The translations under genes were made by a program, and so were the position numbers. The notes beneath the pieces are model-generated. The model was not told the DNA's origin and did not search any database. It was given only the letters and a program-made list of their open reading frames with translations. A stretch of DNA of 64,000 bases, from assembly GCA_023663185.1 (NCBI GenBank), contig JAMPHY010000010.1, positions 62,001-126,000 of the forward strand. The letters run 5' to 3'. Source of the DNA: Clostridiales bacterium. Lineage in GTDB: Bacteria > Bacillota > Clostridia > Lachnospirales > Lachnospiraceae. This document shows, piece by piece, positions 1 to 64,000 of the stretch (positions are counted from its first letter, which is position 1; each line of letters begins with the position of its first letter).

Positions 1-166
1 CGCTCTCTCCAATAATCAGATTTTCCTTACAGTCGCAGTTACCATTCAAAGTTCCGTCCAGTCTAACGGTCTCCGGCGCAGTAACGTGTCCGTCAACTAC
101 GGCTCCTTTTCCTATCAATGTTCCGACCTTTGTCACACCATTTGCATTTTTGTTTTTTTTCATCAT
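1..166 (-). CDS. Bactofilin (polymer-forming cytoskeletal protein), N-terminal part
   Basis: Only the first 55 codons are in the window; the gene runs off the left edge. The translation begins MMKKNKNANGVTKVGTLIGK and continues with short repeating Gly/Val/Thr-rich turns typical of the bactofilin beta-helix. Bactofilins polymerise without nucleotide on the inner membrane face and scaffold cell-wall enzymes. A GGGAGG ribosome site lies 7 nt before the first ATG. The gene sits 15 nt after a LytM-like membrane protein on the same strand; bactofilin next to an M23-type gene is a recurring arrangement. The family call rests on a short fragment and on this context. Confidence 0.72.
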   Translation of the reverse strand, partial: MMKKNKNANGVTKVGTLIGKGAVVDGHVTAPETVRLDGTLNGNCDCKENLIIGES

Positions 167-181
167 TATTAATTCCTCCCT

Positions 182-919
182 TTATCCTTTAGCTTCAATA
201 ACTGTGAGTGGGTCTATCGGTTCTTCTTCAAAAATAATCTGATAATCTAACTGTGTATCGTCTTCGGTAATCGTAAACAAGGAGTCTCCTGCTTCCACCT
301 GTGCGCCTATGCTGGCGGCAGCAATATTCACTTCCTGACGGCACATATATTTTGACTTATAGCCCTTTTTATGTTCTATCTCTACTATAACCGCATATGT
401 ATCGTCAGATGTAACTTCCGTTACCGTTCCGCTGCCTGTGGCAATAACATTGCTGTCCTTATGGGTATTAATGGAAAGATAAGGCTGTTCTTCCGTATAG
501 AAAGACAATACCGCACTACTTGATGACGGATAACGGCGCGGAATCGACAAATCCTCTTCGTCCTTTACTTCCTCGACAACAACCACTTCTTCGGTTTCAT
601 TGCTTAACCTTAGTTCCTCATTTTCCTTCTCAAGCGCTGTATTTGCCTCACTTAGACTCTGCTTATCTGCTTCAAGCTGGGCGTTAAGTTGTATCTGTTC
701 GTCAAGCTTTGCCTGAATTTCTTTACTCCCGCTGCCATCTATCGCAGCACGGTAAAGCAGCCAGCCTGTCAGTCCCAGTCCGACGCAGATTAAAATCAAT
801 AGAATTGAAATAGCGCATATAGCATTTCGCGAAATATAAAATTTCCTGTTGCAGCGTCCCGTATTGGATATCAGCAGCACGGAAAATGATTCCTTGTGTT
901 TATGTCCTTTACGTTTCAT
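182..919 (-). CDS. Membrane-anchored, degenerate LytM/M23-domain protein
   Basis: The 245-aa protein has a short basic cytoplasmic N-terminus, one TM helix (about residues 32-55), a coiled coil (about 65-110) and a C-terminal M23/LytM fold (about 130-243). The places where active M23 peptidases carry the HxxxD and HxH zinc ligands hold INTHKDSN and YQIIF, so it is probably non-catalytic. Dead LytM domains are known to act as activators or scaffolds. It is co-transcribed with bactofilin, so a role in positioning wall hydrolysis is plausible. The start has a GGGAGAGG site. An extracytoplasmic location for the LytM domain is inferred. Confidence 0.75.
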   Translation of the reverse strand: MKRKGHKHKESFSVLLISNTGRCNRKFYISRNAICAISILLILICVGLGLTGWLLYRAAIDGSGSKEIQAKLDEQIQLNAQLEADKQSLSEANTALEKENEELRLSNETEEVVVVEEVKDEEDLSIPRRYPSSSSAVLSFYTEEQPYLSINTHKDSNVIATGSGTVTEVTSDDTYAVIVEIEHKKGYKSKYMCRQEVNIAAASIGAQVEAGDSLFTITEDDTQLDYQIIFEEEPIDPLTVIEAKG

Positions 920-1018
920 ATACCTCTCCCTTCAGATAATCTACTAAGTAAATTCTCTGTCATAATCAGTATCTTATTCGTTCTGTCATTTATATCTTAT
1001 ATTAAGCGTCTAACTTTC

Positions 1019-1046
1019 ATAATAGCACAAATTTTGTAAAAGTAAA
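1019..1046 (-). promoter_or_regulatory. Sigma-A-type promoter for the LytM-bactofilin operon
   Basis: Reading the minus strand, TTTACT (1046-1041) is separated by 16 nt from TATTAT (1024-1019). This predicts a leader of about 90 nt before the LytM-like gene. It is motif-based only. Confidence 0.45.
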
Positions 1047-1140
1047 CTACTATAATTCAAAATTTTTTACAAATTTTTAACAACATATTAAAAAAGTGTT
1101 ACATTACGTTCTGTAAGTTTGCTCACACCGGTAATAAGAA

Positions 1141-1180
1141 ATCGGGTGAAAATCCTGTTTTAAAAGGATTTTTGCCCGAT
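1141..1180 (-). terminator. Rho-independent terminator downstream of sipL
   Basis: A 16-bp stem (1141-1156 pairing with 1165-1180, two G-T wobbles) is followed on the minus strand by a T-rich run. It lies about 25 nt past the stop of the DUF3794/LysM gene. The opposite strand also has a short T-run, so it may work both ways. Confidence 0.7.
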
Positions 1181-1204
1181 TTTGTCTGCTTCCCTGTATC
1201 TAAT

Positions 1205-2761
1205 TTATGAAACGCCTTTTACCACCAGAATTTTATCGCCCGCCTTAATTTCTTCTGTAGCAAGCTCATTAACCTCTTTTAGCTGCGATATTGTCACATA
1301 ATACTTTTTACCGATATCCCACAGGGTATCCCCCGCTCCCGCAATATAGATAACAATGCCCGGCAGCGAGCTGATTTTATTCATATCCAGTTCGTCTACC
1401 TTTATATCCGTAATAAGATTTGCCTTTTTATTCGTAAAGACAAGCACTTCATAACCCATAACCGCTTTGATATCCAGTTCGTCGCTGTCCGCCATAACGA
1501 CGTTAAGCTGCTCCAGATTCCAATGTATATGATATATCGCGGTATTGTCGATAGACGGTATATCTATGACATGGCTAAAAGGCAGTCTGCTTTTCGTAGC
1601 ATATAAGCTATTTTGTCCGTTGGTACATAGATATATGGTCGTAACGTTCAGAGTACCGATAACCTCGATTCCGTTTTCTACGATATTCTGTTCTTCTATC
1701 TGAATCTCCGCCTCGCTGTGTACCAGTTGATATATGTGCATTTCCGTATTCTGAATTTTCGCATGGTCTGCGCATTTGCACTTTCCACTATTGCTAAAGA
1801 GCAGTTTCTTTAATGACACCTCTGTTGTTAATGTCTCTATCTCTTTTGCCACCCCGTAAATATCGGACAGCACTTCCAGATTTTCTTCTTCATACAGACG
1901 GATTTCCAAATCCAGCACATTTTCTACGCAGAAAACCCGCTCTTCTCCGTCTAAATCCTGTTTAATTTCCACGCTGCACTGAGACGGCGTATATCTGATG
2001 TCCGTCAACATATTCTCACGGCACCCGTGGCACTCTATCATGCCGCTGAAAGGCACGGTATTTTCATACCAGAGCGTCCTGTCACCATCGCCTTCACCTA
2101 CATATAAGAAAAATGCTTTCATTTCACCCTGCAAGGCAATCTTTTCATCTAACGCCTTAAACTCTATATTATTCAGCGTAATGCTGTGCCAAGTCAGCCT
2201 AAAAGCATTAGGCAGATTGGACGGCAGCTCCATTTCTTCTTTGATACGGAAGATGTCTTTCTTATTTACCGCCATCTGCAGCACCGGGTATGTCTGCTTC
2301 CTATATTCCACAGGTTCGTCATGATAAATATCAACCGCCGCTTCCTGCTCTGTCTTTTCTTCTAATTCAACATCAAAAGAAATCATTGCCTGAACGCTCA
2401 TCTTTCTGGAATTAATCAGTCCAACGTTCAAATCCTCGATTTTCCATGACGTTAAAACCGTATCGCCGCTATGCACTCCTTCCATATTAATTTTTTCTTC
2501 AAAAGGAATTGCTGACTCCATACTTGCGCACAGTCCTTCTTCGTCTGTAAGATACAGCATCTGCACCAGAAGCTTTCCTTTTAAGCTAACGCGGTCGTCA
2601 CTTACACGAATTTCGTCCATGACGACGTCGCCCCTGACTGCAATAAGCTGTGCAGCGTCCGGTCTGTTATCCGATATATTGACATCTTCTTCCAAAACCG
2701 TCTGTGTTCCGGCTTTGCATGCGATGCGGTCCATATGTATCTTTTTCTTCACTAATTCCAC
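1205..2761 (-). CDS. sipL: SipL-like spore coat/cortex morphogenesis protein (DUF3794 + LysM)
   Basis: The 518-aa protein contains repeated beta-rich DUF3794 (SPOCS) segments over about residues 30-450 and a C-terminal LysM module (about 470-516: GDTLWDIGKKYYV, then AGDKILVVKG). This architecture matches SipL of Clostridia, which binds the SpoIVA ATPase on the forespore surface during spore envelope assembly. The start is GTG at 2761 with a GGAGG site 7 nt upstream. A sigma-E-type promoter precedes it, as expected for a mother-cell gene. It is followed by a strong terminator, so it is probably monocistronic. The architecture is seen; the SpoIVA partnership is known for the family and inferred here. 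Confidence 0.82.
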   Translation of the reverse strand: MELVKKKIHMDRIACKAGTQTVLEEDVNISDNRPDAAQLIAVRGDVVMDEIRVSDDRVSLKGKLLVQMLYLTDEEGLCASMESAIPFEEKINMEGVHSGDTVLTSWKIEDLNVGLINSRKMSVQAMISFDVELEEKTEQEAAVDIYHDEPVEYRKQTYPVLQMAVNKKDIFRIKEEMELPSNLPNAFRLTWHSITLNNIEFKALDEKIALQGEMKAFFLYVGEGDGDRTLWYENTVPFSGMIECHGCRENMLTDIRYTPSQCSVEIKQDLDGEERVFCVENVLDLEIRLYEEENLEVLSDIYGVAKEIETLTTEVSLKKLLFSNSGKCKCADHAKIQNTEMHIYQLVHSEAEIQIEEQNIVENGIEVIGTLNVTTIYLCTNGQNSLYATKSRLPFSHVIDIPSIDNTAIYHIHWNLEQLNVVMADSDELDIKAVMGYEVLVFTNKKANLITDIKVDELDMNKISSLPGIVIYIAGAGDTLWDIGKKYYVTISQLKEVNELATEEIKAGDKILVVKGVS

Positions 2762-2789
2762 AAAAATACCTCCATGCGTATACTTATTG

Positions 2790-2820
2790 TATTGTATGCG
2801 GCACGGAGGGGAGATATGAC
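2790..2820 (-). promoter_or_regulatory. Sigma-E (mother-cell) promoter of sipL
   Basis: On the minus strand GTCATAT (2820-2814) is separated by 15 nt from CATACAAT (2798-2791). This closely matches the sigma-E consensus (ATATT-like -35, CATACA-T -10). The predicted start lies about 22 nt before the GTG codon, leaving room for the GGAGG site. Confidence 0.65.
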
Positions 2821-2867
2821 AAGTGGGATTTGTATATTTTTCACATCTTATATGATATCACGATTTT

Positions 2868-2972
2868 TTAGTTTATATCATCTTCTTTACGATAGTAGTA
2901 ATGGTCTGTATCTTTGTATAATTCCCAACCATCTCTATCGCAAAATCTCTTTAGTTCTTTCCATCTTTGCAT
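2868..2972 (-). pseudogene. Truncated toxin remnant downstream of Phd-like antitoxin
   Basis: A 34-codon frame, too short for routine ORF calling, starts at ATG 2972 inside the antitoxin 3' end (22-nt overlap). It reads MQRWKELKRFCDRDGWELYK and ends soon after DTDHYYYRKEDDIN. The pattern L-K-x-F-C-x-x-x-G-W-E-L then H-x-x-Y-R resembles the first strand and helix of HicA-like or similar small RNA-targeting toxins, judged by eye. A full toxin would need 30-60 more residues, which I do not find in any frame. The overlapping order antitoxin then toxin supports a decayed toxin-antitoxin pair. It could instead be an intact micro-protein. Confidence 0.45.
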
Positions 2973-3376
2973 TGTATCATATCTCCTATTGTTTCCGGAT
3001 TATCAATAATCAAAGCTTTAAAGACATAGGGCATATGCGCCTTGCGATTAGGGCTATGTGCATATAACTGATACTCGTTATAATACTCAAGAGCATATTC
3101 CAAAATGGACTGCGCTAAATTTAAACGAGCTTCTTTTTCATTCTTACCGTTTTCCACCAAATCCATTTCATTAAGTGAAAGCGTAATGGAACCATCATCT
3201 TCCACATATTTTTGAGCAGTATAGTGGTATGCTTCCAAAATTTCTATCATAGTTTCTAAATTTGAAAACCACATTTTATCCCGTGTGCGCTTAATGAATT
3301 TAGGCTTTTCATGGATAACACTGTCACAAATGGTACTCCATTCTTTCCTTACAGTTGTAGCTTGTTCCATAATCAT
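2951..3376 (-). CDS. Phd/YefM-like antitoxin with C-terminal extension
   Basis: Residues near the N-terminus (ATTVRKEWSTICDSV, PKFIKRTRDKMWFS, then a helix) follow the Phd/YefM pattern of a helix, a beta-hairpin and a Val/Leu strand used for DNA binding. About 85 further residues (acidic, helical) are unusual for the 80-90-aa family. A GTG start is possible at 3421, but a consensus promoter overlaps that region. I therefore prefer ATG 3376, behind GGGAG with 9-nt spacing (ATG 3385 is the alternative). It would repress its own promoter and neutralise the toxin encoded downstream, but that toxin is truncated here, so this may be an orphan antitoxin. Confidence 0.65.
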   Translation of the reverse strand: MIMEQATTVRKEWSTICDSVIHEKPKFIKRTRDKMWFSNLETMIEILEAYHYTAQKYVEDDGSITLSLNEMDLVENGKNEKEARLNLAQSILEYALEYYNEYQLYAHSPNRKAHMPYVFKALIIDNPETIGDMIQCKDGKN

Positions 3377-3401
3377 ATCAATCATCTCCCTATTTACCTC
3401 C

Positions 3402-3429
3402 ATTATAGCAAAAACGTACACAATGTCAA
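3402..3429 (-). promoter_or_regulatory. Consensus sigma-A promoter of the antitoxin gene
   Basis: On the minus strand a perfect TTGACA (3429-3424) and a perfect TATAAT (3407-3402) are separated by 16 nt. Transcription should start near 3395, so start codons upstream of that point are excluded. Confidence 0.75.
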
Positions 3430-3442
3430 CTATGTACGTTTT
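3411..3442. promoter_or_regulatory. Palindromic operator bracketing the antitoxin -35 box
   Basis: A perfect 10-bp inverted repeat, AAAACGTACA (3411-3420) and TGTACGTTTT (3433-3442), is separated by 12 bp that contain the -35 hexamer. A protein bound to both arms would block RNA polymerase, as expected for an autoregulated antitoxin. Confidence 0.6.
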
Positions 3443-3459
3443 ATTATATGGAGATTTCT

Positions 3460-3476
3460 TGGAAATATGCTATGTT
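3460..3476. repeat. 17-bp direct repeat, left copy
   Basis: TGGAAATATGCTATGTT is repeated exactly, in the same orientation, at 8597-8613. The two copies enclose the XRE/dynamin/zinc-ribbon block. This copy lies upstream of the antitoxin promoter and just past the 3' end of the XRE gene. Confidence 0.7.
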
Positions 3477-3508
3477 TAGAAACGATTCATTTTTTAGCGC
3501 AATGCACA

Positions 3509-3778
3509 TTAATGATTTGGTAATTCCGAACCATATACAAGCGGCGGAAAAAATGACTCAATAGACGTGCCTAAGACAGAGGCAAGACCAAATAACTCAA
3601 TGTCAGTCACGGTACGTGAACCGTCCTCGATACGTGAAATAGAGCCACGACATACATATATAGCTAGAGTTTCAAGTCTTATAGATAATTCTCTTTGACT
3701 GTATTTCCTTTTTTTCCTGAAATATCGAACCTGCTCGCCAACAATATTGTTTTTCTCTCCATCTATAATTCTAGGCAT
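3509..3778 (-). CDS. XRE-family transcriptional regulator
   Basis: The 89-aa protein consists almost entirely of one Cro/cI-type helix-turn-helix (about residues 12-68; SQRELSIRLE ... RGSISRIEDGSR ... ELFGLASVLG). I chose ATG 3778 (MPRIIDG) because TGGAG lies 8 nt upstream; a GTG at 3793 in the same frame is less likely. It is transcribed away from the dynamin-like operon. Two copies of a 17-bp palindrome lie in the shared 170-bp intergenic region. It is therefore most likely an autorepressor that also controls that operon. Confidence 0.85.
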   Translation of the reverse strand: MPRIIDGEKNNIVGEQVRYFRKKRKYSQRELSIRLETLAIYVCRGSISRIEDGSRTVTDIELFGLASVLGTSIESFFPPLVYGSELPNH

Positions 3779-3815
3779 ATAAATCAGCTCCACTCATTTT
3801 AAATCAAAAATAAAA

Positions 3816-3832
3816 TGTCTTGTAATAAGACA
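3816..3832. promoter_or_regulatory. Operator site 1 (XRE regulator)
   Basis: TGTCTTGTAATAAGACA has 6-bp inverted arms TGTCTT/AAGACA. It lies 38 bp upstream of the XRE start codon and matches site 2 at 14 of 17 positions. Confidence 0.6.
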
Positions 3833-3864
3833 AAATGTATGGTATCATACGGTTTGAATAAGTT

Positions 3865-3881
3865 TGTCCTATAACAAGACA
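3865..3881. promoter_or_regulatory. Operator site 2 (XRE regulator)
   Basis: TGTCCTATAACAAGACA is the second copy, centred 49 bp from site 1. It sits where the promoter of the divergent GTPase operon should be, with an AT-rich TATAAA immediately after it (3885-3890). Confidence 0.6.
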
Positions 3882-3948
3882 ACTTATAAATAAAATAATT
3901 TATTCAAATAGCTGTATTAATTACAAAACTGAAACAAAGGAGCAAAAA

Positions 3949-5721
3949 ATGGAAACAAATATACTGTGCGAAAAAGAAGAAAGAGTTGCTCTGTCTAATT
4001 TATATGAAGGAATATCTGTTATACTTCAAGACAGCGATGATGAAGCCGAAAAGCAAAAAATCAAAAAAGCCATTCAAGGTATGAATTCAAATACCACATA
4101 TATAATTCTGGGAGAAGCCCAAAGCGGTAAAACCGCTATTCTCCGCTCTTTGTTTCAAGATGTCTTTGTGGCGGAAGCAAATATGTCTGGAGATATCTGC
4201 GAATACCGCTGGGGAGAGCAGGAATTTACTTCTCCAATTACCAACGGATTTCAGAAAAGGTTCCTCACAAGCGACAATATACAGGGATTATCCATTATTG
4301 ATACTAAAGGTCTAAATCAGGTCAGCCCTGATGCTCTTGCGAAAATACAGGAACTTACAGAAAATGCTAACGCCATTTTTGTGTCTTTAGACGCACAGCG
4401 CATAAACAGTATGCGACTGTGGGATTTGATAGAAAAATTTCCATCTAAAAAAATGATATTCTTTCTCACTAAATGCGACCTGCTTCAGCCGGAAGAATTA
4501 ACAAAAGCAAGAGAAAAATTAGAACAATATATGAAAGAAAGCAATATTTCCGCGCCGATATTTCCAATAAGCCTCACAGAAAATGGCAGCATTCCGGGCG
4601 CTATGTCTTTAAGCGATGCGCGTTCTTATGTAAAAGAGCAGCTAATCGGTCCTAATCCTATTCTGGACAAACAAAGGGAAAATATAGAAAAGGGCAGGCA
4701 GCTTCTTATAGAGCTGGAAAAATCCTTTGCCTCGAGGAAGAAACAATATATTTCCGACTCGGAAATTCTACGAAAGATTAACGACTCTATGGATGTCTAT
4801 GTGGCAAACCAGAAACAAACGCTTGAAGGACTAATTAAGAGACTTGAAGTAGAGATTAATACAGAAATTAATAGCTATGAAAATGAAATCATCTCTAAGA
4901 TAGATCCATACAAGATCAAGGAAAGATTTAAGAAACAGGAAGATTTTATGGACTATCTGAATATGGTAAATGAAAATTACAAAAACAGGATGAACGATTC
5001 CGTAAATCATAAGACTATGGAATCCATGAAAAAATGCCTTCACGAGCTGGAATTGATATTTAAAGATGCCGTCGGATATTTTAATACCAGGGAAAATATT
5101 CTGGAACTAAATGACAGGTTTTATGGCTCTCTTTCTAAGAGCCGAAATGAAATGGTGACGTCAACGCGGGAAGCTATCGTCTATACGGGCGAGTTATACA
5201 GAACTTTGAGCGACGCATCCGAGGAATTGTTTCTTCAAATATGGAACGCACGAGAAAAATATGATGATGCAATCAGGACACGCAGGGCAGGCGCTATCGG
5301 TGGCGGCTCCCTTACAGTGGGCGGCGGCGCTGTGGGAATTGCAATCGCCGCCGGATTTAGCGGTAGCGTAATAGGGCTTGTAGCGCTTGCCGGCATAGGG
5401 GCTATTGTGGGAGGAGTCTTGTTCAATACAATCGCTAAGTCCCTCTTTGACCCTAAAGCGGCATCAAAAATGGAAGAAACCACGCAGAAATGTATTGAAC
5501 AGTTTAAGTCGGAAGTAGAACATACCAGAACGATTATGATTGAAGAAATTACATCGCAGGTTACAAAAATTTTTGAAAAGGAACTTGCCTCTGTTGACGG
5601 CTGCTTTACGGAATTTAGAATGTCAGTCAACATAGATGAAAGAAAAATTCCCCTTCTGGAACAAAAATTACAGGAAACACAGAAACTGATACAGTACATT
5701 GATAGTTATAACAGCATATAA
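3949..5721 (+). CDS. Dynamin-like large GTPase
   Basis: The 590-aa protein has an N-terminal GTPase domain: P-loop GEAQSGKT (55-62), candidate G2 Thr/Ser near 94, DTKG (118-121) and TKCD (174-177). Long helical segments follow (about 225-440). A Gly/Ala-rich hydrophobic hairpin (about 444-495) resembles the membrane-inserting paddle of bacterial dynamin-like proteins, and a C-terminal helix ends the chain. Such proteins bind and remodel membranes in a GTP-dependent way; some have been linked to membrane repair under phage or antibiotic stress. It is first gene of a five-gene operon behind XRE operators, with RBS AAAGGAG. The family call is firm; the physiological role is unknown. Confidence 0.82.
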   Translation: METNILCEKEERVALSNLYEGISVILQDSDDEAEKQKIKKAIQGMNSNTTYIILGEAQSGKTAILRSLFQDVFVAEANMSGDICEYRWGEQEFTSPITNGFQKRFLTSDNIQGLSIIDTKGLNQVSPDALAKIQELTENANAIFVSLDAQRINSMRLWDLIEKFPSKKMIFFLTKCDLLQPEELTKAREKLEQYMKESNISAPIFPISLTENGSIPGAMSLSDARSYVKEQLIGPNPILDKQRENIEKGRQLLIELEKSFASRKKQYISDSEILRKINDSMDVYVANQKQTLEGLIKRLEVEINTEINSYENEIISKIDPYKIKERFKKQEDFMDYLNMVNENYKNRMNDSVNHKTMESMKKCLHELELIFKDAVGYFNTRENILELNDRFYGSLSKSRNEMVTSTREAIVYTGELYRTLSDASEELFLQIWNAREKYDDAIRTRRAGAIGGGSLTVGGGAVGIAIAAGFSGSVIGLVALAGIGAIVGGVLFNTIAKSLFDPKAASKMEETTQKCIEQFKSEVEHTRTIMIEEITSQVTKIFEKELASVDGCFTEFRMSVNIDERKIPLLEQKLQETQKLIQYIDSYNSI

Positions 5722-5726
5722 GAGAA

Positions 5727-7037
5727 ATGGAGAAAGCGGCAATGGGCGAAAAACAAAAAAAGACTCTGGAATGGCTTGACGAACTGGAAGAGTATGCAAA
5801 AGAGAAACAGTTGTCAATGCGGATTCTGGACAGTATTGACGAATGCAGGCAAAGCGTGGTGTCTGACAACATTGACTGGAATCAAATCAGCCTACAAATA
5901 GACGAACTGCTGGACAGTATTGGAGTAAAAGTTCTCCCCACTGTAGTAAAAATTGAAGAAAGTTATAATGAAGTATCTGTGGAGATGGTTGAAAATGAGC
6001 TGAGAAATATGGCTCAAAGATGTCACACGGAGAATGAAGCTTCTCTCAATAATATTGAGAACAGTAAAAATATTATTATACAGAATCTTTTTACAAAGCT
6101 AGAGGATATCACTCGTGCAAGTGCACATTTAGAAGAACTGAAAAACGAAAAATCTTATCAGGCATTTTTCCGGCGCATACAAACGAAATACCGCAACAAT
6201 GTTCTTGCCATAATCAGGGAATTGCTGCAAAGCGTACGCAACAACCATGTACAAATGATGGAACGTATAAGAAACATGTTTCAAGGCATTAAAGCGTACA
6301 AATACGGATTGAGCAACGAAAAGATATACAGGGAATATAATACGAAAGCTGATGAATTGTGCAATAAAGTACAAGGCGAGACGGAAAGCCTGGATATGGG
6401 AGAAAAAGAAATAGAAAATCTGGAGCACAAAACATGGGAAAATGTAAAGCTTATTGTGGAGAAAATGGAAATAGAGAAGAAAAAGCTAATACGGCGCCCG
6501 CTCACTGTAATATTATCTGTGTTGTTAGTAGGAGGATTTCTTGCCCTTTTAATAGCTGCAATTTTTAGAGCAGGATCCGGCGATAGTTCGCTTAGTGACG
6601 TAATAGAAATATTCCAGATAATAATAGAAATATTCCAGATAATAAAGGAGATAATTACGCTTTTAACAGCACAGGCGCCTGCCGCCGCACCTGCTGCCAT
6701 TCCCGGCGTTGTCGTTGTCATATTCGTCGTTCTTGTAATTGTATTGCTCTACAAACTATATGTGTTCTTATTAGGGCAATGGTGCGACCGTCAGATTTGT
6801 AATGAATGTAGCGCATATCTAAATACAGAGTTGGCAGATTTTACAAAGAATAATACGTTGCTCTTGCGCTTAAACAATATAACCGCTGGCGCCATTGAAG
6901 AATATGAACGGCAATATGGTGCAATGCTGAACGAGCTTCTGGCAGGCTCAAGTTTTGACCCTGAAAGCACAGAAAGGAAAGAGACAAATCGTTTTAACGA
7001 AATAAGGAGCAGTTGGAATACGATTAAATATCAATAA
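5727..7037 (+). CDS. Two-TM coiled-coil partner protein, unknown function
   Basis: I do not recognise the family. The 436-aa protein has a charged, helical N-terminal part (about 1-255), a TM helix (about 258-281), a short extracytoplasmic or hairpin segment with a perfect IEIFQII duplication and an Ala/Pro stretch, a second TM (about 322-350), and a helical tail. It starts 6 nt after the GTPase stop; an alternative ATG at 5742 has a better ribosome site (GGAG, 9-nt spacing). Tight coupling to a dynamin-like GTPase suggests a membrane receptor or second half of a heteromeric remodelling complex, as many bacterial dynamins act in pairs. This protein has no P-loop. Confidence 0.65.
   Translation: MEKAAMGEKQKKTLEWLDELEEYAKEKQLSMRILDSIDECRQSVVSDNIDWNQISLQIDELLDSIGVKVLPTVVKIEESYNEVSVEMVENELRNMAQRCHTENEASLNNIENSKNIIIQNLFTKLEDITRASAHLEELKNEKSYQAFFRRIQTKYRNNVLAIIRELLQSVRNNHVQMMERIRNMFQGIKAYKYGLSNEKIYREYNTKADELCNKVQGETESLDMGEKEIENLEHKTWENVKLIVEKMEIEKKKLIRRPLTVILSVLLVGGFLALLIAAIFRAGSGDSSLSDVIEIFQIIIEIFQIIKEIITLLTAQAPAAAPAAIPGVVVVIFVVLVIVLLYKLYVFLLGQWCDRQICNECSAYLNTELADFTKNNTLLLRLNNITAGAIEEYERQYGAMLNELLAGSSFDPESTERKETNRFNEIRSSWNTIKYQ
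6601..6642 (+). repeat. Perfect 21-bp tandem duplication inside the TM-protein gene
   Basis: Two exact copies of TAATAGAAATATTCCAGATA plus A stand head to tail at 6601-6621 and 6622-6642. They keep the frame and add one IEIFQII heptad between the two TM helices. Confidence 0.85.
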
Positions 7038-7049
7038 AAGGAGACCAAA

Positions 7050-7625
7050 ATGGATAATTTATTAGACAAAGTAAAAAAAGTAAAGATACCAGACGCTATA
7101 CATATAGCGCCCAAATCCACTTCGAATATGAGCGTTGATTTAAAAGCTATGAAAAAAGAATTGGAAAATAAAATGAACGAGAAGGTAAAAATATACGGTT
7201 TCATCGGTATGGAAGTTTATGACCTTTCAAAAGCAGGCAGGATTAATATACCGGAAATTACAAGCTATCTTGAAAAAATGGATGGGATAAGTGCAGTGGT
7301 ATCTGAACTTGAGAAAAATATAGCGGTGCAGGAAGCTAAAATTGCAGGTAAAAATATCTGTTCCTGTGGTTTCCAGTTAAAGCCTCAGGACAGATTTTGT
7401 CCTAACTGCGGCGAAGCAGTTCCCAAAAATACAATCTTATGTACCTGCGGCACAGAATTGGATAAAAACTGTAGATTCTGTACCACTTGCGGAAAGAAGA
7501 TAGAAGACCTCATAAACAATAAAAAAGAGCCCATACAACAGACCGTTATGAGAGAATGCATCTGCGGTGCAAAGGTGCCGGAAGGACAGTTTATGTGTAT
7601 GGAGTGCGGAAGAAAGGTGGAGTAG
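7050..7625 (+). CDS. Zinc-ribbon protein with three CxC/CxxC modules
   Basis: The 191-aa protein has a Lys-rich helical N-terminal half. From about residue 103 it carries three zinc-ribbon modules: CSCG...CPNCG, CTCG...CTTCG and CICG...CMECG, the double-zinc-ribbon type. Each pairs a CxC knuckle with a CxxC knuckle. Such modules usually mediate protein-protein or nucleic-acid contacts rather than catalysis. No membrane segment is seen, so it is likely a cytoplasmic adaptor for the GTPase/TM-protein pair encoded just upstream (12-nt gap, RBS AAAGGAG). Its function is not known. Confidence 0.72.
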   Translation: MDNLLDKVKKVKIPDAIHIAPKSTSNMSVDLKAMKKELENKMNEKVKIYGFIGMEVYDLSKAGRINIPEITSYLEKMDGISAVVSELEKNIAVQEAKIAGKNICSCGFQLKPQDRFCPNCGEAVPKNTILCTCGTELDKNCRFCTTCGKKIEDLINNKKEPIQQTVMRECICGAKVPEGQFMCMECGRKVE

Positions 7626-7628
7626 GTT

Positions 7629-8039
7629 ATGCGTAAAAACACTTATGAAATGATTCCCATTAATAAACCGATTGAAAATGACAAGCTATTGGAAAATGTA
7701 GTAATTTATTTATATTCACGCCTTAAAGAATGTCAAATAGAGACAAATGTTGAAGGCAATACCTATACAATTTTAGCCTCACCTAAACTAAGGTTTAGTA
7801 AAAAAACAAGTAAAACGGTATATCTTACACTTCAAATGATAATACATAAAGATTCTTGCAGCGTACATTTTTCAACCTCGAAAGTAAAGCCTAATATGAA
7901 TTTCGCGATTGCGGTATGTATGGCTCCGATTTCATTGCCTGTATCAGGAGTTATGCTGGGTTCAGGACTTTTGCGTTTATGGAACCACAAAATTTTTCAG
8001 GATGACGTTATAAAATATATACGCACTTATGTAAGCTAA
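7629..8039 (+). CDS. Small protein of unknown function with a hydrophobic C-terminal segment
   Basis: The 136-aa protein is not a family I recognise. It has an N-terminal helix, a beta-rich centre (YTILASPKLRFS ... TVYLTLQMII ... CSVHFSTSKV) and a hydrophobic stretch at about 94-118 (FAIAVCMAPISLPVSGVM), followed by a short polar tail. It begins 3 nt after the zinc-ribbon gene stop, so translation is probably coupled and the protein belongs to the same system. Weak membrane association is plausible. Confidence 0.6.
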   Translation: MRKNTYEMIPINKPIENDKLLENVVIYLYSRLKECQIETNVEGNTYTILASPKLRFSKKTSKTVYLTLQMIIHKDSCSVHFSTSKVKPNMNFAIAVCMAPISLPVSGVMLGSGLLRLWNHKIFQDDVIKYIRTYVS

Positions 8040-8089
8040 AATTGGCACTGAATAAATTTAGAAATAACTAGGAAAGAGAGGAAAAATAA

Positions 8090-8467
8090 ATGTACTGTGG
8101 AAACTGTGGTGAACTACTCAATGATAATGCAACAATATGCACAAAATGCGGTTGTATGATAAAGCCAAAAGCAAAAGTTTTGGATTTGTCAAGCTTATCG
8201 CCTTATTATCAACAGGAGTTTCAGAAAATATATGATTCAGGAGAAACATATAAAGGCAAGTTTAATATATGTGCATTTCTTTTTAGTCCAATATGGGCAT
8301 TGGCAAAAGGCTGTTACTTATCTGCCATTGCGAATTTTGCTATAAATTTTGTAGGAGTTTCGCTTACATTCGGGATAGCAGCCATAGCTTGGGACATCTT
8401 CTATGGTTTCAAGGGTACATATGTATATTATTGCTCATATACAAAGGACGAAAAGCGCGTTATATAG
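8090..8467 (+). CDS. Zinc-ribbon membrane protein (DUF2628-like)
   Basis: The 125-aa protein opens with a zinc ribbon (CGNCG at 3-7, CTKCG at 17-21). After a linker and amphipathic helix come two or three hydrophobic segments (about 65-112), with the FNICAFLFSPIWALAKG signature of DUF2628-type membrane proteins. It is the last gene of the dynamin-like operon (50-nt gap, RBS AAAGAGAGG). Together with the preceding zinc-ribbon protein, the operon contributes two zinc ribbons on opposite types of scaffold, one soluble and one membrane-bound. The function is unknown. Confidence 0.7.
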   Translation: MYCGNCGELLNDNATICTKCGCMIKPKAKVLDLSSLSPYYQQEFQKIYDSGETYKGKFNICAFLFSPIWALAKGCYLSAIANFAINFVGVSLTFGIAAIAWDIFYGFKGTYVYYCSYTKDEKRVI

Positions 8468-8479
8468 ATAATAGGCAGC

Positions 8480-8515
8480 GGCGGACATAAGAATCGTAAA
8501 TAACTTACGTCCGCC
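8480..8515 (+). terminator. Stem-loop after the dynamin-like operon
   Basis: GGCGGACATAAG (8480-8491) pairs with CTTACGTCCGCC (8504-8515), a 12-bp stem with one wobble, 13 nt past the last stop. No T-run follows on either strand, so it may be an RNA-stabilising hairpin or a weak terminator. Confidence 0.4.
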
Positions 8516-8597
8516 TCTGAAAAGCATATTTTACCATCTTTGTCTCATTATGCCCGATGTTTATTACAACCTCTTTTTCATTCTTGCCGTTTCCCAT
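8505..8597 (-). pseudogene. Remnant of a second Phd-like antitoxin
   Basis: A 30-codon frame starting at 8597 encodes MGNGKNEKEVVIN. Its first 29 nt match the antitoxin region 3157-3129 (VENGKNEKEARL) at about 24 positions, and then similarity stops. No ribosome site precedes it. It abuts the right copy of the 17-bp direct repeat. It is best read as debris from a duplicated toxin-antitoxin locus. Confidence 0.4.
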
Positions 8598-8613
8598 GGA
8601 AATATGCTATGTT
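8597..8613. repeat. 17-bp direct repeat, right copy
   Basis: This is an exact copy of 3460-3476 in the same orientation, 5.1 kb away. It lies between the antitoxin remnant and the 3' end of the following minus-strand gene. Confidence 0.7.
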
Positions 8614-8618
8614 AGTTA

Positions 8619-9566
8619 TTATTGTTCAAATACTTGCAACAGCTTATCCTTTTTAATCCACACGCATCGCCCGCTGCGGATTATACTGCCGTAATCTTCC
8701 TGCCACGGTTCAATATAAATAAAAGTTTTCTTTCCCGTTTCCAATTCCTCTACATACCAACCGGTTCCGACACTCTCCCACCGCTCATACATCTGATTCC
8801 ATTTATCCATCTTATCGAGAGTCTCTTTGCTTGCCCAATCATGACATAAATCAAACAGAACTTCATTTCCTGTACAGTATGCCAGATACTTACCATCAGG
8901 TGAAAAAGTCGTGCCGTACATAAATTCTCCCAGTTTCTTTAATTCACCGTCAGGATAACTCATCAGATATGTAGTGTCTCCACTGGAAAACACAAGCCAG
9001 CCAATCTCTTCATTTCCTTTTATCTGTGATACCTCAATCGGCCAGTCAGTGTCTATGCAAGCCGCCATTTCTATATGATGTAGCTCTTCTCCAGTATCCA
9101 CGCTGTATATTCCGATACTCTTATTATCCGGCGCGGCAACTGCTAACAAGTTTCCATACTCATCAATTGCGCTTGCAATCTGCGCCCATGCCTCCCAGAA
9201 GGCATCCGCTCTCCATCCGCGCGCTTCCCGGATAATCTTTTCCCACTTCTCTATTTTTTCTTCTTCCATTTGTTCATATATCTCGCTGTCTTCTTTTCTT
9301 TGCATTGCAAAAAGAGCGATGTCATCTCCCTCATATCCCTTTTTCTGTTCCAGCTCCGTACCCTGATAATATATTCTGTCTGTATATATTACGTTCATGT
9401 AATTATTTTGTCTGGAAATAACCCATTCCAAATCAGGCGAAATATACCGTTTCTCCTTCCTGAGTCGTCCTGACAAAATCACCGTAAATGCCATAGCGGT
9501 AATAATCCAGAGTAACCCCATAATCCAGATGTGTCTCCAGAAGCATGCAGTAATCCATCTTTGCAA
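8619..9566 (-). CDS. C-terminal part of a frameshifted secreted beta-propeller-like protein
   Basis: The open frame could code for 315 aa, but the first ~47 residues read as an out-of-frame shadow of the upstream fragment (9433-9702). Meaningful sequence starts near SPDLEWVISRQ. The remainder has Trp/Gly strands and a TFSPDGKYLAY motif typical of PD40/WD40-like repeats, with no catalytic signature. Joining the fragments needs a single +1 shift near 9433-9440, giving one exported protein of about 355 aa. ATG 9566 has no good ribosome site. It may be a pseudogene, a sequencing error or, less likely, recoded. Confidence 0.5.
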   Translation of the reverse strand: MQRWITACFWRHIWIMGLLWIITAMAFTVILSGRLRKEKRYISPDLEWVISRQNNYMNVIYTDRIYYQGTELEQKKGYEGDDIALFAMQRKEDSEIYEQMEEEKIEKWEKIIREARGWRADAFWEAWAQIASAIDEYGNLLAVAAPDNKSIGIYSVDTGEELHHIEMAACIDTDWPIEVSQIKGNEEIGWLVFSSGDTTYLMSYPDGELKKLGEFMYGTTFSPDGKYLAYCTGNEVLFDLCHDWASKETLDKMDKWNQMYERWESVGTGWYVEELETGKKTFIYIEPWQEDYGSIIRSGRCVWIKKDKLLQVFEQ

Positions 9567-9702
9567 ATCCGTTAAATAAGGGGGTGGTATTTTCTTCTAT
9601 TTGTTCTCCCTCACTTGCTTCCACCTGAATAACAGATAATATTACCGCCAATGCTATCCATATGATTCCTTTATTCATACAAAACAGCCTTCTCAATTTC
9701 AT
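9433..9702 (-). CDS. N-terminal part of the frameshifted secreted protein (signal peptide)
   Basis: The 89-codon frame has a strong ribosome site (GAGGAG) and a clear signal peptide (basic start, IIWIALAVILSVIQVEA, cleavage near residue 30). It then runs to a TGA at GCC-TGA, where the +1 frame continues as DLEWVISRQ of the next fragment. On its own it is too short to form a domain. A leader with a promoter (9852-9880) and an intrinsic terminator (9778-9814) lies upstream. Confidence 0.5.
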   Translation of the reverse strand: MKLRRLFCMNKGIIWIALAVILSVIQVEASEGEQIEENTTPLFNGFAKMDYCMLLETHLDYGVTLDYYRYGIYGDFVRTTQEGETVYFA

Positions 9703-9777
9703 CGCAAATCTCCTCTACTCTCATGTCGTCTATATATAAATATCATTTTAAATATTTGCTGCTTTTACTTTCTGCTT

Positions 9778-9814
9778 TAAAAAAAACCGGGAGAACAGAC
9801 TAATTCTCTCGGTT
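9778..9814 (-). terminator. Intrinsic terminator in the leader of the 9702 gene
   Basis: On the minus strand an 11-bp stem (9814-9804 with 9795-9785, one wobble) is followed by eight T. No minus-strand gene lies between it and the plus-strand ABC gene, so it sits in a leader rather than after a gene. Confidence 0.65.
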
Positions 9815-9851
9815 GCCTTATACAGTAATTTATGGGTACACTTCATTATGT

Positions 9852-9880
9852 AGTTTAGCATAAAAAAAATAAAAAGTCTA
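9852..9880 (-). promoter_or_regulatory. Possible promoter of the attenuated leader
   Basis: On the minus strand TAGACT (9880-9875), 17 nt, then TAAACT (9857-9852) preceded by TGC (extended -10). Transcription would start about 30 nt before the intrinsic terminator. Confidence 0.4.
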
Positions 9881-9967
9881 CTCTTTTCCCTTTTTTTCTG
9901 TTAATTTATTATTACAGCTTATCACTGTTAAAAAACGGTTTATATTGTAAGAGAGGGGGAAGTTATT

Positions 9968-10792
9968 TTGATAGAATTTAAAGATGTCTGCAAAAGCTAT
10001 CGGGTGGCGAAGCGCGGTTCAGGACTTGGCGATACGGTAAAGTCCCTTTTTAAAAGGGAATATAGCACAATTAATGCCATTAACCATTTAAGTTTTACTG
10101 TAGACGACGACGAAATGGTAGGCTATATCGGTCCGAACGGAGCAGGTAAAAGTTCCACGATAAAGATTTTAAGCGGAATATTGACTCCGGACAGCGGAAC
10201 ATGTCTGGTAAACGGTCAGATACCGTGGAAAGACAGAAAAGAATATGTACGGCAGATAGGCGTTGTTTTCGGGCAGCGTTCGCAATTATGGTGGGACATT
10301 CCCGTTATTGATTCATTTGAACTATTGCAGGCAATTTATTCCATTCCTGCGCCGAGATATCGCAATCAATTAGATGAACTTACCCAGCTTTTACATCTAG
10401 AAGATATATTAAAAACGCCGACCAGACAGTTATCACTCGGTCAGCGTATGCGCTGCGAAATTGCCGCGTCACTACTGCATGAGCCGAAACTGCTTTTTCT
10501 GGACGAGCCGACCATTGGGCTTGACGCAGTATCCAAAATCGCAGTCCGAAGCTTTATAAAGAAGCTGAACGAAGAACATAAAACCACGGTAATCCTGACG
10601 ACACATGATATGCAAGATATTAAAGCCATTACTAAGCGCATAATTTTGATTGGCAGAGGTCAGAAGCTTATGGACGGCACGCTGGAAGATATATACCTTG
10701 AGTCCGATGCTACGGGTATAGAAAATGAAAATTACGAAATGGACATTGACCAGATTATTGCCAAACTTTACGCCAAACTAAACATCATGTAG
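9968..10792 (+). CDS. ABC-2 type exporter, ATP-binding subunit
   Basis: The 274-aa protein is a single nucleotide-binding domain: Walker A GPNGAGKSS (about 58-66), signature LSLGQRMR, Walker B LLFLDEPTIGLD and H-loop TTHD. The N-terminal insertion before the first strand (GSGLGDTVKSLFKREYST) and the Q-loop FGQRSQLWWD are typical of exporters paired with PF06182-type permeases. The start is TTG at 9968 with GAGGGGGA upstream. It is first of a three-gene operon encoding a complete exporter (one ATPase, two different permeases). The substrate is unknown; drugs, lipids and polysaccharides are all possible. Confidence 0.85.
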   Translation: MIEFKDVCKSYRVAKRGSGLGDTVKSLFKREYSTINAINHLSFTVDDDEMVGYIGPNGAGKSSTIKILSGILTPDSGTCLVNGQIPWKDRKEYVRQIGVVFGQRSQLWWDIPVIDSFELLQAIYSIPAPRYRNQLDELTQLLHLEDILKTPTRQLSLGQRMRCEIAASLLHEPKLLFLDEPTIGLDAVSKIAVRSFIKKLNEEHKTTVILTTHDMQDIKAITKRIILIGRGQKLMDGTLEDIYLESDATGIENENYEMDIDQIIAKLYAKLNIM

Positions 10793-10801
10793 GAGGATAT
10801 C

Positions 10802-11605
10802 ATGAAAAAATACTACTATTTTTTTAAGCTAAGATTCTCCACTGGTATACAATATCGTATGGCGTCTGTCACCGCTTTGACGACGCAGCTTATCTGGGGA
10901 TTGATGGAGTGTCTGGCTTACAAAGCGATTGCAGAAGCTTCCTACGGCAATATGCCGATGGACTATTCTTCCATTGTTACATATATCTGGCTCAAAGAGG
11001 CTATGCTGGTGCTTTTTAATACATGGGCGTCGGACAATGAACTTTTTAACCTGATAATAAACGGAGATATTGCATATGAATTATGCCGTCCGCTATCGCT
11101 ATATTCCATGTGGTTTTCAAGAATAAGCGGCGCCAGAATATCGGAAGCGCTTATGCGTTGTATCCCTGTATTATTATGTGCATTCCTGATGCCTAAAGCC
11201 TATAGAATGACTCTCCCGGTCAATAGTGCTTCGTTTGTGTTGTTCCTTCTAACTTTGTTTTTAGGGCTTGGAATCACAGTCGCATTTTGTATGCTCGTCT
11301 ATATACTGTGCTTTTTTACGATTTCGCCGCAGGGTTTAAGAATGGTAATGACGGGAGCAGTTGACTTTTTATCGGGAAACATTATTCCACTGCCGTTTTT
11401 CCCGCAAAAATATTTGTTCCTATTGGAGCTTACTCCATTCGCCTATATGCAGAACGTTCCGTTTAGAATCTACAGCGGAGCGCTTTCAGGTGCGGAAATG
11501 TATATGTGTATATTAAAACAGATTTTCTGGCTGTCGGCATTAACGTTTCTTGGCATTATCATATGGAAGCAGGCTGAAAAAAGGGTTGTAATACAAGGCG
11601 GTTGA
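10802..11605 (+). CDS. ABC-2 family permease, subunit 1
   Basis: The 267-aa integral membrane protein has about six TM helices and no extracytoplasmic domain, consistent with the ABC-2 / PF06182 (DUF990) permease family. It begins 9 nt after the ATPase stop behind AGGAGG. The pattern LIWGLMECLAYKAI ... LINGDIAYELCRPLSLY, with a conserved polar coupling loop after TM2, also appears in the next gene (RKGEFDRMMLRPCSLI). The two are therefore paralogous halves of one heterodimeric channel. Confidence 0.8.
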   Translation: MKKYYYFFKLRFSTGIQYRMASVTALTTQLIWGLMECLAYKAIAEASYGNMPMDYSSIVTYIWLKEAMLVLFNTWASDNELFNLIINGDIAYELCRPLSLYSMWFSRISGARISEALMRCIPVLLCAFLMPKAYRMTLPVNSASFVLFLLTLFLGLGITVAFCMLVYILCFFTISPQGLRMVMTGAVDFLSGNIIPLPFFPQKYLFLLELTPFAYMQNVPFRIYSGALSGAEMYMCILKQIFWLSALTFLGIIIWKQAEKRVVIQGG

Positions 11606-11642
11606 GCAAAAACTTCAAGTTAGACGGAAATGGAGAGTTATT

Positions 11643-12437
11643 ATGAAAATTATGGAAAATTTGAAATTATACCTTAAATACGCCTCTGTCTGCACGCAGA
11701 GCGTAATGCAATACAAGCTGTCATTTTTATTAATGGTTATTGCGCGTTTTATTATATCGTTTTGTGAACTCATCGCAATTAAATTCTTATTCGCGGGATT
11801 TAGTCAGCTAAAAGGCTACACCTACGGCGATGTTTTGCTGTGTTTTTCCCTTATCCAGATGTCTTTCACCTTTTCCGAACTGTTTGGCAATGGATTCAAG
11901 GTATTTTCATTCATTGTGCGAAAAGGTGAATTTGACCGCATGATGTTAAGACCATGCAGTTTAATTCTTCAAGTTATAGGAAGCCGATTTGAAGTAGGAA
12001 GAACCGGACCGCTGCTGACTGCGGTTGTGACACTGTTTCTGGGTATCAAATACAGCAATATAGAATTGAATATGGTGACAATTTTGACAATGGCTTCCAT
12101 GATTATCGGCGGTACTTTACTATTTATAGGTCTGTTCATGCTGGGGGCAAGTTTTTGTTTCTTTTCCATCGAAGATACTTCATTGATTAACGTGCTTACT
12201 TATGGGGCGAAAACCCACGGCAAATATCCGCTGGATATCTACGGAACGGGAATAATGCGGTTCTGCACTTACATTATTCCGTATACGTTCATTCAGTACT
12301 ACCCTTTGCAATTTCTATTGGGGAAAACGGCTGATTGGCGTCTTGCCTTTTATCCGTTTGGAATTGTTGTGTTTCTGCTTATATGCTATTTTATATGGCG
12401 GTTCGGGGTAAGGCATTATAAGTCCTGCGGCTCGTAA
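11643..12437 (+). CDS. ABC-2 family permease, subunit 2
   Basis: The 264-aa permease has about six TM helices and is paralogous to the preceding gene. The coupling loop FIVRKGEFDRMMLRPCSL matches the position of the one in subunit 1. RBS GGAGAG; 37-nt gap to the upstream gene. With the ATPase and subunit 1 it completes an exporter. It converges on pyrD, and the short intergenic region carries only the pyr operon terminator. Confidence 0.8.
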   Translation: MKIMENLKLYLKYASVCTQSVMQYKLSFLLMVIARFIISFCELIAIKFLFAGFSQLKGYTYGDVLLCFSLIQMSFTFSELFGNGFKVFSFIVRKGEFDRMMLRPCSLILQVIGSRFEVGRTGPLLTAVVTLFLGIKYSNIELNMVTILTMASMIIGGTLLFIGLFMLGASFCFFSIEDTSLINVLTYGAKTHGKYPLDIYGTGIMRFCTYIIPYTFIQYYPLQFLLGKTADWRLAFYPFGIVVFLLICYFIWRFGVRHYKSCGS

Positions 12438-12478
12438 TAATATCAATAACAACTCAGTCCACCGGCAGAATAAAATGA

Positions 12479-12496
12479 GGCGGTCACTCTACCGCC
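12479..12496 (-). terminator. Terminator of the pyrimidine operon overlapping the pyrD stop
   Basis: GGCGGT (12479-12484) pairs with ACCGCC (12491-12496). The stem contains the pyrD stop codon and is followed on the minus strand by TCATTTTATT. It is a short stem, so strength is uncertain. Confidence 0.5.
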
Positions 12497-13386
12497 CCTA
12501 TAAGTTCGTTAATATCTTCTATTCTATTGCAACGCATATACTCTTCAATGCCCTCGATAACTTCTATCGTTGTATACGGATTGACGAAGTTCATCGCTCC
12601 GACTGCCACCGCAGACGCGCCTGCGAGGATAAACTCAATGGCGTCTTCCGCCGTACCAATACCGCCCATGCCTATAATGGGAATTTTAACCGCGTGCGCC
12701 GCCTGATATACCATTCTGACCGCTATCGGTTTTATCGCCGGTCCCGACATGCCGCCGGTTTTGTTGGCAAGCACGAACTTTCTCTTATGAATATCTATTT
12801 TCATACCCGTTATGGTATTTATCAGCGAAAGCGCGTCCGCGCCTGCTGCCTCTGCCGCCTTAGCCATCTCCGCAATATCGGTTACATTGGGACTGAGCTT
12901 CATAATTATCGGCTGTTTTGCATATCTTTTTATCTGCGCTGTAATGTCATACAGGCAGTCCGCCTTTTGTCCAAACGCTATGGCGCCTTCCTTTACATTC
13001 GGACAGGATACATTTATTTCCAATAAGTCCACGGGTTCGTCCGAAAGTCGTTCCACTACTTCAATATAGTCTTCTACCGTCTTGCCGCACACGTTCACTA
13101 TCACGCGGGTATCGTAATTTTTCAGAAAAGGAATATCCCTTTCCACAAATACATCTATACCGGGGTTTTGCAGACCGATAGCGTTCAACATTCCCCCGTA
13201 TACCTCCGCCACGCGCGGCGTGGGATTGCCCTGCCACGGCACATTGGCGACGCCTTTGGTAACTACCGCTCCCAGCCTGTTTAAATCCACAAAATCACTG
13301 TATTCCATACCGGAGCCGAATGTGCCTGACGCCGTCATAACCGGATTTTTAAGCGTAACTCCTGCAATCTCAACCTTAGTATTCAT
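12484..13386 (-). CDS. pyrD: Dihydroorotate dehydrogenase B, catalytic subunit
   Basis: The 300-aa FMN TIM-barrel enzyme oxidises dihydroorotate to orotate in pyrimidine synthesis. Visible signatures are NPVMTASGTFGSG, the active-site segment NVSCPNVKEG with the class 1 catalytic Cys, MKLSPNVTDI, and the FMN-phosphate loop IIGMGGIGTAEDA with AVGAMNF. Length matches class 1B enzymes, which use NAD+ through PyrK. It overlaps the upstream pyrK by TGATG (translational coupling) and is the last gene of pyrC-pyrK-pyrD. Confidence 0.95.
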   Translation of the reverse strand: MNTKVEIAGVTLKNPVMTASGTFGSGMEYSDFVDLNRLGAVVTKGVANVPWQGNPTPRVAEVYGGMLNAIGLQNPGIDVFVERDIPFLKNYDTRVIVNVCGKTVEDYIEVVERLSDEPVDLLEINVSCPNVKEGAIAFGQKADCLYDITAQIKRYAKQPIIMKLSPNVTDIAEMAKAAEAAGADALSLINTITGMKIDIHKRKFVLANKTGGMSGPAIKPIAVRMVYQAAHAVKIPIIGMGGIGTAEDAIEFILAGASAVAVGAMNFVNPYTTIEVIEGIEEYMRCNRIEDINELIGAVE

Positions 13387-14162
13387 CAGATATCCACCTC
13401 TTTTGCTTCAAATACCGGACCGTCCGTACATATCCGCGCATTGTGTACATATGAATGATTATCCACTTCCTTCGTTGTGCACACGCAGCCCAGACACGCT
13501 CCGACGCCGCACGCCATTCTTTCTTCCAGAGAAATATATGCCTCAACCTGCTTCTCTTCTGCATATTTCTTAATTGCGCGCAACATCGGCATAGGACCGC
13601 ACGCCATTATTAAATCAGCCTTAAGCTCGTGCTCTTTTATCGCGTCCATTACATTCCCGCAGCTTCCTACGCTGCCGTCTTCCGTAGCGATATATATCTC
13701 TCCGTAACGACTTAAATCGTCTCGCAAAAATAAATCGTTGTTACGGTATCCAAGTATAATCTTTTTATCGGCATTAAGTTCTTTGGCAAGCTGTAACATC
13801 GGCGGAATCCCAATACCGCCGCCCATTAAGAATACTTTCTTTCCTACCGCTTTTTCAAGCGGAAAGCCGTTGCCTAAAATTCCCAGAATATCTACCGTAT
13901 CACCTGTCTGATAAGATGAAAATTCTCTTGTTCCTGCTCCTGCGATACGATATACAAGCCGCAGCCTTCCGTTATCCTTATCCGTCTCGCATATGCTTAT
14001 TGGTCTAGGTAGAAGCGTCGCCGCGTTCTTCGGATATACCGCGACAAATTGACCTGCATGTGCGTACTGCGCAAGTTCCGTCTCTAACCATAAATCATAA
14101 ATGCTATTTGCTATTTCTTTTTGTGACACTACTGTCGCTTTTGTTTTCTTCTTCTGTGCCAT
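13386..14162 (-). CDS. pyrK: Dihydroorotate dehydrogenase B, electron-transfer subunit
   Basis: The 258-aa ferredoxin-reductase-type subunit passes electrons from PyrD FMN to NAD+ through FAD and a [2Fe-2S] cluster. FAD-binding motif RPISICE, the NAD-binding GGGIGIPPMLQLAKEL, and the C-terminal cluster ligands CGVGACLGCVC plus a later Cys (NARICTDG) are all present. The start ATG at 14162 overlaps the pyrC stop by one base (TAATG). Partner of the adjacent pyrD product in a membrane-independent heterotetramer. Confidence 0.94.
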   Translation of the reverse strand: MAQKKKTKATVVSQKEIANSIYDLWLETELAQYAHAGQFVAVYPKNAATLLPRPISICETDKDNGRLRLVYRIAGAGTREFSSYQTGDTVDILGILGNGFPLEKAVGKKVFLMGGGIGIPPMLQLAKELNADKKIILGYRNNDLFLRDDLSRYGEIYIATEDGSVGSCGNVMDAIKEHELKADLIMACGPMPMLRAIKKYAEEKQVEAYISLEERMACGVGACLGCVCTTKEVDNHSYVHNARICTDGPVFEAKEVDI

Positions 14163-15475
14163 TATTCTTCCTTTCTACTGTATACAATTTTTCCGCCGCA
14201 TATAGTGTACTCTATTACGCCGGGCAGCCATTCATCTATAAAAGGCGAATTACACGACTTAGAGGCAAACCCTTCCCGCGTCACCTGCCACTTTGCGTTC
14301 ATGTCAAAAATAACCAAATCCGCGGCTTTACCTTCGGTTATACCGCCTGCTTCCAAATGATAAAATTCTGCAGGCGCGGCGCTCATTTTTCTAATCAGCT
14401 CCATCATGGAAAGATGTTTCGGCTCTACAAGCTCCCTTATACCTAGTGACAACGCCGTTTCCAAGCCAATAATACCGCTCGGTGCTTCCGTAATGGCTCT
14501 GCTTTTTTCCTCCGCGCTATGCGGCGCATGGTCAGTTGCTATCATATCAATAGTGCCGTCTTTTAAGCCTTCTATTATCGCCTGTCTATCCGCCTCTTCC
14601 CTCAGCGGCGGGTTCATTTTCGCCATAGCCCCGTGCTCTATAACCGCGTCCTGTGTCAGTGTGAAATGGTGCGGAGCTGCTTCTGCAAAAATATGTCTGC
14701 TTCTTTTCTTTATCTGCCTTATAAGTTCTACCGCTTCTTTAGTACTGATATGTTGAATGGATAAATCTGCGCCTTCTTCATCAGCTATCTCAATATCGCG
14801 CTTCACCATATCTATTTCAGCCTGCCTGTCTGAACCGCCTATCCCTAAGTATTCAGACGCCTTTCCCGCATTAATTCCATTATTTACGATATATTTAGGA
14901 TTTTCTTCATGAAGGCTGACAGGTTTCTTAAGCCTTGCCGCCTCACGCAGAGCCTTACGCAGCACATCTTCGTTTAAAATAGGAACGCCGTCATCGGTAA
15001 ATCCAACTGCTCCGGCGGCGCTTAAAGCCTCCATGTCAACTAATTCCTGCCCCTTCATTCCACGGCTCACATTAGCGCAGGTGTATATATGGATTCCTGT
15101 TTTTTTCCCTTTCTCAATGACATAGTTAAGGGTTTCTTCATTATCCACGGGAGGTTTCGTATTCGCCATCAGGACTACCGTTGTAAATCCGCCTTTTGCC
15201 GCTGACATAGCGCCGCTTTCGATATCCTCTTTATAGGTAAAACCGGGGTCTCTGAAATGCACATGTACGTCTACAAGCCCCGGTGCAATTATTTTACCTG
15301 CGGCGTCAATATACTCAGTCTGCTCCTCATTGCTCAATCCATTATTTAGTCCGCCCACAGATATTTTGCCCTGCCCTGCGATTGACTCTATTTTACCGTC
15401 TTTTATAAGTATATCCCGATATCCTTCCAAACCTGATTTTGCGTCTATTACATATCCGTTCTTAATACAGAGCAT
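14162..15475 (-). CDS. pyrC: Dihydroorotase
   Basis: The amidohydrolase (437 aa from ATG 15475) catalyses reversible cyclisation of carbamoyl-aspartate to dihydroorotate. The metal site DVHVHFRDPG, the HEENP segment, QHISTKEAV, AAPHHFTLT and ATDHAPHSAEEK match class I zinc dihydroorotases. An in-frame TTG at 15490 exists, but ATG 15475 has GAGGG 8 nt upstream and aligns with the usual family start. First gene of the pyr operon, with its own promoter inside the end of the upstream lipoprotein gene. No PyrR-type attenuator was seen in the 66-nt leader. Confidence 0.94.
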   Translation of the reverse strand: MLCIKNGYVIDAKSGLEGYRDILIKDGKIESIAGQGKISVGGLNNGLSNEEQTEYIDAAGKIIAPGLVDVHVHFRDPGFTYKEDIESGAMSAAKGGFTTVVLMANTKPPVDNEETLNYVIEKGKKTGIHIYTCANVSRGMKGQELVDMEALSAAGAVGFTDDGVPILNEDVLRKALREAARLKKPVSLHEENPKYIVNNGINAGKASEYLGIGGSDRQAEIDMVKRDIEIADEEGADLSIQHISTKEAVELIRQIKKRSRHIFAEAAPHHFTLTQDAVIEHGAMAKMNPPLREEADRQAIIEGLKDGTIDMIATDHAPHSAEEKSRAITEAPSGIIGLETALSLGIRELVEPKHLSMMELIRKMSAAPAEFYHLEAGGITEGKAADLVIFDMNAKWQVTREGFASKSCNSPFIDEWLPGVIEYTICGGKIVYSRKEE

Positions 15476-15547
15476 ATCATTTTCCCTCAATCATCGTATC
15501 TTTACCGCTAACTTCACACCACTTTTTCTTTTGCGGCTATTTTTTAC

Positions 15548-15576
15548 ATTGTACCACACCTTTATTCATTCTTCAA
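15548..15576 (-). promoter_or_regulatory. Sigma-A promoter of the pyrC-pyrK-pyrD operon
   Basis: On the minus strand TTGAAG (15576-15571), 17 nt, then TGG-TACAAT (-10 at 15553-15548, extended TG). The -35 overlaps the 3' end of the upstream lipoprotein gene. Confidence 0.65.
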
Positions 15577-15992
15577 TCAAACGCCACCGGCTTATCCACA
15601 AATTCGGTTTTCACCACAACATAGGGGTATGAAGGAACAAGACGCCCCTTCTCCTCCGCCCCCGGACCTATCAAATTCGTATCTATGTAGATTGCGTTTC
15701 CGGTTTCATATAAATCGTTGACCGCAATACTATATCCGCCTGTCTCTTGTTCACCATAACCGACGCAGATATACAGAAATCCTTGATCCTGAAACGTAAG
15801 TTTAAAAGGCTCCTTCTTTTTTTCTTCAATCATGGAAAGTAATTCGTCAGGCAGTTTATCCTCTGCAATCACGGTGAATTCCAAATCCTTAACCTTTTCC
15901 ATCGGGTCCTGCTCCTTGCCGCAGGCAATCACACCCATGCACAGCGTACATACTAATAATACGCTGAATATCCTTTTTAACCATTCATTCAT
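15573..15992 (-). CDS. PrcB-like lipoprotein
   Basis: The 139-aa protein has a lipoprotein signal (MNEWLKRIFSVLLVCTLCMG, lipobox VIAC, Cys 24). A C-terminal region (about 65-137) has the pattern GGYSIAVNDLYETGNAIY then YPYVVVKTE, typical of the PrcB C-terminal domain, which in other bacteria associates with a surface protease complex. A lipid-anchored location outside the membrane is expected. It lies upstream of the pyr operon on the same strand but the operon has its own promoter, so functional linkage is doubtful. Confidence 0.72.
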   Translation of the reverse strand: MNEWLKRIFSVLLVCTLCMGVIACGKEQDPMEKVKDLEFTVIAEDKLPDELLSMIEEKKKEPFKLTFQDQGFLYICVGYGEQETGGYSIAVNDLYETGNAIYIDTNLIGPGAEEKGRLVPSYPYVVVKTEFVDKPVAFD

Positions 15993-16093
15993 AGTATTAG
16001 TCTTTCCTTTAATATAATAATTTACTACTAATTTATTATCAAACGTAAAACTCTATTCCTTATTGATAAAAAAAGTGTCGCCAAAATATCTCA

Positions 16094-16135
16094 CAATTAA
16101 AATAATTTGCTTTAATTGTAAATAAGACTTATAAT
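16094..16135 (+). promoter_or_regulatory. Sigma-A promoter of the chemoreceptor gene with overlapping inverted repeat
   Basis: TTGCTT (16107-16112), 17 nt, TATAAT (16130-16135). An 8-bp perfect inverted repeat CAATTAAA (16094-16101) / TTTAATTG (16111-16118) flanks and overlaps the -35, so a regulator may act here. No sigma-D (flagellar) type promoter was evident. Confidence 0.6.
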
Positions 16136-16180
16136 TAATTTATTGGCAACAAAAACTATAGAGAAGCGGAGGGAAGTAAC

Positions 16181-17638
16181 ATGACAGAGGAGCAATATAA
16201 AAGAGCCAATAGTGCAGTATTTCCGGCGGTAGCTTTTATACTTGGCTACATTGCAGTATCCATGCTGCTGTTTACCATCTCAAGTACAGCGACATGGAGA
16301 ACATGGCTACAGTTTGTATCAGCAGTAATAGGTTTAATTATTTCAATAGCATCATATATTACATTAAGAAAAACCAAGCAATGCGGTATAATTATGATGG
16401 TGGGCGCATCAGTAGTTTACGCCATCGTAAGTTTGTTTGGAACTACAGTCGCTACATGGGCATATTCTATACCCATTTTATTTGCAGCGATAGCTTATTT
16501 AAATAAAAAGCTTATTATAGGCGGCAATGCAGTTTCCATTTTGGTTACTGTTATTCGGCTTATAATATCTATCGTAAATAATGACGACAGTTTATCAGAT
16601 TTGGTAGTTGCCGTAATCGTTCTTGCTCTTATGGCTTTTGCCTCTATCAGAGCGGTAACGCTTTTAATTCAGTTTAATGAAGAAAATATGGGCAGTATTA
16701 GAGAAGGCGCACGCAAACAAGAAGAAAATAATAAAAAGATGGTTCTTGTCGCAGATAATATTTCCAACCATTTTGAAAGTGCGATGGAAATGCTGAATGG
16801 TTTAAAAGACAGTATTGAAAGCAGCAATTTTGCGATGAATAATATTGTAGACAGTACGGAAAGCACGGCGGAAGCAATTCAAAATCAAGCGGCAATGTGC
16901 GCTGATATTCAGGATAACATGGATAAGGCTGAGGCAGGAACCAAGAAAATGCTTGAGGTATCTCAGAGTACGGATAAAACAGTTGCCGAAGGCGCAGAGG
17001 TTGTACAGGAACTTAAAGCGCAGGCGCTTAACGTAGCGGAATCAAGCAATATCACTGTTGATGTTATTGAGAGACTTACGATTAAGGTCGGGGACGTGCA
17101 AAACTTTGTAGGCGCTATATTAAACATTTCCAATCAGACCAATCTTCTTGCATTAAACGCTTCTATCGAAGCGGCGCGTGCAGGCGAGGCAGGAAAAGGA
17201 TTTGCAGTAGTAGCGGAGGAAATCAGACAATTATCCGAGCAGACTAAAGACGCCTCCAATAAGATTACAAGTATAATCGGAGAACTTATCGAAGATACTA
17301 AGCACGCTAATGAAACCATCAGCGATTCAGCGGCTTCTGTTAAAAAGCAAAATGAACTTATCGAAAATACAAAGGATAAATTTGAAAAGATTAAAGACGA
17401 GGTTACGGAGCTTGCGGAAAATATCACAAATACAGAGCAGATAATCGCAAATATCCTTGAATCCACAAGTACGATTTCGGATAATATTTCTCAACTGTCA
17501 GCGACCAGCGAAGAAGTGGCTGCTTCCTCCACCGAGAGCTTGAGCACCTTTGAAACAACAGTTAGAAATATGAAAAGCACGCAGGATATCTTAGAAAGTA
17601 TTTATATACTTGCACAGGATTTAGGCAAGGCAGAATAA
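16181..17638 (+). CDS. Methyl-accepting chemotaxis-type receptor with six-TM sensor
   Basis: The 485-aa protein has about six closely packed TM helices in residues 8-165 and no sizeable extracellular ligand domain. A long coiled-coil signalling domain follows, with the conserved tip [16 protein letters not shown] (about 320-337) and [16 protein letters not shown]. This tip binds CheA and CheW. I see no HAMP module and no C-terminal CheR pentapeptide. The architecture suggests sensing within the membrane or of membrane state rather than a periplasmic ligand. RBS GGAGGGAAG. No chemotaxis or flagellar gene is adjacent. Confidence 0.88.
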
Positions 17639-17673
17639 TTGTGCAAAATTTTTTATAAAGGAAATAGAACTAT

Positions 17674-18414
17674 ATGATACGGCTTATATTAATTCTTCTT
17701 TTTGTTTTATTATTTTTAATCGGCAGTATTCCGCTGCTTATTGTTGAATATTTTATAGGTAAATTTAATATGGATTTAAAGAACCGCAGCTCGCTTGCCA
17801 TTGTCAACTGGGCGTTTCGCGGCTGTCTTCGTATTGCAGGAACCAAAGTTACCGTACTCGGCGAAGAAAATGTGCCAAAGGACGAACCGGTATTGTACAT
17901 TGGTAACCATCGCAGCTATTTTGACATTTTAATTACCTATATCAGAGTTCCAAGACCTACCGGTTATATTGCTAAGAAAGAAATGCTTAGATATCCTCTT
18001 CTGCGTGATTGGATGAAATATCTTCACTGTCTTTTCTTAGACAGAAAGGATATCAAGCAGGGATTAAAAACGATTCTGGAAGGCATTGAGAAGGTTAAAT
18101 CCGGCATCTCCATCTGTATATTTCCGGAGGGGACGAGAAATAAAGTCAACGATACATTTATGCCGTTCCGTGAGGGAAGCTTCAAAATAGCTGAAAAAAC
18201 AGGCTGCGCCATTGTTCCTATGAGCATCAACAACTCTGCAGCTATTTTTGAAGACCATCTTCCCAAAATCAAGAAAGCCCACGTCATATTAGAATATGGA
18301 AAGCCTATTTACATGAACGAAATGACAAGAGAGGAAAAGAAGGGTATCGGCGCTAAAGTTCAGGCGGTTATAATGGAAACTTACTTTAAAAACAAAGAAC
18401 TTTTCTCAGAATAG
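17674..18414 (+). CDS. plsC: 1-acyl-sn-glycerol-3-phosphate acyltransferase
   Basis: The 246-aa membrane-bound acyltransferase makes phosphatidic acid from lysophosphatidic acid. An N-terminal hydrophobic anchor (1-25) precedes the catalytic HX4D motif NHRSYFD (His79, Asp84); FPEGTRN and PMSINNS are the usual glycerol-phosphate and acyl-binding motifs. Length is typical of PlsC. It follows the chemoreceptor by 35 nt with a weak GGAAA site and is convergent with the GH9-like gene, leaving only 6 bp between stops. Confidence 0.88.
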   Translation: MIRLILILLFVLLFLIGSIPLLIVEYFIGKFNMDLKNRSSLAIVNWAFRGCLRIAGTKVTVLGEENVPKDEPVLYIGNHRSYFDILITYIRVPRPTGYIAKKEMLRYPLLRDWMKYLHCLFLDRKDIKQGLKTILEGIEKVKSGISICIFPEGTRNKVNDTFMPFREGSFKIAEKTGCAIVPMSINNSAAIFEDHLPKIKKAHVILEYGKPIYMNEMTREEKKGIGAKVQAVIMETYFKNKELFSE

Positions 18415-18420
18415 GGGGGC

Positions 18421-19980
18421 TTAGTTCCCCTCTATCGCACTTATCATAAGTATAAGCTCTGCGTTCAAATCCACCTGATTCATTATTCCCAGCTTTTCGC
18501 TTATCTTCTTATAGTTCCTGCTTCCCACGCCGTCGATATAACAGATAGATTGAGCGTTTCTTCCCAGAAAATAATGTAAATGGTTTTCCAGTACGGTAGT
18601 ATACTCATGATTTGTTATAATATGGTCTACAACTGCGAGCCTTGTCATTTTTTGAAGCAGCAGCGCATTATTATCCTGTTCAGCATTTCCCTCGGTTAGA
18701 TATTTGGAAGCTTTAGAGTCATAGGAAATTTCTTCCACATCTCTCATTAATTTACTGATTACTTTAGCGCACAGATTGGAATCAACTTTTTGCTTAGTCG
18801 AAAGATAGGTTACGCAACCCCAGAACACACTATCCGAGTACATGTCGAGTTCGCTTTCATTTTCCAGATAGTTATGAACCACCTTCCTATAAGTATATGT
18901 TCCGGTTGCCCTATACAACTCTGTAGCCGCAAAAAAATAGTCTTCCGGCAACACATCATTAATATACTCGCCTGCATACCGATATGCCCTGTCTGCCGCC
19001 TTAATGCACTGTGTTGCGAAGTCCATATCATAATTCTGATACAAATAACTGAATTTCGCCATAGCAGCGGCAAAGTGAATCGTTGCGTCCATTGTAACTT
19101 GTTCAATATAAAGCTGGTAAGAAGTGCTGGAACCATTCATAACGCTGACAGCCGAATAGACTGCTCCACTTTTGGTATCCTGCATTTTAAGCAGCCAGTC
19201 TACCTCATATTTTATCTCATCAATTATGTCCGGAATTCCATTTTCACTCTCTGGAATCCCTACATCGTCAGTAAATACATCTGCATAAAGTTCATAGGCT
19301 AAAAGCAGATTATTAATTGCATTGCAGCACTTTACCACGTCTCTTTTGCCGGTTTCATCAATATGCCAACCGCCTGATATGTCTATCTGCACTCCGGTAT
19401 CTTCTTCGTACTTTGCCATTTTGGTATGACATGCGTTATGAGCCGCATCGCCGGCGAACTCTGTCGAAAGCGTAAGACCGCAGCGGCTATAATAATATTG
19501 TTTCAAGGTATTATTAAAAATGTCTTTATAAGGTTCCTGCTCAATTATAAATGGATATGAGCGTCCGATTATTTCCGCCTGTAAATAATATGTTCCAGAT
19601 ATACTATATTCAGAAAAATCCCCGTAACTGATATTTTCCTGTGTGGTATCATTATATCCCTTTTGTTCAATAGCGCCTGTATATACGGTCTCGCCTGTAG
19701 AAGCGTCAATTAAATCATATGTATCCGGAAGGGTTTCCCCCCGAAATATCGCTATCTTTTTACTATCTGCGGAATATCCGACCTGATTGACTACGATTTC
19801 GGGAAGCGATTCCGGAATGACATAATCAAATTCCGGAGTCAAGCCCAGACTGACAATCTCTTCCACCGGTTCGTCAATTTCCTCTTCCTGTGAAAATAAA
19901 GAATCAATCTCGGCGCACCCCGACAATATACTTATACATAAAAATACGGATACTATACTGTATATGTGTTTTTTCTTCAT
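18421..19980 (-). CDS. Glycoside hydrolase family 9-like lipoprotein with altered catalytic motif
   Basis: The 519-aa protein has a lipoprotein signal (lipobox ILSGC, Cys 22), an acidic linker, a CelD-type N-terminal Ig-like domain (about 60-150; VNQVGYSADSKKIAIF, GTYYLQA) and an (alpha/alpha)6 GH9-like domain (about 155-515). GH9 enzymes hydrolyse beta-1,4-glucans. At the position of the GH9 base motif DAGD the sequence reads GGWHIDETGKRD, so one or both aspartates are missing. The NAELIL near the end may align with the catalytic acid Glu. It may bind glycans or act on a different substrate. Confidence 0.72.
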   Translation of the reverse strand: MKKKHIYSIVSVFLCISILSGCAEIDSLFSQEEEIDEPVEEIVSLGLTPEFDYVIPESLPEIVVNQVGYSADSKKIAIFRGETLPDTYDLIDASTGETVYTGAIEQKGYNDTTQENISYGDFSEYSISGTYYLQAEIIGRSYPFIIEQEPYKDIFNNTLKQYYYSRCGLTLSTEFAGDAAHNACHTKMAKYEEDTGVQIDISGGWHIDETGKRDVVKCCNAINNLLLAYELYADVFTDDVGIPESENGIPDIIDEIKYEVDWLLKMQDTKSGAVYSAVSVMNGSSTSYQLYIEQVTMDATIHFAAAMAKFSYLYQNYDMDFATQCIKAADRAYRYAGEYINDVLPEDYFFAATELYRATGTYTYRKVVHNYLENESELDMYSDSVFWGCVTYLSTKQKVDSNLCAKVISKLMRDVEEISYDSKASKYLTEGNAEQDNNALLLQKMTRLAVVDHIITNHEYTTVLENHLHYFLGRNAQSICYIDGVGSRNYKKISEKLGIMNQVDLNAELILMISAIEGN

Positions 19981-20022
19981 AAATTTACCTATGCTTGTTT
20001 TTCTTTCGCTGAACTTAGTATA

Positions 20023-21192
20023 TCATATTATTTTCGCATTTTCATCATAATATACAATTTTTTCTTCTATTATCGTGCATAGCGTCCTGTTAAATACTTC
20101 CATTGGGTTGCCTTCAAAGATAACCACATCTGCGTCCTTACCTACTTCCAGACTGCCTACTCTGTCAGCCATACCGCATATTCTCGCCGCATTTATGGTA
20201 ATTGAGCGTAAGCCCTCTTCCCATGCAAGCCCCGATTTAACGGCAAGTCCGGCACAAATTGGCAGAAATTGTATCATGGAAACAGGATGGTCTGTAGTGA
20301 TTGCGGTGCACACGCCCGCCCTATTTAAAATTCCAGCCGTCTTAAACGCCATATTCTGTACTTCTATTTTATTTCTGCTCGCCATATCGGGACCGACTAT
20401 CGCAGGAAAACCGCTGTCTCTTATTTCCTCCGCGATAAGATGTCCCTCACTGCAATGGTCTAGTGTCATGGACAAACCAAACTCTTTAGCTATGCGGATA
20501 GCGGTTAAGATATCGTCCGCGCGATGAACATGCGCCTTTAACGGTATTTTTCCTTCCAGTACCGGAAGCCAGCATTCATATCTGAAATCTTTTTCAAAAT
20601 TCTTATCCGCATTTCTTTTTTTCTGATATGCTTTTGCTTCAAAAAGTTCTCTACGCAGCATCGCAGCTATCGCCATTCTGGTAGCCGGAGATGTATTCTG
20701 ACCGGAAAAATTTACCTTTGGATTTTCTCCAAAGGCAATTTTCATCGCGGCAGGCGCCTTAACTATCATATCGTCTATACATCTTCCATGCGTCTTGATA
20801 AAAGCAAACTGCCCGCCCACCACATTAGAGCTTCCCGGTCCCACCATGGCAGAAGTAATTCCGGCACGCAGCGCGTCGTCAAACGCTGCGTCCATCGGAT
20901 TAATTGCGTCAATGGCGCGAAGGTATGGAGTAAGCGGATCTACGTTCTCGTTACAGTCGTCGCCCTCCATTCCCTTCTTTTCCTCAGTGATACCCATATG
21001 GCAATGCGCTTCTATAATTCCGGGCATTACAAGATTGCCCTTCGCATCAATAACATTACTGTCGTTTCTATTTTTCGGGCAGTCCTTCATATTCCCGATA
21101 GCGCTAATCTTCCCATTATCCATCGATATAAAGCCATCTTCATATTTATTGCCTGCCATCGTCTTTATATTTCCATTTATAATTGTAAGCAT
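20023..21192 (-). CDS. Amidohydrolase (imidazolonepropionase-like)
   Basis: The 389-aa metal-dependent hydrolase has a small beta domain at both ends (DAKGNLVMPGIIEAHCHMG; VGSLEVGKDADVVIFEG) around a TIM barrel. Metal ligands visible are HCH (HxH), KAHVHRADD, LDHCSEGH and the late Asp in TTDHPV. The closest general type is the imidazolonepropionase/uncharacterised amidohydrolase group; substrate cannot be assigned. No histidine-degradation genes are nearby, so a role in that pathway is not supported. The GH9-like lipoprotein gene follows it after 42 bp. Confidence 0.82.
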   Translation of the reverse strand: MLTIINGNIKTMAGNKYEDGFISMDNGKISAIGNMKDCPKNRNDSNVIDAKGNLVMPGIIEAHCHMGITEEKKGMEGDDCNENVDPLTPYLRAIDAINPMDAAFDDALRAGITSAMVGPGSSNVVGGQFAFIKTHGRCIDDMIVKAPAAMKIAFGENPKVNFSGQNTSPATRMAIAAMLRRELFEAKAYQKKRNADKNFEKDFRYECWLPVLEGKIPLKAHVHRADDILTAIRIAKEFGLSMTLDHCSEGHLIAEEIRDSGFPAIVGPDMASRNKIEVQNMAFKTAGILNRAGVCTAITTDHPVSMIQFLPICAGLAVKSGLAWEEGLRSITINAARICGMADRVGSLEVGKDADVVIFEGNPMEVFNRTLCTIIEEKIVYYDENAKII

Positions 21193-21209
21193 ATGATATT
21201 CTCTTTCTA

Positions 21210-21289
21210 GAGTTTAGGCTAAATGAACAAAATAAGGGGTGACTTGCCACCGCATCGGAACCCCGTTTTTGTTCATTTTGCCTAAACTC
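21210..21289. repeat. Long intergenic palindrome / bidirectional terminator-like hairpin
   Basis: A roughly 30-bp stem pairs 21210-21240 with 21260-21289 (one base bulged, few mismatches) around a 19-nt loop. It lies between the spoIIQ-type gene and the amidohydrolase gene. The inner GGGGT/ACCCC stem is followed on the minus strand by TTATTTTG, so it could end the spoIID-spoIIQ transcript. Confidence 0.6.
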
Positions 21290-21299
21290 ATAACTAAAT

Positions 21300-22304
21300 T
21301 TACTGGCTCAGCTTACTCATAGGATTCACCGGCTCCCCGTCCTTTGTCAGCTTAAAGAATACATTCGCGCCTTCTGAGCTGTAATATTTGGTCGGGTGCG
21401 CCACGTTTCCGATTATATCCCCTGCCGCTACATAACTTCCTTCGCTTACAGTAATATTATCAAGCTGTCCGTAAGTCAGTTCATATTGATTGCCTAAATC
21501 CATGATTACCGTATTGCCAAGCTGTGAATCATAAGCCACGGAAACCACTCTGCCGTCTGCTGCCGCAGTAATCGTCTCTCCCTCCGTTGCTTCGATTACT
21601 ATTCCGGGATTATATTTATATTGCTGCAATGTCGCAAAATATATAGTCTTGTCCATGCTATAATTTATCAGAATATTTCCGACTATCGGCCACATAAGAC
21701 CGTCTTCCTCGTTAAAGTCCAATAGCGGCTGAACAGTAGTAGCAATCGCCTCTTCTGCCGCTTCATCAGAAGCGCTGCTTTCCGATACGCTAGATGCTGT
21801 GGACTCATTTGGCGTATCTGGCTGTTTTGTATCATTTTCACTCTCGGAAGGTTTAGACGCCTTAGCCTCTCCTTCTTTACTTTCATCAAACATACCTTCG
21901 TCATTGTCGCTGCTTGTCTTTGAATTATCTTTTTTGTTTTTTTGCCCGCTCTTTGCCGAGTCCTGCGCATTCTCTTTGTCTGCTTCTTCCGATGAATTTT
22001 CGGACTCTTTTAAGGCGCTATCCACATTCTCTACGCTGTCTGAGTTAGCCTCTTGAAAACTCGGATCATAATCCAAGTCATCAGTTCCTATTTCTGCAAA
22101 AAGAGCCTCGTCAACTTCCTTTGGCAATGCGTTTTCATCGGTTTCAATCACACTGAAATCCAGAACATTGCTCTCTTCTTCCGTCTGTCTATTGCTTCTG
22201 ACGAAAATACCCGTTGCCGTGAGCGCTGTCAACACAAGTACTGCTGAAGCCAGCATAATGATTCGTTCTTTACTAACACCATTTTTATTCCTTTTCATGC
22301 CCAT
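21300..22304 (-). CDS. spoIIQ: SpoIIQ-type sporulation protein, degenerate M23 domain
   Basis: The 334-aa protein has one N-terminal TM (about 16-38), a long acidic, Ser/Glu-rich linker (about 45-205) and a C-terminal LytM/M23 fold (about 210-332). The zinc-ligand positions are replaced (GIVIEATEG for the HxxxD site, NVFFKLTKDG for HxH), so it is probably inactive as a peptidase. Position directly downstream of spoIID on the same strand matches the spoIID-spoIIQ order common in Clostridia, where SpoIIQ pairs with SpoIIIAH across the forespore membranes. Assignment rests on context plus architecture. Confidence 0.72.
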   Translation of the reverse strand: MGMKRNKNGVSKERIIMLASAVLVLTALTATGIFVRSNRQTEEESNVLDFSVIETDENALPKEVDEALFAEIGTDDLDYDPSFQEANSDSVENVDSALKESENSSEEADKENAQDSAKSGQKNKKDNSKTSSDNDEGMFDESKEGEAKASKPSESENDTKQPDTPNESTASSVSESSASDEAAEEAIATTVQPLLDFNEEDGLMWPIVGNILINYSMDKTIYFATLQQYKYNPGIVIEATEGETITAAADGRVVSVAYDSQLGNTVIMDLGNQYELTYGQLDNITVSEGSYVAAGDIIGNVAHPTKYYSSEGANVFFKLTKDGEPVNPMSKLSQ

Positions 22305-22376
22305 AATTTAAACTTTGCCTCCTACTGAGAAATCATTTTCGTTTTATGGTGTTTAGTCTTTCCCGAATCTTACATA

Positions 22377-23387
22377 TTATTCAATTTTTGCTAATTCTGT
22401 ATTAAAAAAGTAATTTTTCAAAATCTGGTCGAAGCTTTCACCCGAAGCCGCTCTCTTGTTAGCGTCATACTGACTCATGCCAAAACCGTGCCCTACCCCC
22501 TTAATATGAAAAACTACCGACTCGTCAAGCCACTCCACCTGAAAACAGGCTGAATTAAGCCCAAATTTATTACGGAAGGTTTCACCGCTGCATTTATTTC
22601 CACGGGCACTAATCTCCGTCACATAGCCTGCACTGTCATATGTAAACTCAAGTTCTTCCCACAGTTCCTGCGATTTATCGGTTATTTCAAACAACTCGCT
22701 TACCATCATGCAGTATTCTTCTTTTGGCACCGTTTCCTGCGTCTGAAAATTATCCGCCTGAATATCCTGACCGCATTCCACATTTACAAGATATGGATAT
22801 TCGCTGTTTCCCCAGACTTCCTTTGCGCTTCTGGTCTGACCGCTGCTAATGGGGAAAAAAGCCGCCTTGACCGGCTTACCTTCATAGGCAAGAAAAATTC
22901 CGTCCGTCTCACTTACTGCCTGCTCATATAATGTATCTCCATCTGCGCCGAATGTTTCCTTCTTATTATGCAGAACCGCATCGTCCTGTATTATAAGCGA
23001 ATCCCCGCTATCAATAAAAAGCCGCCACAGCTCCGTCCTAAGAAGCACCGTCTGCGCTTTTAATGCCTCCAATTCATACTGCATACTTCCGTCCTCTGCA
23101 CGCGGCATTGTAATTTCCAGCTTACGAGTAAGATATTCCTGCATATTCATGCGCCTGATTCCCCAGCTCTGTGAAAGCCTTACCTCATACCGCCCGTCTA
23201 TTCCCATAGTTTCACCGGTCGCGCTGTCAAGGAACAAATTCGTTTCTTCTCCTATATGCCCCCACAGGCACGCAATCACATAGGGCAATAAAAAAACAAA
23301 CAAAAGTATAGCGCCGATGTCCCGATACGGACTCATTTCACGCATACCTTTGTTTGTTCTATTATGGACGATTCTAAACTTATTCAT
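22377..23387 (-). CDS. spoIID: Stage II sporulation protein D (lytic transglycosylase)
   Basis: The 336-aa protein has one N-terminal TM (about 24-46) and a SpoIID/LytB domain. Seen motifs are LEALKAQTVLLRTELW, with the Glu that is catalytic in characterised SpoIID, SSGQTRSAKEVWG, PYLVNVEC, and the C-terminal GHGFGMSQYDANKRAASG. SpoIID cleaves glycan strands during engulfment, working with SpoIIP/SpoIIM. RBS GAGGGG, 6 nt before ATG. Upstream of spoIIQ with a 72-nt gap. Confidence 0.88.
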   Translation of the reverse strand: MNKFRIVHNRTNKGMREMSPYRDIGAILLFVFLLPYVIACLWGHIGEETNLFLDSATGETMGIDGRYEVRLSQSWGIRRMNMQEYLTRKLEITMPRAEDGSMQYELEALKAQTVLLRTELWRLFIDSGDSLIIQDDAVLHNKKETFGADGDTLYEQAVSETDGIFLAYEGKPVKAAFFPISSGQTRSAKEVWGNSEYPYLVNVECGQDIQADNFQTQETVPKEEYCMMVSELFEITDKSQELWEELEFTYDSAGYVTEISARGNKCSGETFRNKFGLNSACFQVEWLDESVVFHIKGVGHGFGMSQYDANKRAASGESFDQILKNYFFNTELAKIE

Positions 23388-23482
23388 AGCGCACCCCTCT
23401 TAATTCTATGTAGAAGTGTGCTTATTAATACTTTAAAGATGACTCATAACCATTCAGCAGCTTCACGGTTATGATAATTCTA

Positions 23483-24571
23483 TTATTGTGCCAGATCCAA
23501 GTGCTGTACGGTTCCGACATTGCCGTTTTCATACAGGAAGATGCCTGTATTCCTGATTACGCCGTTGCTACGGTTATCTGTCATGGAATTAAGCGCAAAC
23601 TCCGTTGCTGAATTTTGTAGGCAGATAGCTCCCACGCCTGCCTCTTTAAGAGTGTACAGCTTATCCTTACCGTTTTCGTCCTTAGTCCAGATTAGCAGTT
23701 TTTCCCATACATCATCGTCTTCGTCAATCCAGCCGTCACCATCGCTGTCATATACAGCTAAATCTCCAAAGCCGTTGCCTGATTTAGTTCCAAACAGTTC
23801 ATTTCCATCATTAATGATACCGTCATTATTCAAATCTAAGGCGAGAAAACCGCTGCCTGCCTGCAAAGAAGAAATTTCTTCCTTCTCTCCGTCACAGTCT
23901 AAATCAAAGAAAAACTTCTGGTCGGAAAGCTGTGCAATATTTGCGTTCAAATTAATAACCAGCGGATCCGTATAAGTAGTATTCAATACCTCAAGACCAT
24001 AGTTTTCTTCGTAATACTCTGCAAAGCTCCTGCTCATTTCCAGATTAAGTCCGAAGTTTATCTCCCTGCCGTCAGCCGTTCTAACAACTCCGTTAGTGTT
24101 AAAAGATGTCGTTTCCGCTTCATAGTGAAAAGACTGATTGGAAACTCCGAAAAACGTTCTGGAAGATAGTCCCTGCGAACTAAAACCCGAAGAACCTGAA
24201 CCGGCGCCCCATATTTCATCTAGCGTTTGTCTGTGGCGGTCTCCAAACAAAAGATACATAAGAAATTTCATACAATGCTGCCTTATGCTCTCCCTTGCCT
24301 CTAACTCTTCATGACTTGACGATACCCTGCCTGTATTGGACAGGCTCCTAAAGTGAAGCGTAATATCGTTTAGAGCGTTCTGCGCGTTATCGCTCTCTTC
24401 CGTATTCTCTGCTTCTCCTTCCATTCCCAGAAAGCTTCCAAGAAATCCATTTCCATTTTCAGCCGCTAAGCTTCCTGTTTTGCCCGTATGAAATGAACGG
24501 ACATTTCTTGCTGTTACAGAAGAATATCTTCTGGCGGATTCCATTCCTATACTGCTGGAATCAATTCTCAA
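23483..24571 (-). CDS. Calcium-binding-type protein with EF-hand-like Asp-rich loops
   Basis: The 362-aa protein has no signal peptide. Its N-terminal half is Ser/Asn-rich and low in hydrophobics. The C-terminal half carries several D-x-D/N-x-D-G loops: DLDCDGEKEEI, DLNNDGIINDGNELFG and YDSDGDGWIDEDDDVW (about 222-285). These match EF-hand or dockerin-like calcium sites seen in a Clostridia family of unknown role. The protein could be released by a non-classical route. The gene lies behind a structured leader ending in an intrinsic terminator, which suggests controlled expression. Confidence 0.68.
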   Translation of the reverse strand: MRIDSSSIGMESARRYSSVTARNVRSFHTGKTGSLAAENGNGFLGSFLGMEGEAENTEESDNAQNALNDITLHFRSLSNTGRVSSSHEELEARESIRQHCMKFLMYLLFGDRHRQTLDEIWGAGSGSSGFSSQGLSSRTFFGVSNQSFHYEAETTSFNTNGVVRTADGREINFGLNLEMSRSFAEYYEENYGLEVLNTTYTDPLVINLNANIAQLSDQKFFFDLDCDGEKEEISSLQAGSGFLALDLNNDGIINDGNELFGTKSGNGFGDLAVYDSDGDGWIDEDDDVWEKLLIWTKDENGKDKLYTLKEAGVGAICLQNSATEFALNSMTDNRSNGVIRNTGIFLYENGNVGTVQHLDLAQ

Positions 24572-24605
24572 TAATACCTCCTTTGCTCCACCCTATTTTG
24601 CCGTC

Positions 24606-24716
24606 ACAAAATAAAAAGATGGTATCTTACTTGGAAATCCTTTTCCTATAAAACACCATCCGTGGGCAGACATTATTAAATATTCAAGGAATGACCGTCT
24701 GGCCAAGAGCAGCCAC
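24606..24716 (-). promoter_or_regulatory. Structured leader RNA with terminator (attenuator or riboswitch candidate)
   Basis: Reading the minus strand, a nested hairpin (GTGG/CCAC at 24716-24713 and 24665-24662, inner CAGAC/GTCTG pairing) is followed directly by a long terminator. The terminator stem is GATGGT (24660-24655) with ACCATC (24623-24618), an inner GGAAA/TTTCC pair, then TTTTTATTTT. It ends about 35 nt before the start of the calcium-binding-type gene. It does not match TPP, SAM, FMN, glycine, lysine, purine, cobalamin, c-di-GMP or T-box signatures that I checked by eye. Confidence 0.55.
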
Positions 24717-24790
24717 CCCCTGTGATTTATATATCGGCCTTTTAATTTTTTTCTTTAATTTTTTTAACAAAATCTTCTAAACTTATTAAT

Positions 24791-24838
24791 GGCATGAACT
24801 CATATGCTTCCGCTTAAGGAAGCATATGAGTTCATGCC
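24791..24838. repeat. Perfect 21-bp palindrome, family shared with 27.7 kb element
   Basis: Arms 24791-24811 and 24818-24838 are perfectly complementary around a 6-nt loop. The arm sequence GGCATGAACTCATATGCTTC recurs with two changes at 27700-27720. It lies just past the stop of the hydratase gene, so it could also serve as its terminator, though there is no long T-run. Confidence 0.75.
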
Positions 24839-24846
24839 GTATTCAG

Positions 24847-27141
24847 TTACACTCTATTATAATTAATCAGGCACCCTTTCATAATAATCTGACGTTCCTC
24901 ATCTGTCAGCTCTCCTAACTTGAGCTCAAATGGTTGTAATGAGCCGCCTTCCACTTCTACCTTGTATGCGATAATGGTCTCCCATTTTTCCTCTACCGCT
25001 TTTCTTATATCCGGAATGAAAAGATAATCTAAGTTCTTAAACGGAAGTTCTCCTTCTTTAATAATGAAGGGAAGCATACCCCAGTTAATCAGATTGGAAC
25101 GATATCTCTTCGTCGCATATTCGTTAGCGATATTCGCCCAGCCGCCGAGTACCTTCTGACAGCTTGCCGCCTGCTCTCTTGCCGAACCGTCGCCCGGTTT
25201 TACTGCAAAAATCGTAGAACCGAAACCTGTATTTGCATGTGAAGCGTCGGCAAAGCTTTTCTTAACTACGCTCATCACAGGTTTTACGTCAGGGTGAGCG
25301 CCGCAGGGGTGCTCTCCTGCCATTCTCGCCTTTTCCGCTTTCTGAATATCCTTAGCGCGTCCTACATACTCAGGATCTTTTCTCGAAAGCGTGAACTCTG
25401 CAAGTCCCAACGGATTAGAACGGTAGGACGAGGTCTCGCCGGAAGGAATCAACTCGTCCGTTGTCGTAACAGGATCGTGTATCTCAGATACCACCCTAAG
25501 CACCAAATTTTCGGGCAGTTCGCTCATAGCAGGCCAGTCTTTAATATTAGGACCAAACTGAATCTCAACACTCTCGTCTGCTACTCCGTGAGAGTCAAAA
25601 ACACGGTTCGCATAGATGTTAGCGTCAAAATGATATTTATATTTACCGATTTCTCCGTCAAAATCAGTCGCTGGAGTAAGCACTCCCTTGTTTGCCGCCG
25701 TAGCCGCGATTGAACGCGCGTCCATAAGCGCCACAGATGAAATCTGACCGTTTTGCAGCTTAGAACCTTCTCTGTTCGGGAAGTTTCTTGTCGAATGGCG
25801 GATACTGAACGCATTATTTGCCGGAGTATCTCCCGCCCCGAAGCACGGACCGCAGAATGCCGTCTTCATAACTGCGCCCGTTTCCAATATCGCCGCCGCG
25901 CAGCCATTTTTAATGAGCTCCATATAAACAGGCATGGAAGCAGGATATACGCTGAGTGTAAAGCCGTCAGAGCCAATGTATGAACCTTTCAGTATATCAG
26001 CCGCCGCGCAGATATTTTCAAATCCGCCGCCTGCGCAGCCCGCAATTATTCCTTGGTCTACGAGGAACTTGCCGTTCACTACTTTTTCTTTAAGCGAATA
26101 CGGCACCGCGCCGTCTAAACTTACCTTTGCTCTTTCTTCAACATCATGAAGAATGTCGGATAAGTTAGCGTTTACTTCTTCTATCGTGTATGTATTGCTG
26201 GGGTGGAACGGCATAGCTATCATCGGCTTTATTTTTGATAAGTCCACTTCAATCATGCCGTCATAATATGTTACATCACCCGGATTTAATTCGCTATATT
26301 CTTCACTTCTTCCGTGAATATCATAAAATTCCTTAATCTTATCGTCCGTAGCCCAGATTGAAGATAAGCAGGTGGTTTCCGTTGTCATAACGTCAATGCC
26401 GATACGGAAATCCGCGCTCAAGTTTTTCACGCCGGGACCGACAAATTCCATCACCTTATTCTTAACATATCCGTTGGCAAATACGGCGCCGATAATCGCA
26501 AGCGCTACGTCCTGAGGTCCTACGCCCTTTATAATCTCGCCTTTTAAATAAACCCCGACTACCTCAGGCATATTGATATCATATGTCTGTGAAAGGAGCT
26601 GTTTAACAAGTTCAGGTCCGCCCTCGCCAACAGCCATAGTGCCAAGCGCGCCATATCTGGTGTGGGAGTCGGAACCGAGAATCATTTTACCGCCGCCCGC
26701 AAGCATTTCTCTTGCAAACTGGTGAATTACAGCCTGATGAGGCGGTACATACACGCCGCCATATCTTTTAGCGCAGGTAAGTCCAAACATGTGGTCGTCT
26801 TCATTAATCGTACCCCCTACCGCACAAAGAGAATTATGACAGTTAGTAAGAACATACGGAATCGGAAATTTGGTAAGTCCCGACGCCCTTGCTGTCTGAA
26901 TTATGCCGACAAAAGTAATATCGTGTGAAGTCAGCTTATCAAACTTGATTTTAAGCTTCTCCATGTTTCCCGATGTATTATGCGCTTTAAGAATCCCATA
27001 TGAGATTGTATTCTGCGCCGCTTCACGTTTATCCACATCTTTACCGGTCATGCTTTTGACCTTAGCCTCCGCCTCTACATCAGCCGGTATTATTTCCGTA
27101 CCATTTATAAGATACGCTCCTCCTTTTAATAAATTAATCAT
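24847..27141 (-). CDS. Aconitase-family hydratase
   Basis: The 764-aa protein has the full aconitase fold: N-terminal Fe-S domains (about 30-450) and a C-terminal swivel domain (about 600-764). Candidate [4Fe-4S] ligands are seen in [10 protein letters not shown] and [14 protein letters not shown] and [13 protein letters not shown] are conserved active-site segments. Aconitase normally has a CTN(S) motif at the first ligand; here it is CAGG, so the substrate may differ from citrate. No citrate synthase or isocitrate dehydrogenase gene is adjacent. Length is near that of mitochondrial-type aconitase. Confidence 0.8.
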
Positions 27142-27187
27142 AATAATATCATGCCCCTTTCTTAGTTTGCCAATTTGTGATTAAAGC

Positions 27188-27622
27188 CTATTTATTTTTT
27201 GATTCCTTAAAAACCCAAATCTTACTTAAAATATAATTTGCTATTATAACGGCTGCCTGCGCTATAAGCTTGGCAATCTTAGAATTAATATGCGCAAGGT
27301 CTACCATTAAAAACATTAGTACAATTTCCAACACCTCTGTTGCAATCCGCGCACCGATAAAAGAACAAAATTCCTTAAAAATACTTGTCTTATCTATATT
27401 TTTGCTTTTAAACACAAAGGTGCGGTTTGTCCAATATACAAACACCACAGTGAGCAGCCACGAGAGCGCTGTCGCAACCATATATCCCATGTGCATTAAC
27501 GTTTCAAGGACATTGAACAACAAGTAATTAATCACAAATGCTAAAAAGCCAAAAATCAAATAATTTATGCCTTCCTCGTGTTCTTTATACATATCCCACA
27601 TATACTTGAATATTTTTTTCAT
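27188..27622 (-). CDS. GtrA-family membrane protein
   Basis: The 144-aa protein has four TM helices with the GtrA patterns NYLIFGFLAFVINYLLFN and YWTNRTFVFKS, and a final VFKESK tail. GtrA-like proteins are proposed to flip undecaprenyl-phosphate-linked sugars made by GtrB-type transferases. A GtrB-type gene exists at 50383-51312, at the other end of the polysaccharide locus, so the two may work together. It is separated from the upstream ABC exporter by a long palindromic element. Confidence 0.82.
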   Translation of the reverse strand: MKKIFKYMWDMYKEHEEGINYLIFGFLAFVINYLLFNVLETLMHMGYMVATALSWLLTVVFVYWTNRTFVFKSKNIDKTSIFKEFCSFIGARIATEVLEIVLMFLMVDLAHINSKIAKLIAQAAVIIANYILSKIWVFKESKNK

Positions 27623-27656
27623 CTGCTAAACGCCTTTCCATACTTATATTTTTCCG

Positions 27657-27677
27657 CTTATATCTTTCTGTTTACCT
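27657..27677. repeat. 21-bp direct repeat flanking the palindromic element, left copy
   Basis: This sequence matches 27864-27884 at 20 of 21 bases. The right copy contains the stop codon and the last codon of the ABC exporter gene, so the left copy is a duplicate of that gene's 3' end. Confidence 0.7.
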
Positions 27678-27678
27678 G

Positions 27679-27858
27679 TTACTATTCACAGACTTGGGCG
27701 GTATGGACTCATATGCTTCCTCTTGAGGTCCTTGTAAAACGCCGGTACTTAGCGAGGTATTTTCGAGCTTAGTACCGCTGCGATTTTACACGGAGCGAGA
27801 GCGTGCCTCAAGTGGCAGCATATGAGTCCATGCCGCATCCAACCACTGTGAACAGTAA
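27679..27858. repeat. About 180-bp long imperfect palindrome (MITE/REP-like element)
   Basis: Nested inverted arms run inward: TTACTATTCACAG (27679-27691) with 27846-27858, then the CATATG-containing arm (27700-27727) with 27805-27834, then a TGTAAAAC...GGTACT arm with AGTACC...TTTTACA. Core GGACTCATATGCTTCC is shared with the palindrome at 24.8 kb. No ORF is inside. Flanked by a 20/21-bp direct repeat. Confidence 0.72.
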
Positions 27859-27863
27859 CTCCA

Positions 27864-27884
27864 CTTATATCTTTCCGTTTACCT
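27864..27884. repeat. 21-bp direct repeat flanking the palindromic element, right copy
   Basis: This copy overlaps the TAA stop of the ABC exporter gene (27879-27881). See the left copy at 27657-27677. Confidence 0.7.
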
Positions 27885-29630
27885 TTCCCTTGACACTTTT
27901 CCGCCTTCCACACGGTATACTATATCACATTTCTCAATCGTCTGCAGCCTATGCGCAATAATAATCAGCGTTTTTCGTCCATGCAGTCTGTTAATAGATT
28001 CCATTATTGCCGCCTCCGTATCATTATCCAACGCCGAAGTCGCCTCATCAAGTATTAATACCTCAGGGTCCTCAAACAATGCCCTTGCAATGCTGATACG
28101 CTGCCTCTGTCCGCCGGAAATACGTATTCCTCTTTCACCTATACAGGTATCAAGACCTTCGGGAAGTCCTCTTACAAATTCGTCTAACTGCGCCTCTTTA
28201 AGCGCTTCCCAAACTCTGCTATCGTCTATATCTTCGTCCGCATATCCAAACGCTACATTCTTACGAATTGTAGAATCAATCATAAAAATCATCTGCGGAA
28301 TATAGCCGATATTTTTAAGCCATTCCTGATAATGCTCCATTACGTTCATACCGTCTGCCAGAATTTCTCCGCTTTGCAGCCGCAATAAACCTAAAAGTAT
28401 GTCTACTACCGTAGTCTTACCCGAACCGGTAGTTCCTACTATACCGATACTCTTTCCGATGGGTATCTCCATGTCCGCATTATCAAAAATCAGTGTCTCG
28501 GTATTCGGGTATTTATATGTGATATTCTTTAATTCAATCTTATCCTTTATTTCAAGCTTCTCAACTTCGATTTTCTTACTGTAAGTCTCTGCATTGTAGT
28601 CAACATTTTCGTCTCGTATTTCTTCCTGAAGATTATCGCTGACGCCCATAAAGAAGGGTTCAAAATAAGCGATGGAAGTCAGATGGTTATTGATTCGGTT
28701 AGCGCAGGGAATAAGTCTGGTCGCTACTATGGCAAGCAAGCCTATCTGCGGTATTATTTCCAATACCCCTACTCCTCTTATAAGCTGCAGCATCATGTAC
28801 AAAATCATTCCGGCTATCGCCACGGTTTCAATAAGCAGTCTGGGCGTGGCGTTATACAGATTGTACCGCTGCACCGCGTTCACATATCCGTTACCGCATT
28901 TGGCATATTCATTTATAAAATAATTTTCTTTTCCCGCAATTTTAATTTCTTTAATTCCCATCACAGACTGCTCAATCCATTTGAAAAGCCCGCTGTAATA
29001 GTCCTGGTTTTCTTCACCCGACCTGCGCATTATGGGTTTCAAAACACATTTTATTATAAGCAGAACTATAATAAGCAGCGACGAAACGGTAATTGTCATC
29101 CACACGTCTTTCAGGATACTTACTGTCACGAGGCAGACGAATACAATACTCTCACTGATAAGCTGGAGCAGCGATAAGATAAGACCGTACATATTGTTGA
29201 CGTCCGAGGTGATACTCCTTTGTATAACAGCCGTATCCGCATTAAGATAATATTCATAAGGGCGCTGCATGAAGTTAATCATCATCCTTCTGGAAGTTGC
29301 GAACTGATTAGTATAGACAAATTTCAACTGTACTTTCTGTTGAAAAAACAAATAGATATTTTTTACCGCAAATATAACGACCATCGCCGTCATTACAAAT
29401 ATCGTCAGTGAACGTTCATCATTAATTGAGAAAACTCGGCTAATAACCTGTAAGTATGTGTGCTTCTCTACTGCATTCTCTTCTAAAACCACGTTCATGA
29501 CAGGTATAATCATCGCCACGCCCAGAGTCTCCAATGCAGCGCCTATCAGCATTATTACAACTAACATCGCCATTGTTCTTTTCTGCTTCTTATCTAATAG
29601 AACCATCAATTTTTTATAAATTTTCTTCAT
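27879..29630 (-). CDS. ABC exporter, fused TMD-NBD (PglK/MsbA-like)
   Basis: The 583-aa half-transporter has six TM helices (about 20-320) and a C-terminal ATPase: Walker A GTTGSGKTT, signature ISGGQRQRISIARAL, Walker B LILDEATSALD, and H-loop IAHRL. The type matches lipid or lipid-linked-oligosaccharide exporters such as PglK and MsbA. It sits at the downstream end of a polysaccharide locus that has a phosphoglycosyltransferase and polymerase but no Wzx-type flippase, so a role in flipping lipid-linked glycans is a reasonable inference. The C-terminus is complete (GGKVSRER). Confidence 0.82.
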   Translation of the reverse strand: MKKIYKKLMVLLDKKQKRTMAMLVVIMLIGAALETLGVAMIIPVMNVVLEENAVEKHTYLQVISRVFSINDERSLTIFVMTAMVVIFAVKNIYLFFQQKVQLKFVYTNQFATSRRMMINFMQRPYEYYLNADTAVIQRSITSDVNNMYGLILSLLQLISESIVFVCLVTVSILKDVWMTITVSSLLIIVLLIIKCVLKPIMRRSGEENQDYYSGLFKWIEQSVMGIKEIKIAGKENYFINEYAKCGNGYVNAVQRYNLYNATPRLLIETVAIAGMILYMMLQLIRGVGVLEIIPQIGLLAIVATRLIPCANRINNHLTSIAYFEPFFMGVSDNLQEEIRDENVDYNAETYSKKIEVEKLEIKDKIELKNITYKYPNTETLIFDNADMEIPIGKSIGIVGTTGSGKTTVVDILLGLLRLQSGEILADGMNVMEHYQEWLKNIGYIPQMIFMIDSTIRKNVAFGYADEDIDDSRVWEALKEAQLDEFVRGLPEGLDTCIGERGIRISGGQRQRISIARALFEDPEVLILDEATSALDNDTEAAIMESINRLHGRKTLIIIAHRLQTIEKCDIVYRVEGGKVSRER

Positions 29631-29747
29631 TCCGCATTTTAACCTTTAATTTCAAATATTTATGTATTTTACCATAGACGCGCCTATTAGTCAAAGACCG
29701 CACAAATCCCCCGCCGAATATGTCGATTCACTCATCAATCGCCAAAT

Positions 29748-30821
29748 TCACATATAATCATTCTGTCTGTGTATTTCCGGAGCTTCGTACTTATCCATGA
29801 AATCCTCTCCCAGATACAAAATCTCATCGGCAAACCTAATTCCTTCCGGCACGGTAAATACCGATATCACCCTTTTAAAATGAACATTCGGAAGGAAATT
29901 CAAAATCTCCATCGGGAATTTTCCTTCAAGCACGACTTGTTCCGGAAATTCCTTCACATAATCCATCTCATCTCTCGGATGCGGTTTAAGCAGGACTTGA
30001 TATTTCCTTCCGTCCACTTCCCCATAGTCTCTTATTATATCTGAAAAAATACGTTTTCTGACATCCAATGTACAAAGCGGCTCCGTCAAAACCAGTATTT
30101 TATCTTCATCGCTGTTATCAAGCTTCTGCCTGAGCTCTTCCATATTTACGATAAAAAGACGGATAAGCAGTTCCTTATCTTTTGCCGATAAATTATCCTC
30201 AAGCTCAGCCTGGGGCTGCTCGACATACTTATTATGCGGGAAACGCAGACCGCTTATATTATTGACCTCCATATCAATACAATATTTCCCGTACCCGCTT
30301 TGTATAAAAATCAGGTTGCGTGCTGCAAGCCAAGCTTTAATTTCAAAATGTCCCCTGTTATCATATCTCGCATCATCACTGTATAATGTACTGTTAAGTC
30401 CGTCGTCGAGAGCATGGTAATAGATTTTTTTATAGCTTAAATAATATCCAATCGGGTCTATGTCACAGAATACATATATGTTCTCATACTGCTTAAAATC
30501 CACCGGCACATACGGTTCCTGAAGCTTTCCGAACTTTTTCGTAAATATAATGCGCGCAACCATATTGATTACAATATTTCCTCTGTCTTTACGATATTTC
30601 TTAAGCTGTGGGAAAAAATCATCCCGCTTTTCATCAAACCAGTAAACTTCCTCAAACAGACCGCACTGTCTTGCCCGCTCATCCATATCGCCAAAATCAT
30701 TCGACATCCTACTTAAAACCAGTGTGGCTTGTCCATGCTCCTCTTTAGGCAGGTTTAGTTCCTTTAGGCATGTCATATATACATGGTAAAAAGTATGGCA
30801 TACATATATCCTTTTTTTCAT
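29748..30821 (-). CDS. Sialyltransferase-like glycosyltransferase (GT52/polysialyltransferase type)
   Basis: The protein (357 aa from ATG 30821; an in-frame TTG lies at 30848) starts KKRIYVCHTFYHVYMTCL, typical of GT-B sialyltransferase-like families. It has a later KPHPRDEMDY motif, matching the conserved H-P of bacterial sialyl- and polysialyltransferases, and FPMEILNFLP near the acceptor side. A PseI-type nonulosonate synthase is encoded two genes away, which fits transfer of a sialic-acid-like sugar. The exact GT family is uncertain. RBS GGAGC lies about 13 nt upstream of the ATG. Confidence 0.62.
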   Translation of the reverse strand: MKKRIYVCHTFYHVYMTCLKELNLPKEEHGQATLVLSRMSNDFGDMDERARQCGLFEEVYWFDEKRDDFFPQLKKYRKDRGNIVINMVARIIFTKKFGKLQEPYVPVDFKQYENIYVFCDIDPIGYYLSYKKIYYHALDDGLNSTLYSDDARYDNRGHFEIKAWLAARNLIFIQSGYGKYCIDMEVNNISGLRFPHNKYVEQPQAELEDNLSAKDKELLIRLFIVNMEELRQKLDNSDEDKILVLTEPLCTLDVRKRIFSDIIRDYGEVDGRKYQVLLKPHPRDEMDYVKEFPEQVVLEGKFPMEILNFLPNVHFKRVISVFTVPEGIRFADEILYLGEDFMDKYEAPEIHRQNDYM

Positions 30822-30955
30822 GATAAATACGGCTCCGTCCTTCAACAATTATTTATATATTACCACTTTATCCAAATACATAAAAGTATTATAGCATAAA
30901 CCGCATTTTTTTTGTATAATAAGTATCAGTAATAGGGATAGGAGTAAAATAGCAA

Positions 30956-33019
30956 ATGAACAAAAAGAAGTGGATACCCTTTCTTTGGCTGATTGCCGCG
31001 GCACTTGCAATAGAATTGATAATCTGTAATTTTTCTGCTGTGAAAAGTTTGTTCTATAAAGAACGCTTGGTTTTCCATAATATTATTGCAGACGGCGGCA
31101 TTGAGACGAAAGAAGACTCCGGAGAATATATTGTGCAGGGCGGCTTACTTACGCTGCACATTTCAGCAGTGGATAAGGAAATACACAACCTGTTCTTTGA
31201 CATAAATTTCCCTGAAAATACTGTCATCCCTTATACTGTCATGCTTACCGATGAGGCAAATTCCTATCCGTTTTTTCTTCCGGAACAAGTCGTTATGTCC
31301 GGAATCAAAAAAAGTTTTTATACAAATATCTATGCGTCAGGAAAAACAGGAAGTATAGACATACAGTTCACTCTCCCCGAAAGCAGTACCGTGATAATAA
31401 ACAGAGTCTATGCTAATGCCCGGATTCCGTTTATGTTAAGTCCGCTTCGGTTTCTGTTCTTTTTGGGTATCTTATTCTTATTATACTATACTTTATCATG
31501 TCACAAAGCGGAAAGTTTCATATTTGGTTCAGAAAGCATTTTATCTTCTTCGTGGAACAATGTGCACAGGAGCAGGAAACAGTTTCTTATTACTGCCATA
31601 ACTATTCTTCTACTGATAGGAATGTCGTGGAAGCTTGCTAATATAAATCCAATGTTTACTGAGCCTAAGTGGCCTCATCATAAGCAGTATCAGGAACTTG
31701 CCGAGGTCATATCGCAAGGACATTTCTATCTGGATATCGAGCCTTCAGAAGAACTTTTAAACGCTCCTAATCCATATGATACTATTTATCTGCAGGCAAA
31801 CGGAATTGACTATCTTGCAGACTATGCCTATTATGACGGAAAATATTATGTCTATTTTGGAATTGTGCCCGAACTGCTTCTGTATCTGCCATGCTATCTT
31901 ATAACGGGACATCATATGCCTAACTATTTATCCGTATTTTTCTTCTATTGCGGATTTATTTTGGCAGTCTTTGCACTTTATCGGGAAATATGCAAAAAGT
32001 GGTTCCCTCATACGCCATTTATTATATATCTTCTGAGTGGCATTATCACAGTATGCAGCGGAAATTATTTATTCATTATCGCGCGTCCTGACTTATATAA
32101 TGTGCCTATAATTGCCGCAAACATGTTTACTGCAGCAGGTCTGTGGCTGTGGATAAAAGGAAAATATGCAGTATCTTCAAGAGGAAAAAAGATATGCTTT
32201 TTGGGCGGTTCTTTGTGCATGGCGTTAGTCGCCGGCTGCCGTCCGCAGATGCTTCTTTTTTCTATTTTGGCAGTACCTCTATTCTGGGAAGAAGTAATTA
32301 GAAAAAGAGAGCTTTTCAGCAGGAAAAAATTGTGGGATACCATATGTATCTGCCTGCCATATTTAATCGTCGCCGTAGGAATCATGTATTATAACGCGGC
32401 AAGATTCAGTTCTCCGTTCGACTTTGGCGCGACATACAGCCTTACAAGCAACGATATGACTAAGCGGGAGTTTAATCTACATCAAGCTTTATTGGGCTTG
32501 TGGCATTATTTTTTCAGACCGCCTGTAGTCGAAAGCGAGTTTCCTTTTATACAGGGAGTTCCGATAGTTTCAAACGCCTATATGGGCAGACTTAATGCTG
32601 AATTTACCTATGGGGGATTAATTACTTCCAATGCTTTTCTATGGATATTGATATTAATTGGCAGCAAAAAAGAACTTCTTAAAAGCAAAAAAATTTATAT
32701 CTTTTCCCTATTAAGCATCGGCATTTCCTTTGCTTTAGGTATATTAGATGTAACCTATGCCGGAATTCTACAAAGATATTTGACAGATACCATATGGGGA
32801 GTATGGCTTGCCGCCGCGCTTCTCTGGTTTGCATGGGCTGAAAAGGCAAAAAGCGGCAAAACATTGAGCACAGTTATACTATGTATAACGGCGGTCTGCC
32901 TTATTCAGACTGTTTACGGATTAGGCGTAGTGCTGGGAAGCGGAGATTTGGGCGCAAACATACAAATAGCAAATCCAAATCTCTATTACTACTTAAAAAA
33001 GCTGTTCACTTTCACATAA
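30956..33019 (+). CDS. Large multi-pass membrane protein, glycosyltransferase-like
   Basis: The 687-aa protein has one TM at 7-27, an extracytoplasmic beta-rich domain (about 35-155), and then about ten TM helices. The first large segment after TM2 (NPMFTEPKWPHHKQYQELAE ... LDIEPSEELLNAPNPYD) resembles the catalytic loop of GT-C-type sugar transferases, but I see no decisive family motif. It is the only plus-strand gene inside the locus and has its own -10 (TATAAT 30915-30920). It converges on pseI with an 8-bp overlap. A lipid-linked-sugar transferase is the likeliest role. Confidence 0.6.
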   Translation: MNKKKWIPFLWLIAAALAIELIICNFSAVKSLFYKERLVFHNIIADGGIETKEDSGEYIVQGGLLTLHISAVDKEIHNLFFDINFPENTVIPYTVMLTDEANSYPFFLPEQVVMSGIKKSFYTNIYASGKTGSIDIQFTLPESSTVIINRVYANARIPFMLSPLRFLFFLGILFLLYYTLSCHKAESFIFGSESILSSSWNNVHRSRKQFLITAITILLLIGMSWKLANINPMFTEPKWPHHKQYQELAEVISQGHFYLDIEPSEELLNAPNPYDTIYLQANGIDYLADYAYYDGKYYVYFGIVPELLLYLPCYLITGHHMPNYLSVFFFYCGFILAVFALYREICKKWFPHTPFIIYLLSGIITVCSGNYLFIIARPDLYNVPIIAANMFTAAGLWLWIKGKYAVSSRGKKICFLGGSLCMALVAGCRPQMLLFSILAVPLFWEEVIRKRELFSRKKLWDTICICLPYLIVAVGIMYYNAARFSSPFDFGATYSLTSNDMTKREFNLHQALLGLWHYFFRPPVVESEFPFIQGVPIVSNAYMGRLNAEFTYGGLITSNAFLWILILIGSKKELLKSKKIYIFSLLSIGISFALGILDVTYAGILQRYLTDTIWGVWLAAALLWFAWAEKAKSGKTLSTVILCITAVCLIQTVYGLGVVLGSGDLGANIQIANPNLYYYLKKLFTFT

Positions 33020-34064
33020 TATGCTCCCATGCAAGAGGCGTTCCCTTTGTTATATCATGTTTTGCTGTTTTTCCTAATATTTCATCATAATACATGGTGT
33101 GCATACCAAATGCCGGCCGGATAGAACGCACATTATCCTCTGTGAATGTTTCACCCGCCTTCATATCTTTCACTACAAACAAAGAGCGTCCAAGCTCTCT
33201 GCTCTTTTTCTGCTTATCCGTTAATTCATATGTTACCTTTCCAAGCGATTTTTCCACTATACGAATTTCGTCAACCATCTGCTTAAATTCTGCAGGCTCC
33301 ATAGAAAATTCCGCGTCCGGTCCCCCGTCAGCCCTTGAAAGAGTCAGATGCTTTTCTACCATTTTTGTTCCCAGCGCCACGCTTGCAACGGCAACGGCAG
33401 TTCCCATGCTATGATCCGATAATCCGGTAAGTACGTCAAATACCTGCGCCATATTGGGAATTACTTTTAAATTAATATCCTCATACGGCGAGGGATACGC
33501 AGACGTGCATTTTAGCAATACTATCTGCTCATTCCCTTCTTCCTTACATACGCGCAGCGCTCTTTCAATGTCCTCAAGATATGCAGTCCCCGTAGCGAAA
33601 ATAACCGGCTTTCCCAATTTTGCAATCTTACGGATTAAAGGAATATCATTAATTTCAAAAGATGCTACCTTATAAGCCGGCATATCCATTTCATTCATAA
33701 AATCCACCGCCGAAGCATCGAATGGTGAAGAAAAGCACTCCATTCCCAGCTCATTAGCAAGCTTCTTAAGTTTAGGCTGCCACTCCCACGGCGTATACGC
33801 AGTTTCATACAACTTATGGAGAGTCGTACCATCCCAGATTGTCCCTTGCGTAATCTGAAAATATTCATTATCACAGTCTATGGTAATTGTATCCGGCGTA
33901 TATGTCTGAAGTTTTACCGCGTCTGCTCCAGCTTCCTTAGCCGCACGTATTATTGCCTCTGCACGATTATAGTCATGTAAGTGGTTTCCTGACAATTCCG
34001 CCACAATAAATGTCTTTTCGCCTTCTCCTACATATTTATTTCCTATTTTTATCTTTTTCTCCAT
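33012..34064 (-). CDS. pseI: Pseudaminic acid synthase (NeuB family)
   Basis: The 350-aa enzyme has a TIM-barrel synthase domain (about 1-270) and a C-terminal antifreeze-like SAF domain (about 285-348). Barrel motifs IVAELSGNHLHDYNRA, ADAVKLQTYTPDTITID, FSSPFD, KVASFEI, LKCTSAYPSPYEDINL and GLSDHS are those of NeuB/PseI; SLFVVKDMKAGETFTE and RPAFGMHTMYYDE point to PseI rather than NeuB. It condenses PEP with 2,4-diacetamido-2,4,6-trideoxy-altrose. PseB and PseC lie 3-6 kb upstream in the same direction. Confidence 0.85.
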   Translation of the reverse strand: MEKKIKIGNKYVGEGEKTFIVAELSGNHLHDYNRAEAIIRAAKEAGADAVKLQTYTPDTITIDCDNEYFQITQGTIWDGTTLHKLYETAYTPWEWQPKLKKLANELGMECFSSPFDASAVDFMNEMDMPAYKVASFEINDIPLIRKIAKLGKPVIFATGTAYLEDIERALRVCKEEGNEQIVLLKCTSAYPSPYEDINLKVIPNMAQVFDVLTGLSDHSMGTAVAVASVALGTKMVEKHLTLSRADGGPDAEFSMEPAEFKQMVDEIRIVEKSLGKVTYELTDKQKKSRELGRSLFVVKDMKAGETFTEDNVRSIRPAFGMHTMYYDEILGKTAKHDITKGTPLAWEHIM

Positions 34065-34100
34065 GCTGCATTTCCGTCCTTCCTATCTGTATTTCTTTTA

Positions 34101-35132
34101 TTATTTACCCTGCCTGCGCTTCCGCCATTTTCTATACGCCCATAGGAGCTTGTAGTATAGTATAAAAAAAAGCGTTGAACACTGTTGCATATGAATCAGT
34201 TTCTTCTCTTCTTCATGAGTCTTCTCAATATAATAAGGATTCTTTTCAAAGTCAGGAAACGTCTGCTTCATTTCTTTTCCCATTGCCTTTACAAAACTGT
34301 ATCTCGTTCTGCTCACTCCGGACATATAGGAAAACAATGTATTAATATAAAACAGAAGGGTAAATTTGTATTCCAGTTCAGGTTGATAAGCGTCAAAATA
34401 ATTATGTCTTCTTGCCTCGTCCAATATAATCCTTCCCGCTGTCATACGGTCTTGGCAGCGCCGCGCCGTAATGGTATGGACAGTTGAACTTCCATGCTGA
34501 TAATAATAATACATAGGCTCAGCTATATATTCAAAGTGTTTTGCAAGCACAAGGAAAGAATTAGCGACCGCATTGTCCTCATAAAAAATATTCTCTGGAA
34601 ACTGGAGTCCGTTTTCGATTATCATGGAGCTACGGTAAATTTTTACCACCAAACTTCCGCCGTCAAGAATCAGGCTCCGCCTCTTGTCATCATCCAAAAC
34701 TCCAACCTGCTCTTTAGTGTTATTCGGTATTATTTCACCTATTTTCATGGAATGTTCATTCGTCAGGCAGTAATCGCAGCCCACTACATCCGCTCCGCTT
34801 TCTTCCGCCCGTCTGATTAACCGCTCGTACATATCAGGAATTATCCAGTCGTCACTGTCTATGAAGCCTATCCAGTCGCCCTTCGCTATTTTCAGGCCTA
34901 TATTTTTGGCTCCGCCCTGATGTTTATTTACCTCTGAATGTATTACATGAAATTTATCGGGGAACCGTTTCTTATAATCTTTCAGCACATCTAATGAATT
35001 ATCAGTCGAGCAATCGTCTACTGCAATAATTTCATAATCGTCTATTGTCTGATTCACCAGCGAGTTAAGACAATATTCAAGTTTTCCGTCCGCCGCCATA
35101 TTATATACAGGAACAATAATGCTGAGTTTCAT
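34101..35132 (-). CDS. Family 2 glycosyltransferase
   Basis: The 343-aa GT-A protein begins with the nucleotide-binding LSIIVPVYNMAADGKLEYCL; AVDDCSTDNSLDVL and the metal-binding DSDDW follow at about 95. A basic C-terminal tail (YRKWRKRRQGK) may bind the membrane. It likely transfers one sugar in assembly of the surface polysaccharide. Donor and acceptor cannot be read from sequence. It is 2 nt downstream of the large membrane protein gene, so probably translationally linked. Confidence 0.85.
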   Translation of the reverse strand: MKLSIIVPVYNMAADGKLEYCLNSLVNQTIDDYEIIAVDDCSTDNSLDVLKDYKKRFPDKFHVIHSEVNKHQGGAKNIGLKIAKGDWIGFIDSDDWIIPDMYERLIRRAEESGADVVGCDYCLTNEHSMKIGEIIPNNTKEQVGVLDDDKRRSLILDGGSLVVKIYRSSMIIENGLQFPENIFYEDNAVANSFLVLAKHFEYIAEPMYYYYQHGSSTVHTITARRCQDRMTAGRIILDEARRHNYFDAYQPELEYKFTLLFYINTLFSYMSGVSRTRYSFVKAMGKEMKQTFPDFEKNPYYIEKTHEEEKKLIHMQQCSTLFFILYYKLLWAYRKWRKRRQGK

Positions 35133-35134
35133 AA

Positions 35135-37375
35135 TTATATACTTGCTCCTTTTTCACTCTGTCCATTTTGCCTAATGCGTCTACGCCAATACAGATACGC
35201 AATACCCGCGATGGTTAATGCGGAAACCATATCCGCCATTATAAAGCTTATCACCGGTCCGAATCTGACGTAAATTGTATGTTCTAGTCCATCGCCTTCT
35301 GCCATAATCCGAAGCCTCTGCTTATCTCCTTCCAAAATCTCCAGCCTTTCTCCGTTCTCATCATATGCGCGATAACCATAATAATTAAGAATAGGCAGTT
35401 CCAGATATTGTCCGTCTGCGTTCGCAACATAAGAAGTGCTGGCTTTCGTTCCTTTTTTACTGTATCCGTATACTTTCACATTACTTATATCTGAAACAAC
35501 TACATTGGTCGTCAGTTCTTCGTCCACTATTCCGTCTTTGCGCCACTCGTGCGGATAAAAGATTCCTATATTAGCCGCCATCTTACTGTCATGTCCTTTA
35601 GACGCTGTCGCCGTAACATCATCATACGGCATATGATTATTGTCAGTCGGAACTGAAACAATCGTAAGCAGATTAAGACCGATAAGCAGTGCAAATACCA
35701 GATTTCTATAAGGTTTAAGAATCTCCGACTCTGACAGCCTAATCGCTCCGACAAACAGAAAACAAGCGCCGGCAGGACCTAAAAAACGCCACGGGAACTG
35801 CAGCATGGTTAAAATTGAAGCAAGAAAATCATTTTTACACAGTTCCAGCGCAGGAAAATATCCCGTCATCATATATATCAGAACAAAGCCCATAACCAAC
35901 AGATAATTAAGATATTTATCCATTGTTGTCTTATTTTTTTTCTTTTCGCATATAAGATATAGAACCCCGATTCCCATACAGCCAAGCAGCGACAATCCCA
36001 GCGAGAAATACTGCTTATTATACAAGCTAAGCGTCTGTGTCAGGAATGACGGATTAACCGACTGCTCGAAGTATCCGCTCCACCTTAGAATGTCCGTATT
36101 GAGATCTCCATTATAATAATAGGTCATAAAAGGCACAATAAACCATAAGTTCAGCAGTATCGCAGTTGCCGCAGCCTTGCCGATTTCAATATACCGTTTT
36201 TCCTTCCAGATATTAACAATGAAAACGAGCGCGGATACTACACAGAAGCCCGTTGCAATCGCTATACTCAATATATGACTTTGTAAAATACCGCTAAATC
36301 CAATCACAAGATAATACCACTTACGCTTATCGCCAAGCATAACATGATAGATTCCGGCTATTAATAACGGCCAGAAGGTAAGCGCAAGCGTCTCACCCAA
36401 ATCGCCGCGTGAGAAAATATTAGTAAATCTATAAGGCATAAGCGTATACAAAACCACCGCCAGAATTATTGTTCTTCTTGATTTCGACATTGATTTAACA
36501 GCAAAGTACGCACTCGCCGCCGCACCTAAATTTGCCAGAAAAATAAGGGATTTATAGGATAGCGCGATAGACACTCTGCATAACCTAAGAAACGCCCCTA
36601 TATATAAAAACAGATAGGGATACATGGCGTTCAAATATCCGTTTTCCTTGAGTCCATCGGGCATAATGATAACGGGAATTTGTCCGTCGAGAATACCGTC
36701 TTTAATTCCTTCCATGCGGGCAAGATGATAACATAAATCATCACCATTATAAAGATAAGTAGAAAACATCGGAGACATGGCAAGTAACGCCACCCCGACA
36801 ATAATACATACATCTATAAGCTTATCCTGCAAAGCAGGATTTTCCAAATATTTTTTATAAAGAAAATACCATGCAAGATTCAGAAGCAGAAACAGTACAA
36901 TAAAAAAATACGTATCCGTATAAAACAGCGTAGCGGGCGTCAAAGTAAGCCTTTGTATAATAAAAGAGCCTTTGCCCGCGTAATTAAGACGCACAGACAA
37001 CTGTTTTGCGTCCTTAGCAAGAGTAAAATCCGCCGTAAACTCGTGCTGTTCCGGCTCCAAAGTCCAACCGGCAATTTTACTCCCCATCTCCCATAGTTCG
37101 ACCACATTTCCGCTTTCGTCGGTCTCATACTTAAAGTTAATCGTATAAGTGCCTTTATTCATTACAAGCTGCGGCGTGCTTGCAACAATGCCATTCCTTG
37201 CAACCGCATCCCTGATTACCAGCGCATAATCAGAATCCAATGCTCCCACGGCATACTGCAGTTCCGAGCCTGTATATGAAAGCGGATTATCCCCCTCGTT
37301 TCCAAGCCATAAAAAAAAGACGATACAGCATATACTAATCAGATAAATAACTTTTGATTTGGTTGTCATCTCCAT
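35135..37375 (-). CDS. YfhO-like multi-pass membrane protein
   Basis: The 746-aa protein has about twelve TM helices with two extracytoplasmic domains, one near the N-terminus (about 30-145, beta-rich) and one near the C-terminus (about 590-720). Short motifs MSPMFSTYLYNGDDLCYHLARMEG place the catalytic-type first loop after TM2, as in GT-C membrane transferases and YfhO-family proteins that glycosylate polymers outside the membrane. Role in the locus is inferred. The start may be ATG 37375 or 37369. It is followed at once by a GT2 gene. Confidence 0.6.
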   Translation of the reverse strand: MEMTTKSKVIYLISICCIVFFLWLGNEGDNPLSYTGSELQYAVGALDSDYALVIRDAVARNGIVASTPQLVMNKGTYTINFKYETDESGNVVELWEMGSKIAGWTLEPEQHEFTADFTLAKDAKQLSVRLNYAGKGSFIIQRLTLTPATLFYTDTYFFIVLFLLLNLAWYFLYKKYLENPALQDKLIDVCIIVGVALLAMSPMFSTYLYNGDDLCYHLARMEGIKDGILDGQIPVIIMPDGLKENGYLNAMYPYLFLYIGAFLRLCRVSIALSYKSLIFLANLGAAASAYFAVKSMSKSRRTIILAVVLYTLMPYRFTNIFSRGDLGETLALTFWPLLIAGIYHVMLGDKRKWYYLVIGFSGILQSHILSIAIATGFCVVSALVFIVNIWKEKRYIEIGKAAATAILLNLWFIVPFMTYYYNGDLNTDILRWSGYFEQSVNPSFLTQTLSLYNKQYFSLGLSLLGCMGIGVLYLICEKKKNKTTMDKYLNYLLVMGFVLIYMMTGYFPALELCKNDFLASILTMLQFPWRFLGPAGACFLFVGAIRLSESEILKPYRNLVFALLIGLNLLTIVSVPTDNNHMPYDDVTATASKGHDSKMAANIGIFYPHEWRKDGIVDEELTTNVVVSDISNVKVYGYSKKGTKASTSYVANADGQYLELPILNYYGYRAYDENGERLEILEGDKQRLRIMAEGDGLEHTIYVRFGPVISFIMADMVSALTIAGIAYLYWRRRIRQNGQSEKGASI

Positions 37376-37395
37376 GCTCTGTCATCTTCCCCCTA

Positions 37396-38589
37396 TTATA
37401 TGGAATAATATGCCGCAATTTTACCGACTGCCTCTATAACGCTCTCCACATCCTCATCAGTCATCGCATAATAATGCGGCAGGCTGATAATTTCTTCATA
37501 CAGTTTCTCCGCATTCGGACAAATTCCCTTATTATATCCCAATTTCTGATAATATGGAAAATAATAAGTCGGAATATAATGCACGTTACAACATACATTC
37601 TCCGCCGCCAAAGCTTCAAAAAATCTCTTTCTGCCAATAGAAAGCTTATCTAATTTAAGGCGCAGGATATAAAGGTGTCTGGTCGTATCCGATTCCGCAA
37701 TTTCTTTCTGTACGAAAACGCACGGAAGTTTAGAGAAAGCTTCATTATATCTTGCTACAATTTCTTTTCTCCGCCTGCTGAACATGTCCAGCTTATCAAG
37801 CTGGCTTATAATAAGCGCCGCCTGCATATCGGTCATACGGTAATTATATCCGAGCGCAATCTGCTCATAATACCACGGACCATCTGAAATATTCTCCATC
37901 AGCGATGTGTCACGTGTAATGCCGTGCGCCCTATATAATATAAGTTTCCGATAATAATCCTCGTTATTAGTCAGCACTGCTCCGCCTTCGCCGCCTGTCA
38001 CGGTTTTAACCGGATGAAAGCTTAACGTCGTCATATCCGCAATGGAGCCGTTCGGTTTACCCTTATACTTCGTACCGATTACATGCGCGCCGTCTTCTAT
38101 AAGCACCATCTTATTTTCACGGCAAAGCTTCATAATCGGTTCAAGCTCTACTGACTGCCCGGTAAAATCCACCGCTACCACAGCCTTGCTCTTCTTAGTA
38201 ATGTGTTCTGCAACCGAAGCAGGACTTATATTATACGTCTCTTGATTAATATCTGCAAATACCGGACGCGCTCCGCAGTACAAGGCGCAGTTCGCAGACG
38301 CCGCAAACGTAATAGGGGTTGTAATAACCTCGTCGCCCTCTCCTATCCCTGCTGCAAGGCACGCTATATGAAGCGCCGCCGTACCGTTACTGCAGACAAC
38401 CGCATATTTTGCCCCTGTGACGTCGCAGAGTTTTTGTTCCAGTTCGGTAATCTTAGGTCCGCAGGTAAGGTAGTCGCTTCTCATTACGTCTACTACCGCC
38501 TGTATATCCGCTTCGTCTATATATTGATGTCCATAATTTATTTTCGTTTCCCTGACAGGTTTCCCGCCTTCTATAGCTGGCTTCTCCAT
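37396..38589 (-). CDS. pseC: UDP-4-keto-sugar aminotransferase (PseC)
   Basis: The PLP-dependent enzyme (397 aa from ATG 38589; a TTG lies at 38598) belongs to the DegT/DnrJ/EryC1 group. CSNGTAALHIAC, TPITFAASANCALY, VDFTGQ, IEDGAHVIGTKY and the PLP-lysine segment SFHPVKTVTGGEGG are present. Together with the adjacent PseB it converts UDP-GlcNAc to UDP-4-amino-4,6-dideoxy-L-AltNAc, the second step of pseudaminic acid synthesis. It starts 16 nt after pseB ends, so the pair is co-transcribed. Confidence 0.86.
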   Translation of the reverse strand: MEKPAIEGGKPVRETKINYGHQYIDEADIQAVVDVMRSDYLTCGPKITELEQKLCDVTGAKYAVVCSNGTAALHIACLAAGIGEGDEVITTPITFAASANCALYCGARPVFADINQETYNISPASVAEHITKKSKAVVAVDFTGQSVELEPIMKLCRENKMVLIEDGAHVIGTKYKGKPNGSIADMTTLSFHPVKTVTGGEGGAVLTNNEDYYRKLILYRAHGITRDTSLMENISDGPWYYEQIALGYNYRMTDMQAALIISQLDKLDMFSRRRKEIVARYNEAFSKLPCVFVQKEIAESDTTRHLYILRLKLDKLSIGRKRFFEALAAENVCCNVHYIPTYYFPYYQKLGYNKGICPNAEKLYEEIISLPHYYAMTDEDVESVIEAVGKIAAYYSI

Positions 38590-38605
38590 ATAAATCAAAC
38601 CTCTC

Positions 38606-39601
38606 TTATTTTTCCAAATCCACGTCCTTAAGCAATTCCCTGATATCCTCTACCGACAGCCATTCCGTATTATTATCTGAGCTGTAAGAAAAACCTTCCT
38701 TTACTTTCTTTCCGCTTAAATCAGGCTGCTGCTTACTGTTCCAGACAATCTGCGGATAGACAATAAAATGTTTATCATATTCATAAGTCATCATGGAATC
38801 TTCCGGCGTTATCATAATCTCATGTAATTTCTCTCCGGGACGGATTCCGATTTCATTAAGCTCATATCCCGGCAGCATCGCTTCTGCAAGGTCTGTCACC
38901 TTAAAAGAAGGAATCTTGCTTATAAAAGTTTCCCCTCCGTTTGCCTCGGAAAGCGCCTTAATTACAAGCTCCACGCCCTGAGTTAAACTAATCCAGAAGC
39001 GCGTCATTCTAACGTCCGTAATCGGAAGTTTGGTTCCGCCGTTTTTAATAATATTATTAAAAAGAGGAATAATCGAACCGCGGCTTCCCGCCACATTCCC
39101 ATAACGCACTATGGAAAAATTAATGTTTTTATTTCCTGCATAAGCATTAGCTGCTACAAACAGCTTATCAGACACAAACTTCGTACCGCCGTATAAGTTT
39201 ACAGGGTCAACCGCCTTATCCGTTGACAACGCCACTACCTTACGAACCCCGCAGTCGAGCGCCGCATCAATTACATTCATTGCCCCGTGGATATTGGTCT
39301 TAATCGCTTCATTCGGATTATATTCACATGCAGGAACCTGTTTAAGCGCTGCTGCATGGACAATATAGTCAACTCCGTCACAGGCGCGCTCAAGCCTGTC
39401 CTTATCCCTTACATCACCGATAAAGAAACGCAGCTTCTGTGCATGCTCTTTAAACTCGTCCGCCATAATCCACTGCTTAAATTCATCTCTTGAATATATG
39501 ATAATCTTCTTTGGTTCATAATGATTAAGCACATATCTGGTAAAATTCTTTCCAAAAGAGCCTGTCCCTCCGGTAATTAAAATTGTCTTATCCTTTAACA
39601 T
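38606..39601 (-). CDS. pseB: UDP-N-acetylglucosamine 4,6-dehydratase, inverting (PseB)
   Basis: The 331-aa short-chain dehydrogenase/reductase has TGGTGSFGKNFTRYVL, IGDVRDKDRL, HAAALKQVPACEYNP and STDKAVDPVNLYGGTK. These motifs identify the inverting 4,6-dehydratases (PseB/FlaA1 type) rather than the retaining class. I chose ATG 39601 because AAGGAG lies 7 nt upstream; the open frame extends 33 codons further without a site. First step of pseudaminic acid synthesis. Confidence 0.88.
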   Translation of the reverse strand: MLKDKTILITGGTGSFGKNFTRYVLNHYEPKKIIIYSRDEFKQWIMADEFKEHAQKLRFFIGDVRDKDRLERACDGVDYIVHAAALKQVPACEYNPNEAIKTNIHGAMNVIDAALDCGVRKVVALSTDKAVDPVNLYGGTKFVSDKLFVAANAYAGNKNINFSIVRYGNVAGSRGSIIPLFNNIIKNGGTKLPITDVRMTRFWISLTQGVELVIKALSEANGGETFISKIPSFKVTDLAEAMLPGYELNEIGIRPGEKLHEIMITPEDSMMTYEYDKHFIVYPQIVWNSKQQPDLSGKKVKEGFSYSSDNNTEWLSVEDIRELLKDVDLEK

Positions 39602-39711
39602 AAATCTTCTCCTTTTTATGACGGCAAATACTGTAATTCTACCCTCTGCTGCCTTTATCACGCTGACTTTTAGTATAGCATAGGTGTTTTTTGTTTTCAA
39701 TAGAAACTGCC

Positions 39712-40848
39712 TTATGGCGCATCTGCATCTGCATTTTCATTCCATAATTTTTCCAGTTTCATATCTATCTGCTTGAACTTTTCCTGTAATTTTTCATTTT
39801 TCTCTATAGGTCTGAAAAGGAAACGCCTAAGCAGCTCCACTGCTGAACACACTACATATACGACTAAAGTTGTGATAATTATTCCAGGCAGTAAATACCA
39901 CTTATCCAACCAGTTCCATGCGCCTACCTTGTTCCACAATGCTTCTCGTATGTAGCCGTGTTCATGAATTAAGTACACGCCTAAAGAAGTTGAAGCAAGT
40001 AGAAGAATTATGCTGCTAATACGCTGCGATTTTATCTTCACGCCCAGAAAGCCTACAAACAGGCATACCGACGCACTCAAAGCCAGTATGGAATTGTACT
40101 GATAGAAAACACTGTAACCCCATAACAAATCATCTAAAAATACAAGTTTATTAAGCGGCGTTGAATTAAGCAGCACAATCACCACGCGGCTTATGGGGAT
40201 AAGCAAATCCAGTATTATACCCCATAGCATCCACTTTCCATAGCTGCCTTTACCAACATCATAAAGCCTTATATAAGCGCCAAACAGATATAATACTACA
40301 AACCATGTAATACTTAAGCCTCCCGCGATATTCATTCCCGATGTATAGTAAAAAATATTAGTCCACACAGAGAACAGGACAAAGCACACTACAAGTACGC
40401 ATTGCAGTTGTCTTTTTGAAAGGCTTTTTACAAAATGATTCAACAGCGGCGATAAAATATACATACCGACATACAGCGTGATAAACCAATAAAAATCAGA
40501 AATAATAGGAGTCAGCGAATACACCATTTCTTTAAGCACATGCTCCGTGCCGCCCCATATCCAGAAGTACAGGGTAATCGTCATCGTATAGAACCATACC
40601 TGTATGGCAAGCTTAAAAAGTTTCCAGCTTGAGAACTTAGATTCCACCAAAAAATAGCCGCTTATAAGAACATATATGTCAACCGCCGGAATGGTTAAGC
40701 CAAATAATCCCCATGCTATGTTGTATGATATGGTTCCTTTCTGTGCTAAATCAATCAATCCGCCATGATTTATCAAATGTCCCATTACAATAAACAGCAT
40801 GGCGGTCAGCCTTAGTAATTCCAAATTTGCTTCTCGTTTTTTCATCAT
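39712..40848 (-). CDS. Acyltransferase 3 family membrane protein (O-acyltransferase)
   Basis: The 378-aa protein has about ten TM helices. Its N-terminus LELLRLTAMLFIVMGHLINH carries the conserved His of the acyltransferase 3 family. These proteins move acetyl or other acyl groups onto sugars of surface polysaccharides. It lies within the glycosyltransferase run, so it probably decorates the repeat unit. A helical cytoplasmic tail (about 345-375) is predicted. Two adjacent ATG codons follow GGAGAAA; either could be the start. Confidence 0.82.
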   Translation of the reverse strand: MMKKREANLELLRLTAMLFIVMGHLINHGGLIDLAQKGTISYNIAWGLFGLTIPAVDIYVLISGYFLVESKFSSWKLFKLAIQVWFYTMTITLYFWIWGGTEHVLKEMVYSLTPIISDFYWFITLYVGMYILSPLLNHFVKSLSKRQLQCVLVVCFVLFSVWTNIFYYTSGMNIAGGLSITWFVVLYLFGAYIRLYDVGKGSYGKWMLWGIILDLLIPISRVVIVLLNSTPLNKLVFLDDLLWGYSVFYQYNSILALSASVCLFVGFLGVKIKSQRISSIILLLASTSLGVYLIHEHGYIREALWNKVGAWNWLDKWYLLPGIIITTLVVYVVCSAVELLRRFLFRPIEKNEKLQEKFKQIDMKLEKLWNENADADAP

Positions 40849-40885
40849 TTTCTCCTTTGCAGCTTAATTTGCATTCTCTATTTGT

Positions 40886-41887
40886 CTATTGACGATTTTC
40901 TCTCGATATCATTATCTTCCTATGGACTTTCCGCACAGTCTTAGGCGCGGCTGTCAAAAGCAGAAGATATTCCTTATTTTTCATGCTTAAATAGCGGTTA
41001 AATACCGTATTTAAGACATTCTTTCGCAGATATTTTTTTACTGCCTTATAGAACTCATTTTTCCCATTCATCTGCGAAATCGGAATATGCAGCATATAAT
41101 CAAGCCTTTGAAACAAATTGAAGCGAACTGCATACGAATGCAGCTGCGGATATTCTTTGTCTACAATATCCATAATTCTATCCGCATTCTCAATATTATC
41201 CATATATACTCTGGAAAAACTGTTTGCTGAAACCAGCCTTGTCGTACTGTTACTCCGGTATACCACATGATATCCCCGCTCTGGCAGAATACCGACTCCG
41301 TCTACATTTAAAAGCAACTCCACCAAAAGTTTAAAGTCCTCATTGAGCTCTCCCTCCGGGAACCTATGTTTCTGAAGCAGCTCTCTTTGCACTATCTTTG
41401 TACAGAACGAACAATCTCCCTTATGCAGCAGAAGTTCTTTCATAAAAGCGGTAGAATCCCAGAAGCATACTTTCTTAGGCGGCACGCAGATATCTTCAAG
41501 GCGATTGCCTTCTTCGTCCACTTCTTCTCTGGAAGTCTGTACTATCTGAAGATTTTTCCCTATCGCAAGTTCCATCATCTGCCTGTACATATCGGCGTCA
41601 ATATAATCGTCACTGTCTACAAAGCCAATATAGTCGCCTACTGCATTCCGAATGCCGAGGTTACGTGCTGAGGATGCGCCACCGTTCTCTTTATGATAGA
41701 CTCTGATTCTGTTATCCTGTTTTTCCAGTTTATCACACAACTGTCCGGAACCGTCCGTAGAACCGTCATCGACCAGAATAAGCTCCAGATTGGTATACGA
41801 CTGTTGTAGTATAGAATCCACGCACCGCATAAGGTAATCCAAAGTATTATATACCGGCACGATAACGCTTACTTTTAATCTCTCCAT
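40886..41887 (-). CDS. Family 2 glycosyltransferase
   Basis: The 333-aa GT-A enzyme has VSVIVPVYNTLDYLMRCV, VDDGSTDGSGQL, NGGASSARNLGI and the metal-site FVDSDDYID (about 88-96). No TM helix is present, so it is a cytoplasmic, membrane-peripheral transferase. It sits 1 nt after the next upstream GT4 gene ends. Sugar specificity is unknown. Confidence 0.86.
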   Translation of the reverse strand: MERLKVSVIVPVYNTLDYLMRCVDSILQQSYTNLELILVDDGSTDGSGQLCDKLEKQDNRIRVYHKENGGASSARNLGIRNAVGDYIGFVDSDDYIDADMYRQMMELAIGKNLQIVQTSREEVDEEGNRLEDICVPPKKVCFWDSTAFMKELLLHKGDCSFCTKIVQRELLQKHRFPEGELNEDFKLLVELLLNVDGVGILPERGYHVVYRSNSTTRLVSANSFSRVYMDNIENADRIMDIVDKEYPQLHSYAVRFNLFQRLDYMLHIPISQMNGKNEFYKAVKKYLRKNVLNTVFNRYLSMKNKEYLLLLTAAPKTVRKVHRKIMISRENRQ

Positions 41888-41888
41888 T

Positions 41889-43073
41889 TTATTGCATTCT
41901 GCCTTTCAACATTGCTTTATACATATTCATTGGCGAGGCTACGGGAGCAGGACTAAGCACCCCGTTTGTCGCCGGAACAATCCTTCCTTCAAGCAGGCAC
42001 CGTGCGAATCTAAGAAACTCTTCCGCCGCATGTTCCGCATTCCATTCTTCAATAATTGTATGATATGCGGCATGTCCCATATACTTGCGCTCAGCCCAGT
42101 TATCAAACAAATCTAACACCAGCTTCTCCATTTCTTTATATGAACCTTTGGGAAAAATAAGTCCATTTACGCCGTGCTCAATCAGATAGGGCGTCGCCCC
42201 AGCCTGAACGCTTGCCACTTCCACACAGCCGCTGTTCATGCCTTCATTTAGAACGGCACCCCAGCCTTCCAGATAATCGCTGGTGAAAAGATGTATATGA
42301 CACTTTTCCATCACTTCACGCACCTTCATGGGATCGCTGTAACCATAGAATATAAACCTGTCCGATATTCCTGCTTTTTCTACCTGACTCTTTATTTCGC
42401 CTTCTAATTCTCCTCCGCCAAGCATGTGTATATTAAAATCATATCCTTTGCTGTTAAGACAGCGCGCCAGCTTCACCACATATTCAGGGTGCTTCCAGTC
42501 AATAAATCTTCCTGCCCATACAAGCTGCAGCGCTCCGTCTTTTTTCAGGTTTTTAAAAGCTTCCTCAGAGTATGTTCTTGTCTCTGGAAAATACCCCCAT
42601 TTAAACATTTTATCCGGATAAGCGCCTATCAAATGAAAATCCGACGCCACATACGCTCCGGCACAAAGCATACAGACATTCTTATTACGATATCTGATAT
42701 GCGCCTTATATTTCGCGATAAGCCCTCTGGGTGAGACCGCTTTCCATTGTCCCTCTTTATATATTCTTTCGCTGCTTCGTATCGTCACCTTGCCGGAACG
42801 TAAACGCTCGTCCTCTATATCCTCTCTTTCCGTCCAGCCAAGCAATACCACATCGCTTTCCGCAATTATCTTACGGCATTCGTATTCTTCCTCATATAAG
42901 CAGCGCACATATGGAATTTTCTTCGCGTCAAGCCCCCACCCCATATCTATGCGTTCCTGCTCCATAGGCATAGTCTGTATAAAACAATAGTCATCTCCCA
43001 GCTTATCATATATAGCGTTGGAAAAAGGTATCTGATGGTGGTTAATATAATTTGACACAAAGGTTATAGTCAT
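41889..43073 (-). CDS. Family 4 glycosyltransferase
   Basis: The GT-B enzyme (394 aa from ATG 43073, GGAGG 4 nt upstream of CAGTA; a TTG lies at 43085) has an N-terminal acceptor domain with HHQIPFSNAIYDKL and a C-terminal donor domain with LVWAGRFIDWKHPEYVV, GGGELEGEIK and YLEGWGAVLNEGMNSGCVEV, the E-x7-E region of GT4. A retaining transferase for the surface glycan is likely. Donor unknown. Confidence 0.84.
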   Translation of the reverse strand: MTITFVSNYINHHQIPFSNAIYDKLGDDYCFIQTMPMEQERIDMGWGLDAKKIPYVRCLYEEEYECRKIIAESDVVLLGWTEREDIEDERLRSGKVTIRSSERIYKEGQWKAVSPRGLIAKYKAHIRYRNKNVCMLCAGAYVASDFHLIGAYPDKMFKWGYFPETRTYSEEAFKNLKKDGALQLVWAGRFIDWKHPEYVVKLARCLNSKGYDFNIHMLGGGELEGEIKSQVEKAGISDRFIFYGYSDPMKVREVMEKCHIHLFTSDYLEGWGAVLNEGMNSGCVEVASVQAGATPYLIEHGVNGLIFPKGSYKEMEKLVLDLFDNWAERKYMGHAAYHTIIEEWNAEHAAEEFLRFARCLLEGRIVPATNGVLSPAPVASPMNMYKAMLKGRMQ

Positions 43074-43099
43074 TACTGCCTCCAATTTGAATACAGGTT

Positions 43100-44392
43100 T
43101 TATTCCGCTCCTGCTATTTCCTCATATATCCTTATCAGCTTATAATAGTTCTGGTCGGCGTCGTGCGTTTCTCTGGCGTGTCTTCTGGCATTGTGTGAAT
43201 ACTTTTCGGAAATAGATTCCTTCTCAAAAATCTCAATCAGTTTCCCTGCAAGCTCCTCAATACTGCCTGCCGCATACAATAACCCGTCTCCGCCATCAAG
43301 CAGTAAATTATGTACCCCGCCCACATTAGCAGCTACACAAGGCACGCCCAATAACATTGCCTCCCCCAGAGAATTAGGCGAATTTTCCAGTGCGGAAGAG
43401 CAGACAAATACATGACTTCTTAAAAACTGCTCCTTCATGCCTTCTGCCTCAAGACTTCCCAGCATTGTTACTTTACTCTTCAAATTATTATCCTTTATAA
43501 GCTTCTTTAAGTATTTCCCGTATGCTGAGCGTTTTAGTCGGTCTTTCCATGTCGCGCTCTGTATTATGTTATTTCCTGCTACAAAAATCTGCGCTTCCGG
43601 ATATTTCTCAAGTACTGCCGGCATAGCCTGCAACAGATAATGAAATCCCTTTATTGGATAGTCACCCTGACTTAAGAAAATACTGTACGGAATGCAATCG
43701 CTCCTTTTCCATCTGTCTCTATAAAAGCAGCTTCTTAATGTTTCATTCAAAAAATGATATTTTGCATCGGGATTTACTGCTGCCACAGCCTCCCTGTCAA
43801 AATCAGTCCTTCCGGCAACATGCCCCACAAGGCGCAAAGCTTCTTTTTCGTTCACGCCCCGTTTCCTGAATTTTTTCTGCTGCTGCATGATGCTGTCTTT
43901 TTTAATAAAATCCCTGAACGTAACCTGCTTTTGCACATTAACAGGTAAATCCGCCATATATGCTTCGGCGTACTCATACATTACGCCCTGAATGCTCACC
44001 AATGTTCTTGCCGGATTACCATATGCACGCACACAGGCTAACGTATGCGGAAATTCTGTCCCAAAAATATGTATCATATCCGGTTTAAAATCCGCTATGA
44101 TTTCCTTCATTCTGTCTTCTATCGCACTGTCGTACAACTCCGGAGTGTTAAGGTTTTCCACGAAACCGTAACATTGACAATAGGCATTTTCACCAAGCAT
44201 CATTTCCTTAGATATATTTCCAAGCTCCTCCGTAACTGGAAAAGCAATCCCCAATTTAACCTTATTACGATGCTGTTCCTGCAAAAATCTGTCCATCATT
44301 GCCGTCAGCCAGCCTTCGCGATTACTGAAAGGCAGCCCCAACTGTACCGCTATTTCCGGCATCATAATATTACATACCCAAAGTACCCTCAT
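43100..44392 (-). CDS. Family 4 glycosyltransferase
   Basis: The 430-aa GT-B enzyme has an extended N-terminal acceptor domain, FLSQGDYPIKGFHYLLQAM as the donor-domain entry, and SALENSPNSLGEAMLLGVPC with VAANVGGVHNLL, which is the E-x7-E motif of GT4. RBS AAGGAG. It overlaps the upstream GT2 gene by 4 nt (ATGA-type), so translation is coupled. Its size is slightly above the family mean owing to the N-terminal part. Confidence 0.85.
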   Translation of the reverse strand: MRVLWVCNIMMPEIAVQLGLPFSNREGWLTAMMDRFLQEQHRNKVKLGIAFPVTEELGNISKEMMLGENAYCQCYGFVENLNTPELYDSAIEDRMKEIIADFKPDMIHIFGTEFPHTLACVRAYGNPARTLVSIQGVMYEYAEAYMADLPVNVQKQVTFRDFIKKDSIMQQQKKFRKRGVNEKEALRLVGHVAGRTDFDREAVAAVNPDAKYHFLNETLRSCFYRDRWKRSDCIPYSIFLSQGDYPIKGFHYLLQAMPAVLEKYPEAQIFVAGNNIIQSATWKDRLKRSAYGKYLKKLIKDNNLKSKVTMLGSLEAEGMKEQFLRSHVFVCSSALENSPNSLGEAMLLGVPCVAANVGGVHNLLLDGGDGLLYAAGSIEELAGKLIEIFEKESISEKYSHNARRHARETHDADQNYYKLIRIYEEIAGAE

Positions 44393-45228
44393 TGCTTTTC
44401 TCCTTTCTCATATAACGACTTTTTAAGCTTATTGTACAAGCCTGCTGTCGCCGGATTTGCAGCAATCCAAGTGCGAATCGGCGCAAGCGTAATCCACATC
44501 AATATCCTGTATTTAATTATCTTACCTTTAGGCAGATATTTTCTGACAATCTCTTTATGCTCCGTGGAAGAAATTTTCTTATTATTTTTTGTCTCTGAAA
44601 AGCCGCCGCCTTCATAGTCCGCTATTAAAATATCACTATAAACAATATCTACCCGTTTCATAAATTCATTTGTATAAAAGCACCACAAAAACTGTTCGTA
44701 ATCTGCCCTTACACGATACCTTATTTCAAAAGGGTGCGCAACTAAAAGTTTCCTGTCATAAAAACACGCCTGATGACACGGCACATTCCGGTAGCAGCCA
44801 AAATCGTCCATATGCGGATTGGAAGCTACTTCACGCCCCGTCAGCCTTTCATAAATATTTCCGTAATAAATGGCAGCGTCAGAAGGATTATTATGAATAA
44901 ATTCCGCCATATTAGCAAGAACGTTCTCATTATAAAATACATCTCCGCAATTAAGAAAATAAATATATTTCCCCTTAGCCGCCTCTACCGCCTGATTCAT
45001 CGCGTCATATATTCCGCTGTCTTTTTTTTCAATCAACCGCAGATTAGCATATTCCGTCTCTAAATCAGACGCATTTTTTATAAACGAAAGCGAACCGTCA
45101 CTAGACAAGCCATCTTTTATTACTATTTCATAATTCCGGTATGTCTGAATACGTATACTGTCCAGCGTCTTTTTCAATTTATCTTTGGGGTTTAAACAAA
45201 CCACCAAAACTGAAAATTCCGGTTTCAT
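44389..45228 (-). CDS. Family 2 glycosyltransferase
   Basis: The 279-aa GT-A enzyme has FSVLVVCLNPKDKLKKTL, IKDGLSSDGSLSFI and NCGDVFYNE in place of a canonical DxD (NCGD), a variant known in WcaA-like transferases. CHQACFYDRKLL is the acceptor-side motif. It contributes one sugar to the polysaccharide. Overlaps the following GT4 gene by 4 nt. Confidence 0.84.
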   Translation of the reverse strand: MKPEFSVLVVCLNPKDKLKKTLDSIRIQTYRNYEIVIKDGLSSDGSLSFIKNASDLETEYANLRLIEKKDSGIYDAMNQAVEAAKGKYIYFLNCGDVFYNENVLANMAEFIHNNPSDAAIYYGNIYERLTGREVASNPHMDDFGCYRNVPCHQACFYDRKLLVAHPFEIRYRVRADYEQFLWCFYTNEFMKRVDIVYSDILIADYEGGGFSETKNNKKISSTEHKEIVRKYLPKGKIIKYRILMWITLAPIRTWIAANPATAGLYNKLKKSLYEKGEKQ

Positions 45229-45290
45229 GCCTAATCACTGTTTCCTTTCCGCACTATCTTGTCTATACCAGTTCATGAATATTTCCATAT

Positions 45291-46391
45291 TTACATTCGA
45301 CTGGTGTCAACCCTGTCCTCAAACAGAAAACTCCTATACGGCAAAATCTGTACATTATCATTATATGCCTTACCCATGAACATAGCAAAGTACAAAAGCG
45401 CCGCCAAAATCATGCCAATTTTCAAAAATCTGCGTAACTTTTCATTTTCCGTCTCTTTAAGAAGCGCAGGCAAAAATAAAATATGACTAATCGTAAGGTA
45501 GTAGCCAATACGCGAAATAATCGGTAAAAACGAGCAAAATACATATAACGCCAGCGCGCCCAAATTCAGATAAAAGAAAAACCTGAGCCGTCTGTTATCT
45601 TTTATACTCTTTTTATAATAAAACAAAGATAAAACCAAGACCGCCGCGCACCTTAATATATTGATATAACTGGTTCCGCCTTCCAGATATTCCGTTTCCT
45701 CATAAGTCGGATATAGAAATAATACCACCTTCAAATAAAAATCCTGAAAGAAAAGAAATGTAGTACAAAATAATCCTGCCAATATGAGCTGCCATTTTTT
45801 CCATGCAAGAGAGGCAAGAAAAAATAGCGGCAGTACAACCAAAATTGATTTATGGAAAAGCGAGCCCAAAAGCGCCAGTAAAATAAACCTAATCCACTGT
45901 TTTCGTATGACGAATTTCATGGAATAAAGCGCAGCCGCCAGCGCCAGATAATAGCGGACTGTATTAAATGTCTGAAAGTAGTACCCCAGCGTCATAAATA
46001 AGAAAAATGTCATGGGGAAATCGTCGCTCTGCTCATATATGGCAAGCATAAATATTAAAACAGTAAAAAAAGAAAATATCGCAAATACAAGCAGATAATT
46101 CTCAAACCCCGACATAATATAAACATACTTAGATAAGAGATTAAAACCTGCTTCCGTCGGTACATACGCATCACAATAAGCCAGATGCATAAACTCTACA
46201 TATCTGATATAATCGTTCCCTACATTCTGCCTAAGCGCAGAAAGGGCAAAAAGAATTACAAAAATGGCGGTAATGCAGACGCCATTACACACCTGCTGCC
46301 TTGTTATTCTATATGGCTGCAAAACCGGCTGATTATTAATCATGCACGCAAGCAGCACTGTTACCACCGCTACTGTAAGATATAGAATCAT
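45291..46391 (-). CDS. EpsG-family polysaccharide polymerase (Wzy-like)
   Basis: The 366-aa protein has about nine TM helices and the EpsG features: an early LRQNVGNDYIRYVEFM loop, EAGFNLLSKYV, and a TVRYYLALAAALY segment. Such proteins polymerise undecaprenyl-linked repeat units outside the membrane. It is the only polymerase-type gene seen in the locus, so the product is likely made by a Wzy-dependent route. A frame of 61 nt separates it from the downstream GT2 gene. Confidence 0.8.
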   Translation of the reverse strand: MILYLTVAVVTVLLACMINNQPVLQPYRITRQQVCNGVCITAIFVILFALSALRQNVGNDYIRYVEFMHLAYCDAYVPTEAGFNLLSKYVYIMSGFENYLLVFAIFSFFTVLIFMLAIYEQSDDFPMTFFLFMTLGYYFQTFNTVRYYLALAAALYSMKFVIRKQWIRFILLALLGSLFHKSILVVLPLFFLASLAWKKWQLILAGLFCTTFLFFQDFYLKVVLFLYPTYEETEYLEGGTSYINILRCAAVLVLSLFYYKKSIKDNRRLRFFFYLNLGALALYVFCSFLPIISRIGYYLTISHILFLPALLKETENEKLRRFLKIGMILAALLYFAMFMGKAYNDNVQILPYRSFLFEDRVDTSRM

Positions 46392-46416
46392 GAGTCAACC
46401 AACTGCTCCTTTTTAG

Positions 46417-47211
46417 TTACCGCTGTGATTTAATCCCCCTTTTCATCAGAGCATATGCCTCTTTAAAGGGAATTTCCGCACACATTTCCTCTTTATTTTT
46501 AAGAAGAAAGCGCAGTGCAAAAAGCCTAGAAAGTTTTCCGTACAAGTAATGATAAAGAACTCCCCTGTCAGTAAAAAATTTCTCCGTATATCCGTGAAAC
46601 CATGTGGACTCCCGCTCTATCTCTTCGCCTATACAGACAGGCACCGCATATATTTTCAATCCGGCTCTTAAACAATCTCGCAGAAATAAGCTGTCCTCTC
46701 CGTTACTATACTTCGCTCCGCCGCCAAACAGTAATGAAAAGTTCACATTAGCGCGCCTTAGCAAATCCAATTTACCTGAAATACTGTATGCCGGATATCG
46801 CCCGTAATTATACCAGCGGATTCTCTTTACTTGTTCATTCCAGTATGTTCTTCTTGAGGGAGCTACTTTTACATTAAATAATATCATGTCTGCGTCCGAG
46901 TACTGCTCATAAGTCCGACCAAGCGTATCACACAGTCCATCGGAAAATACTATATCCTCGTCTGAAAACAGGCAGATATCTGCATCTGCATGTAATAGCG
47001 CAGTATTCCTGCTAAGTCCGACGCCCCGCTCTTTCATGGAAAAGCACTGAACGCGGCAGTTCTCTTTTTCAAATTCCTTATAGTCATACATACCGCATTG
47101 ATTTACAATTACCGCGTCTGTATCAATATTCATTTTCTCATACAGTTCATCGGCTTCTTTATCAACTGCCGATACCAGAACCTGTATCCTTATAGGTGAT
47201 TGTAATACCAT
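46417..47211 (-). CDS. Glycosyltransferase-like protein (GT-A fold)
   Basis: The 264-aa protein lacks the usual VSVIIPVYN start but has GVGLSRNTALLHADADICL followed by FSDEDIVF, the pattern of a GT-A nucleotide and metal site. A GEDSLFLRDCLRAGLKIY segment resembles the ED motif of GT2 acceptor sites. It overlaps the chain-length gene by 22 nt, with GAGG as ribosome site. Probably a glycosyltransferase of the locus, of an uncommon subfamily. Confidence 0.65.
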   Translation of the reverse strand: MVLQSPIRIQVLVSAVDKEADELYEKMNIDTDAVIVNQCGMYDYKEFEKENCRVQCFSMKERGVGLSRNTALLHADADICLFSDEDIVFSDGLCDTLGRTYEQYSDADMILFNVKVAPSRRTYWNEQVKRIRWYNYGRYPAYSISGKLDLLRRANVNFSLLFGGGAKYSNGEDSLFLRDCLRAGLKIYAVPVCIGEEIERESTWFHGYTEKFFTDRGVLYHYLYGKLSRLFALRFLLKNKEEMCAEIPFKEAYALMKRGIKSQR

Positions 47212-48185
47212 TTCATAAACCTCATATCAGCGTCTTTAATAATAATTCCGACTATTTTACACTCCTGTAACTCAAGCTGTTCAATTCTATATGCAAGAGA
47301 GGTTCTATCTATTTTCCCATAAGGAATAACTAAAATAATTCCATTTGATTTACGCAACTTTTCATATAGCTTCGTCGTAATCGTATTCTCCTTATCAAGC
47401 TCCAGCATTTCAAGGACGCCGTTCTCTCTTTCCATATAACTGCGATTTTGCTCCAAATCTTCACAAAGTTTCGTAAATAAATTTTCTTTTCCTGAGTTAG
47501 TCATATTTTCAGGTTTATCGGTAAACTGAAAGCCTACGAACATAAGTCTTGTGACGCATTTTAAATCCGCCGGCACATAAATTCTATCGTCCAATACATA
47601 AGCAAGCGCCATTACTATAAGAGCCAATATAGTCATGCCTGCCATTCCCAGCAAAACAGCCTGTAACATGCGCGAATCCGCAGTTACCAATTTTGCATCC
47701 GATACCGCTATAACCTCTATGCTCGTAAATTCACTTTCGCGCTCTCCCAGCTCCACTAAGGCTTTGTTAGTCGCCTCTATAATCGCTGATGTTTTCTCCT
47801 GCGCATTGGTAGTAATGTCAATAGTCAGAAGCCTTATATCCGAAAGTATGCTTGCCTTAGTTGCGGCAGCGACTTCTTCCCTTGTATATATATCCGGCAG
47901 ATATGACATTGTAATGTCCAGTATTTTATCTGTTGCCATCAAATCATTCCATGTATATCCGTTATATGCCTGATACACTTCGCCGGTCTCATCATATGCA
48001 AAATACAGATATAATTTTGACGTTGCCTGATACTCTCTATTACTGCTTAAGGCAACGCGGTGAAGCAGGTATACACAGCCGCCAAGCGCCGCACCCAAAG
48101 CAGCCGCCAGAACGATTACCCATATTTTTTTAAGGAAAAGAAGCAGCAGCTTTTTACAATCCATACCTTCATTGGCGTATCTCAT
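47190..48185 (-). CDS. Chain-length regulator (Wzz/CapA type) fused to a BY-kinase-like tail
   Basis: The 331-aa protein has TM1 (about 17-38), an extracytoplasmic region (about 45-180) with coiled-coil propensity, and TM2 (about 182-205), as in Wzz/YveK-type co-polymerases. The cytoplasmic tail (about 225-331) resembles the C-terminal half of a CapB-type tyrosine kinase (NGIILVIPYGKIDRTSLAYR, LQECKIVGIIIKDAD), but no Walker A motif is present. No separate kinase gene is in the window. It probably controls polymer length in partnership with the EpsG-like polymerase. Confidence 0.75.
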   Translation of the reverse strand: MRYANEGMDCKKLLLLFLKKIWVIVLAAALGAALGGCVYLLHRVALSSNREYQATSKLYLYFAYDETGEVYQAYNGYTWNDLMATDKILDITMSYLPDIYTREEVAAATKASILSDIRLLTIDITTNAQEKTSAIIEATNKALVELGERESEFTSIEVIAVSDAKLVTADSRMLQAVLLGMAGMTILALIVMALAYVLDDRIYVPADLKCVTRLMFVGFQFTDKPENMTNSGKENLFTKLCEDLEQNRSYMERENGVLEMLELDKENTITTKLYEKLRKSNGIILVIPYGKIDRTSLAYRIEQLELQECKIVGIIIKDADMRFMKWYYNHL

Positions 48186-48226
48186 TTTATTGTTTTCCCT
48201 TCTTCGACGTTCAACATCATACTCCG

Positions 48227-49603
48227 CTAATGGTTTTTTGCCGCCGTCGTCTGATTATCGTCTATTCCTTCCGTACTCTCCGGTTTAAACAATATCTTTA
48301 TGGTAAGCAGCATCAGCTTCAAATCCAGCCATACCGAATAATTCTCGATATAAGTTAAATCCAGTTTCAATTTATCGTAAGGCGTCGTATTATACTTTCC
48401 GTACACCTGCGCATATCCAGCCAGCCCTGCTTTTACCTTCATACGAAAAATAAACTCTGGCATTTCCTCGATATACTGCGCAATAATCTCCGGACGTTCA
48501 GGACGCGGTCCCACGAAAGACATGTCCCCTTTTATAATATTAAATAACTGCGGAAGCTCGTCAATACGGACTGCCCGTATAATTTTTCCAACCGGCGTTA
48601 TACGTGAGTCATTCTGTGCGGCAAGCCTTGCCACGCCGTCTTTCTCTGCATCCACCCTCATACTGCGGAACTTTAATATATTAAACTCTTTTGCATCTAT
48701 GGTACAGCGAACCTGTTTATATAAAACAGGTCCTTTATCATATAGCTTTATCGCAATCGCCGTTATCAGCATAAACGGCGACGCTATCACTAATAAAATA
48801 ATCGCGCAGACTAAGTCAATCAACCTCTTTATTATCCGTTGCTCTATTTTCAGAGCATATTCCCTCGTAAGAAAAATCGGCGTATCAAACAAATGAAGCT
48901 GCGCTGAACCCTTTACTATTACGTCGGAAATCTTGGGCATCATATAAACCCTTATAGACTTACTATAACAATATTTCAGCAAATCATTCCTATAGCCTAT
49001 AGGTATATCCCATAACATCACCGCTCCATAGCCCGCCAATATCTCTGCCCGCACCTTCTCAGGTTCTTCGTCTATTCCAATGCAGCCCGCAATACTGTAC
49101 TTGTCCTTTCTTGTATTCAGCTTTGCCACAATATCATCAATGGAACGTTCTCCATGAATGAGCAGAATGCTTCGCGGTGGAAACGCCTTGCGGTAAAATG
49201 TATTGCAGATATATACCCATACCGCAGACACTACTACCTGAATCAACATAGTCATCATAATAGGCTTTACGTCAACAAGCCAGTTAGCCATTAGTGAAAT
49301 CTGAAAATACGATATCAGATTAACTGCAAGCAGGGAGAAAAATTGAGAAACATAAACATCCAGCGGCTTTAAATATCCTATCTTTAACCCGCCATATGTG
49401 CTTTCAAAGAAAAACAGTAAAACAAAATAAATCAAAAGCATAAGCACATGGCCTTTGAAATAGAATTTAATACTACGGTATATTCTTAAAAACGTATGAT
49501 ACTCTGTCAACCAAAAATAAGCATATATGCCCGTTTGTATAATTAACCCGACAAAAGTAAGCTGTAATACTATAAACCTTTTCAAAGATTCCAGCCTTTT
49601 CAC
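48227..49603 (-). CDS. Polyprenyl-phosphate sugar phosphotransferase (WbaP/CpsE type)
   Basis: The 458-aa protein has about five TM helices, a central nucleotide-fold region (about 150-240), and a C-terminal PF02397 catalytic domain. KFRSMRVDAEKDG, RIDELPQLFNIIKGDMSFVG and PRPERPEI are its signature motifs. It transfers the first sugar-1-phosphate to undecaprenyl phosphate, starting the repeat unit. The start is GTG at 49603 with GAGGTGAT upstream. The gene lies early in the locus, as usual for initiating enzymes. Confidence 0.9.
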   Translation of the reverse strand: MKRLESLKRFIVLQLTFVGLIIQTGIYAYFWLTEYHTFLRIYRSIKFYFKGHVLMLLIYFVLLFFFESTYGGLKIGYLKPLDVYVSQFFSLLAVNLISYFQISLMANWLVDVKPIMMTMLIQVVVSAVWVYICNTFYRKAFPPRSILLIHGERSIDDIVAKLNTRKDKYSIAGCIGIDEEPEKVRAEILAGYGAVMLWDIPIGYRNDLLKYCYSKSIRVYMMPKISDVIVKGSAQLHLFDTPIFLTREYALKIEQRIIKRLIDLVCAIILLVIASPFMLITAIAIKLYDKGPVLYKQVRCTIDAKEFNILKFRSMRVDAEKDGVARLAAQNDSRITPVGKIIRAVRIDELPQLFNIIKGDMSFVGPRPERPEIIAQYIEEMPEFIFRMKVKAGLAGYAQVYGKYNTTPYDKLKLDLTYIENYSVWLDLKLMLLTIKILFKPESTEGIDDNQTTAAKNH

Positions 49604-49627
49604 TTCATCACCTCATTTGTGAACATA

Positions 49628-50383
49628 TTATATTCTTCTTAGAGTTGCGCGGACTGCCCACATACAGAAGCAGAATGCACTGACCGGTATAGTCAATCCT
49701 TCTTCTTTACGATATAAATTCCAAATCCGTCTGAGCGCCGTTATCTTATTGGAAGACAGACTCTTTGCCGGTCTTCTATAGATGGCAAGCACCTCATTCA
49801 GTCCATACGCCGTATATCCCGCTTTTAAAATTCTCCACCATGCAGCAGTATCTTCGCTTTCTACATTCGGCATATGTATCTGCCCTTTATTAAGCTTAGT
49901 CATATCAAACATAACCGTAGATGTAAATATCACCGTTCTGGTAAGCGCTTTTTTATAGGTCAGCATTTCCGGCACCTTAACAATTTTTCCCGTGCCCTTT
50001 GCATTCTCGTTCCCAAATTCATATGCAGAAAATACGAAAGCCGCCTGCTTTTCCTTCATAAAAGCAAGCTCTCTCTCAAGTTTATTAGGAAGCCAGATAT
50101 CGTCGGCGTCCAAGAACGCAATATACCTTCCCGTTGCCGCTTCTACTCCGGTATTTCTTGCCTTTGCCGCGCCTTCATTACGTTCCTTGCATATCAGGCG
50201 TATGCGTTCTGATTTTTCCTTACATATTTCTCTAATAATATCCGCGCTATTATCCGGAGAACAGTCATCTACAAGAATCAATTCCCAATCTATATAAGTT
50301 TGTCTTTTCACCATCTCTATCGTCTCAGCAATATAAGCCGCCGCCTTATAGACCGGTACAATGATGCTGACTGTTTCTTCCAT
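49628..50383 (-). CDS. Family 2 glycosyltransferase
   Basis: The 251-aa GT-A enzyme has VSIIVPVYKAAAYIAETI, VDDCSPDNSADII, NEGAAKARNTG and the metal-site FLDADDIW. SEDTAAWWRILKAGY is the usual ED acceptor motif. A short hydrophobic C-terminus may contact the membrane. The start overlaps the upstream GtrB-like gene stop (TGATG), so the two are translationally coupled. Confidence 0.87.
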   Translation of the reverse strand: MEETVSIIVPVYKAAAYIAETIEMVKRQTYIDWELILVDDCSPDNSADIIREICKEKSERIRLICKERNEGAAKARNTGVEAATGRYIAFLDADDIWLPNKLERELAFMKEKQAAFVFSAYEFGNENAKGTGKIVKVPEMLTYKKALTRTVIFTSTVMFDMTKLNKGQIHMPNVESEDTAAWWRILKAGYTAYGLNEVLAIYRRPAKSLSSNKITALRRIWNLYRKEEGLTIPVSAFCFCMWAVRATLRRI

Positions 50384-51312
50384 CAGATTTCCTCTTTTAC
50401 CAAATAAATAGGTCTTCTCTTCACTTCCATATATGTCTTAGATAAGTATTGCCCGACAATGCCGAGACAAAACAACTGCACGCCGCTTATCAGTGAAATT
50501 ATACATACAAGCGACGGCCAGCCTGACGTCGGATCGCCATATACAAGCTTCCGTATAATCGTAACAATAATAAGCACAAAGGCGGCAATACAAAATACCA
50601 CTCCCATTACCGAGGCTATTGCAAGCGGCATTGTGGAAAAGGCGGTAATTCCTTCAATAGAATAAAAGAATAATTTCCAAAACGACCATTTAGTCTCTCC
50701 CTTATTGCGCTTTACATTTTCATATTCAAGCCATTTCGTTTCGTAGCCTACCCAGCCGAAAATTCCTTTAGTAAAACGGTTGTACTCCGGCATGGATAAA
50801 ATCGCATCTACCACCTGTCTTGTCATTAGACGGTAATCCCTTGCGCCGTCCACAATTTCAGTCTTAGAAATTTTATTCATTAACTTATAGAACATTCTGG
50901 CAAAAAAAGAACGCAGCTTCGGCTCCCCTTTTCTAGTAACTCTTCTTGCAGCAACCGAATCATATCCCTGCTCTATATAGGAATACATTTCAGGAAGCAG
51001 AGAGGGCGGATCCTGCAAGTCTGCGTCCATCATAACTACATAGTCGCCTTTTGACTTTTGAAGCCCTGCATAAATTGCCGATTCTTTGCCAAAATTTCTG
51101 GAAAATGACAAAAGATGCACTCTCTTATCCTGTGCTATCAGTTCCTTTACATTAGATGCCGTACCGTCCTTAGAGCCGTCGTCAATATATAATATTTCCA
51201 GTTCCAGTCCCTTCTCGTCAAAAAAAGACTGATTTTTTAACAATTCATGATAAAAATCCGCTATATTTTCTTCCTCGTTATAGCAAGGAACTATTACGCT
51301 TAACAGACTCAT
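50383..51312 (-). CDS. GtrB/DPM1-type polyprenyl-phosphate glycosyltransferase
   Basis: The 309-aa protein has a GT2 domain (IDDGSKDGTAS; VMMDADLQDPPSLLPEM; RDYRLMTRQV) and two C-terminal TM helices (about 228-250 and 265-288). This is the GtrB/DPM1 class, which makes undecaprenyl-phosphate-linked monosaccharides for transfer outside the membrane. A GtrA-type flippase is encoded at the other end of the locus. It is the first gene of the long minus-strand transcript; a 190-bp structured region precedes it. Confidence 0.87.
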   Translation of the reverse strand: MSLLSVIVPCYNEEENIADFYHELLKNQSFFDEKGLELEILYIDDGSKDGTASNVKELIAQDKRVHLLSFSRNFGKESAIYAGLQKSKGDYVVMMDADLQDPPSLLPEMYSYIEQGYDSVAARRVTRKGEPKLRSFFARMFYKLMNKISKTEIVDGARDYRLMTRQVVDAILSMPEYNRFTKGIFGWVGYETKWLEYENVKRNKGETKWSFWKLFFYSIEGITAFSTMPLAIASVMGVVFCIAAFVLIIVTIIRKLVYGDPTSGWPSLVCIISLISGVQLFCLGIVGQYLSKTYMEVKRRPIYLVKEEI

Positions 51313-51347
51313 TTAACCAAACCTCATCAATTTAGACTCGCAAATCC

Positions 51348-51446
51348 GCGCTTTCAGCGCTCTTTGTCCGATTTCATCGGACATTTGCTCGTTAATGGCG
51401 CAGGAAAAACAAATGCCGCTTCGCGTCGCTTGTTTTTCCTTTGCGC
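51348..51446. repeat. Triple-hairpin intergenic element
   Basis: Three consecutive inverted repeats are packed in 99 bp: GCGC-N5-GCGC (51348-51360), TGTCCGAT-TTC-ATCGGACA (51365-51383), and a long hairpin with arms GCGCAGGAAAAACAA (51398-51412) and 51430-51446. No ORF is present. Dense palindromes between the Spo0A-like gene and the polysaccharide locus suggest a repeat family or regulatory RNA. Confidence 0.6.
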
Positions 51447-51465
51447 TCATTATATCATGAAAACA

Positions 51466-51497
51466 CAAAAAAAGGAAGGGCGATATCACCCTTCCTG
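51466..51497 (-). terminator. Rho-independent terminator of the Spo0A-like gene
   Basis: A GGAAGGG/CCCTTCC stem (51489-51495 with 51474-51480) is followed on the minus strand by a T-rich tail (51473-51466), 8 nt past the stop codon. Confidence 0.8.
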
Positions 51498-51504
51498 ACT
51501 TATT

Positions 51505-51882
51505 TTAAACAATCCCTTGTTCGAGACGAATATAATCGGCAACCGACGCAATATATTCGCTATTCGTAGGGCGGTTATGCTCCGAACCGTTGCTGTATCC
51601 GAACAGCCTTTCAAACAACTCGCTGTTTCCTCTCTCCCACGAGACCTCGATTGCATTCCTTATCGCGCGCTCTATTTTCTGAACTGTTGTTATATACTTT
51701 TTCGCCAGTTCAGGATATAACAGCTTAGTGACGCTGCCAATCAGTTCCATATCCTCGACGCACATTATAATAGCCGTGCGCAAATACTGATAGCCTTTAA
51801 GATGCGCCGGTACCCCAAGTTCTAACATCAAGCCGGAAATCTCTTGTTCAGTTTCAGGTTTTATTAAAATTCCACTTTCCAT
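51505..51882 (-). CDS. Stand-alone Spo0A C-terminal (DNA-binding) domain protein
   Basis: The 125-aa protein is a Spo0A effector domain from end to end: LGVPAHLKGYQYLRTAI, LLYPELAKKY, VQKIERAIRNAIEVSWERG, then LFGYSN and RPTNSEYIASVADYIRLE. The last segment includes the recognition-helix region. There is no receiver domain, so no phosphorylation switch. It could bind 0A-like boxes constitutively or compete with Spo0A. A promoter-like TTTACA-N18-TATGAT lies upstream and a terminator follows, so it is a single-gene unit between two polysaccharide operons. Its targets are unknown. Confidence 0.85.
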   Translation of the reverse strand: MESGILIKPETEQEISGLMLELGVPAHLKGYQYLRTAIIMCVEDMELIGSVTKLLYPELAKKYITTVQKIERAIRNAIEVSWERGNSELFERLFGYSNGSEHNRPTNSEYIASVADYIRLEQGIV

Positions 51883-51967
51883 TTTTAATTCCCCTTTACG
51901 TATAGGAAAATCATATCATAAAGTGGTAATTTCTGTAAACTGTAAGGTATCGCACTGTCTTATAGTC

Positions 51968-53038
51968 TTATAGGTACTGTCTCTTATTGCAGTCCTGCAA
52001 CGCTTCTACGACGCGCTTCACCTCCTGCGCGCGATTTTTATCGCATACAAGCACGGCGTCTTCCGTCTCTACGACGATTATATTATCCAGTCCTATCGTA
52101 GTTACCAGCTTATTTTTGGCATAAATTATACAATCATGCGTATCAATATGAAGCTGCTCTCCATAAGTAATATTACCATGCTCGTCTTTATCGTATAGGG
52201 CTTCAAGCGCGTCCCAGCTTCCTACATCACTCCAGCCGAAATTTCCTTCCAGCACCAGCACATTGTCCGCCCGCTCCATAATGCCGTAATCTATAGAAAT
52301 CTTCGGAATCACAGGGTAGATTTCGTTTATTATCTCCTGCTCCTTATCTGTATTCATTGCCTCCCCTATCTTATGCAGGCATTCGCTTATATCGGGAAGC
52401 AGTTCTTCAAAATACTTCATAATAACAGACGCTTTCCAGATAAACATACCGCTGTTCCACAGATAATCTCCCGCTGAAAGATACTCGCGCGCTGTTTTTA
52501 AATTAGGCTTCTCCACGAAATGTCTAACATTATAATAACAGTCTGCTATTCTTTTTTCTTCATGACAGATATATCCGTAGCCCGTTGAAGGATAGGTCGG
52601 CTGGATTCCTATTGTAACAAGCGCGTCTGTTTCTGACGCCACACGAATTGCGTCCGCCATCACCTTCTTATATGCCGCTATATCCCCGATATAATGGTCG
52701 GAAGGCAGAACACACATAATGCCGTCGCCGTGCTTTTTAAGCAGTTCCATTGCCGCGTATCCTATACACGCCGCCGTGTTCCGCGCCGCCGGCTCTGCAA
52801 GTATGTGCTCCTTACTTATTCTCCCCGCCGTAGCCTGAAACATAAGCTCTGCCTGTGAAACATTAGTCACCACAAAAATATTATCTTTTTCTATATTTCC
52901 CTCAAGTCTGTCGATGGTTTCATTCACCATTAAGTCTTTTCCTGTAAGGTTAAGAAGCTGTTTAGGCAAATCCTGTCTACTAAGCGGCCAGAAGCGAGTT
53001 CCGCCTCCTCCGGCTAAAATAAAACCGTAAGTTTTCAT
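51968..53038 (-). CDS. manC: Mannose-1-phosphate guanylyltransferase
   Basis: The 356-aa enzyme makes GDP-mannose. ILAGGGGTRFWPLSR (nucleotide-binding), LPSDHYIGD, VEKP and NSGMFIWKAS match GDP-mannose pyrophosphorylases. The phosphomannose isomerase domain found in longer ManC proteins is absent. The start is ATG 53038, just past the fcl stop (TAATATG); the open frame extends upstream without a site. Last gene of the GDP-L-fucose operon, where it supplies the GDP-mannose used by Gmd and Fcl. Confidence 0.92.
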   Translation of the reverse strand: MKTYGFILAGGGGTRFWPLSRQDLPKQLLNLTGKDLMVNETIDRLEGNIEKDNIFVVTNVSQAELMFQATAGRISKEHILAEPAARNTAACIGYAAMELLKKHGDGIMCVLPSDHYIGDIAAYKKVMADAIRVASETDALVTIGIQPTYPSTGYGYICHEEKRIADCYYNVRHFVEKPNLKTAREYLSAGDYLWNSGMFIWKASVIMKYFEELLPDISECLHKIGEAMNTDKEQEIINEIYPVIPKISIDYGIMERADNVLVLEGNFGWSDVGSWDALEALYDKDEHGNITYGEQLHIDTHDCIIYAKNKLVTTIGLDNIIVVETEDAVLVCDKNRAQEVKRVVEALQDCNKRQYL

Positions 53039-53039
53039 A

Positions 53040-53987
53040 TTAATTCCCCATTCTTGCTGTCGCAACATTTTCCTTGAACCAGTCATATGCAGACTTTATT
53101 CCCTCTTCAAGTTCAATCTTATGCCTCCAGCCAAGTTCATGCAGTTTATTAACGTCCGTCAGCTTGCGCGGCGTACCGTCCGGCATATCTTTATTCCAAA
53201 TAATTTCTCCTTCATAACCTACCGCGCTCTTTACCATTAAAGCAAGCTCTTTAATTGTAACCTCTTTGCCAGTTCCAATGTTTACATGACTCTCACCGCT
53301 ATAATTTTCTAACAGGAATACACAAGCGTCCGCCATATCGTCTACATGCAGAAATTCCCGCAACGGCGTTCCCGTACCCCACAACTCCACGCTCGGAGCA
53401 TTGCTTACTTTCGCTTCATGAAACTTACGTATCATCGCAGGCATAACATGCGAGCCTTGTAAGTCATAATTATCATACGGTCCATAGAGATTAGTCGGCA
53501 TACAGCTGATAAAATCGTCTCCGTACTGCCTCTTAAAAAATTTGCACATTTCAAGTCCCGCAATCTTAGCAATCGCATAGGCTTCGTTGGTCTCTTCAAG
53601 CGGTCCTGTCAAAAGCGCGCTCTCCGGAATCGGCTGCGGCGCCAGCTTCGGATATATGCAGGTACTACCCAAGAACAATAATTTTTTCACACCATAATCA
53701 TGGCTGCACTTAATCACATTACACTGAATCTGCATATTCTCATAAGCAAACTCTGCAGGCGCGGTATTGTTGGCGTTAATACCGCCTACCTTAGCCGCCG
53801 CCAGAACTACAACATCAGGTTTCTGCGTTTCAAAAAATTCCCTCACCGCCGCCTGATTTGTCAAATCCAGCTCTTTATGCGTCCTGCCGATAATATTTTC
53901 ATATCCCTTTGCCTTTAGATTTCTTACAATAGCGCTCCCTACCAGACCTCTGTGTCCCGCTACGTATATCTTATCTTTCTTATCCAT
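53040..53987 (-). CDS. fcl: GDP-L-fucose synthase
   Basis: The 315-aa epimerase/reductase converts GDP-4-keto-6-deoxy-mannose to GDP-L-fucose. [13 protein letters not shown] is the NADP-binding loop; [13 protein letters not shown] holds the YxxxK catalytic pair; the FLGSTCIYP segment matches the family. It follows a membrane protein gene in the gmd operon and precedes manC by 1 nt. Together with Gmd and ManC, a complete route from mannose-1-phosphate to GDP-L-fucose is present. Confidence 0.93.
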
Positions 53988-54060
53988 TGTTTATATCCCC
54001 TTTCCGTTGAATTATCTTATCCAAATAGTAAACAAAATTATTAAAGTCATTAACTATAGA

Positions 54061-55719
54061 TTAATTTTTACGTCTAAATCCGTCCTTAAGCGTATCTCCA
54101 CGCAATATCAAATCCATCTTATACGGCGCCGATGGAAAAGCCTTATAGCCTGTCCTGTCTCCTTTTTCAGAATAATAGAAAGTATATCCGTCTATCTCAT
54201 AAGGAAGCGTCTCAAAATCTTCATAATCCTTCTGCACAAACAAATATTGTGTTGTCGCCGCTTTATATGTCTCTATGGCAAAAGCTCCGGTTTTATATAC
54301 TCCGATTAAAATTAGCCCCAGCATAAAAATCTTGTATTTATCTAAGTTTGGACTAATCTTTAAATATAAATATCCCCACACAAGCGCTGGAAATACCCAC
54401 AAAAAAACACAGCCATAGCGAATTAGCGGCGAGCTTAAAATAAAGAATATCAATCCGCCTCCCACTGTGCCCATAACAAGCAAAGTATCGACCATATCCT
54501 TTCTTACCTTTATAACGGCATAAATGCAATATATAATAAACACAAATATGCCAAGAAACGCCAACAGCAAAAAAAGTTTATTTACCATGCTAAGAGAAGT
54601 AATCCAGCCCGGAAGCCATTTAGTAATCGGCATATTAAACTCGGCTACATCATAATAACCTCGTCCCCACACCTGAATTTCCCTCGCATCATAAAGAGCT
54701 AATTCTTTCGGTATTTTAAAATCAAAATTAAATACATCAATAAACGTAAGCGGATATACCAGCCACCCCGATAAGATTACATTTCTGACAAAGAAAGGAA
54801 CGGCAACGATAATTCCCATACTTATAAATAGGGCTATCTGCTTTCCCCTTTTTTCTTTTATCATCTGACAAAGAGGCTTTAACGTCAAAAGTAATATCAT
54901 CGCTCCCGACAGCTTTATCGTCACTACCGCCACGCCCATAAGACTAAGCAGTGCATACGGAATATATGACTTTTCATTGTTTTCAAGCAAATCCAGCCAG
55001 CGAATTATTATATAGAATACGCTCAGCACCATAAAATAATCAGATGCCGGTGAAATCATTTCATCAAAAATAATTAGCAGATAATACAATCCCAGTATTC
55101 TTACAAAATCCGAAAGGCAGGGTTTCTTAAGCCTGCTTTTTGAACATCTTTCCATGCAAGTTATTGCAAGTAAGAAAGCCATGAAGCCCGCGCAGCAATG
55201 AAATGAACGTCCGCCAAGAAAAGCAAAGCTGTACATCGCTGACAGACAAAACGAAGCGCTATTATAAGCCAATCTATTATGCAGATTGACTAACCCCGGT
55301 ACAACGCCGTACTCTTCAATCCAGCGAATACTCTGCGCATGATAGAGTCCGGTATCATAATGAATTATACCTGTAGATGTTCCATAGGCAAAAAGCAAAA
55401 ATATCAATATAAACATTATCGCCTTTATCGGCGTGATACTTTCCCGCATAATGCTAAGTCTGCCGCAAAGCTCTTTCCTAAAGCGCAAAGCAATAATACC
55501 GCAAATAATCAGCAATACCACATTTGCTAAAAGCCCTACTTTATAAAAAATACTGAAAAACTGAGCATAAACAGTTATTGCAACAATACCCGCGTATAAA
55601 TAACTACTACTGTTTTTAATGGAATATCCCTGTTTTTCTGCAAGCAGCCACAAAACCGCATATCCTACAAGATAGCAGGTAATTATTATATAAATCCATA
55701 TCAATATCACAGATATCAT
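54061..55719 (-). CDS. Multi-pass membrane protein, GT-C-like, in the GDP-fucose operon
   Basis: The 552-aa protein has about 12 TM helices with the GT-C-like loop HYDTGLYHAQSIRWIEEYG after TM4, and a soluble C-terminal tail (about 500-552). No exact family is recognised. Its position between gmd and fcl, with short gaps, suggests it uses a lipid-linked sugar or fucose-containing substrate, perhaps fucosylating an extracytoplasmic glycan; GDP-fucose itself is cytoplasmic, so a lipid carrier or second transferase would be needed. Confidence 0.62.
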   Translation of the reverse strand: MISVILIWIYIIITCYLVGYAVLWLLAEKQGYSIKNSSSYLYAGIVAITVYAQFFSIFYKVGLLANVVLLIICGIIALRFRKELCGRLSIMRESITPIKAIMFILIFLLFAYGTSTGIIHYDTGLYHAQSIRWIEEYGVVPGLVNLHNRLAYNSASFCLSAMYSFAFLGGRSFHCCAGFMAFLLAITCMERCSKSRLKKPCLSDFVRILGLYYLLIIFDEMISPASDYFMVLSVFYIIIRWLDLLENNEKSYIPYALLSLMGVAVVTIKLSGAMILLLTLKPLCQMIKEKRGKQIALFISMGIIVAVPFFVRNVILSGWLVYPLTFIDVFNFDFKIPKELALYDAREIQVWGRGYYDVAEFNMPITKWLPGWITSLSMVNKLFLLLAFLGIFVFIIYCIYAVIKVRKDMVDTLLVMGTVGGGLIFFILSSPLIRYGCVFLWVFPALVWGYLYLKISPNLDKYKIFMLGLILIGVYKTGAFAIETYKAATTQYLFVQKDYEDFETLPYEIDGYTFYYSEKGDRTGYKAFPSAPYKMDLILRGDTLKDGFRRKN

Positions 55720-55744
55720 ATATTAAAAGCCTCTTTTATTCTGC

Positions 55745-56818
55745 TTATTTACTCGCTTTCTTGTTCTTATATTCGCTGCAGCTAAGTCCCGCTATTTCCT
55801 TTAAATCAGAATCCATCATCATTGCCACCAGAGCTTTAAAATCCACCTTCCGCTTCCAGCCAAGCTCCTTCTCCGCCTTCGCACAGTTGCCCCAGAGAAA
55901 TTCTACCTCTGCCGGACGGTAAAATTCCGGATTGACATCAACAAGCAGTCTGCCGCTTTCTGCATCGTATCCTTTTTCGTTTACTCCGCTTCCTTCCCAT
56001 CTGATATGAATACCCAGTTCGTTAAAAGCCGCCTCGACAAATTCTCTTACCGTATGCGTTTCATTGGTAGCAAGAACATAGTCACCCGGCTTGTCCTGCT
56101 GGAGCATAAGCCACATACCCTGTACATAATCGCCTGCAAAACCCCAATCACGCTTTGCATTCATATTTCCAAGCGAAAGTTTTTCCTGCTTTCCCGCAAT
56201 TATATTGGCAATCGCCAGAGTAATCTTCCTAGTTACGAAATTCTCACCCCTTCTGGGCGATTCATGGTTAAATAGAATACCATTACAGGTGAACATATTA
56301 TAAGACTCCCTGTAATTGACCGTAATCCAGTATGAATATAACTTCGCCGCGCCATACGGACTTTTCGGGTAAAAAGGCGTTGTCTCGCTCTGCGGCGCCG
56401 TTTCGGGAATGCCGCCGAATAATTCCGAAGTAGACGCCTGATAATATCTGCAATTACCGCCATTGACACGTATCGCCTCAAGCAGCTTAAGCGTGCTGAC
56501 GCCGGTTGCTTCCGCCGTATACTCCGGCACCTCAAATGAAACTCCCACATGCGATTGTGCGGCAAGATTATAAACCTCCGTTGGACGTATCTCCGCAATC
56601 AGACGCATCAGATTACTGGAGTCCGTTACATCTGCAAAATGCAGGAAAAATTTTATTTTATTGTAATCAGACCTAAGTATATGGTCTATCCTTGCCGTAT
56701 TAGTGATGCTATGCCGCCTTATAAGTCCATGCACCTCATATCCTTTCTCTAGTAAAAATTCAGCCAGATAAGAGCCGTCCTGTCCTGTGATACCTGTAAT
56801 AAGAGCTACTTTTTGCAT
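55745..56818 (-). CDS. gmd: GDP-mannose 4,6-dehydratase
   Basis: The 357-aa short-chain dehydrogenase/reductase has [42 protein letters not shown] and the YxxxK pair in [12 protein letters not shown]. It makes GDP-4-keto-6-deoxy-mannose, the branch point to GDP-fucose. It is the first gene of gmd-(membrane protein)-fcl-manC, with RBS AGAGGAAG. A sigma-A promoter and two upstream direct repeats next to a divergent AraC-type gene suggest activator control. Confidence 0.94.
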
Positions 56819-56889
56819 ATTTGTCTTCCTCTTCCTTTATCTTCTTAATAAAAATCTTAATAACATACTTTCTTGCTATTCCATATGGA

Positions 56890-56918
56890 AGTATACTATT
56901 GTATAATATAAGTATCAA
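56890..56918 (-). promoter_or_regulatory. Sigma-A promoter of the gmd operon
   Basis: On the minus strand TTGATA (56918-56913), 17 nt, TATACT (56895-56890). Transcription would start near 56883, about 65 nt before the gmd ATG. Confidence 0.65.
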
Positions 56919-56920
56919 CA

Positions 56921-56960
56921 TAAAATATTGCCGTATAATAGTAAAATATTGCTATATAAA
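56921..56960 (-). promoter_or_regulatory. Tandem AraC-type binding sites upstream of the gmd promoter
   Basis: Two 18-bp direct repeats, TTATATAGCAATATTTTA and TTATACGGCAATATTTTA (minus strand, 16 of 18 identical), have a 21-bp period, two helical turns. The proximal one ends 2 bp from the -35 box. This is the classic class II activator layout. Confidence 0.6.
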
Positions 56961-56975
56961 TTTTAAGAAAGATAC

Positions 56976-57824
56976 ATGGGTGTAAAAATGGCGAAATCTA
57001 CATCAAACCGTATAATAGCAACTCCGTCTCCGTATGCGAGAGAACATTATATTTATGTGCAGGAGGTAGGCACGCTGCAAAGTCTCGAACCGCATATCAG
57101 TCAAAGACAAAACTTAAACTCCTATCTCTTTTTTATCGTCTTGGACGGCAGCGGCTACGTTTCCTATGAAGGCAGCCGCTTGACCATCAAAACCGGCGAC
57201 TGCGTATGGTTAGACTGTACGAAGTCCTATTCCCATGAAAGCAGCGCCAAAGAACCGTGGAGCTTAATGTGGGTACATTTTTACGGTAAGGAAGTACCAT
57301 ATTTTTATGCCAATTTTTTAAAACAGTCGCATTCCTTTATTTTTCAACCCGAAAATACAATCGCTTTCACAGATATAATACAACACATATTTAAACTTCA
57401 TGCTTCCAAAACCTCTATGACAGAGCTGTTTGCTAATCGCTGTCTTACCGACCTTGTCACACTATGCTTTAGCGAAGTTATGCAGTTAAATTCAGTGGTT
57501 CCGTCCATTCCCGAAAAATTAAAACAGGTAAACGATTATCTGGAAGATAACTATGCAAAAAAAATAAATCTGGAAGACTTATCTTCCAGATTCTATATAA
57601 GTAAATTTCACCTTTCCAGAGAATATAAAAAAGTGTACGGCGTTACAATTGGAAACGACTTAACCGCTAAGCGCATTTCCCACGCTAAATCCATGCTGCG
57701 CTTTTCAGACTCTTCTATCGAAAGCATCGCATATGAGTGCGGCTTCCAGAACGCCGGATATTTTATTAAAGTATTCAAAAAATACGAAAACATGACACCG
57801 GCGGAATATCGCAAAAAATGGTAA
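56976..57824 (+). CDS. AraC-family transcriptional regulator
   Basis: The 282-aa protein has an N-terminal cupin sensor (about 30-110; FFIVLDGSGYVSYEGSRLTIKTGD) and a C-terminal double helix-turn-helix (about 185-282; DLSSRFYISKFHLSREYKKV, IESIAYECGFQNAGYFIKVF). It is divergent from gmd with a 157-bp intergenic region holding two direct repeats adjacent to the gmd -35. It likely activates the GDP-fucose operon in response to a sugar or metabolite. An internal ATG at 56988 is an alternative start. Confidence 0.88.
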   Translation: MGVKMAKSTSNRIIATPSPYAREHYIYVQEVGTLQSLEPHISQRQNLNSYLFFIVLDGSGYVSYEGSRLTIKTGDCVWLDCTKSYSHESSAKEPWSLMWVHFYGKEVPYFYANFLKQSHSFIFQPENTIAFTDIIQHIFKLHASKTSMTELFANRCLTDLVTLCFSEVMQLNSVVPSIPEKLKQVNDYLEDNYAKKINLEDLSSRFYISKFHLSREYKKVYGVTIGNDLTAKRISHAKSMLRFSDSSIESIAYECGFQNAGYFIKVFKKYENMTPAEYRKKW

Positions 57825-57832
57825 GACTATGT

Positions 57833-58312
57833 TCAAAACATCTTAAATCCGCCATTCATAAGCTGGCAGGTAATAAAGCCCGTAATAACGCCAAGCAGCG
57901 CCCCCATCCAGACTTGCGGCGGCGTATGTCCGACAAATTCTTTCAGCTTATCTTCCTTAGACATTTTTGTTCCCATACCACGAAACAGCTCCATCATTTC
58001 ATTTAAGACTTTCGCCTGTATTCCGGTTTCTCTTCTAACGCCCATAGCATCATGCATAACAATAATTGCCATAATTATTGCTATTGCAAACTCGAAGCTG
58101 GCGCTGCCATATTGTATTCCCGTCGCCGTTGCAAGCGCGCATACCGTAGCTGAATGTGAACTCGGCATACCGCCGCTTCCTATCATACGTTCCCAGACCA
58201 ATTCTTTATTTACAAGAAAATGGATTATCAATTTCAATACTTGTGCTACAAACCAGCCCATAACCGCCGCTATGAAAATAGGGTTTTCTACAAGCCCCTG
58301 TAAAAATGTCAT
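57833..58312 (-). CDS. Divergent PAP2-family membrane protein (DUF212)
   Basis: The 159-aa protein has three or four TM helices and the PAP2-type motif GGMPSSHSATVCALATA; the DAMGVRRETG segment and a final ITGFITCQLM helix match the DUF212 group. PAP2 enzymes remove phosphate from polyprenyl or lipid phosphates; whether this divergent group is active is not settled. A role in recycling undecaprenyl phosphate would fit the surrounding glycan genes. It converges on the AraC gene with 8 bp between stops. Confidence 0.82.
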   Translation of the reverse strand: MTFLQGLVENPIFIAAVMGWFVAQVLKLIIHFLVNKELVWERMIGSGGMPSSHSATVCALATATGIQYGSASFEFAIAIIMAIIVMHDAMGVRRETGIQAKVLNEMMELFRGMGTKMSKEDKLKEFVGHTPPQVWMGALLGVITGFITCQLMNGGFKMF

Positions 58313-58331
58313 TTGAATTTTGTCCCTTCTG

Positions 58332-59177
58332 TTATTGTAGTTCGCTCATATACTTAGAAATAGCGTCGTGCCAGTCTGCAAACATAAAGCTGCCTGTAAG
58401 CTTAAACATGTAGTTCTCAAGAATAGAATACGCTGGACGCGGCGCAGCAGCAGCATATTCCTCCGTAGATATAGCCTCTACAACGGTCTTTTTACCTGCC
58501 AGACGGAAAATCTCTTCCGCAAATTCCGCCCAGTTGCAGTCGCCTTCACATGTACCGTGGAAAAGTCCGTAATTCTCAGTAGGCAGTAAGCAGGCAATAG
58601 CTTTTGCCAGCTCCTCCGCACTCGTAGGCGAACCCACTTGGTCTTTTACAACCCTGACTTTATCGTTAGTCTCCGATAAACGCAGCATCGTCTTGACGAA
58701 ATTCTTTCCGTCCCCATAAAGCCACGCTGTACGAATAATATAATATCTGTCTGCAAATTCCTTGACAAAGTTCTCTCCGGCAAGCTTGGTCTTACCATAC
58801 ATTCCCTGCGGTCCCACATTGTCGAACTCAATATATGGTCTGTTCCCTTTTCCGTCAAAAACATAATCCGTAGAAATGTGAATTATCTTAGCTCCGGTCT
58901 CCGTCGCCGCAATGCTTAGATTTCTAGGACCTATCGCATTGATACGATACGCCTTATCACATTCTGTCTCGCAGGCGTCAACCCCTGTATGCGCCGCACA
59001 GTTGATAATGGCATAGGGCTTTACCTCTCTTGCCAACTCCATAACCTTATCAATACTGGTAATATCAAGTTCACCTACATCAGTATTAATAAACTCATAT
59101 GAACTATCTCCTGCATAATGCTTATTAACCGCACGCCCTAACTGCCCGTTACAGCCTGTAACAATAATCTTTTTCAT
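58332..59177 (-). CDS. rfbD: dTDP-4-dehydrorhamnose reductase
   Basis: The enzyme (281 aa from ATG 59177; a TTG at 59186 is in frame) reduces the last intermediate of dTDP-L-rhamnose. TGCNGQLGRAV is the NADPH loop; AIINCAAHTGVDACE, STDYVFDG and YGKTKLAGE with the YxxxK pair follow. GGAGG lies 11 nt upstream of the ATG. The other rhamnose genes (rfbA, rfbB, rfbC) are not in this window. Confidence 0.9.
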   Translation of the reverse strand: MKKIIVTGCNGQLGRAVNKHYAGDSSYEFINTDVGELDITSIDKVMELAREVKPYAIINCAAHTGVDACETECDKAYRINAIGPRNLSIAATETGAKIIHISTDYVFDGKGNRPYIEFDNVGPQGMYGKTKLAGENFVKEFADRYYIIRTAWLYGDGKNFVKTMLRLSETNDKVRVVKDQVGSPTSAEELAKAIACLLPTENYGLFHGTCEGDCNWAEFAEEIFRLAGKKTVVEAISTEEYAAAAPRPAYSILENYMFKLTGSFMFADWHDAISKYMSELQ

Positions 59178-59235
59178 GGTTGCCAATACCTCCGTATGTA
59201 CTTAATTATAATAATACATCTAAAAAAGTAATTAT

Positions 59236-59280
59236 GCAACAAAATCAACTGACAGTCGGCTTGTCTTGTCGAATTGTCAG
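59236..59280 (-). terminator. Possible terminator overlapping the hydrolase stop codon
   Basis: CTGACA (minus, 59280-59275) pairs with TGTCAG (59254-59249), with an inner TCG/CGA pair, and TTGATTTTGTTG follows. The stem contains the TGA of the alpha/beta hydrolase. Confidence 0.45.
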
Positions 59281-60290
59281 CGCTCAAGGTCAATACCTGT
59301 CTGCTCTAAAAAGTCCCTTATTGCTCCATAGTATTCATCAGGACTTTTATCCTGAGCCTGAGCGTGCCCCGCCCCCTCTACAATCAACAATTCTTTCCGA
59401 CAAACCGCCGCCTCGTATAAATCTTTCGTCATTTGAACCGATATCATGACGTCGTCCGAGCCGTGAATAAAAAGCGTGGGCACATCGCTTTTCTTAACTG
59501 CCTCAAGAGCCGACGCATCTTTTAGATTATATCCTCCGCGCGCCCTCAGCACTAAACACGCCGTCTCAACTATCGGAAACGCCGGCAGCGAAAACCACTC
59601 TTTAATCTTTTCTCCAAACATCGAATATGCGTCCGTATACGAACAGTCCGAAACCACCGCGACAACATTTTCCGAAAGGTTTTCTTCTCCGCTCATCATT
59701 AAAGCCGTCGCCGCTCCCATCGACTGTCCGTGAAGCACTATTTCCGCCTCAGCGTCCTGAGAAAGTATATATTCAAGCCAAAGTTCACAGTCATAATGGT
59801 CTGTCCAACCCATACCTATGAAGTCGCCTTCACTTTCGCCCTGACACCGTAAATCAGGCACTATAACATGAAAGCCCTGCATATTATACCAGTACGCAAA
59901 CGGATACATCTCTTCTTTCCAGCCGGTATATCCATGAAGCAAAAGCAGCCATTTATGGCTTTCTTCTTCTGGGAAAAATTCTTCTGCTATCAACTTATAT
60001 CCATCATAATTCACCACGGAAATTTTCTGCTTCTCTACATTTTTCAGCCATTCTCCCGTCTCGTTCAAATTAAGCTGCCTATTCACCTTAATATCAGACG
60101 TCTGAACCTGCGCTTCATAGCTTTCGTCCGTAATCCTCTCAAATGCTTCCAGTTTCCGCATAAATGAAGGCACAAGCGCGGCGCTTACCAGAAAATTTAC
60201 CAGCACAAAATACAGTATTATAAATAATACCACTATCACGCACACTGTAATAATAATTCTGTTTTTCCTGCTCTTTTTCTTTTCCTTCAT
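59277..60290 (-). CDS. Membrane-anchored alpha/beta hydrolase
   Basis: The 337-aa protein has one N-terminal TM (about 10-34) and an extracytoplasmic alpha/beta hydrolase domain. LLLHGYTGWKEEMY is the oxyanion region, HGQSMGAATAL the nucleophile elbow (Ser), TLFIHGSDDVMI the acid Asp and GAGHAQAQ the catalytic His. A complete triad suggests an active esterase, lipase or peptidase of unknown substrate. No signal peptidase site follows the TM, so the domain is tethered. Confidence 0.85.
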   Translation of the reverse strand: MKEKKKSRKNRIIITVCVIVVLFIILYFVLVNFLVSAALVPSFMRKLEAFERITDESYEAQVQTSDIKVNRQLNLNETGEWLKNVEKQKISVVNYDGYKLIAEEFFPEEESHKWLLLLHGYTGWKEEMYPFAYWYNMQGFHVIVPDLRCQGESEGDFIGMGWTDHYDCELWLEYILSQDAEAEIVLHGQSMGAATALMMSGEENLSENVVAVVSDCSYTDAYSMFGEKIKEWFSLPAFPIVETACLVLRARGGYNLKDASALEAVKKSDVPTLFIHGSDDVMISVQMTKDLYEAAVCRKELLIVEGAGHAQAQDKSPDEYYGAIRDFLEQTGIDLER

Positions 60291-60357
60291 ATGTATATTT
60301 TATCATACTCCCTATAATAAGCACTATGGAAATAATGACCAAAATTACGTTTTTCGT

Positions 60358-61254
60358 TTAACTGCCTGCGTTTATTATTTCTTTTAATTCCATGATAAAT
60401 TTTTCTGACGCTTTAGAAAATATTTGGTACTTTTTCCAGACAATGTTCATACCGCTTTCTCTTTTAGGCGATAATGGACGAAAACAGAGATTGCTGCTGC
60501 CTGAGGTATTAATTATTTTATCAAAACCTATTGCATAGCCTAAACCCTCATCTACCATTAAAGAAGCGTTAAAAAGCAGGTTATAAGTCGCTACAACTTC
60601 AACTTCGGACAGCTTACGATTTAACCATTCTTCCAATCCGCTATGGTTTTTCTCCTGCTGTGATATAATCAAGGGTTTGTCCCACAAATCCTCCGGAGTA
60701 ATGTATGCTTTTTTAGCAAGCGGGGAATCCTGACGCATCAGCACGCCCCAAATGTCATTATAGGGAATTTCTATTGAGTTGTAGCGGGTTCTATCTGCGG
60801 TTCCAAATATAATACCGAAATCAATCAAGCCTTTCTCTAATTGCTCCAGTACAAATTCTGCATTTCCGCTTGCAATATGGTAATGAATATCAGGATAGAC
60901 CGCGTATAAATTTTTTGCCGCCCGCGCAATCAGACGAACAGCATCTGTTTCTCCTGTTCCAATATAGACATCGCCTGCTACCGTTTGGTCTGATATAGTA
61001 ATCTCCCTTTCTGTCTTTTGCACCAAATTCAGAATTTCTTCCGCCCTTTTACGCAGAATCATTCCCTCCTCGGTAAGCGTAATCTTTCGAGAGCCTTTTG
61101 TTCCGCGTATTAAAAGCTGCTTGCCCAATTCTTCTTCCATAGCTTTTATCTGCGTAGACAGGGTAGGCTGGGAAAGATGTAGAGATTCCGCCGCCCGCAC
61201 AATACTCTGTTCTCTTGCAACGGCGAGAAAATATTGCAGTACACGTAATTCCAT
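60358..61254 (-). CDS. LysR-family transcriptional regulator
   Basis: The 298-aa protein has an N-terminal winged HTH (LRVLQYFLAVAREQSIVRAAE, LHLSQPTLSTQIKAMEEELG) and a periplasmic-binding-like effector domain (about 90-295; GDVYIGTGETDAV). It is divergent from the acylase-ABC exporter operon, and a CTATA-N11-TATAG box lies between them. It most likely autoregulates and controls that operon in response to a small effector. Confidence 0.9.
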   Translation of the reverse strand: MELRVLQYFLAVAREQSIVRAAESLHLSQPTLSTQIKAMEEELGKQLLIRGTKGSRKITLTEEGMILRKRAEEILNLVQKTEREITISDQTVAGDVYIGTGETDAVRLIARAAKNLYAVYPDIHYHIASGNAEFVLEQLEKGLIDFGIIFGTADRTRYNSIEIPYNDIWGVLMRQDSPLAKKAYITPEDLWDKPLIISQQEKNHSGLEEWLNRKLSEVEVVATYNLLFNASLMVDEGLGYAIGFDKIINTSGSSNLCFRPLSPKRESGMNIVWKKYQIFSKASEKFIMELKEIINAGS

Positions 61255-61312
61255 ATCAGATTTGTCCTTTCATTTTTTATTTGCTGTCATTAAACTCTGG
61301 TTAATGATTACA

Positions 61313-61333
61313 CTATATCATGATTTTGTATAG
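61313..61333. promoter_or_regulatory. LysR box (T-N11-A type)
   Basis: CTATA (61313-61317), 11 bp, TATAG (61329-61333), between the LysR gene and the divergent acylase operon. It matches the usual T-N11-A symmetric LysR site. Confidence 0.6.
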
Positions 61334-61367
61334 GTTTCAACTATGCAAATATATTAGATATAAGTAT

Positions 61368-61396
61368 TTGTTATTATGATATTCTGGTGCTACACT
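61368..61396 (+). promoter_or_regulatory. Promoter of the acylase-ABC operon
   Basis: TTGTTA (61368-61373), 17 nt, TACACT (61391-61396). The LysR box lies about 35 bp upstream of the -35, a normal activator distance. Confidence 0.5.
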
Positions 61397-61427
61397 GAAT
61401 TTAAAATAGGAATTAGGAGATTTCTCA

Positions 61428-62489
61428 ATGAAAAAAGGCGTATTAACGATATTAACCATATTGCTGATTTTTTCTTTGACAGGCTGCGAAAATAACGAAA
61501 CCGCAAATATTGTTTCCCCGGAAAAAATCGTGCAATTAGAAAAGGGGTTTTCTACCGCGCGTTATGATGGCGACTATGGCTTTGACCTATTTCTCTCAGA
61601 GGGCGGTGCTTCATCGGATAAGGAAGTGGTCGATTTTCTGACTAGAAACCTGTTATCCGGTATGGAGATTGGTTTTAACGGCAATTTCTTTGGCTGCAGT
61701 ACGATTGCGGTTCAGTCTCCAAATGGCGACTTTCTGTTTGGGCGAAATTTTGACTGGAATCATTGCGAGGCTATGGTTCTTCTCTCCTACCCTGACAACG
61801 GATACGCCTCTATTTCCACGGTCAATTTAGATTTTATCACACAGGGCGGTATGGTCGATATGGCGCTTAAACAGGACGAAATAAAGACAATCGCTGCATT
61901 ATATGCACCGTTGGACGGAATGAATGAAAAGGGGCTTGCCGTATCCGTCAATATGATTCAAGATTCGGCATCTATTGAACAGGATACGGAAAAACCAGAT
62001 ATCACAACCACTACCGCAATCCGTTTGCTGCTGGATAAGGCGGCGACCGTTGATGAAGCGCTTGAGCTATTGGGACAGTATGATATGCACGCATCTATGG
62101 GAATGATGGTTCATTTCGCACTGGCGGACACTACAGGAAAGAGCGTGGCAATTGAGTACATAGATAATGAAATGGTAGTGGTAGAAACACCGATTTTGAC
62201 AAATTTCTATCTTGCCAAAGGAGAAAAAAACGGGATCGGAACCGAGCAATCACATACCCGCTATAATATGCTCATAGAAAAACTGGAACAAAATAGCACT
62301 ATGAGTATGGACGATGTTCGTGATGTACTAAGCAGCGTAAGCAAAAAAAATTTCACTACATTTGAATCTACAGAATGGAGCATTGTATTTAATCAGGCAA
62401 GCGGGCAGGCAATTTATTACCACCGCGAGAATTATGAGCAGGAATATATATTTGAAATTGAGCAGAAAGAAGGCGCAGAAAATCCATGA
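61428..62489 (+). CDS. Lipoprotein linear amide C-N hydrolase (bile salt hydrolase / penicillin V acylase type)
   Basis: The 353-aa protein has a lipoprotein signal (SLTGC, Cys 20) and a choloylglycine-hydrolase/PVA Ntn domain. The nucleophile is in GNFFGCSTIAV (Cys 90); R106 and D109 in FGRNFDW keep the same spacing (+16, +19) as Cys2, Arg18 and Asp21 of bile salt hydrolases; GLAVSVN carries the Asn of the oxyanion hole. As Cys 90 is internal, the precursor must self-cleave before Cys 90 to be active. Substrates could be conjugated bile acids, N-acyl homoserine lactones or N-acyl amino acids. RBS AGGAG. Confidence 0.85.
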   Translation: MKKGVLTILTILLIFSLTGCENNETANIVSPEKIVQLEKGFSTARYDGDYGFDLFLSEGGASSDKEVVDFLTRNLLSGMEIGFNGNFFGCSTIAVQSPNGDFLFGRNFDWNHCEAMVLLSYPDNGYASISTVNLDFITQGGMVDMALKQDEIKTIAALYAPLDGMNEKGLAVSVNMIQDSASIEQDTEKPDITTTTAIRLLLDKAATVDEALELLGQYDMHASMGMMVHFALADTTGKSVAIEYIDNEMVVVETPILTNFYLAKGEKNGIGTEQSHTRYNMLIEKLEQNSTMSMDDVRDVLSSVSKKNFTTFESTEWSIVFNQASGQAIYYHRENYEQEYIFEIEQKEGAENP

Positions 62490-63265
62490 ATAATATAAAA
62501 GCTACAAAAGAAGTATTAATTTCTGCAAGGGGCTTGTGCAAACAATTTTCTCAAGCTTCAAGTCAAGAGCAGATTTTGAAAAATATTGACATAGATATTT
62601 ATGCCGGAGATTTTACGGTAATAATGGGTTCTTCCGGAGCCGGAAAATCAACTTTATTATATGCCTTAAGCGGATTGGACGACATTACAGCCGGTAGTGT
62701 GATATATAAAGGCAATGAAATCAGTAAGTATACCGAACGTCAGATGGCGCTTCTTCGCTCACGCGAATTTGGATTTGTATTTCAGCAGACTCATCTTGTC
62801 AGCAGTCTGAGCCTGTTTGAAAATGTGGCTGTATCCGGTTACCTGGATTCAGCAAAAGATACAAAAGCTGTTCGTCAGAAAACCAATGAACTGTTATGTC
62901 GCATGGGAGTAGAAAAAGCAAAAGACAGATTTCCAAATCAAGTCTCAGGCGGGGAGGCACAGAGAGCTGCAATCGCAAGAGCTGTTATTAACAGTCCCGG
63001 ACTTGTATTCGCAGATGAACCCACAGGCGCTTTAAACCGGAAAAGTACAGACGAAGTGCTTGGACTTCTCAGCGAACTTGCCGAAAACGGACAGAGTATA
63101 CTAATGGTGACACATGACACAAAAGCGGCAATTCGGGGAACGAGGATTCTGTATCTGGAGGACGGAAAAATAATTGATGAAATGTCAATGGGCGTATATC
63201 GGGAAGCAGATGCCAAAGAGCGTGAAAAGAGATTAAATGGCTGGCTTTCTGCTTTGTCTTGGTAA
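62486..63265 (+). CDS. MacB/LolD-type ABC transporter, ATP-binding subunit
   Basis: The 259-aa ATPase has Walker A GSSGAGKSTL, the MacB-type Q-loop FVFQQTHLVSSLSLFENVA, signature VSGGEAQRAAIARA, Walker B LVFADEPTGALN and H-loop VTHD. It overlaps the acylase gene by 4 nt (ATGA), so translation is coupled. With the FtsX-like permease that follows, it forms a MacB-type exporter, which in Firmicutes often handles peptides or lipoproteins. Confidence 0.9.
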   Translation: MNNIKATKEVLISARGLCKQFSQASSQEQILKNIDIDIYAGDFTVIMGSSGAGKSTLLYALSGLDDITAGSVIYKGNEISKYTERQMALLRSREFGFVFQQTHLVSSLSLFENVAVSGYLDSAKDTKAVRQKTNELLCRMGVEKAKDRFPNQVSGGEAQRAAIARAVINSPGLVFADEPTGALNRKSTDEVLGLLSELAENGQSILMVTHDTKAAIRGTRILYLEDGKIIDEMSMGVYREADAKEREKRLNGWLSALSW

Positions 63266-63277
63266 GGCGGTGGAAAG

Positions 63278-64000
63278 ATGGAGATAAAAACATTATGGAT
63301 TGCTGCAAGTAAACGGCATAAAGGGAACTTAGCGGGAATTTTTGTTCTAATTCTACTTTTATCAGTGACGCTTTTAACTGTCCTGACAGTATGGAAAAAT
63401 TCAGTAAGCTATGTACACGATGAAATGACAAGACTTGGATTTGGAAAAATTACCGCATGGGTATCAGGCGTTCCCGATATCGAAAAACTGACAGATGGGA
63501 TAACCGCTATTCCGGAAGTGACACAAGCAGGTATACAAGCAATTATTTTCTCAGAATACGAGATAAACGGAGAGAAATCGGACAGCGAAGGGCAACTCAT
63601 AACCTATGAGCCTGAACAATACCAATATAAAATTTTTTCAGACAATATGAAGGGATATCAAGTAGGAAATGCCGAAATCAAGCAGGGAGAAATTTATCTT
63701 TCGCCATCTATGCAGTCTATGTTCGGCGTACAGATTGGAGATGAAATCACCTTTCGTATTGCACGCAACAGCGTAGTTAAGTCCTTTGTTGTAAAAGGTT
63801 GGTTTGAAGATCCATTTATGGGCAGCTCCATGATTGGAATGAAAAGCTTTCTCATATGCAATAAAGACCATGAAGAAATTGCCCGTACAATCGACAACAC
63901 AGGCATTGACTCTCTGGCGCGTGACGGATATATGATACATATTTTTCAAAACGACACTAAATTAAGTACAACGGAATTTAACGCACTCCTCAACAATAAT
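63278..64000 (+). CDS. FtsX-like/MacB permease, N-terminal part
   Basis: ATG at 63278 behind GGTGGAAAG; about 241 codons are present before the right edge. MEIKTLWIAASKRHKGNLAG begins the protein; one TM (about 18-40) is followed by an extracytoplasmic MacB-type domain (GFGKITAWVSG, FGVQIGDEITF, SFVVKGWFEDP). The remaining TM helices would lie outside the window. It is the partner of the adjacent ATPase. Confidence 0.82.
   Translation, partial: MEIKTLWIAASKRHKGNLAGIFVLILLLSVTLLTVLTVWKNSVSYVHDEMTRLGFGKITAWVSGVPDIEKLTDGITAIPEVTQAGIQAIIFSEYEINGEKSDSEGQLITYEPEQYQYKIFSDNMKGYQVGNAEIKQGEIYLSPSMQSMFGVQIGDEITFRIARNSVVKSFVVKGWFEDPFMGSSMIGMKSFLICNKDHEEIARTIDNTGIDSLARDGYMIHIFQNDTKLSTTEFNALLNNN

Follow-up and report, generated by a model that had tools for sequence, protein, structure and literature searches.

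Does the row of genes behind a GTPase gene in a Lachnospiraceae chromosome form a single system, and against what might such a system act? The locus lies in a 64,000-nucleotide stretch of a Clostridiales bacterium genome (the window; positions 62,001 to 126,000 of contig JAMPHY010000010.1, assembly GCA_023663185.1). Its initial annotation, made from the sequence alone, proposed a five-gene dynamin operon behind a dedicated repressor, in an accessory block next to a toxin-antitoxin remnant. The open reading frames were found as annotated, with all five genes on the forward strand and a divergent repressor gene before them (Table 1). The intergenic gaps along the five genes are 5, 12, 3, and 50 bp, and their starts are, by eye, preceded by purine-rich stretches. 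From this spacing, we infer that the five genes are co-transcribed.

Table 1. Features of the locus, in positions of the window.
Feature	Position	Strand	Basis
Left 17-bp direct repeat TGGAAATATGCTATGTT, accessory block border	3460..3476	.	exact repeat with 8597-8613
XRE/Cro-type putative repressor, divergent, 94 aa	3509..3793	-	Pfam HTH_3
Putative operator 1, inverted repeat, TGTCTTGTAATAAGACA	3816..3832	.	sequence only
Putative operator 2, TGTCCTATAACAAGACA	3865..3881	.	sequence only
Dynamin-like GTPase, core gene 1, 590 aa	3949..5721	+	ORF, motifs, PADLOC, relative L028
Two-TM partner, core gene 2, 436 aa	5727..7037	+	ORF, Kyte-Doolittle, relatives
Zinc-ribbon protein, core gene 3, 191 aa	7050..7625	+	Pfam, conservation across loci
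Small protein, passenger, 136 aa	7629..8039	+	ORF; genus search
Zinc ribbon + DUF2628 membrane protein, optional passenger, 125 aa	8090..8467	+	Pfam
Right 17-bp direct repeat, accessory block border	8597..8613	.	exact repeat with 3460-3476

The GTPase and its membrane partner

The first protein has the motif set of a bacterial dynamin G domain (G1 GEAQSGKT, G3 DTKG, and G4 TKCD, scored against GxxxxGK[ST], DxxG, and [TN]KxD). Its layout comprises a G domain at about residues 45–235, a putative stalk, a Gly-rich hydrophobic stretch at 457–496, which sits between conserved parts of the protein (Kyte-Doolittle analysis and family comparison), and a C-terminal part. Pfam searches with this protein returned no Dynamin_N at E-values up to 1, the best match being GTP_EFTU, below its cut-off. 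The dynamin-like character that had been annotated is borne out by kinship rather than by a Pfam match of its own. This is because the PADLOC LeoBC profile matches the window GTPase (8.2e-12) over residues 242–576, that is, after the G domain, and because a relative in a genome of another family (locus L028) passes Dynamin_N (64.1 bits versus a cut-off of 27), matches LeoA in PADLOC end to end over 1–580, and aligns with the GTPase family over 544 columns (hhalign 2.3e-48). A PDB search with the GTPase profile gave mainly G-domain matches to many kinds of GTPase, including mitofusin FZO1 and OPA1, and other PDB searches gave one weak match.

The GTP-binding motifs are retained in seven genus relatives and in L012, and the G1 of L016 is partly unread (N). 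The G4 variant of L028 is QKSD. At two loci, L021 and L027, the P-loop lysine is replaced by arginine (GRT) and Dynamin_N (PF00350) is below cut-off in gene 1, and the GTPase gene of L029 lacks a G domain. The arginine substitution and the missing G domain suggest that the family may not depend on GTP hydrolysis in every case.

The second protein has Kyte-Doolittle peaks at residues 261–279 and 323–341, with a weaker stretch at 288–313. No G domain was recognised in the window partner, for which only three Pfam matches were obtained, all below cut-off and none a GTPase domain; no PADLOC family matched it, and a PDB search with the partner profile gave nothing below E 0.4. Two adjacent dynamin GTPases (LeoA plus LeoBC), the criterion for LeoABC and Eleos, were thus not found in the window. 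Direct stalk homology between GTPase and partner is weak (hhalign probability 16%). In L028, the partner homology occupies residues 238–549 of gene 2 (hhalign 1.4e-9), and the region before residue 238 scored 11.5 bits against a G-domain profile, higher than all 4758 scored shuffles (maximum 10.5). This degenerate G-domain-like region was seen in one genome, with only 0.6 bits for its P-loop half and an hhalign probability of 1.1%. As the L028 partner gene starts with such a region, the partner may be a dynamin without its former GTPase, possibly a dynamin-derived subunit that lost its G domain.

Core genes, passengers, and distribution of the cassette

The third protein has a conserved N-terminal part followed by the three zinc ribbons that had been annotated, with zinc ribbons above Pfam cut-offs (Zn_Ribbon_1 1.7e-9, DZR 1.4e-8). 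The GTPase, partner, and multi-zinc-ribbon genes were adjacent and co-oriented in all 13 loci found with the GTPase: the window, eight relatives with GTPases 50–61% identical to that of the window, and four at 24–30%. Pairwise distances of the three core proteins correlate across these loci with r of 0.91–0.97, values that common ancestry of the hosts would push up on its own as well.

These three genes recur, and the proposal of one five-gene system was rejected. The 76 other genus genomes contain no credible relative of the 136-aa protein (a match in G042 was discarded, having an E-value of 5e-4 and spanning 8 stop codons). The DUF2628 gene, present in single copy in its own genome, adjoins the core at one of the nine loci searched with it (L015, as an 81-aa ORF). 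Both are passengers, the DUF2628 gene an optional one. The latter was correctly described as encoding a zinc-ribbon membrane protein, as it carries a zinc ribbon and passes DUF2628 (25 versus 23 bits).

The accessory status of the block was confirmed by an empty site at the same position in a close relative of the window host, G036 (SipL 96% and PyrD 97% identical), which has one copy of the 17-bp repeat, with 2 mismatches (L061 9266–9282), where the window has two. G036 carries a cassette on another contig, with a GTPase only 50% identical to that of the window. A second site, adjoining pyrC, contains the cassette in G018 but is empty in five relatives and in the window. Three genomes (G037, G035, and G032) have kept the partner, with neither the GTPase nor the zinc-ribbon gene in the stretch examined. 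Genome samples covered the genus (77), family (397), order (392), class (291), and phylum (398), with partial overlap, and the GTPase was found in 8/77 genus genomes and in 2/397 family genomes, its own included. A class search yielded 13/291 genomes at 1e-6, of which the 12 others match only profile positions 17–224 (the G domain) and were therefore rejected as other GTPases.

The cassette thus occupies particular chromosomal sites in some genomes and is missing from them in others, and our favored reading is that it has spread horizontally. The family had no match in 50,697 phage and 72,556 plasmid records, and no family match was confirmed in viral contigs, where a pattern pre-filter limited the reach of the search. 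L028 gene 1 matched 11 plasmid records annotated as dynamins or GTPases, at 23–36% identity and none covering 80%; L028 gene 2 matched no plasmid record and, in its own family, only itself (1/48 genomes). The 17-bp repeat may have arisen by target duplication, serve a recombinase as its site, or be the scar of a deletion. In a search for direct repeats of at least 11 bp around the core at seven other loci (L012, L015, L016, L018, L019, L020, and L022), none was above 13 bp; these were taken as chance, so the 17-bp repeat is no general boundary. The toxin-antitoxin remnant (2881–3421) is real and lies outside the repeats. Its PHD_like antitoxin gene (2951–3421) is intact by Pfam, and homology to a HicA-like gene of G036 (72 aa; HicA_toxin 20.5 bits, under the cut-off of 27) ends about 30 codons in.

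Enrichment in defence islands, which the initial annotation had suggested looking for, was not seen, as most flanks, judged by eye, hold housekeeping genes. PADLOC searches of the flanks covered nine neighbouring proteins, from L020 and L061 only. L020 is the exception among the flanks: its neighbours include genes for type I methyltransferase and specificity proteins, and a nucleotidyltransferase that matches PDC-S09. The appearance of the flanks would suit a general envelope-stress or membrane-repair module induced by chemical damage rather than by phage, comparable to DynA under antibiotics or to Psp-type systems, as would the membrane surveillance against antibiotics described for the B. 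subtilis dynamin DynA (PMC8844932) and the zinc-ribbon proteins described in a B. subtilis operon with pspA (PMC11237479). However, a housekeeping role in repair would lead one to expect a wide distribution, in contrast to the few genomes found here, and a close relative lacks the cassette at the corresponding site, while elsewhere it has decayed. We regard such a module as somewhat unlikely.

Control of the cassette and its possible function

The annotation of a dedicated repressor agrees with the presence of a repressor-type gene, which passes HTH_3 (26.5 bits versus a cut-off of 23), and of two similar inverted repeats, putative operators, before the window GTPase. The operator pattern, allowing up to 2 mismatches, had 10 matches in the genome versus 8 for a reversed control. 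Five loci with another repressor type have a common palindrome in the promoter region. At L021, L027, and L029, no repressor was seen beside the GTPase, so a repressor is not universal. The repressor-type genes before the same core belong to at least two Pfam HTH types (HTH_3 and HTH_26), which suggests selection for silence and, together with the decayed copies in three genomes, would fit an abortive-infection effector, a complex that on derepression itself disrupts the membrane and is lethal to the cell. Such an effector is nonetheless quite improbable, as Pfam, NCBIfam, and PADLOC scans revealed no toxin domain, no immunity gene was recognised, and dynamin precedents protect membranes.

Lachnospiraceae are not known to have an outer membrane. 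This argues against a vesicle release or secretion factor like LeoABC of ETEC, as does the use of OmpA- and Tat-GFP-carrying vesicles to measure the LeoABC effect (PMC4159319). We consider such a factor very improbable, even though LeoA and LeoBC are the closest profiled relatives and leo deletions cut vesicle cargo to roughly half (PMC4159319).

We read the cassette as a new form of the tandem bacterial dynamins of the LeoABC kind. In leoABC of ETEC H10407, a dynamin-like GTPase with a Gly-rich paddle lies beside a second, rearranged dynamin (LeoB+LeoC), with which LeoA is thought to form a heteromer (PMC4159319). The cassette resembles it through the LeoBC and LeoA matches given above, and differs in that its partner has two TM segments, lacks a recognised G domain apart from the degenerate one in a single genome, and is followed by a zinc-ribbon gene. 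Dynamins are a listed defence type, and Dynamins and Eleos types are often found as couples (PMC11811056). These DefenseFinder types share dynamin-like genes with the cassette, which differs in having no second intact GTPase and an extra zinc-ribbon gene, Eleos being compared by its description. To our knowledge, DynA is not part of a repressed accessory cassette. It is a single protein in which two dynamin halves are fused (PMC6104087, PMC4159319), which surveys the membrane and delays phage lysis (PMC8844932). Cj-DLP1/2 of C. jejuni are encoded by dynamin genes that lie next to each other, and they assemble into a heterotetramer; however, both partners are full dynamins, and a zinc-ribbon protein is not mentioned in the sections of the source used here (PMC6104087). 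The B. subtilis ydjFGHL operon (spelling of PMC11237479) and Psp-type operons also combine zinc-ribbon proteins with membrane-stress partners, but are PspA/band-7 based, and the word dynamin occurs 0 times in the main text of PMC11237479. Literature searches gave no paper with this gene set, as the initial annotation had supposed, and those on dynamin in Clostridia or Lachnospiraceae listed nothing on dynamins; among the papers listed for Eleos, none was devoted to Eleos.

Our tentatively favored explanation is a repressed three-protein membrane-remodelling complex that would counter attacks on the membrane, for instance phage lysis. The repressor would keep the cassette off, so that it is normally silent. 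The partner would be a resident membrane anchor, taking the place of the second dynamin in a tandem pair after losing its own G domain, and the GTPase would dock on it via its stalk and hydrophobic stretch and remodel or seal the inner membrane, with the zinc-ribbon protein bridging or sensing. Membrane attack, most likely phage lysis and otherwise bacteriocins or antimicrobial peptides, would lead to derepression, and the complex, once switched on, would protect the cell or the population. The initial reading is therefore supported in part: the dynamin, the accessory status, the repressor gene, and the lack of a published set stand, the five-gene system does not, and a defence role is a possibility that we infer.

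The cassette, carried by a few gut bacteria, may thus protect cells under membrane attack. Protection against phage or bacteriocins, if it occurs, would make the cassette a new defence system of Lachnospiraceae and kin that includes a zinc-ribbon component. It is unlikely, but conceivable, that it represents a class of mobile immune dynamins not described before, where one GTPase works with a permanently membrane-anchored, dynamin-derived subunit without a G domain and a zinc-ribbon bridge; if so, active dynamin, pseudo-GTPase partner, and GTPase-free variant would coexist within one family. Most bacterial dynamins are described as encoded in pairs (PMC6104087). Here, the partner ranges from one with a degenerate G domain (L028) to one with none (the window), and in L029 neither protein has one, a range that would permit testing the purpose of the second G domain in dynamin pairs.

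The three-gene core and its companions

The initial annotation proposed a five-gene dynamin operon behind a repressor, accessory and possibly defensive; ORF calling showed that its ORFs, gene order and strands were correct. GTPase homologues were present in 8/77 genomes of the genus, 2/397 of the family, 4/392 of the order and 1/398 of the phylum, each count including the source genome itself. With one further locus from a separate contig search (L012), and with L013, apparently the G018 contig again, not counted twice, there were 13 distinct loci: the window, L012, L015–L022, L027, L028 and L029. In all 13, which were selected by gene 1, a GTPase-family gene, the partner and the zinc-ribbon gene were consecutive on one strand. 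Identity to the window GTPase was 50–61% in eight loci and 24–30% in four; gene 1 of L029 is a family member without the G domain. Downstream in L029 there are genes that look HicB/HicA-like by eye.

The remaining two genes of the proposed operon were not part of this pattern. The 136-aa gene had no credible relative among the other 76 genus genomes, and the DUF2628 gene adjoined the core in L015 only (nine loci searched, L027–L029 being outside that search). The converse search, with a partner profile, detected 11/77 genus genomes, the same eight plus G037, G035 and G032. No family zinc-ribbon gene and no whole GTPase was found by tblastn in the 14.5–19.5 kb around these three partners, and in G037 and G035 ~51 residues of GTPase stalk were fused to the partner frame. 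By sequence, these loci look like decayed cassettes. In the corresponding stretches, L103, L104 and L105, the partner gene remains without the GTPase and zinc-ribbon genes, with the GTPase stalk stub fused to it in L103 and L104.

Features and their coordinates in the window and in stretches of other genomes
Feature	Stretch	Coordinates	Strand	Basis
HTH_3 regulator gene, divergent, upstream of GTPase	window	3509-3793	-	Pfam
GTPase (gene 1)	window	3949-5721	+	ORF calling
Two-TM partner (gene 2)	window	5727-7037	+	ORF calling
Zinc-ribbon protein (gene 3)	window	7050-7625	+	ORF calling
136-aa gene	window	7629-8039	+	ORF calling
DUF2628 gene	window	8090-8467	+	ORF calling
17-bp direct repeats	window	3460-3476; 8597-8613
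Putative operator inverted repeats, similar, 17 bp, between HTH_3 gene and GTPase	window	3816-3832; 3865-3881		sequence pattern
SipL–PyrD interval, accessory site	window	2762-12483
PHD_like/HicA-like pair	window	2881-3421
PHD_like/HicA-like pair	L061 (G036)	8559-9226
WD40/PD40-like gene, two ORFs	window	8619-9702
Gene 1 without G domain	L029	9569-10684	-
Type I methyltransferase and specificity genes, upstream of cassette	L020	6312-8185
Nucleotidyltransferase gene, downstream of cassette	L020	12729-13019

Kinship of the GTPase and origin of the partner

The window GTPase carries the GTP-binding motifs GEAQSGKT, DTKG and TKCD. The Pfam scan did not call it a dynamin; PADLOC matched it to LeoBC (8.2e-12 over 242–576) and LeoA (3.9e-6). 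In L028, a locus in a genome of a different family within the order, gene 1 matched Dynamin_N (64.1 bits) and LeoA (over 1–580) and aligned with the Lachnospiraceae GTPase family over 544 columns, and on these matches L028 appears to bridge that family and the dynamins. The GTPases of three close relatives (L018, L019 and L020) have a much longer Gly/Ala-rich hydrophobic region, varying in length among the three.

The window partner has two strong hydrophobic segments (only one in L021 at the same threshold), and gene 3 has three zinc ribbons by sequence, with fewer in L028 and L029. Direct homology between GTPase and partner was only a hint: an alignment with a probability of 16% (E 0.0016) that breaks off immediately ahead of the hydrophobic segment of each protein. 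In L028, gene 2 encodes 581 aa, the second part of which matches the partner family (1.4e-9). Its first 235 residues scored 11.5 bits on the G-domain profile, exceeding all 4758 scored of 5000 shuffles, and 9.9 bits, exceeding all 4630 scored shuffles, once L028 gene 1 was removed from the profile. This score, from one genome, suggests that the partner may descend from a second dynamin. It comes mostly from profile positions 115–217, the P-loop half giving 0.6 bits; P-loop and switch motifs are not retained by eye, and hhalign of the whole protein against the GTPase family was weak (probability 1.1%). Among 12 other partner proteins, 11 were scored, with a maximum of 7.2 bits.

The interval between SipL and PyrD

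G036 is close to the window source (SipL 96%, PyrD 97% identical). Its stretch with the empty site, L061, aligns with the window up to 3473 and again from 8597, and in L061 these alignments share 14 bases. Because the L061 junction has a single copy of the 17-bp repeat (two mismatches) and the window has one at both block ends, the window exceeds G036 by ~5.1 kb here. Both an insertion in the window and a deletion in G036 would be compatible with this comparison. The cassette that G036 does carry is, judged by sequence, a replacement or separate gain and not plain descent, since it lies on another contig and its GTPase is only 50% identical to the window's.

SipL and PyrD are 86–164 bp apart in five relatives (G056, G050, G020, G027 and G035), and other genes lie between them in G036 and G039. 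In G018 and G007 the cassette follows pyrC; the distance from pyrC to pyrK/pyrD is ~9 kb in G018 and ~0.2–0.5 kb in the window, L061, L064, L065, L066 and L068 (blastn coordinates). The GC content of the insert differs little from that of the flanks (37.6% vs 40.0 and 42.9%). Flank gene names apart from SipL and PyrD are our presumed assignments, made by eye from ORF starts.

Several differences were observed around these sites. Cargo of the interval differs in G036 and G039, that of G039 including nucleotidyltransferase- and APH-family genes. The window's PHD_like antitoxin is whole and its HicA-like toxin gene matches G036 only over the first ~30 codons; both ORFs are complete in G036. The split WD40/PD40-like gene of the window corresponds to a single 392-aa ORF in G036, with 91 more bases (blastn offsets). 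The methyltransferase, specificity and nucleotidyltransferase genes beside the L020 cassette are listed in the table.

Possible function and regulation

We tentatively favour, at a little short of an even chance, a role in which the cassette would protect the membrane under attack, because of its patchy spread, its presence or absence at a site, the repressor-type gene and the kinship with dynamins. Dynamins are listed among defence genes (PMC11811056), and a dynamin that delays phage lysis is described (PMC8844932). Against protection, the flanks are mostly housekeeping genes by eye, the phage and plasmid collections gave no match, and three distant members have lost the P-loop lysine or the entire G domain. 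Text searches of open-licence papers gave none on bacterial dynamins with zinc ribbons, and no description of this gene set appeared in the titles and abstract starts of the papers listed by a broader search. We file the cassette as a variant of tandem bacterial dynamins.

A divergent HTH-type gene lies directly upstream in 9/13 loci (window, L012, L015–L020 and L022), that of L020 being read by eye from sequence. The domain scan covered the window (HTH_3), L012 (HTH_3) and L022 (HTH_26), the remaining loci being grouped by eye. L021, L027 and L029 had no such gene among ORFs of at least 60 aa, and the L028 cassette starts too near the contig end to show one. The operator search pattern was built from the two window repeats, so that their perfect match is by construction; there was no third perfect site in the genome. 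At up to three mismatches the window had 10 matches, both strands counted, vs 1.0 expected, and the two sites account for four of the 10; at up to two mismatches the genome held 10 vs 8 for the reversed control. L015, L018, L019 and L020, grouped with L022, have in common with it the palindrome GCCCGATATCGGGC, which sits between hexamers judged by eye to be promoter-like.
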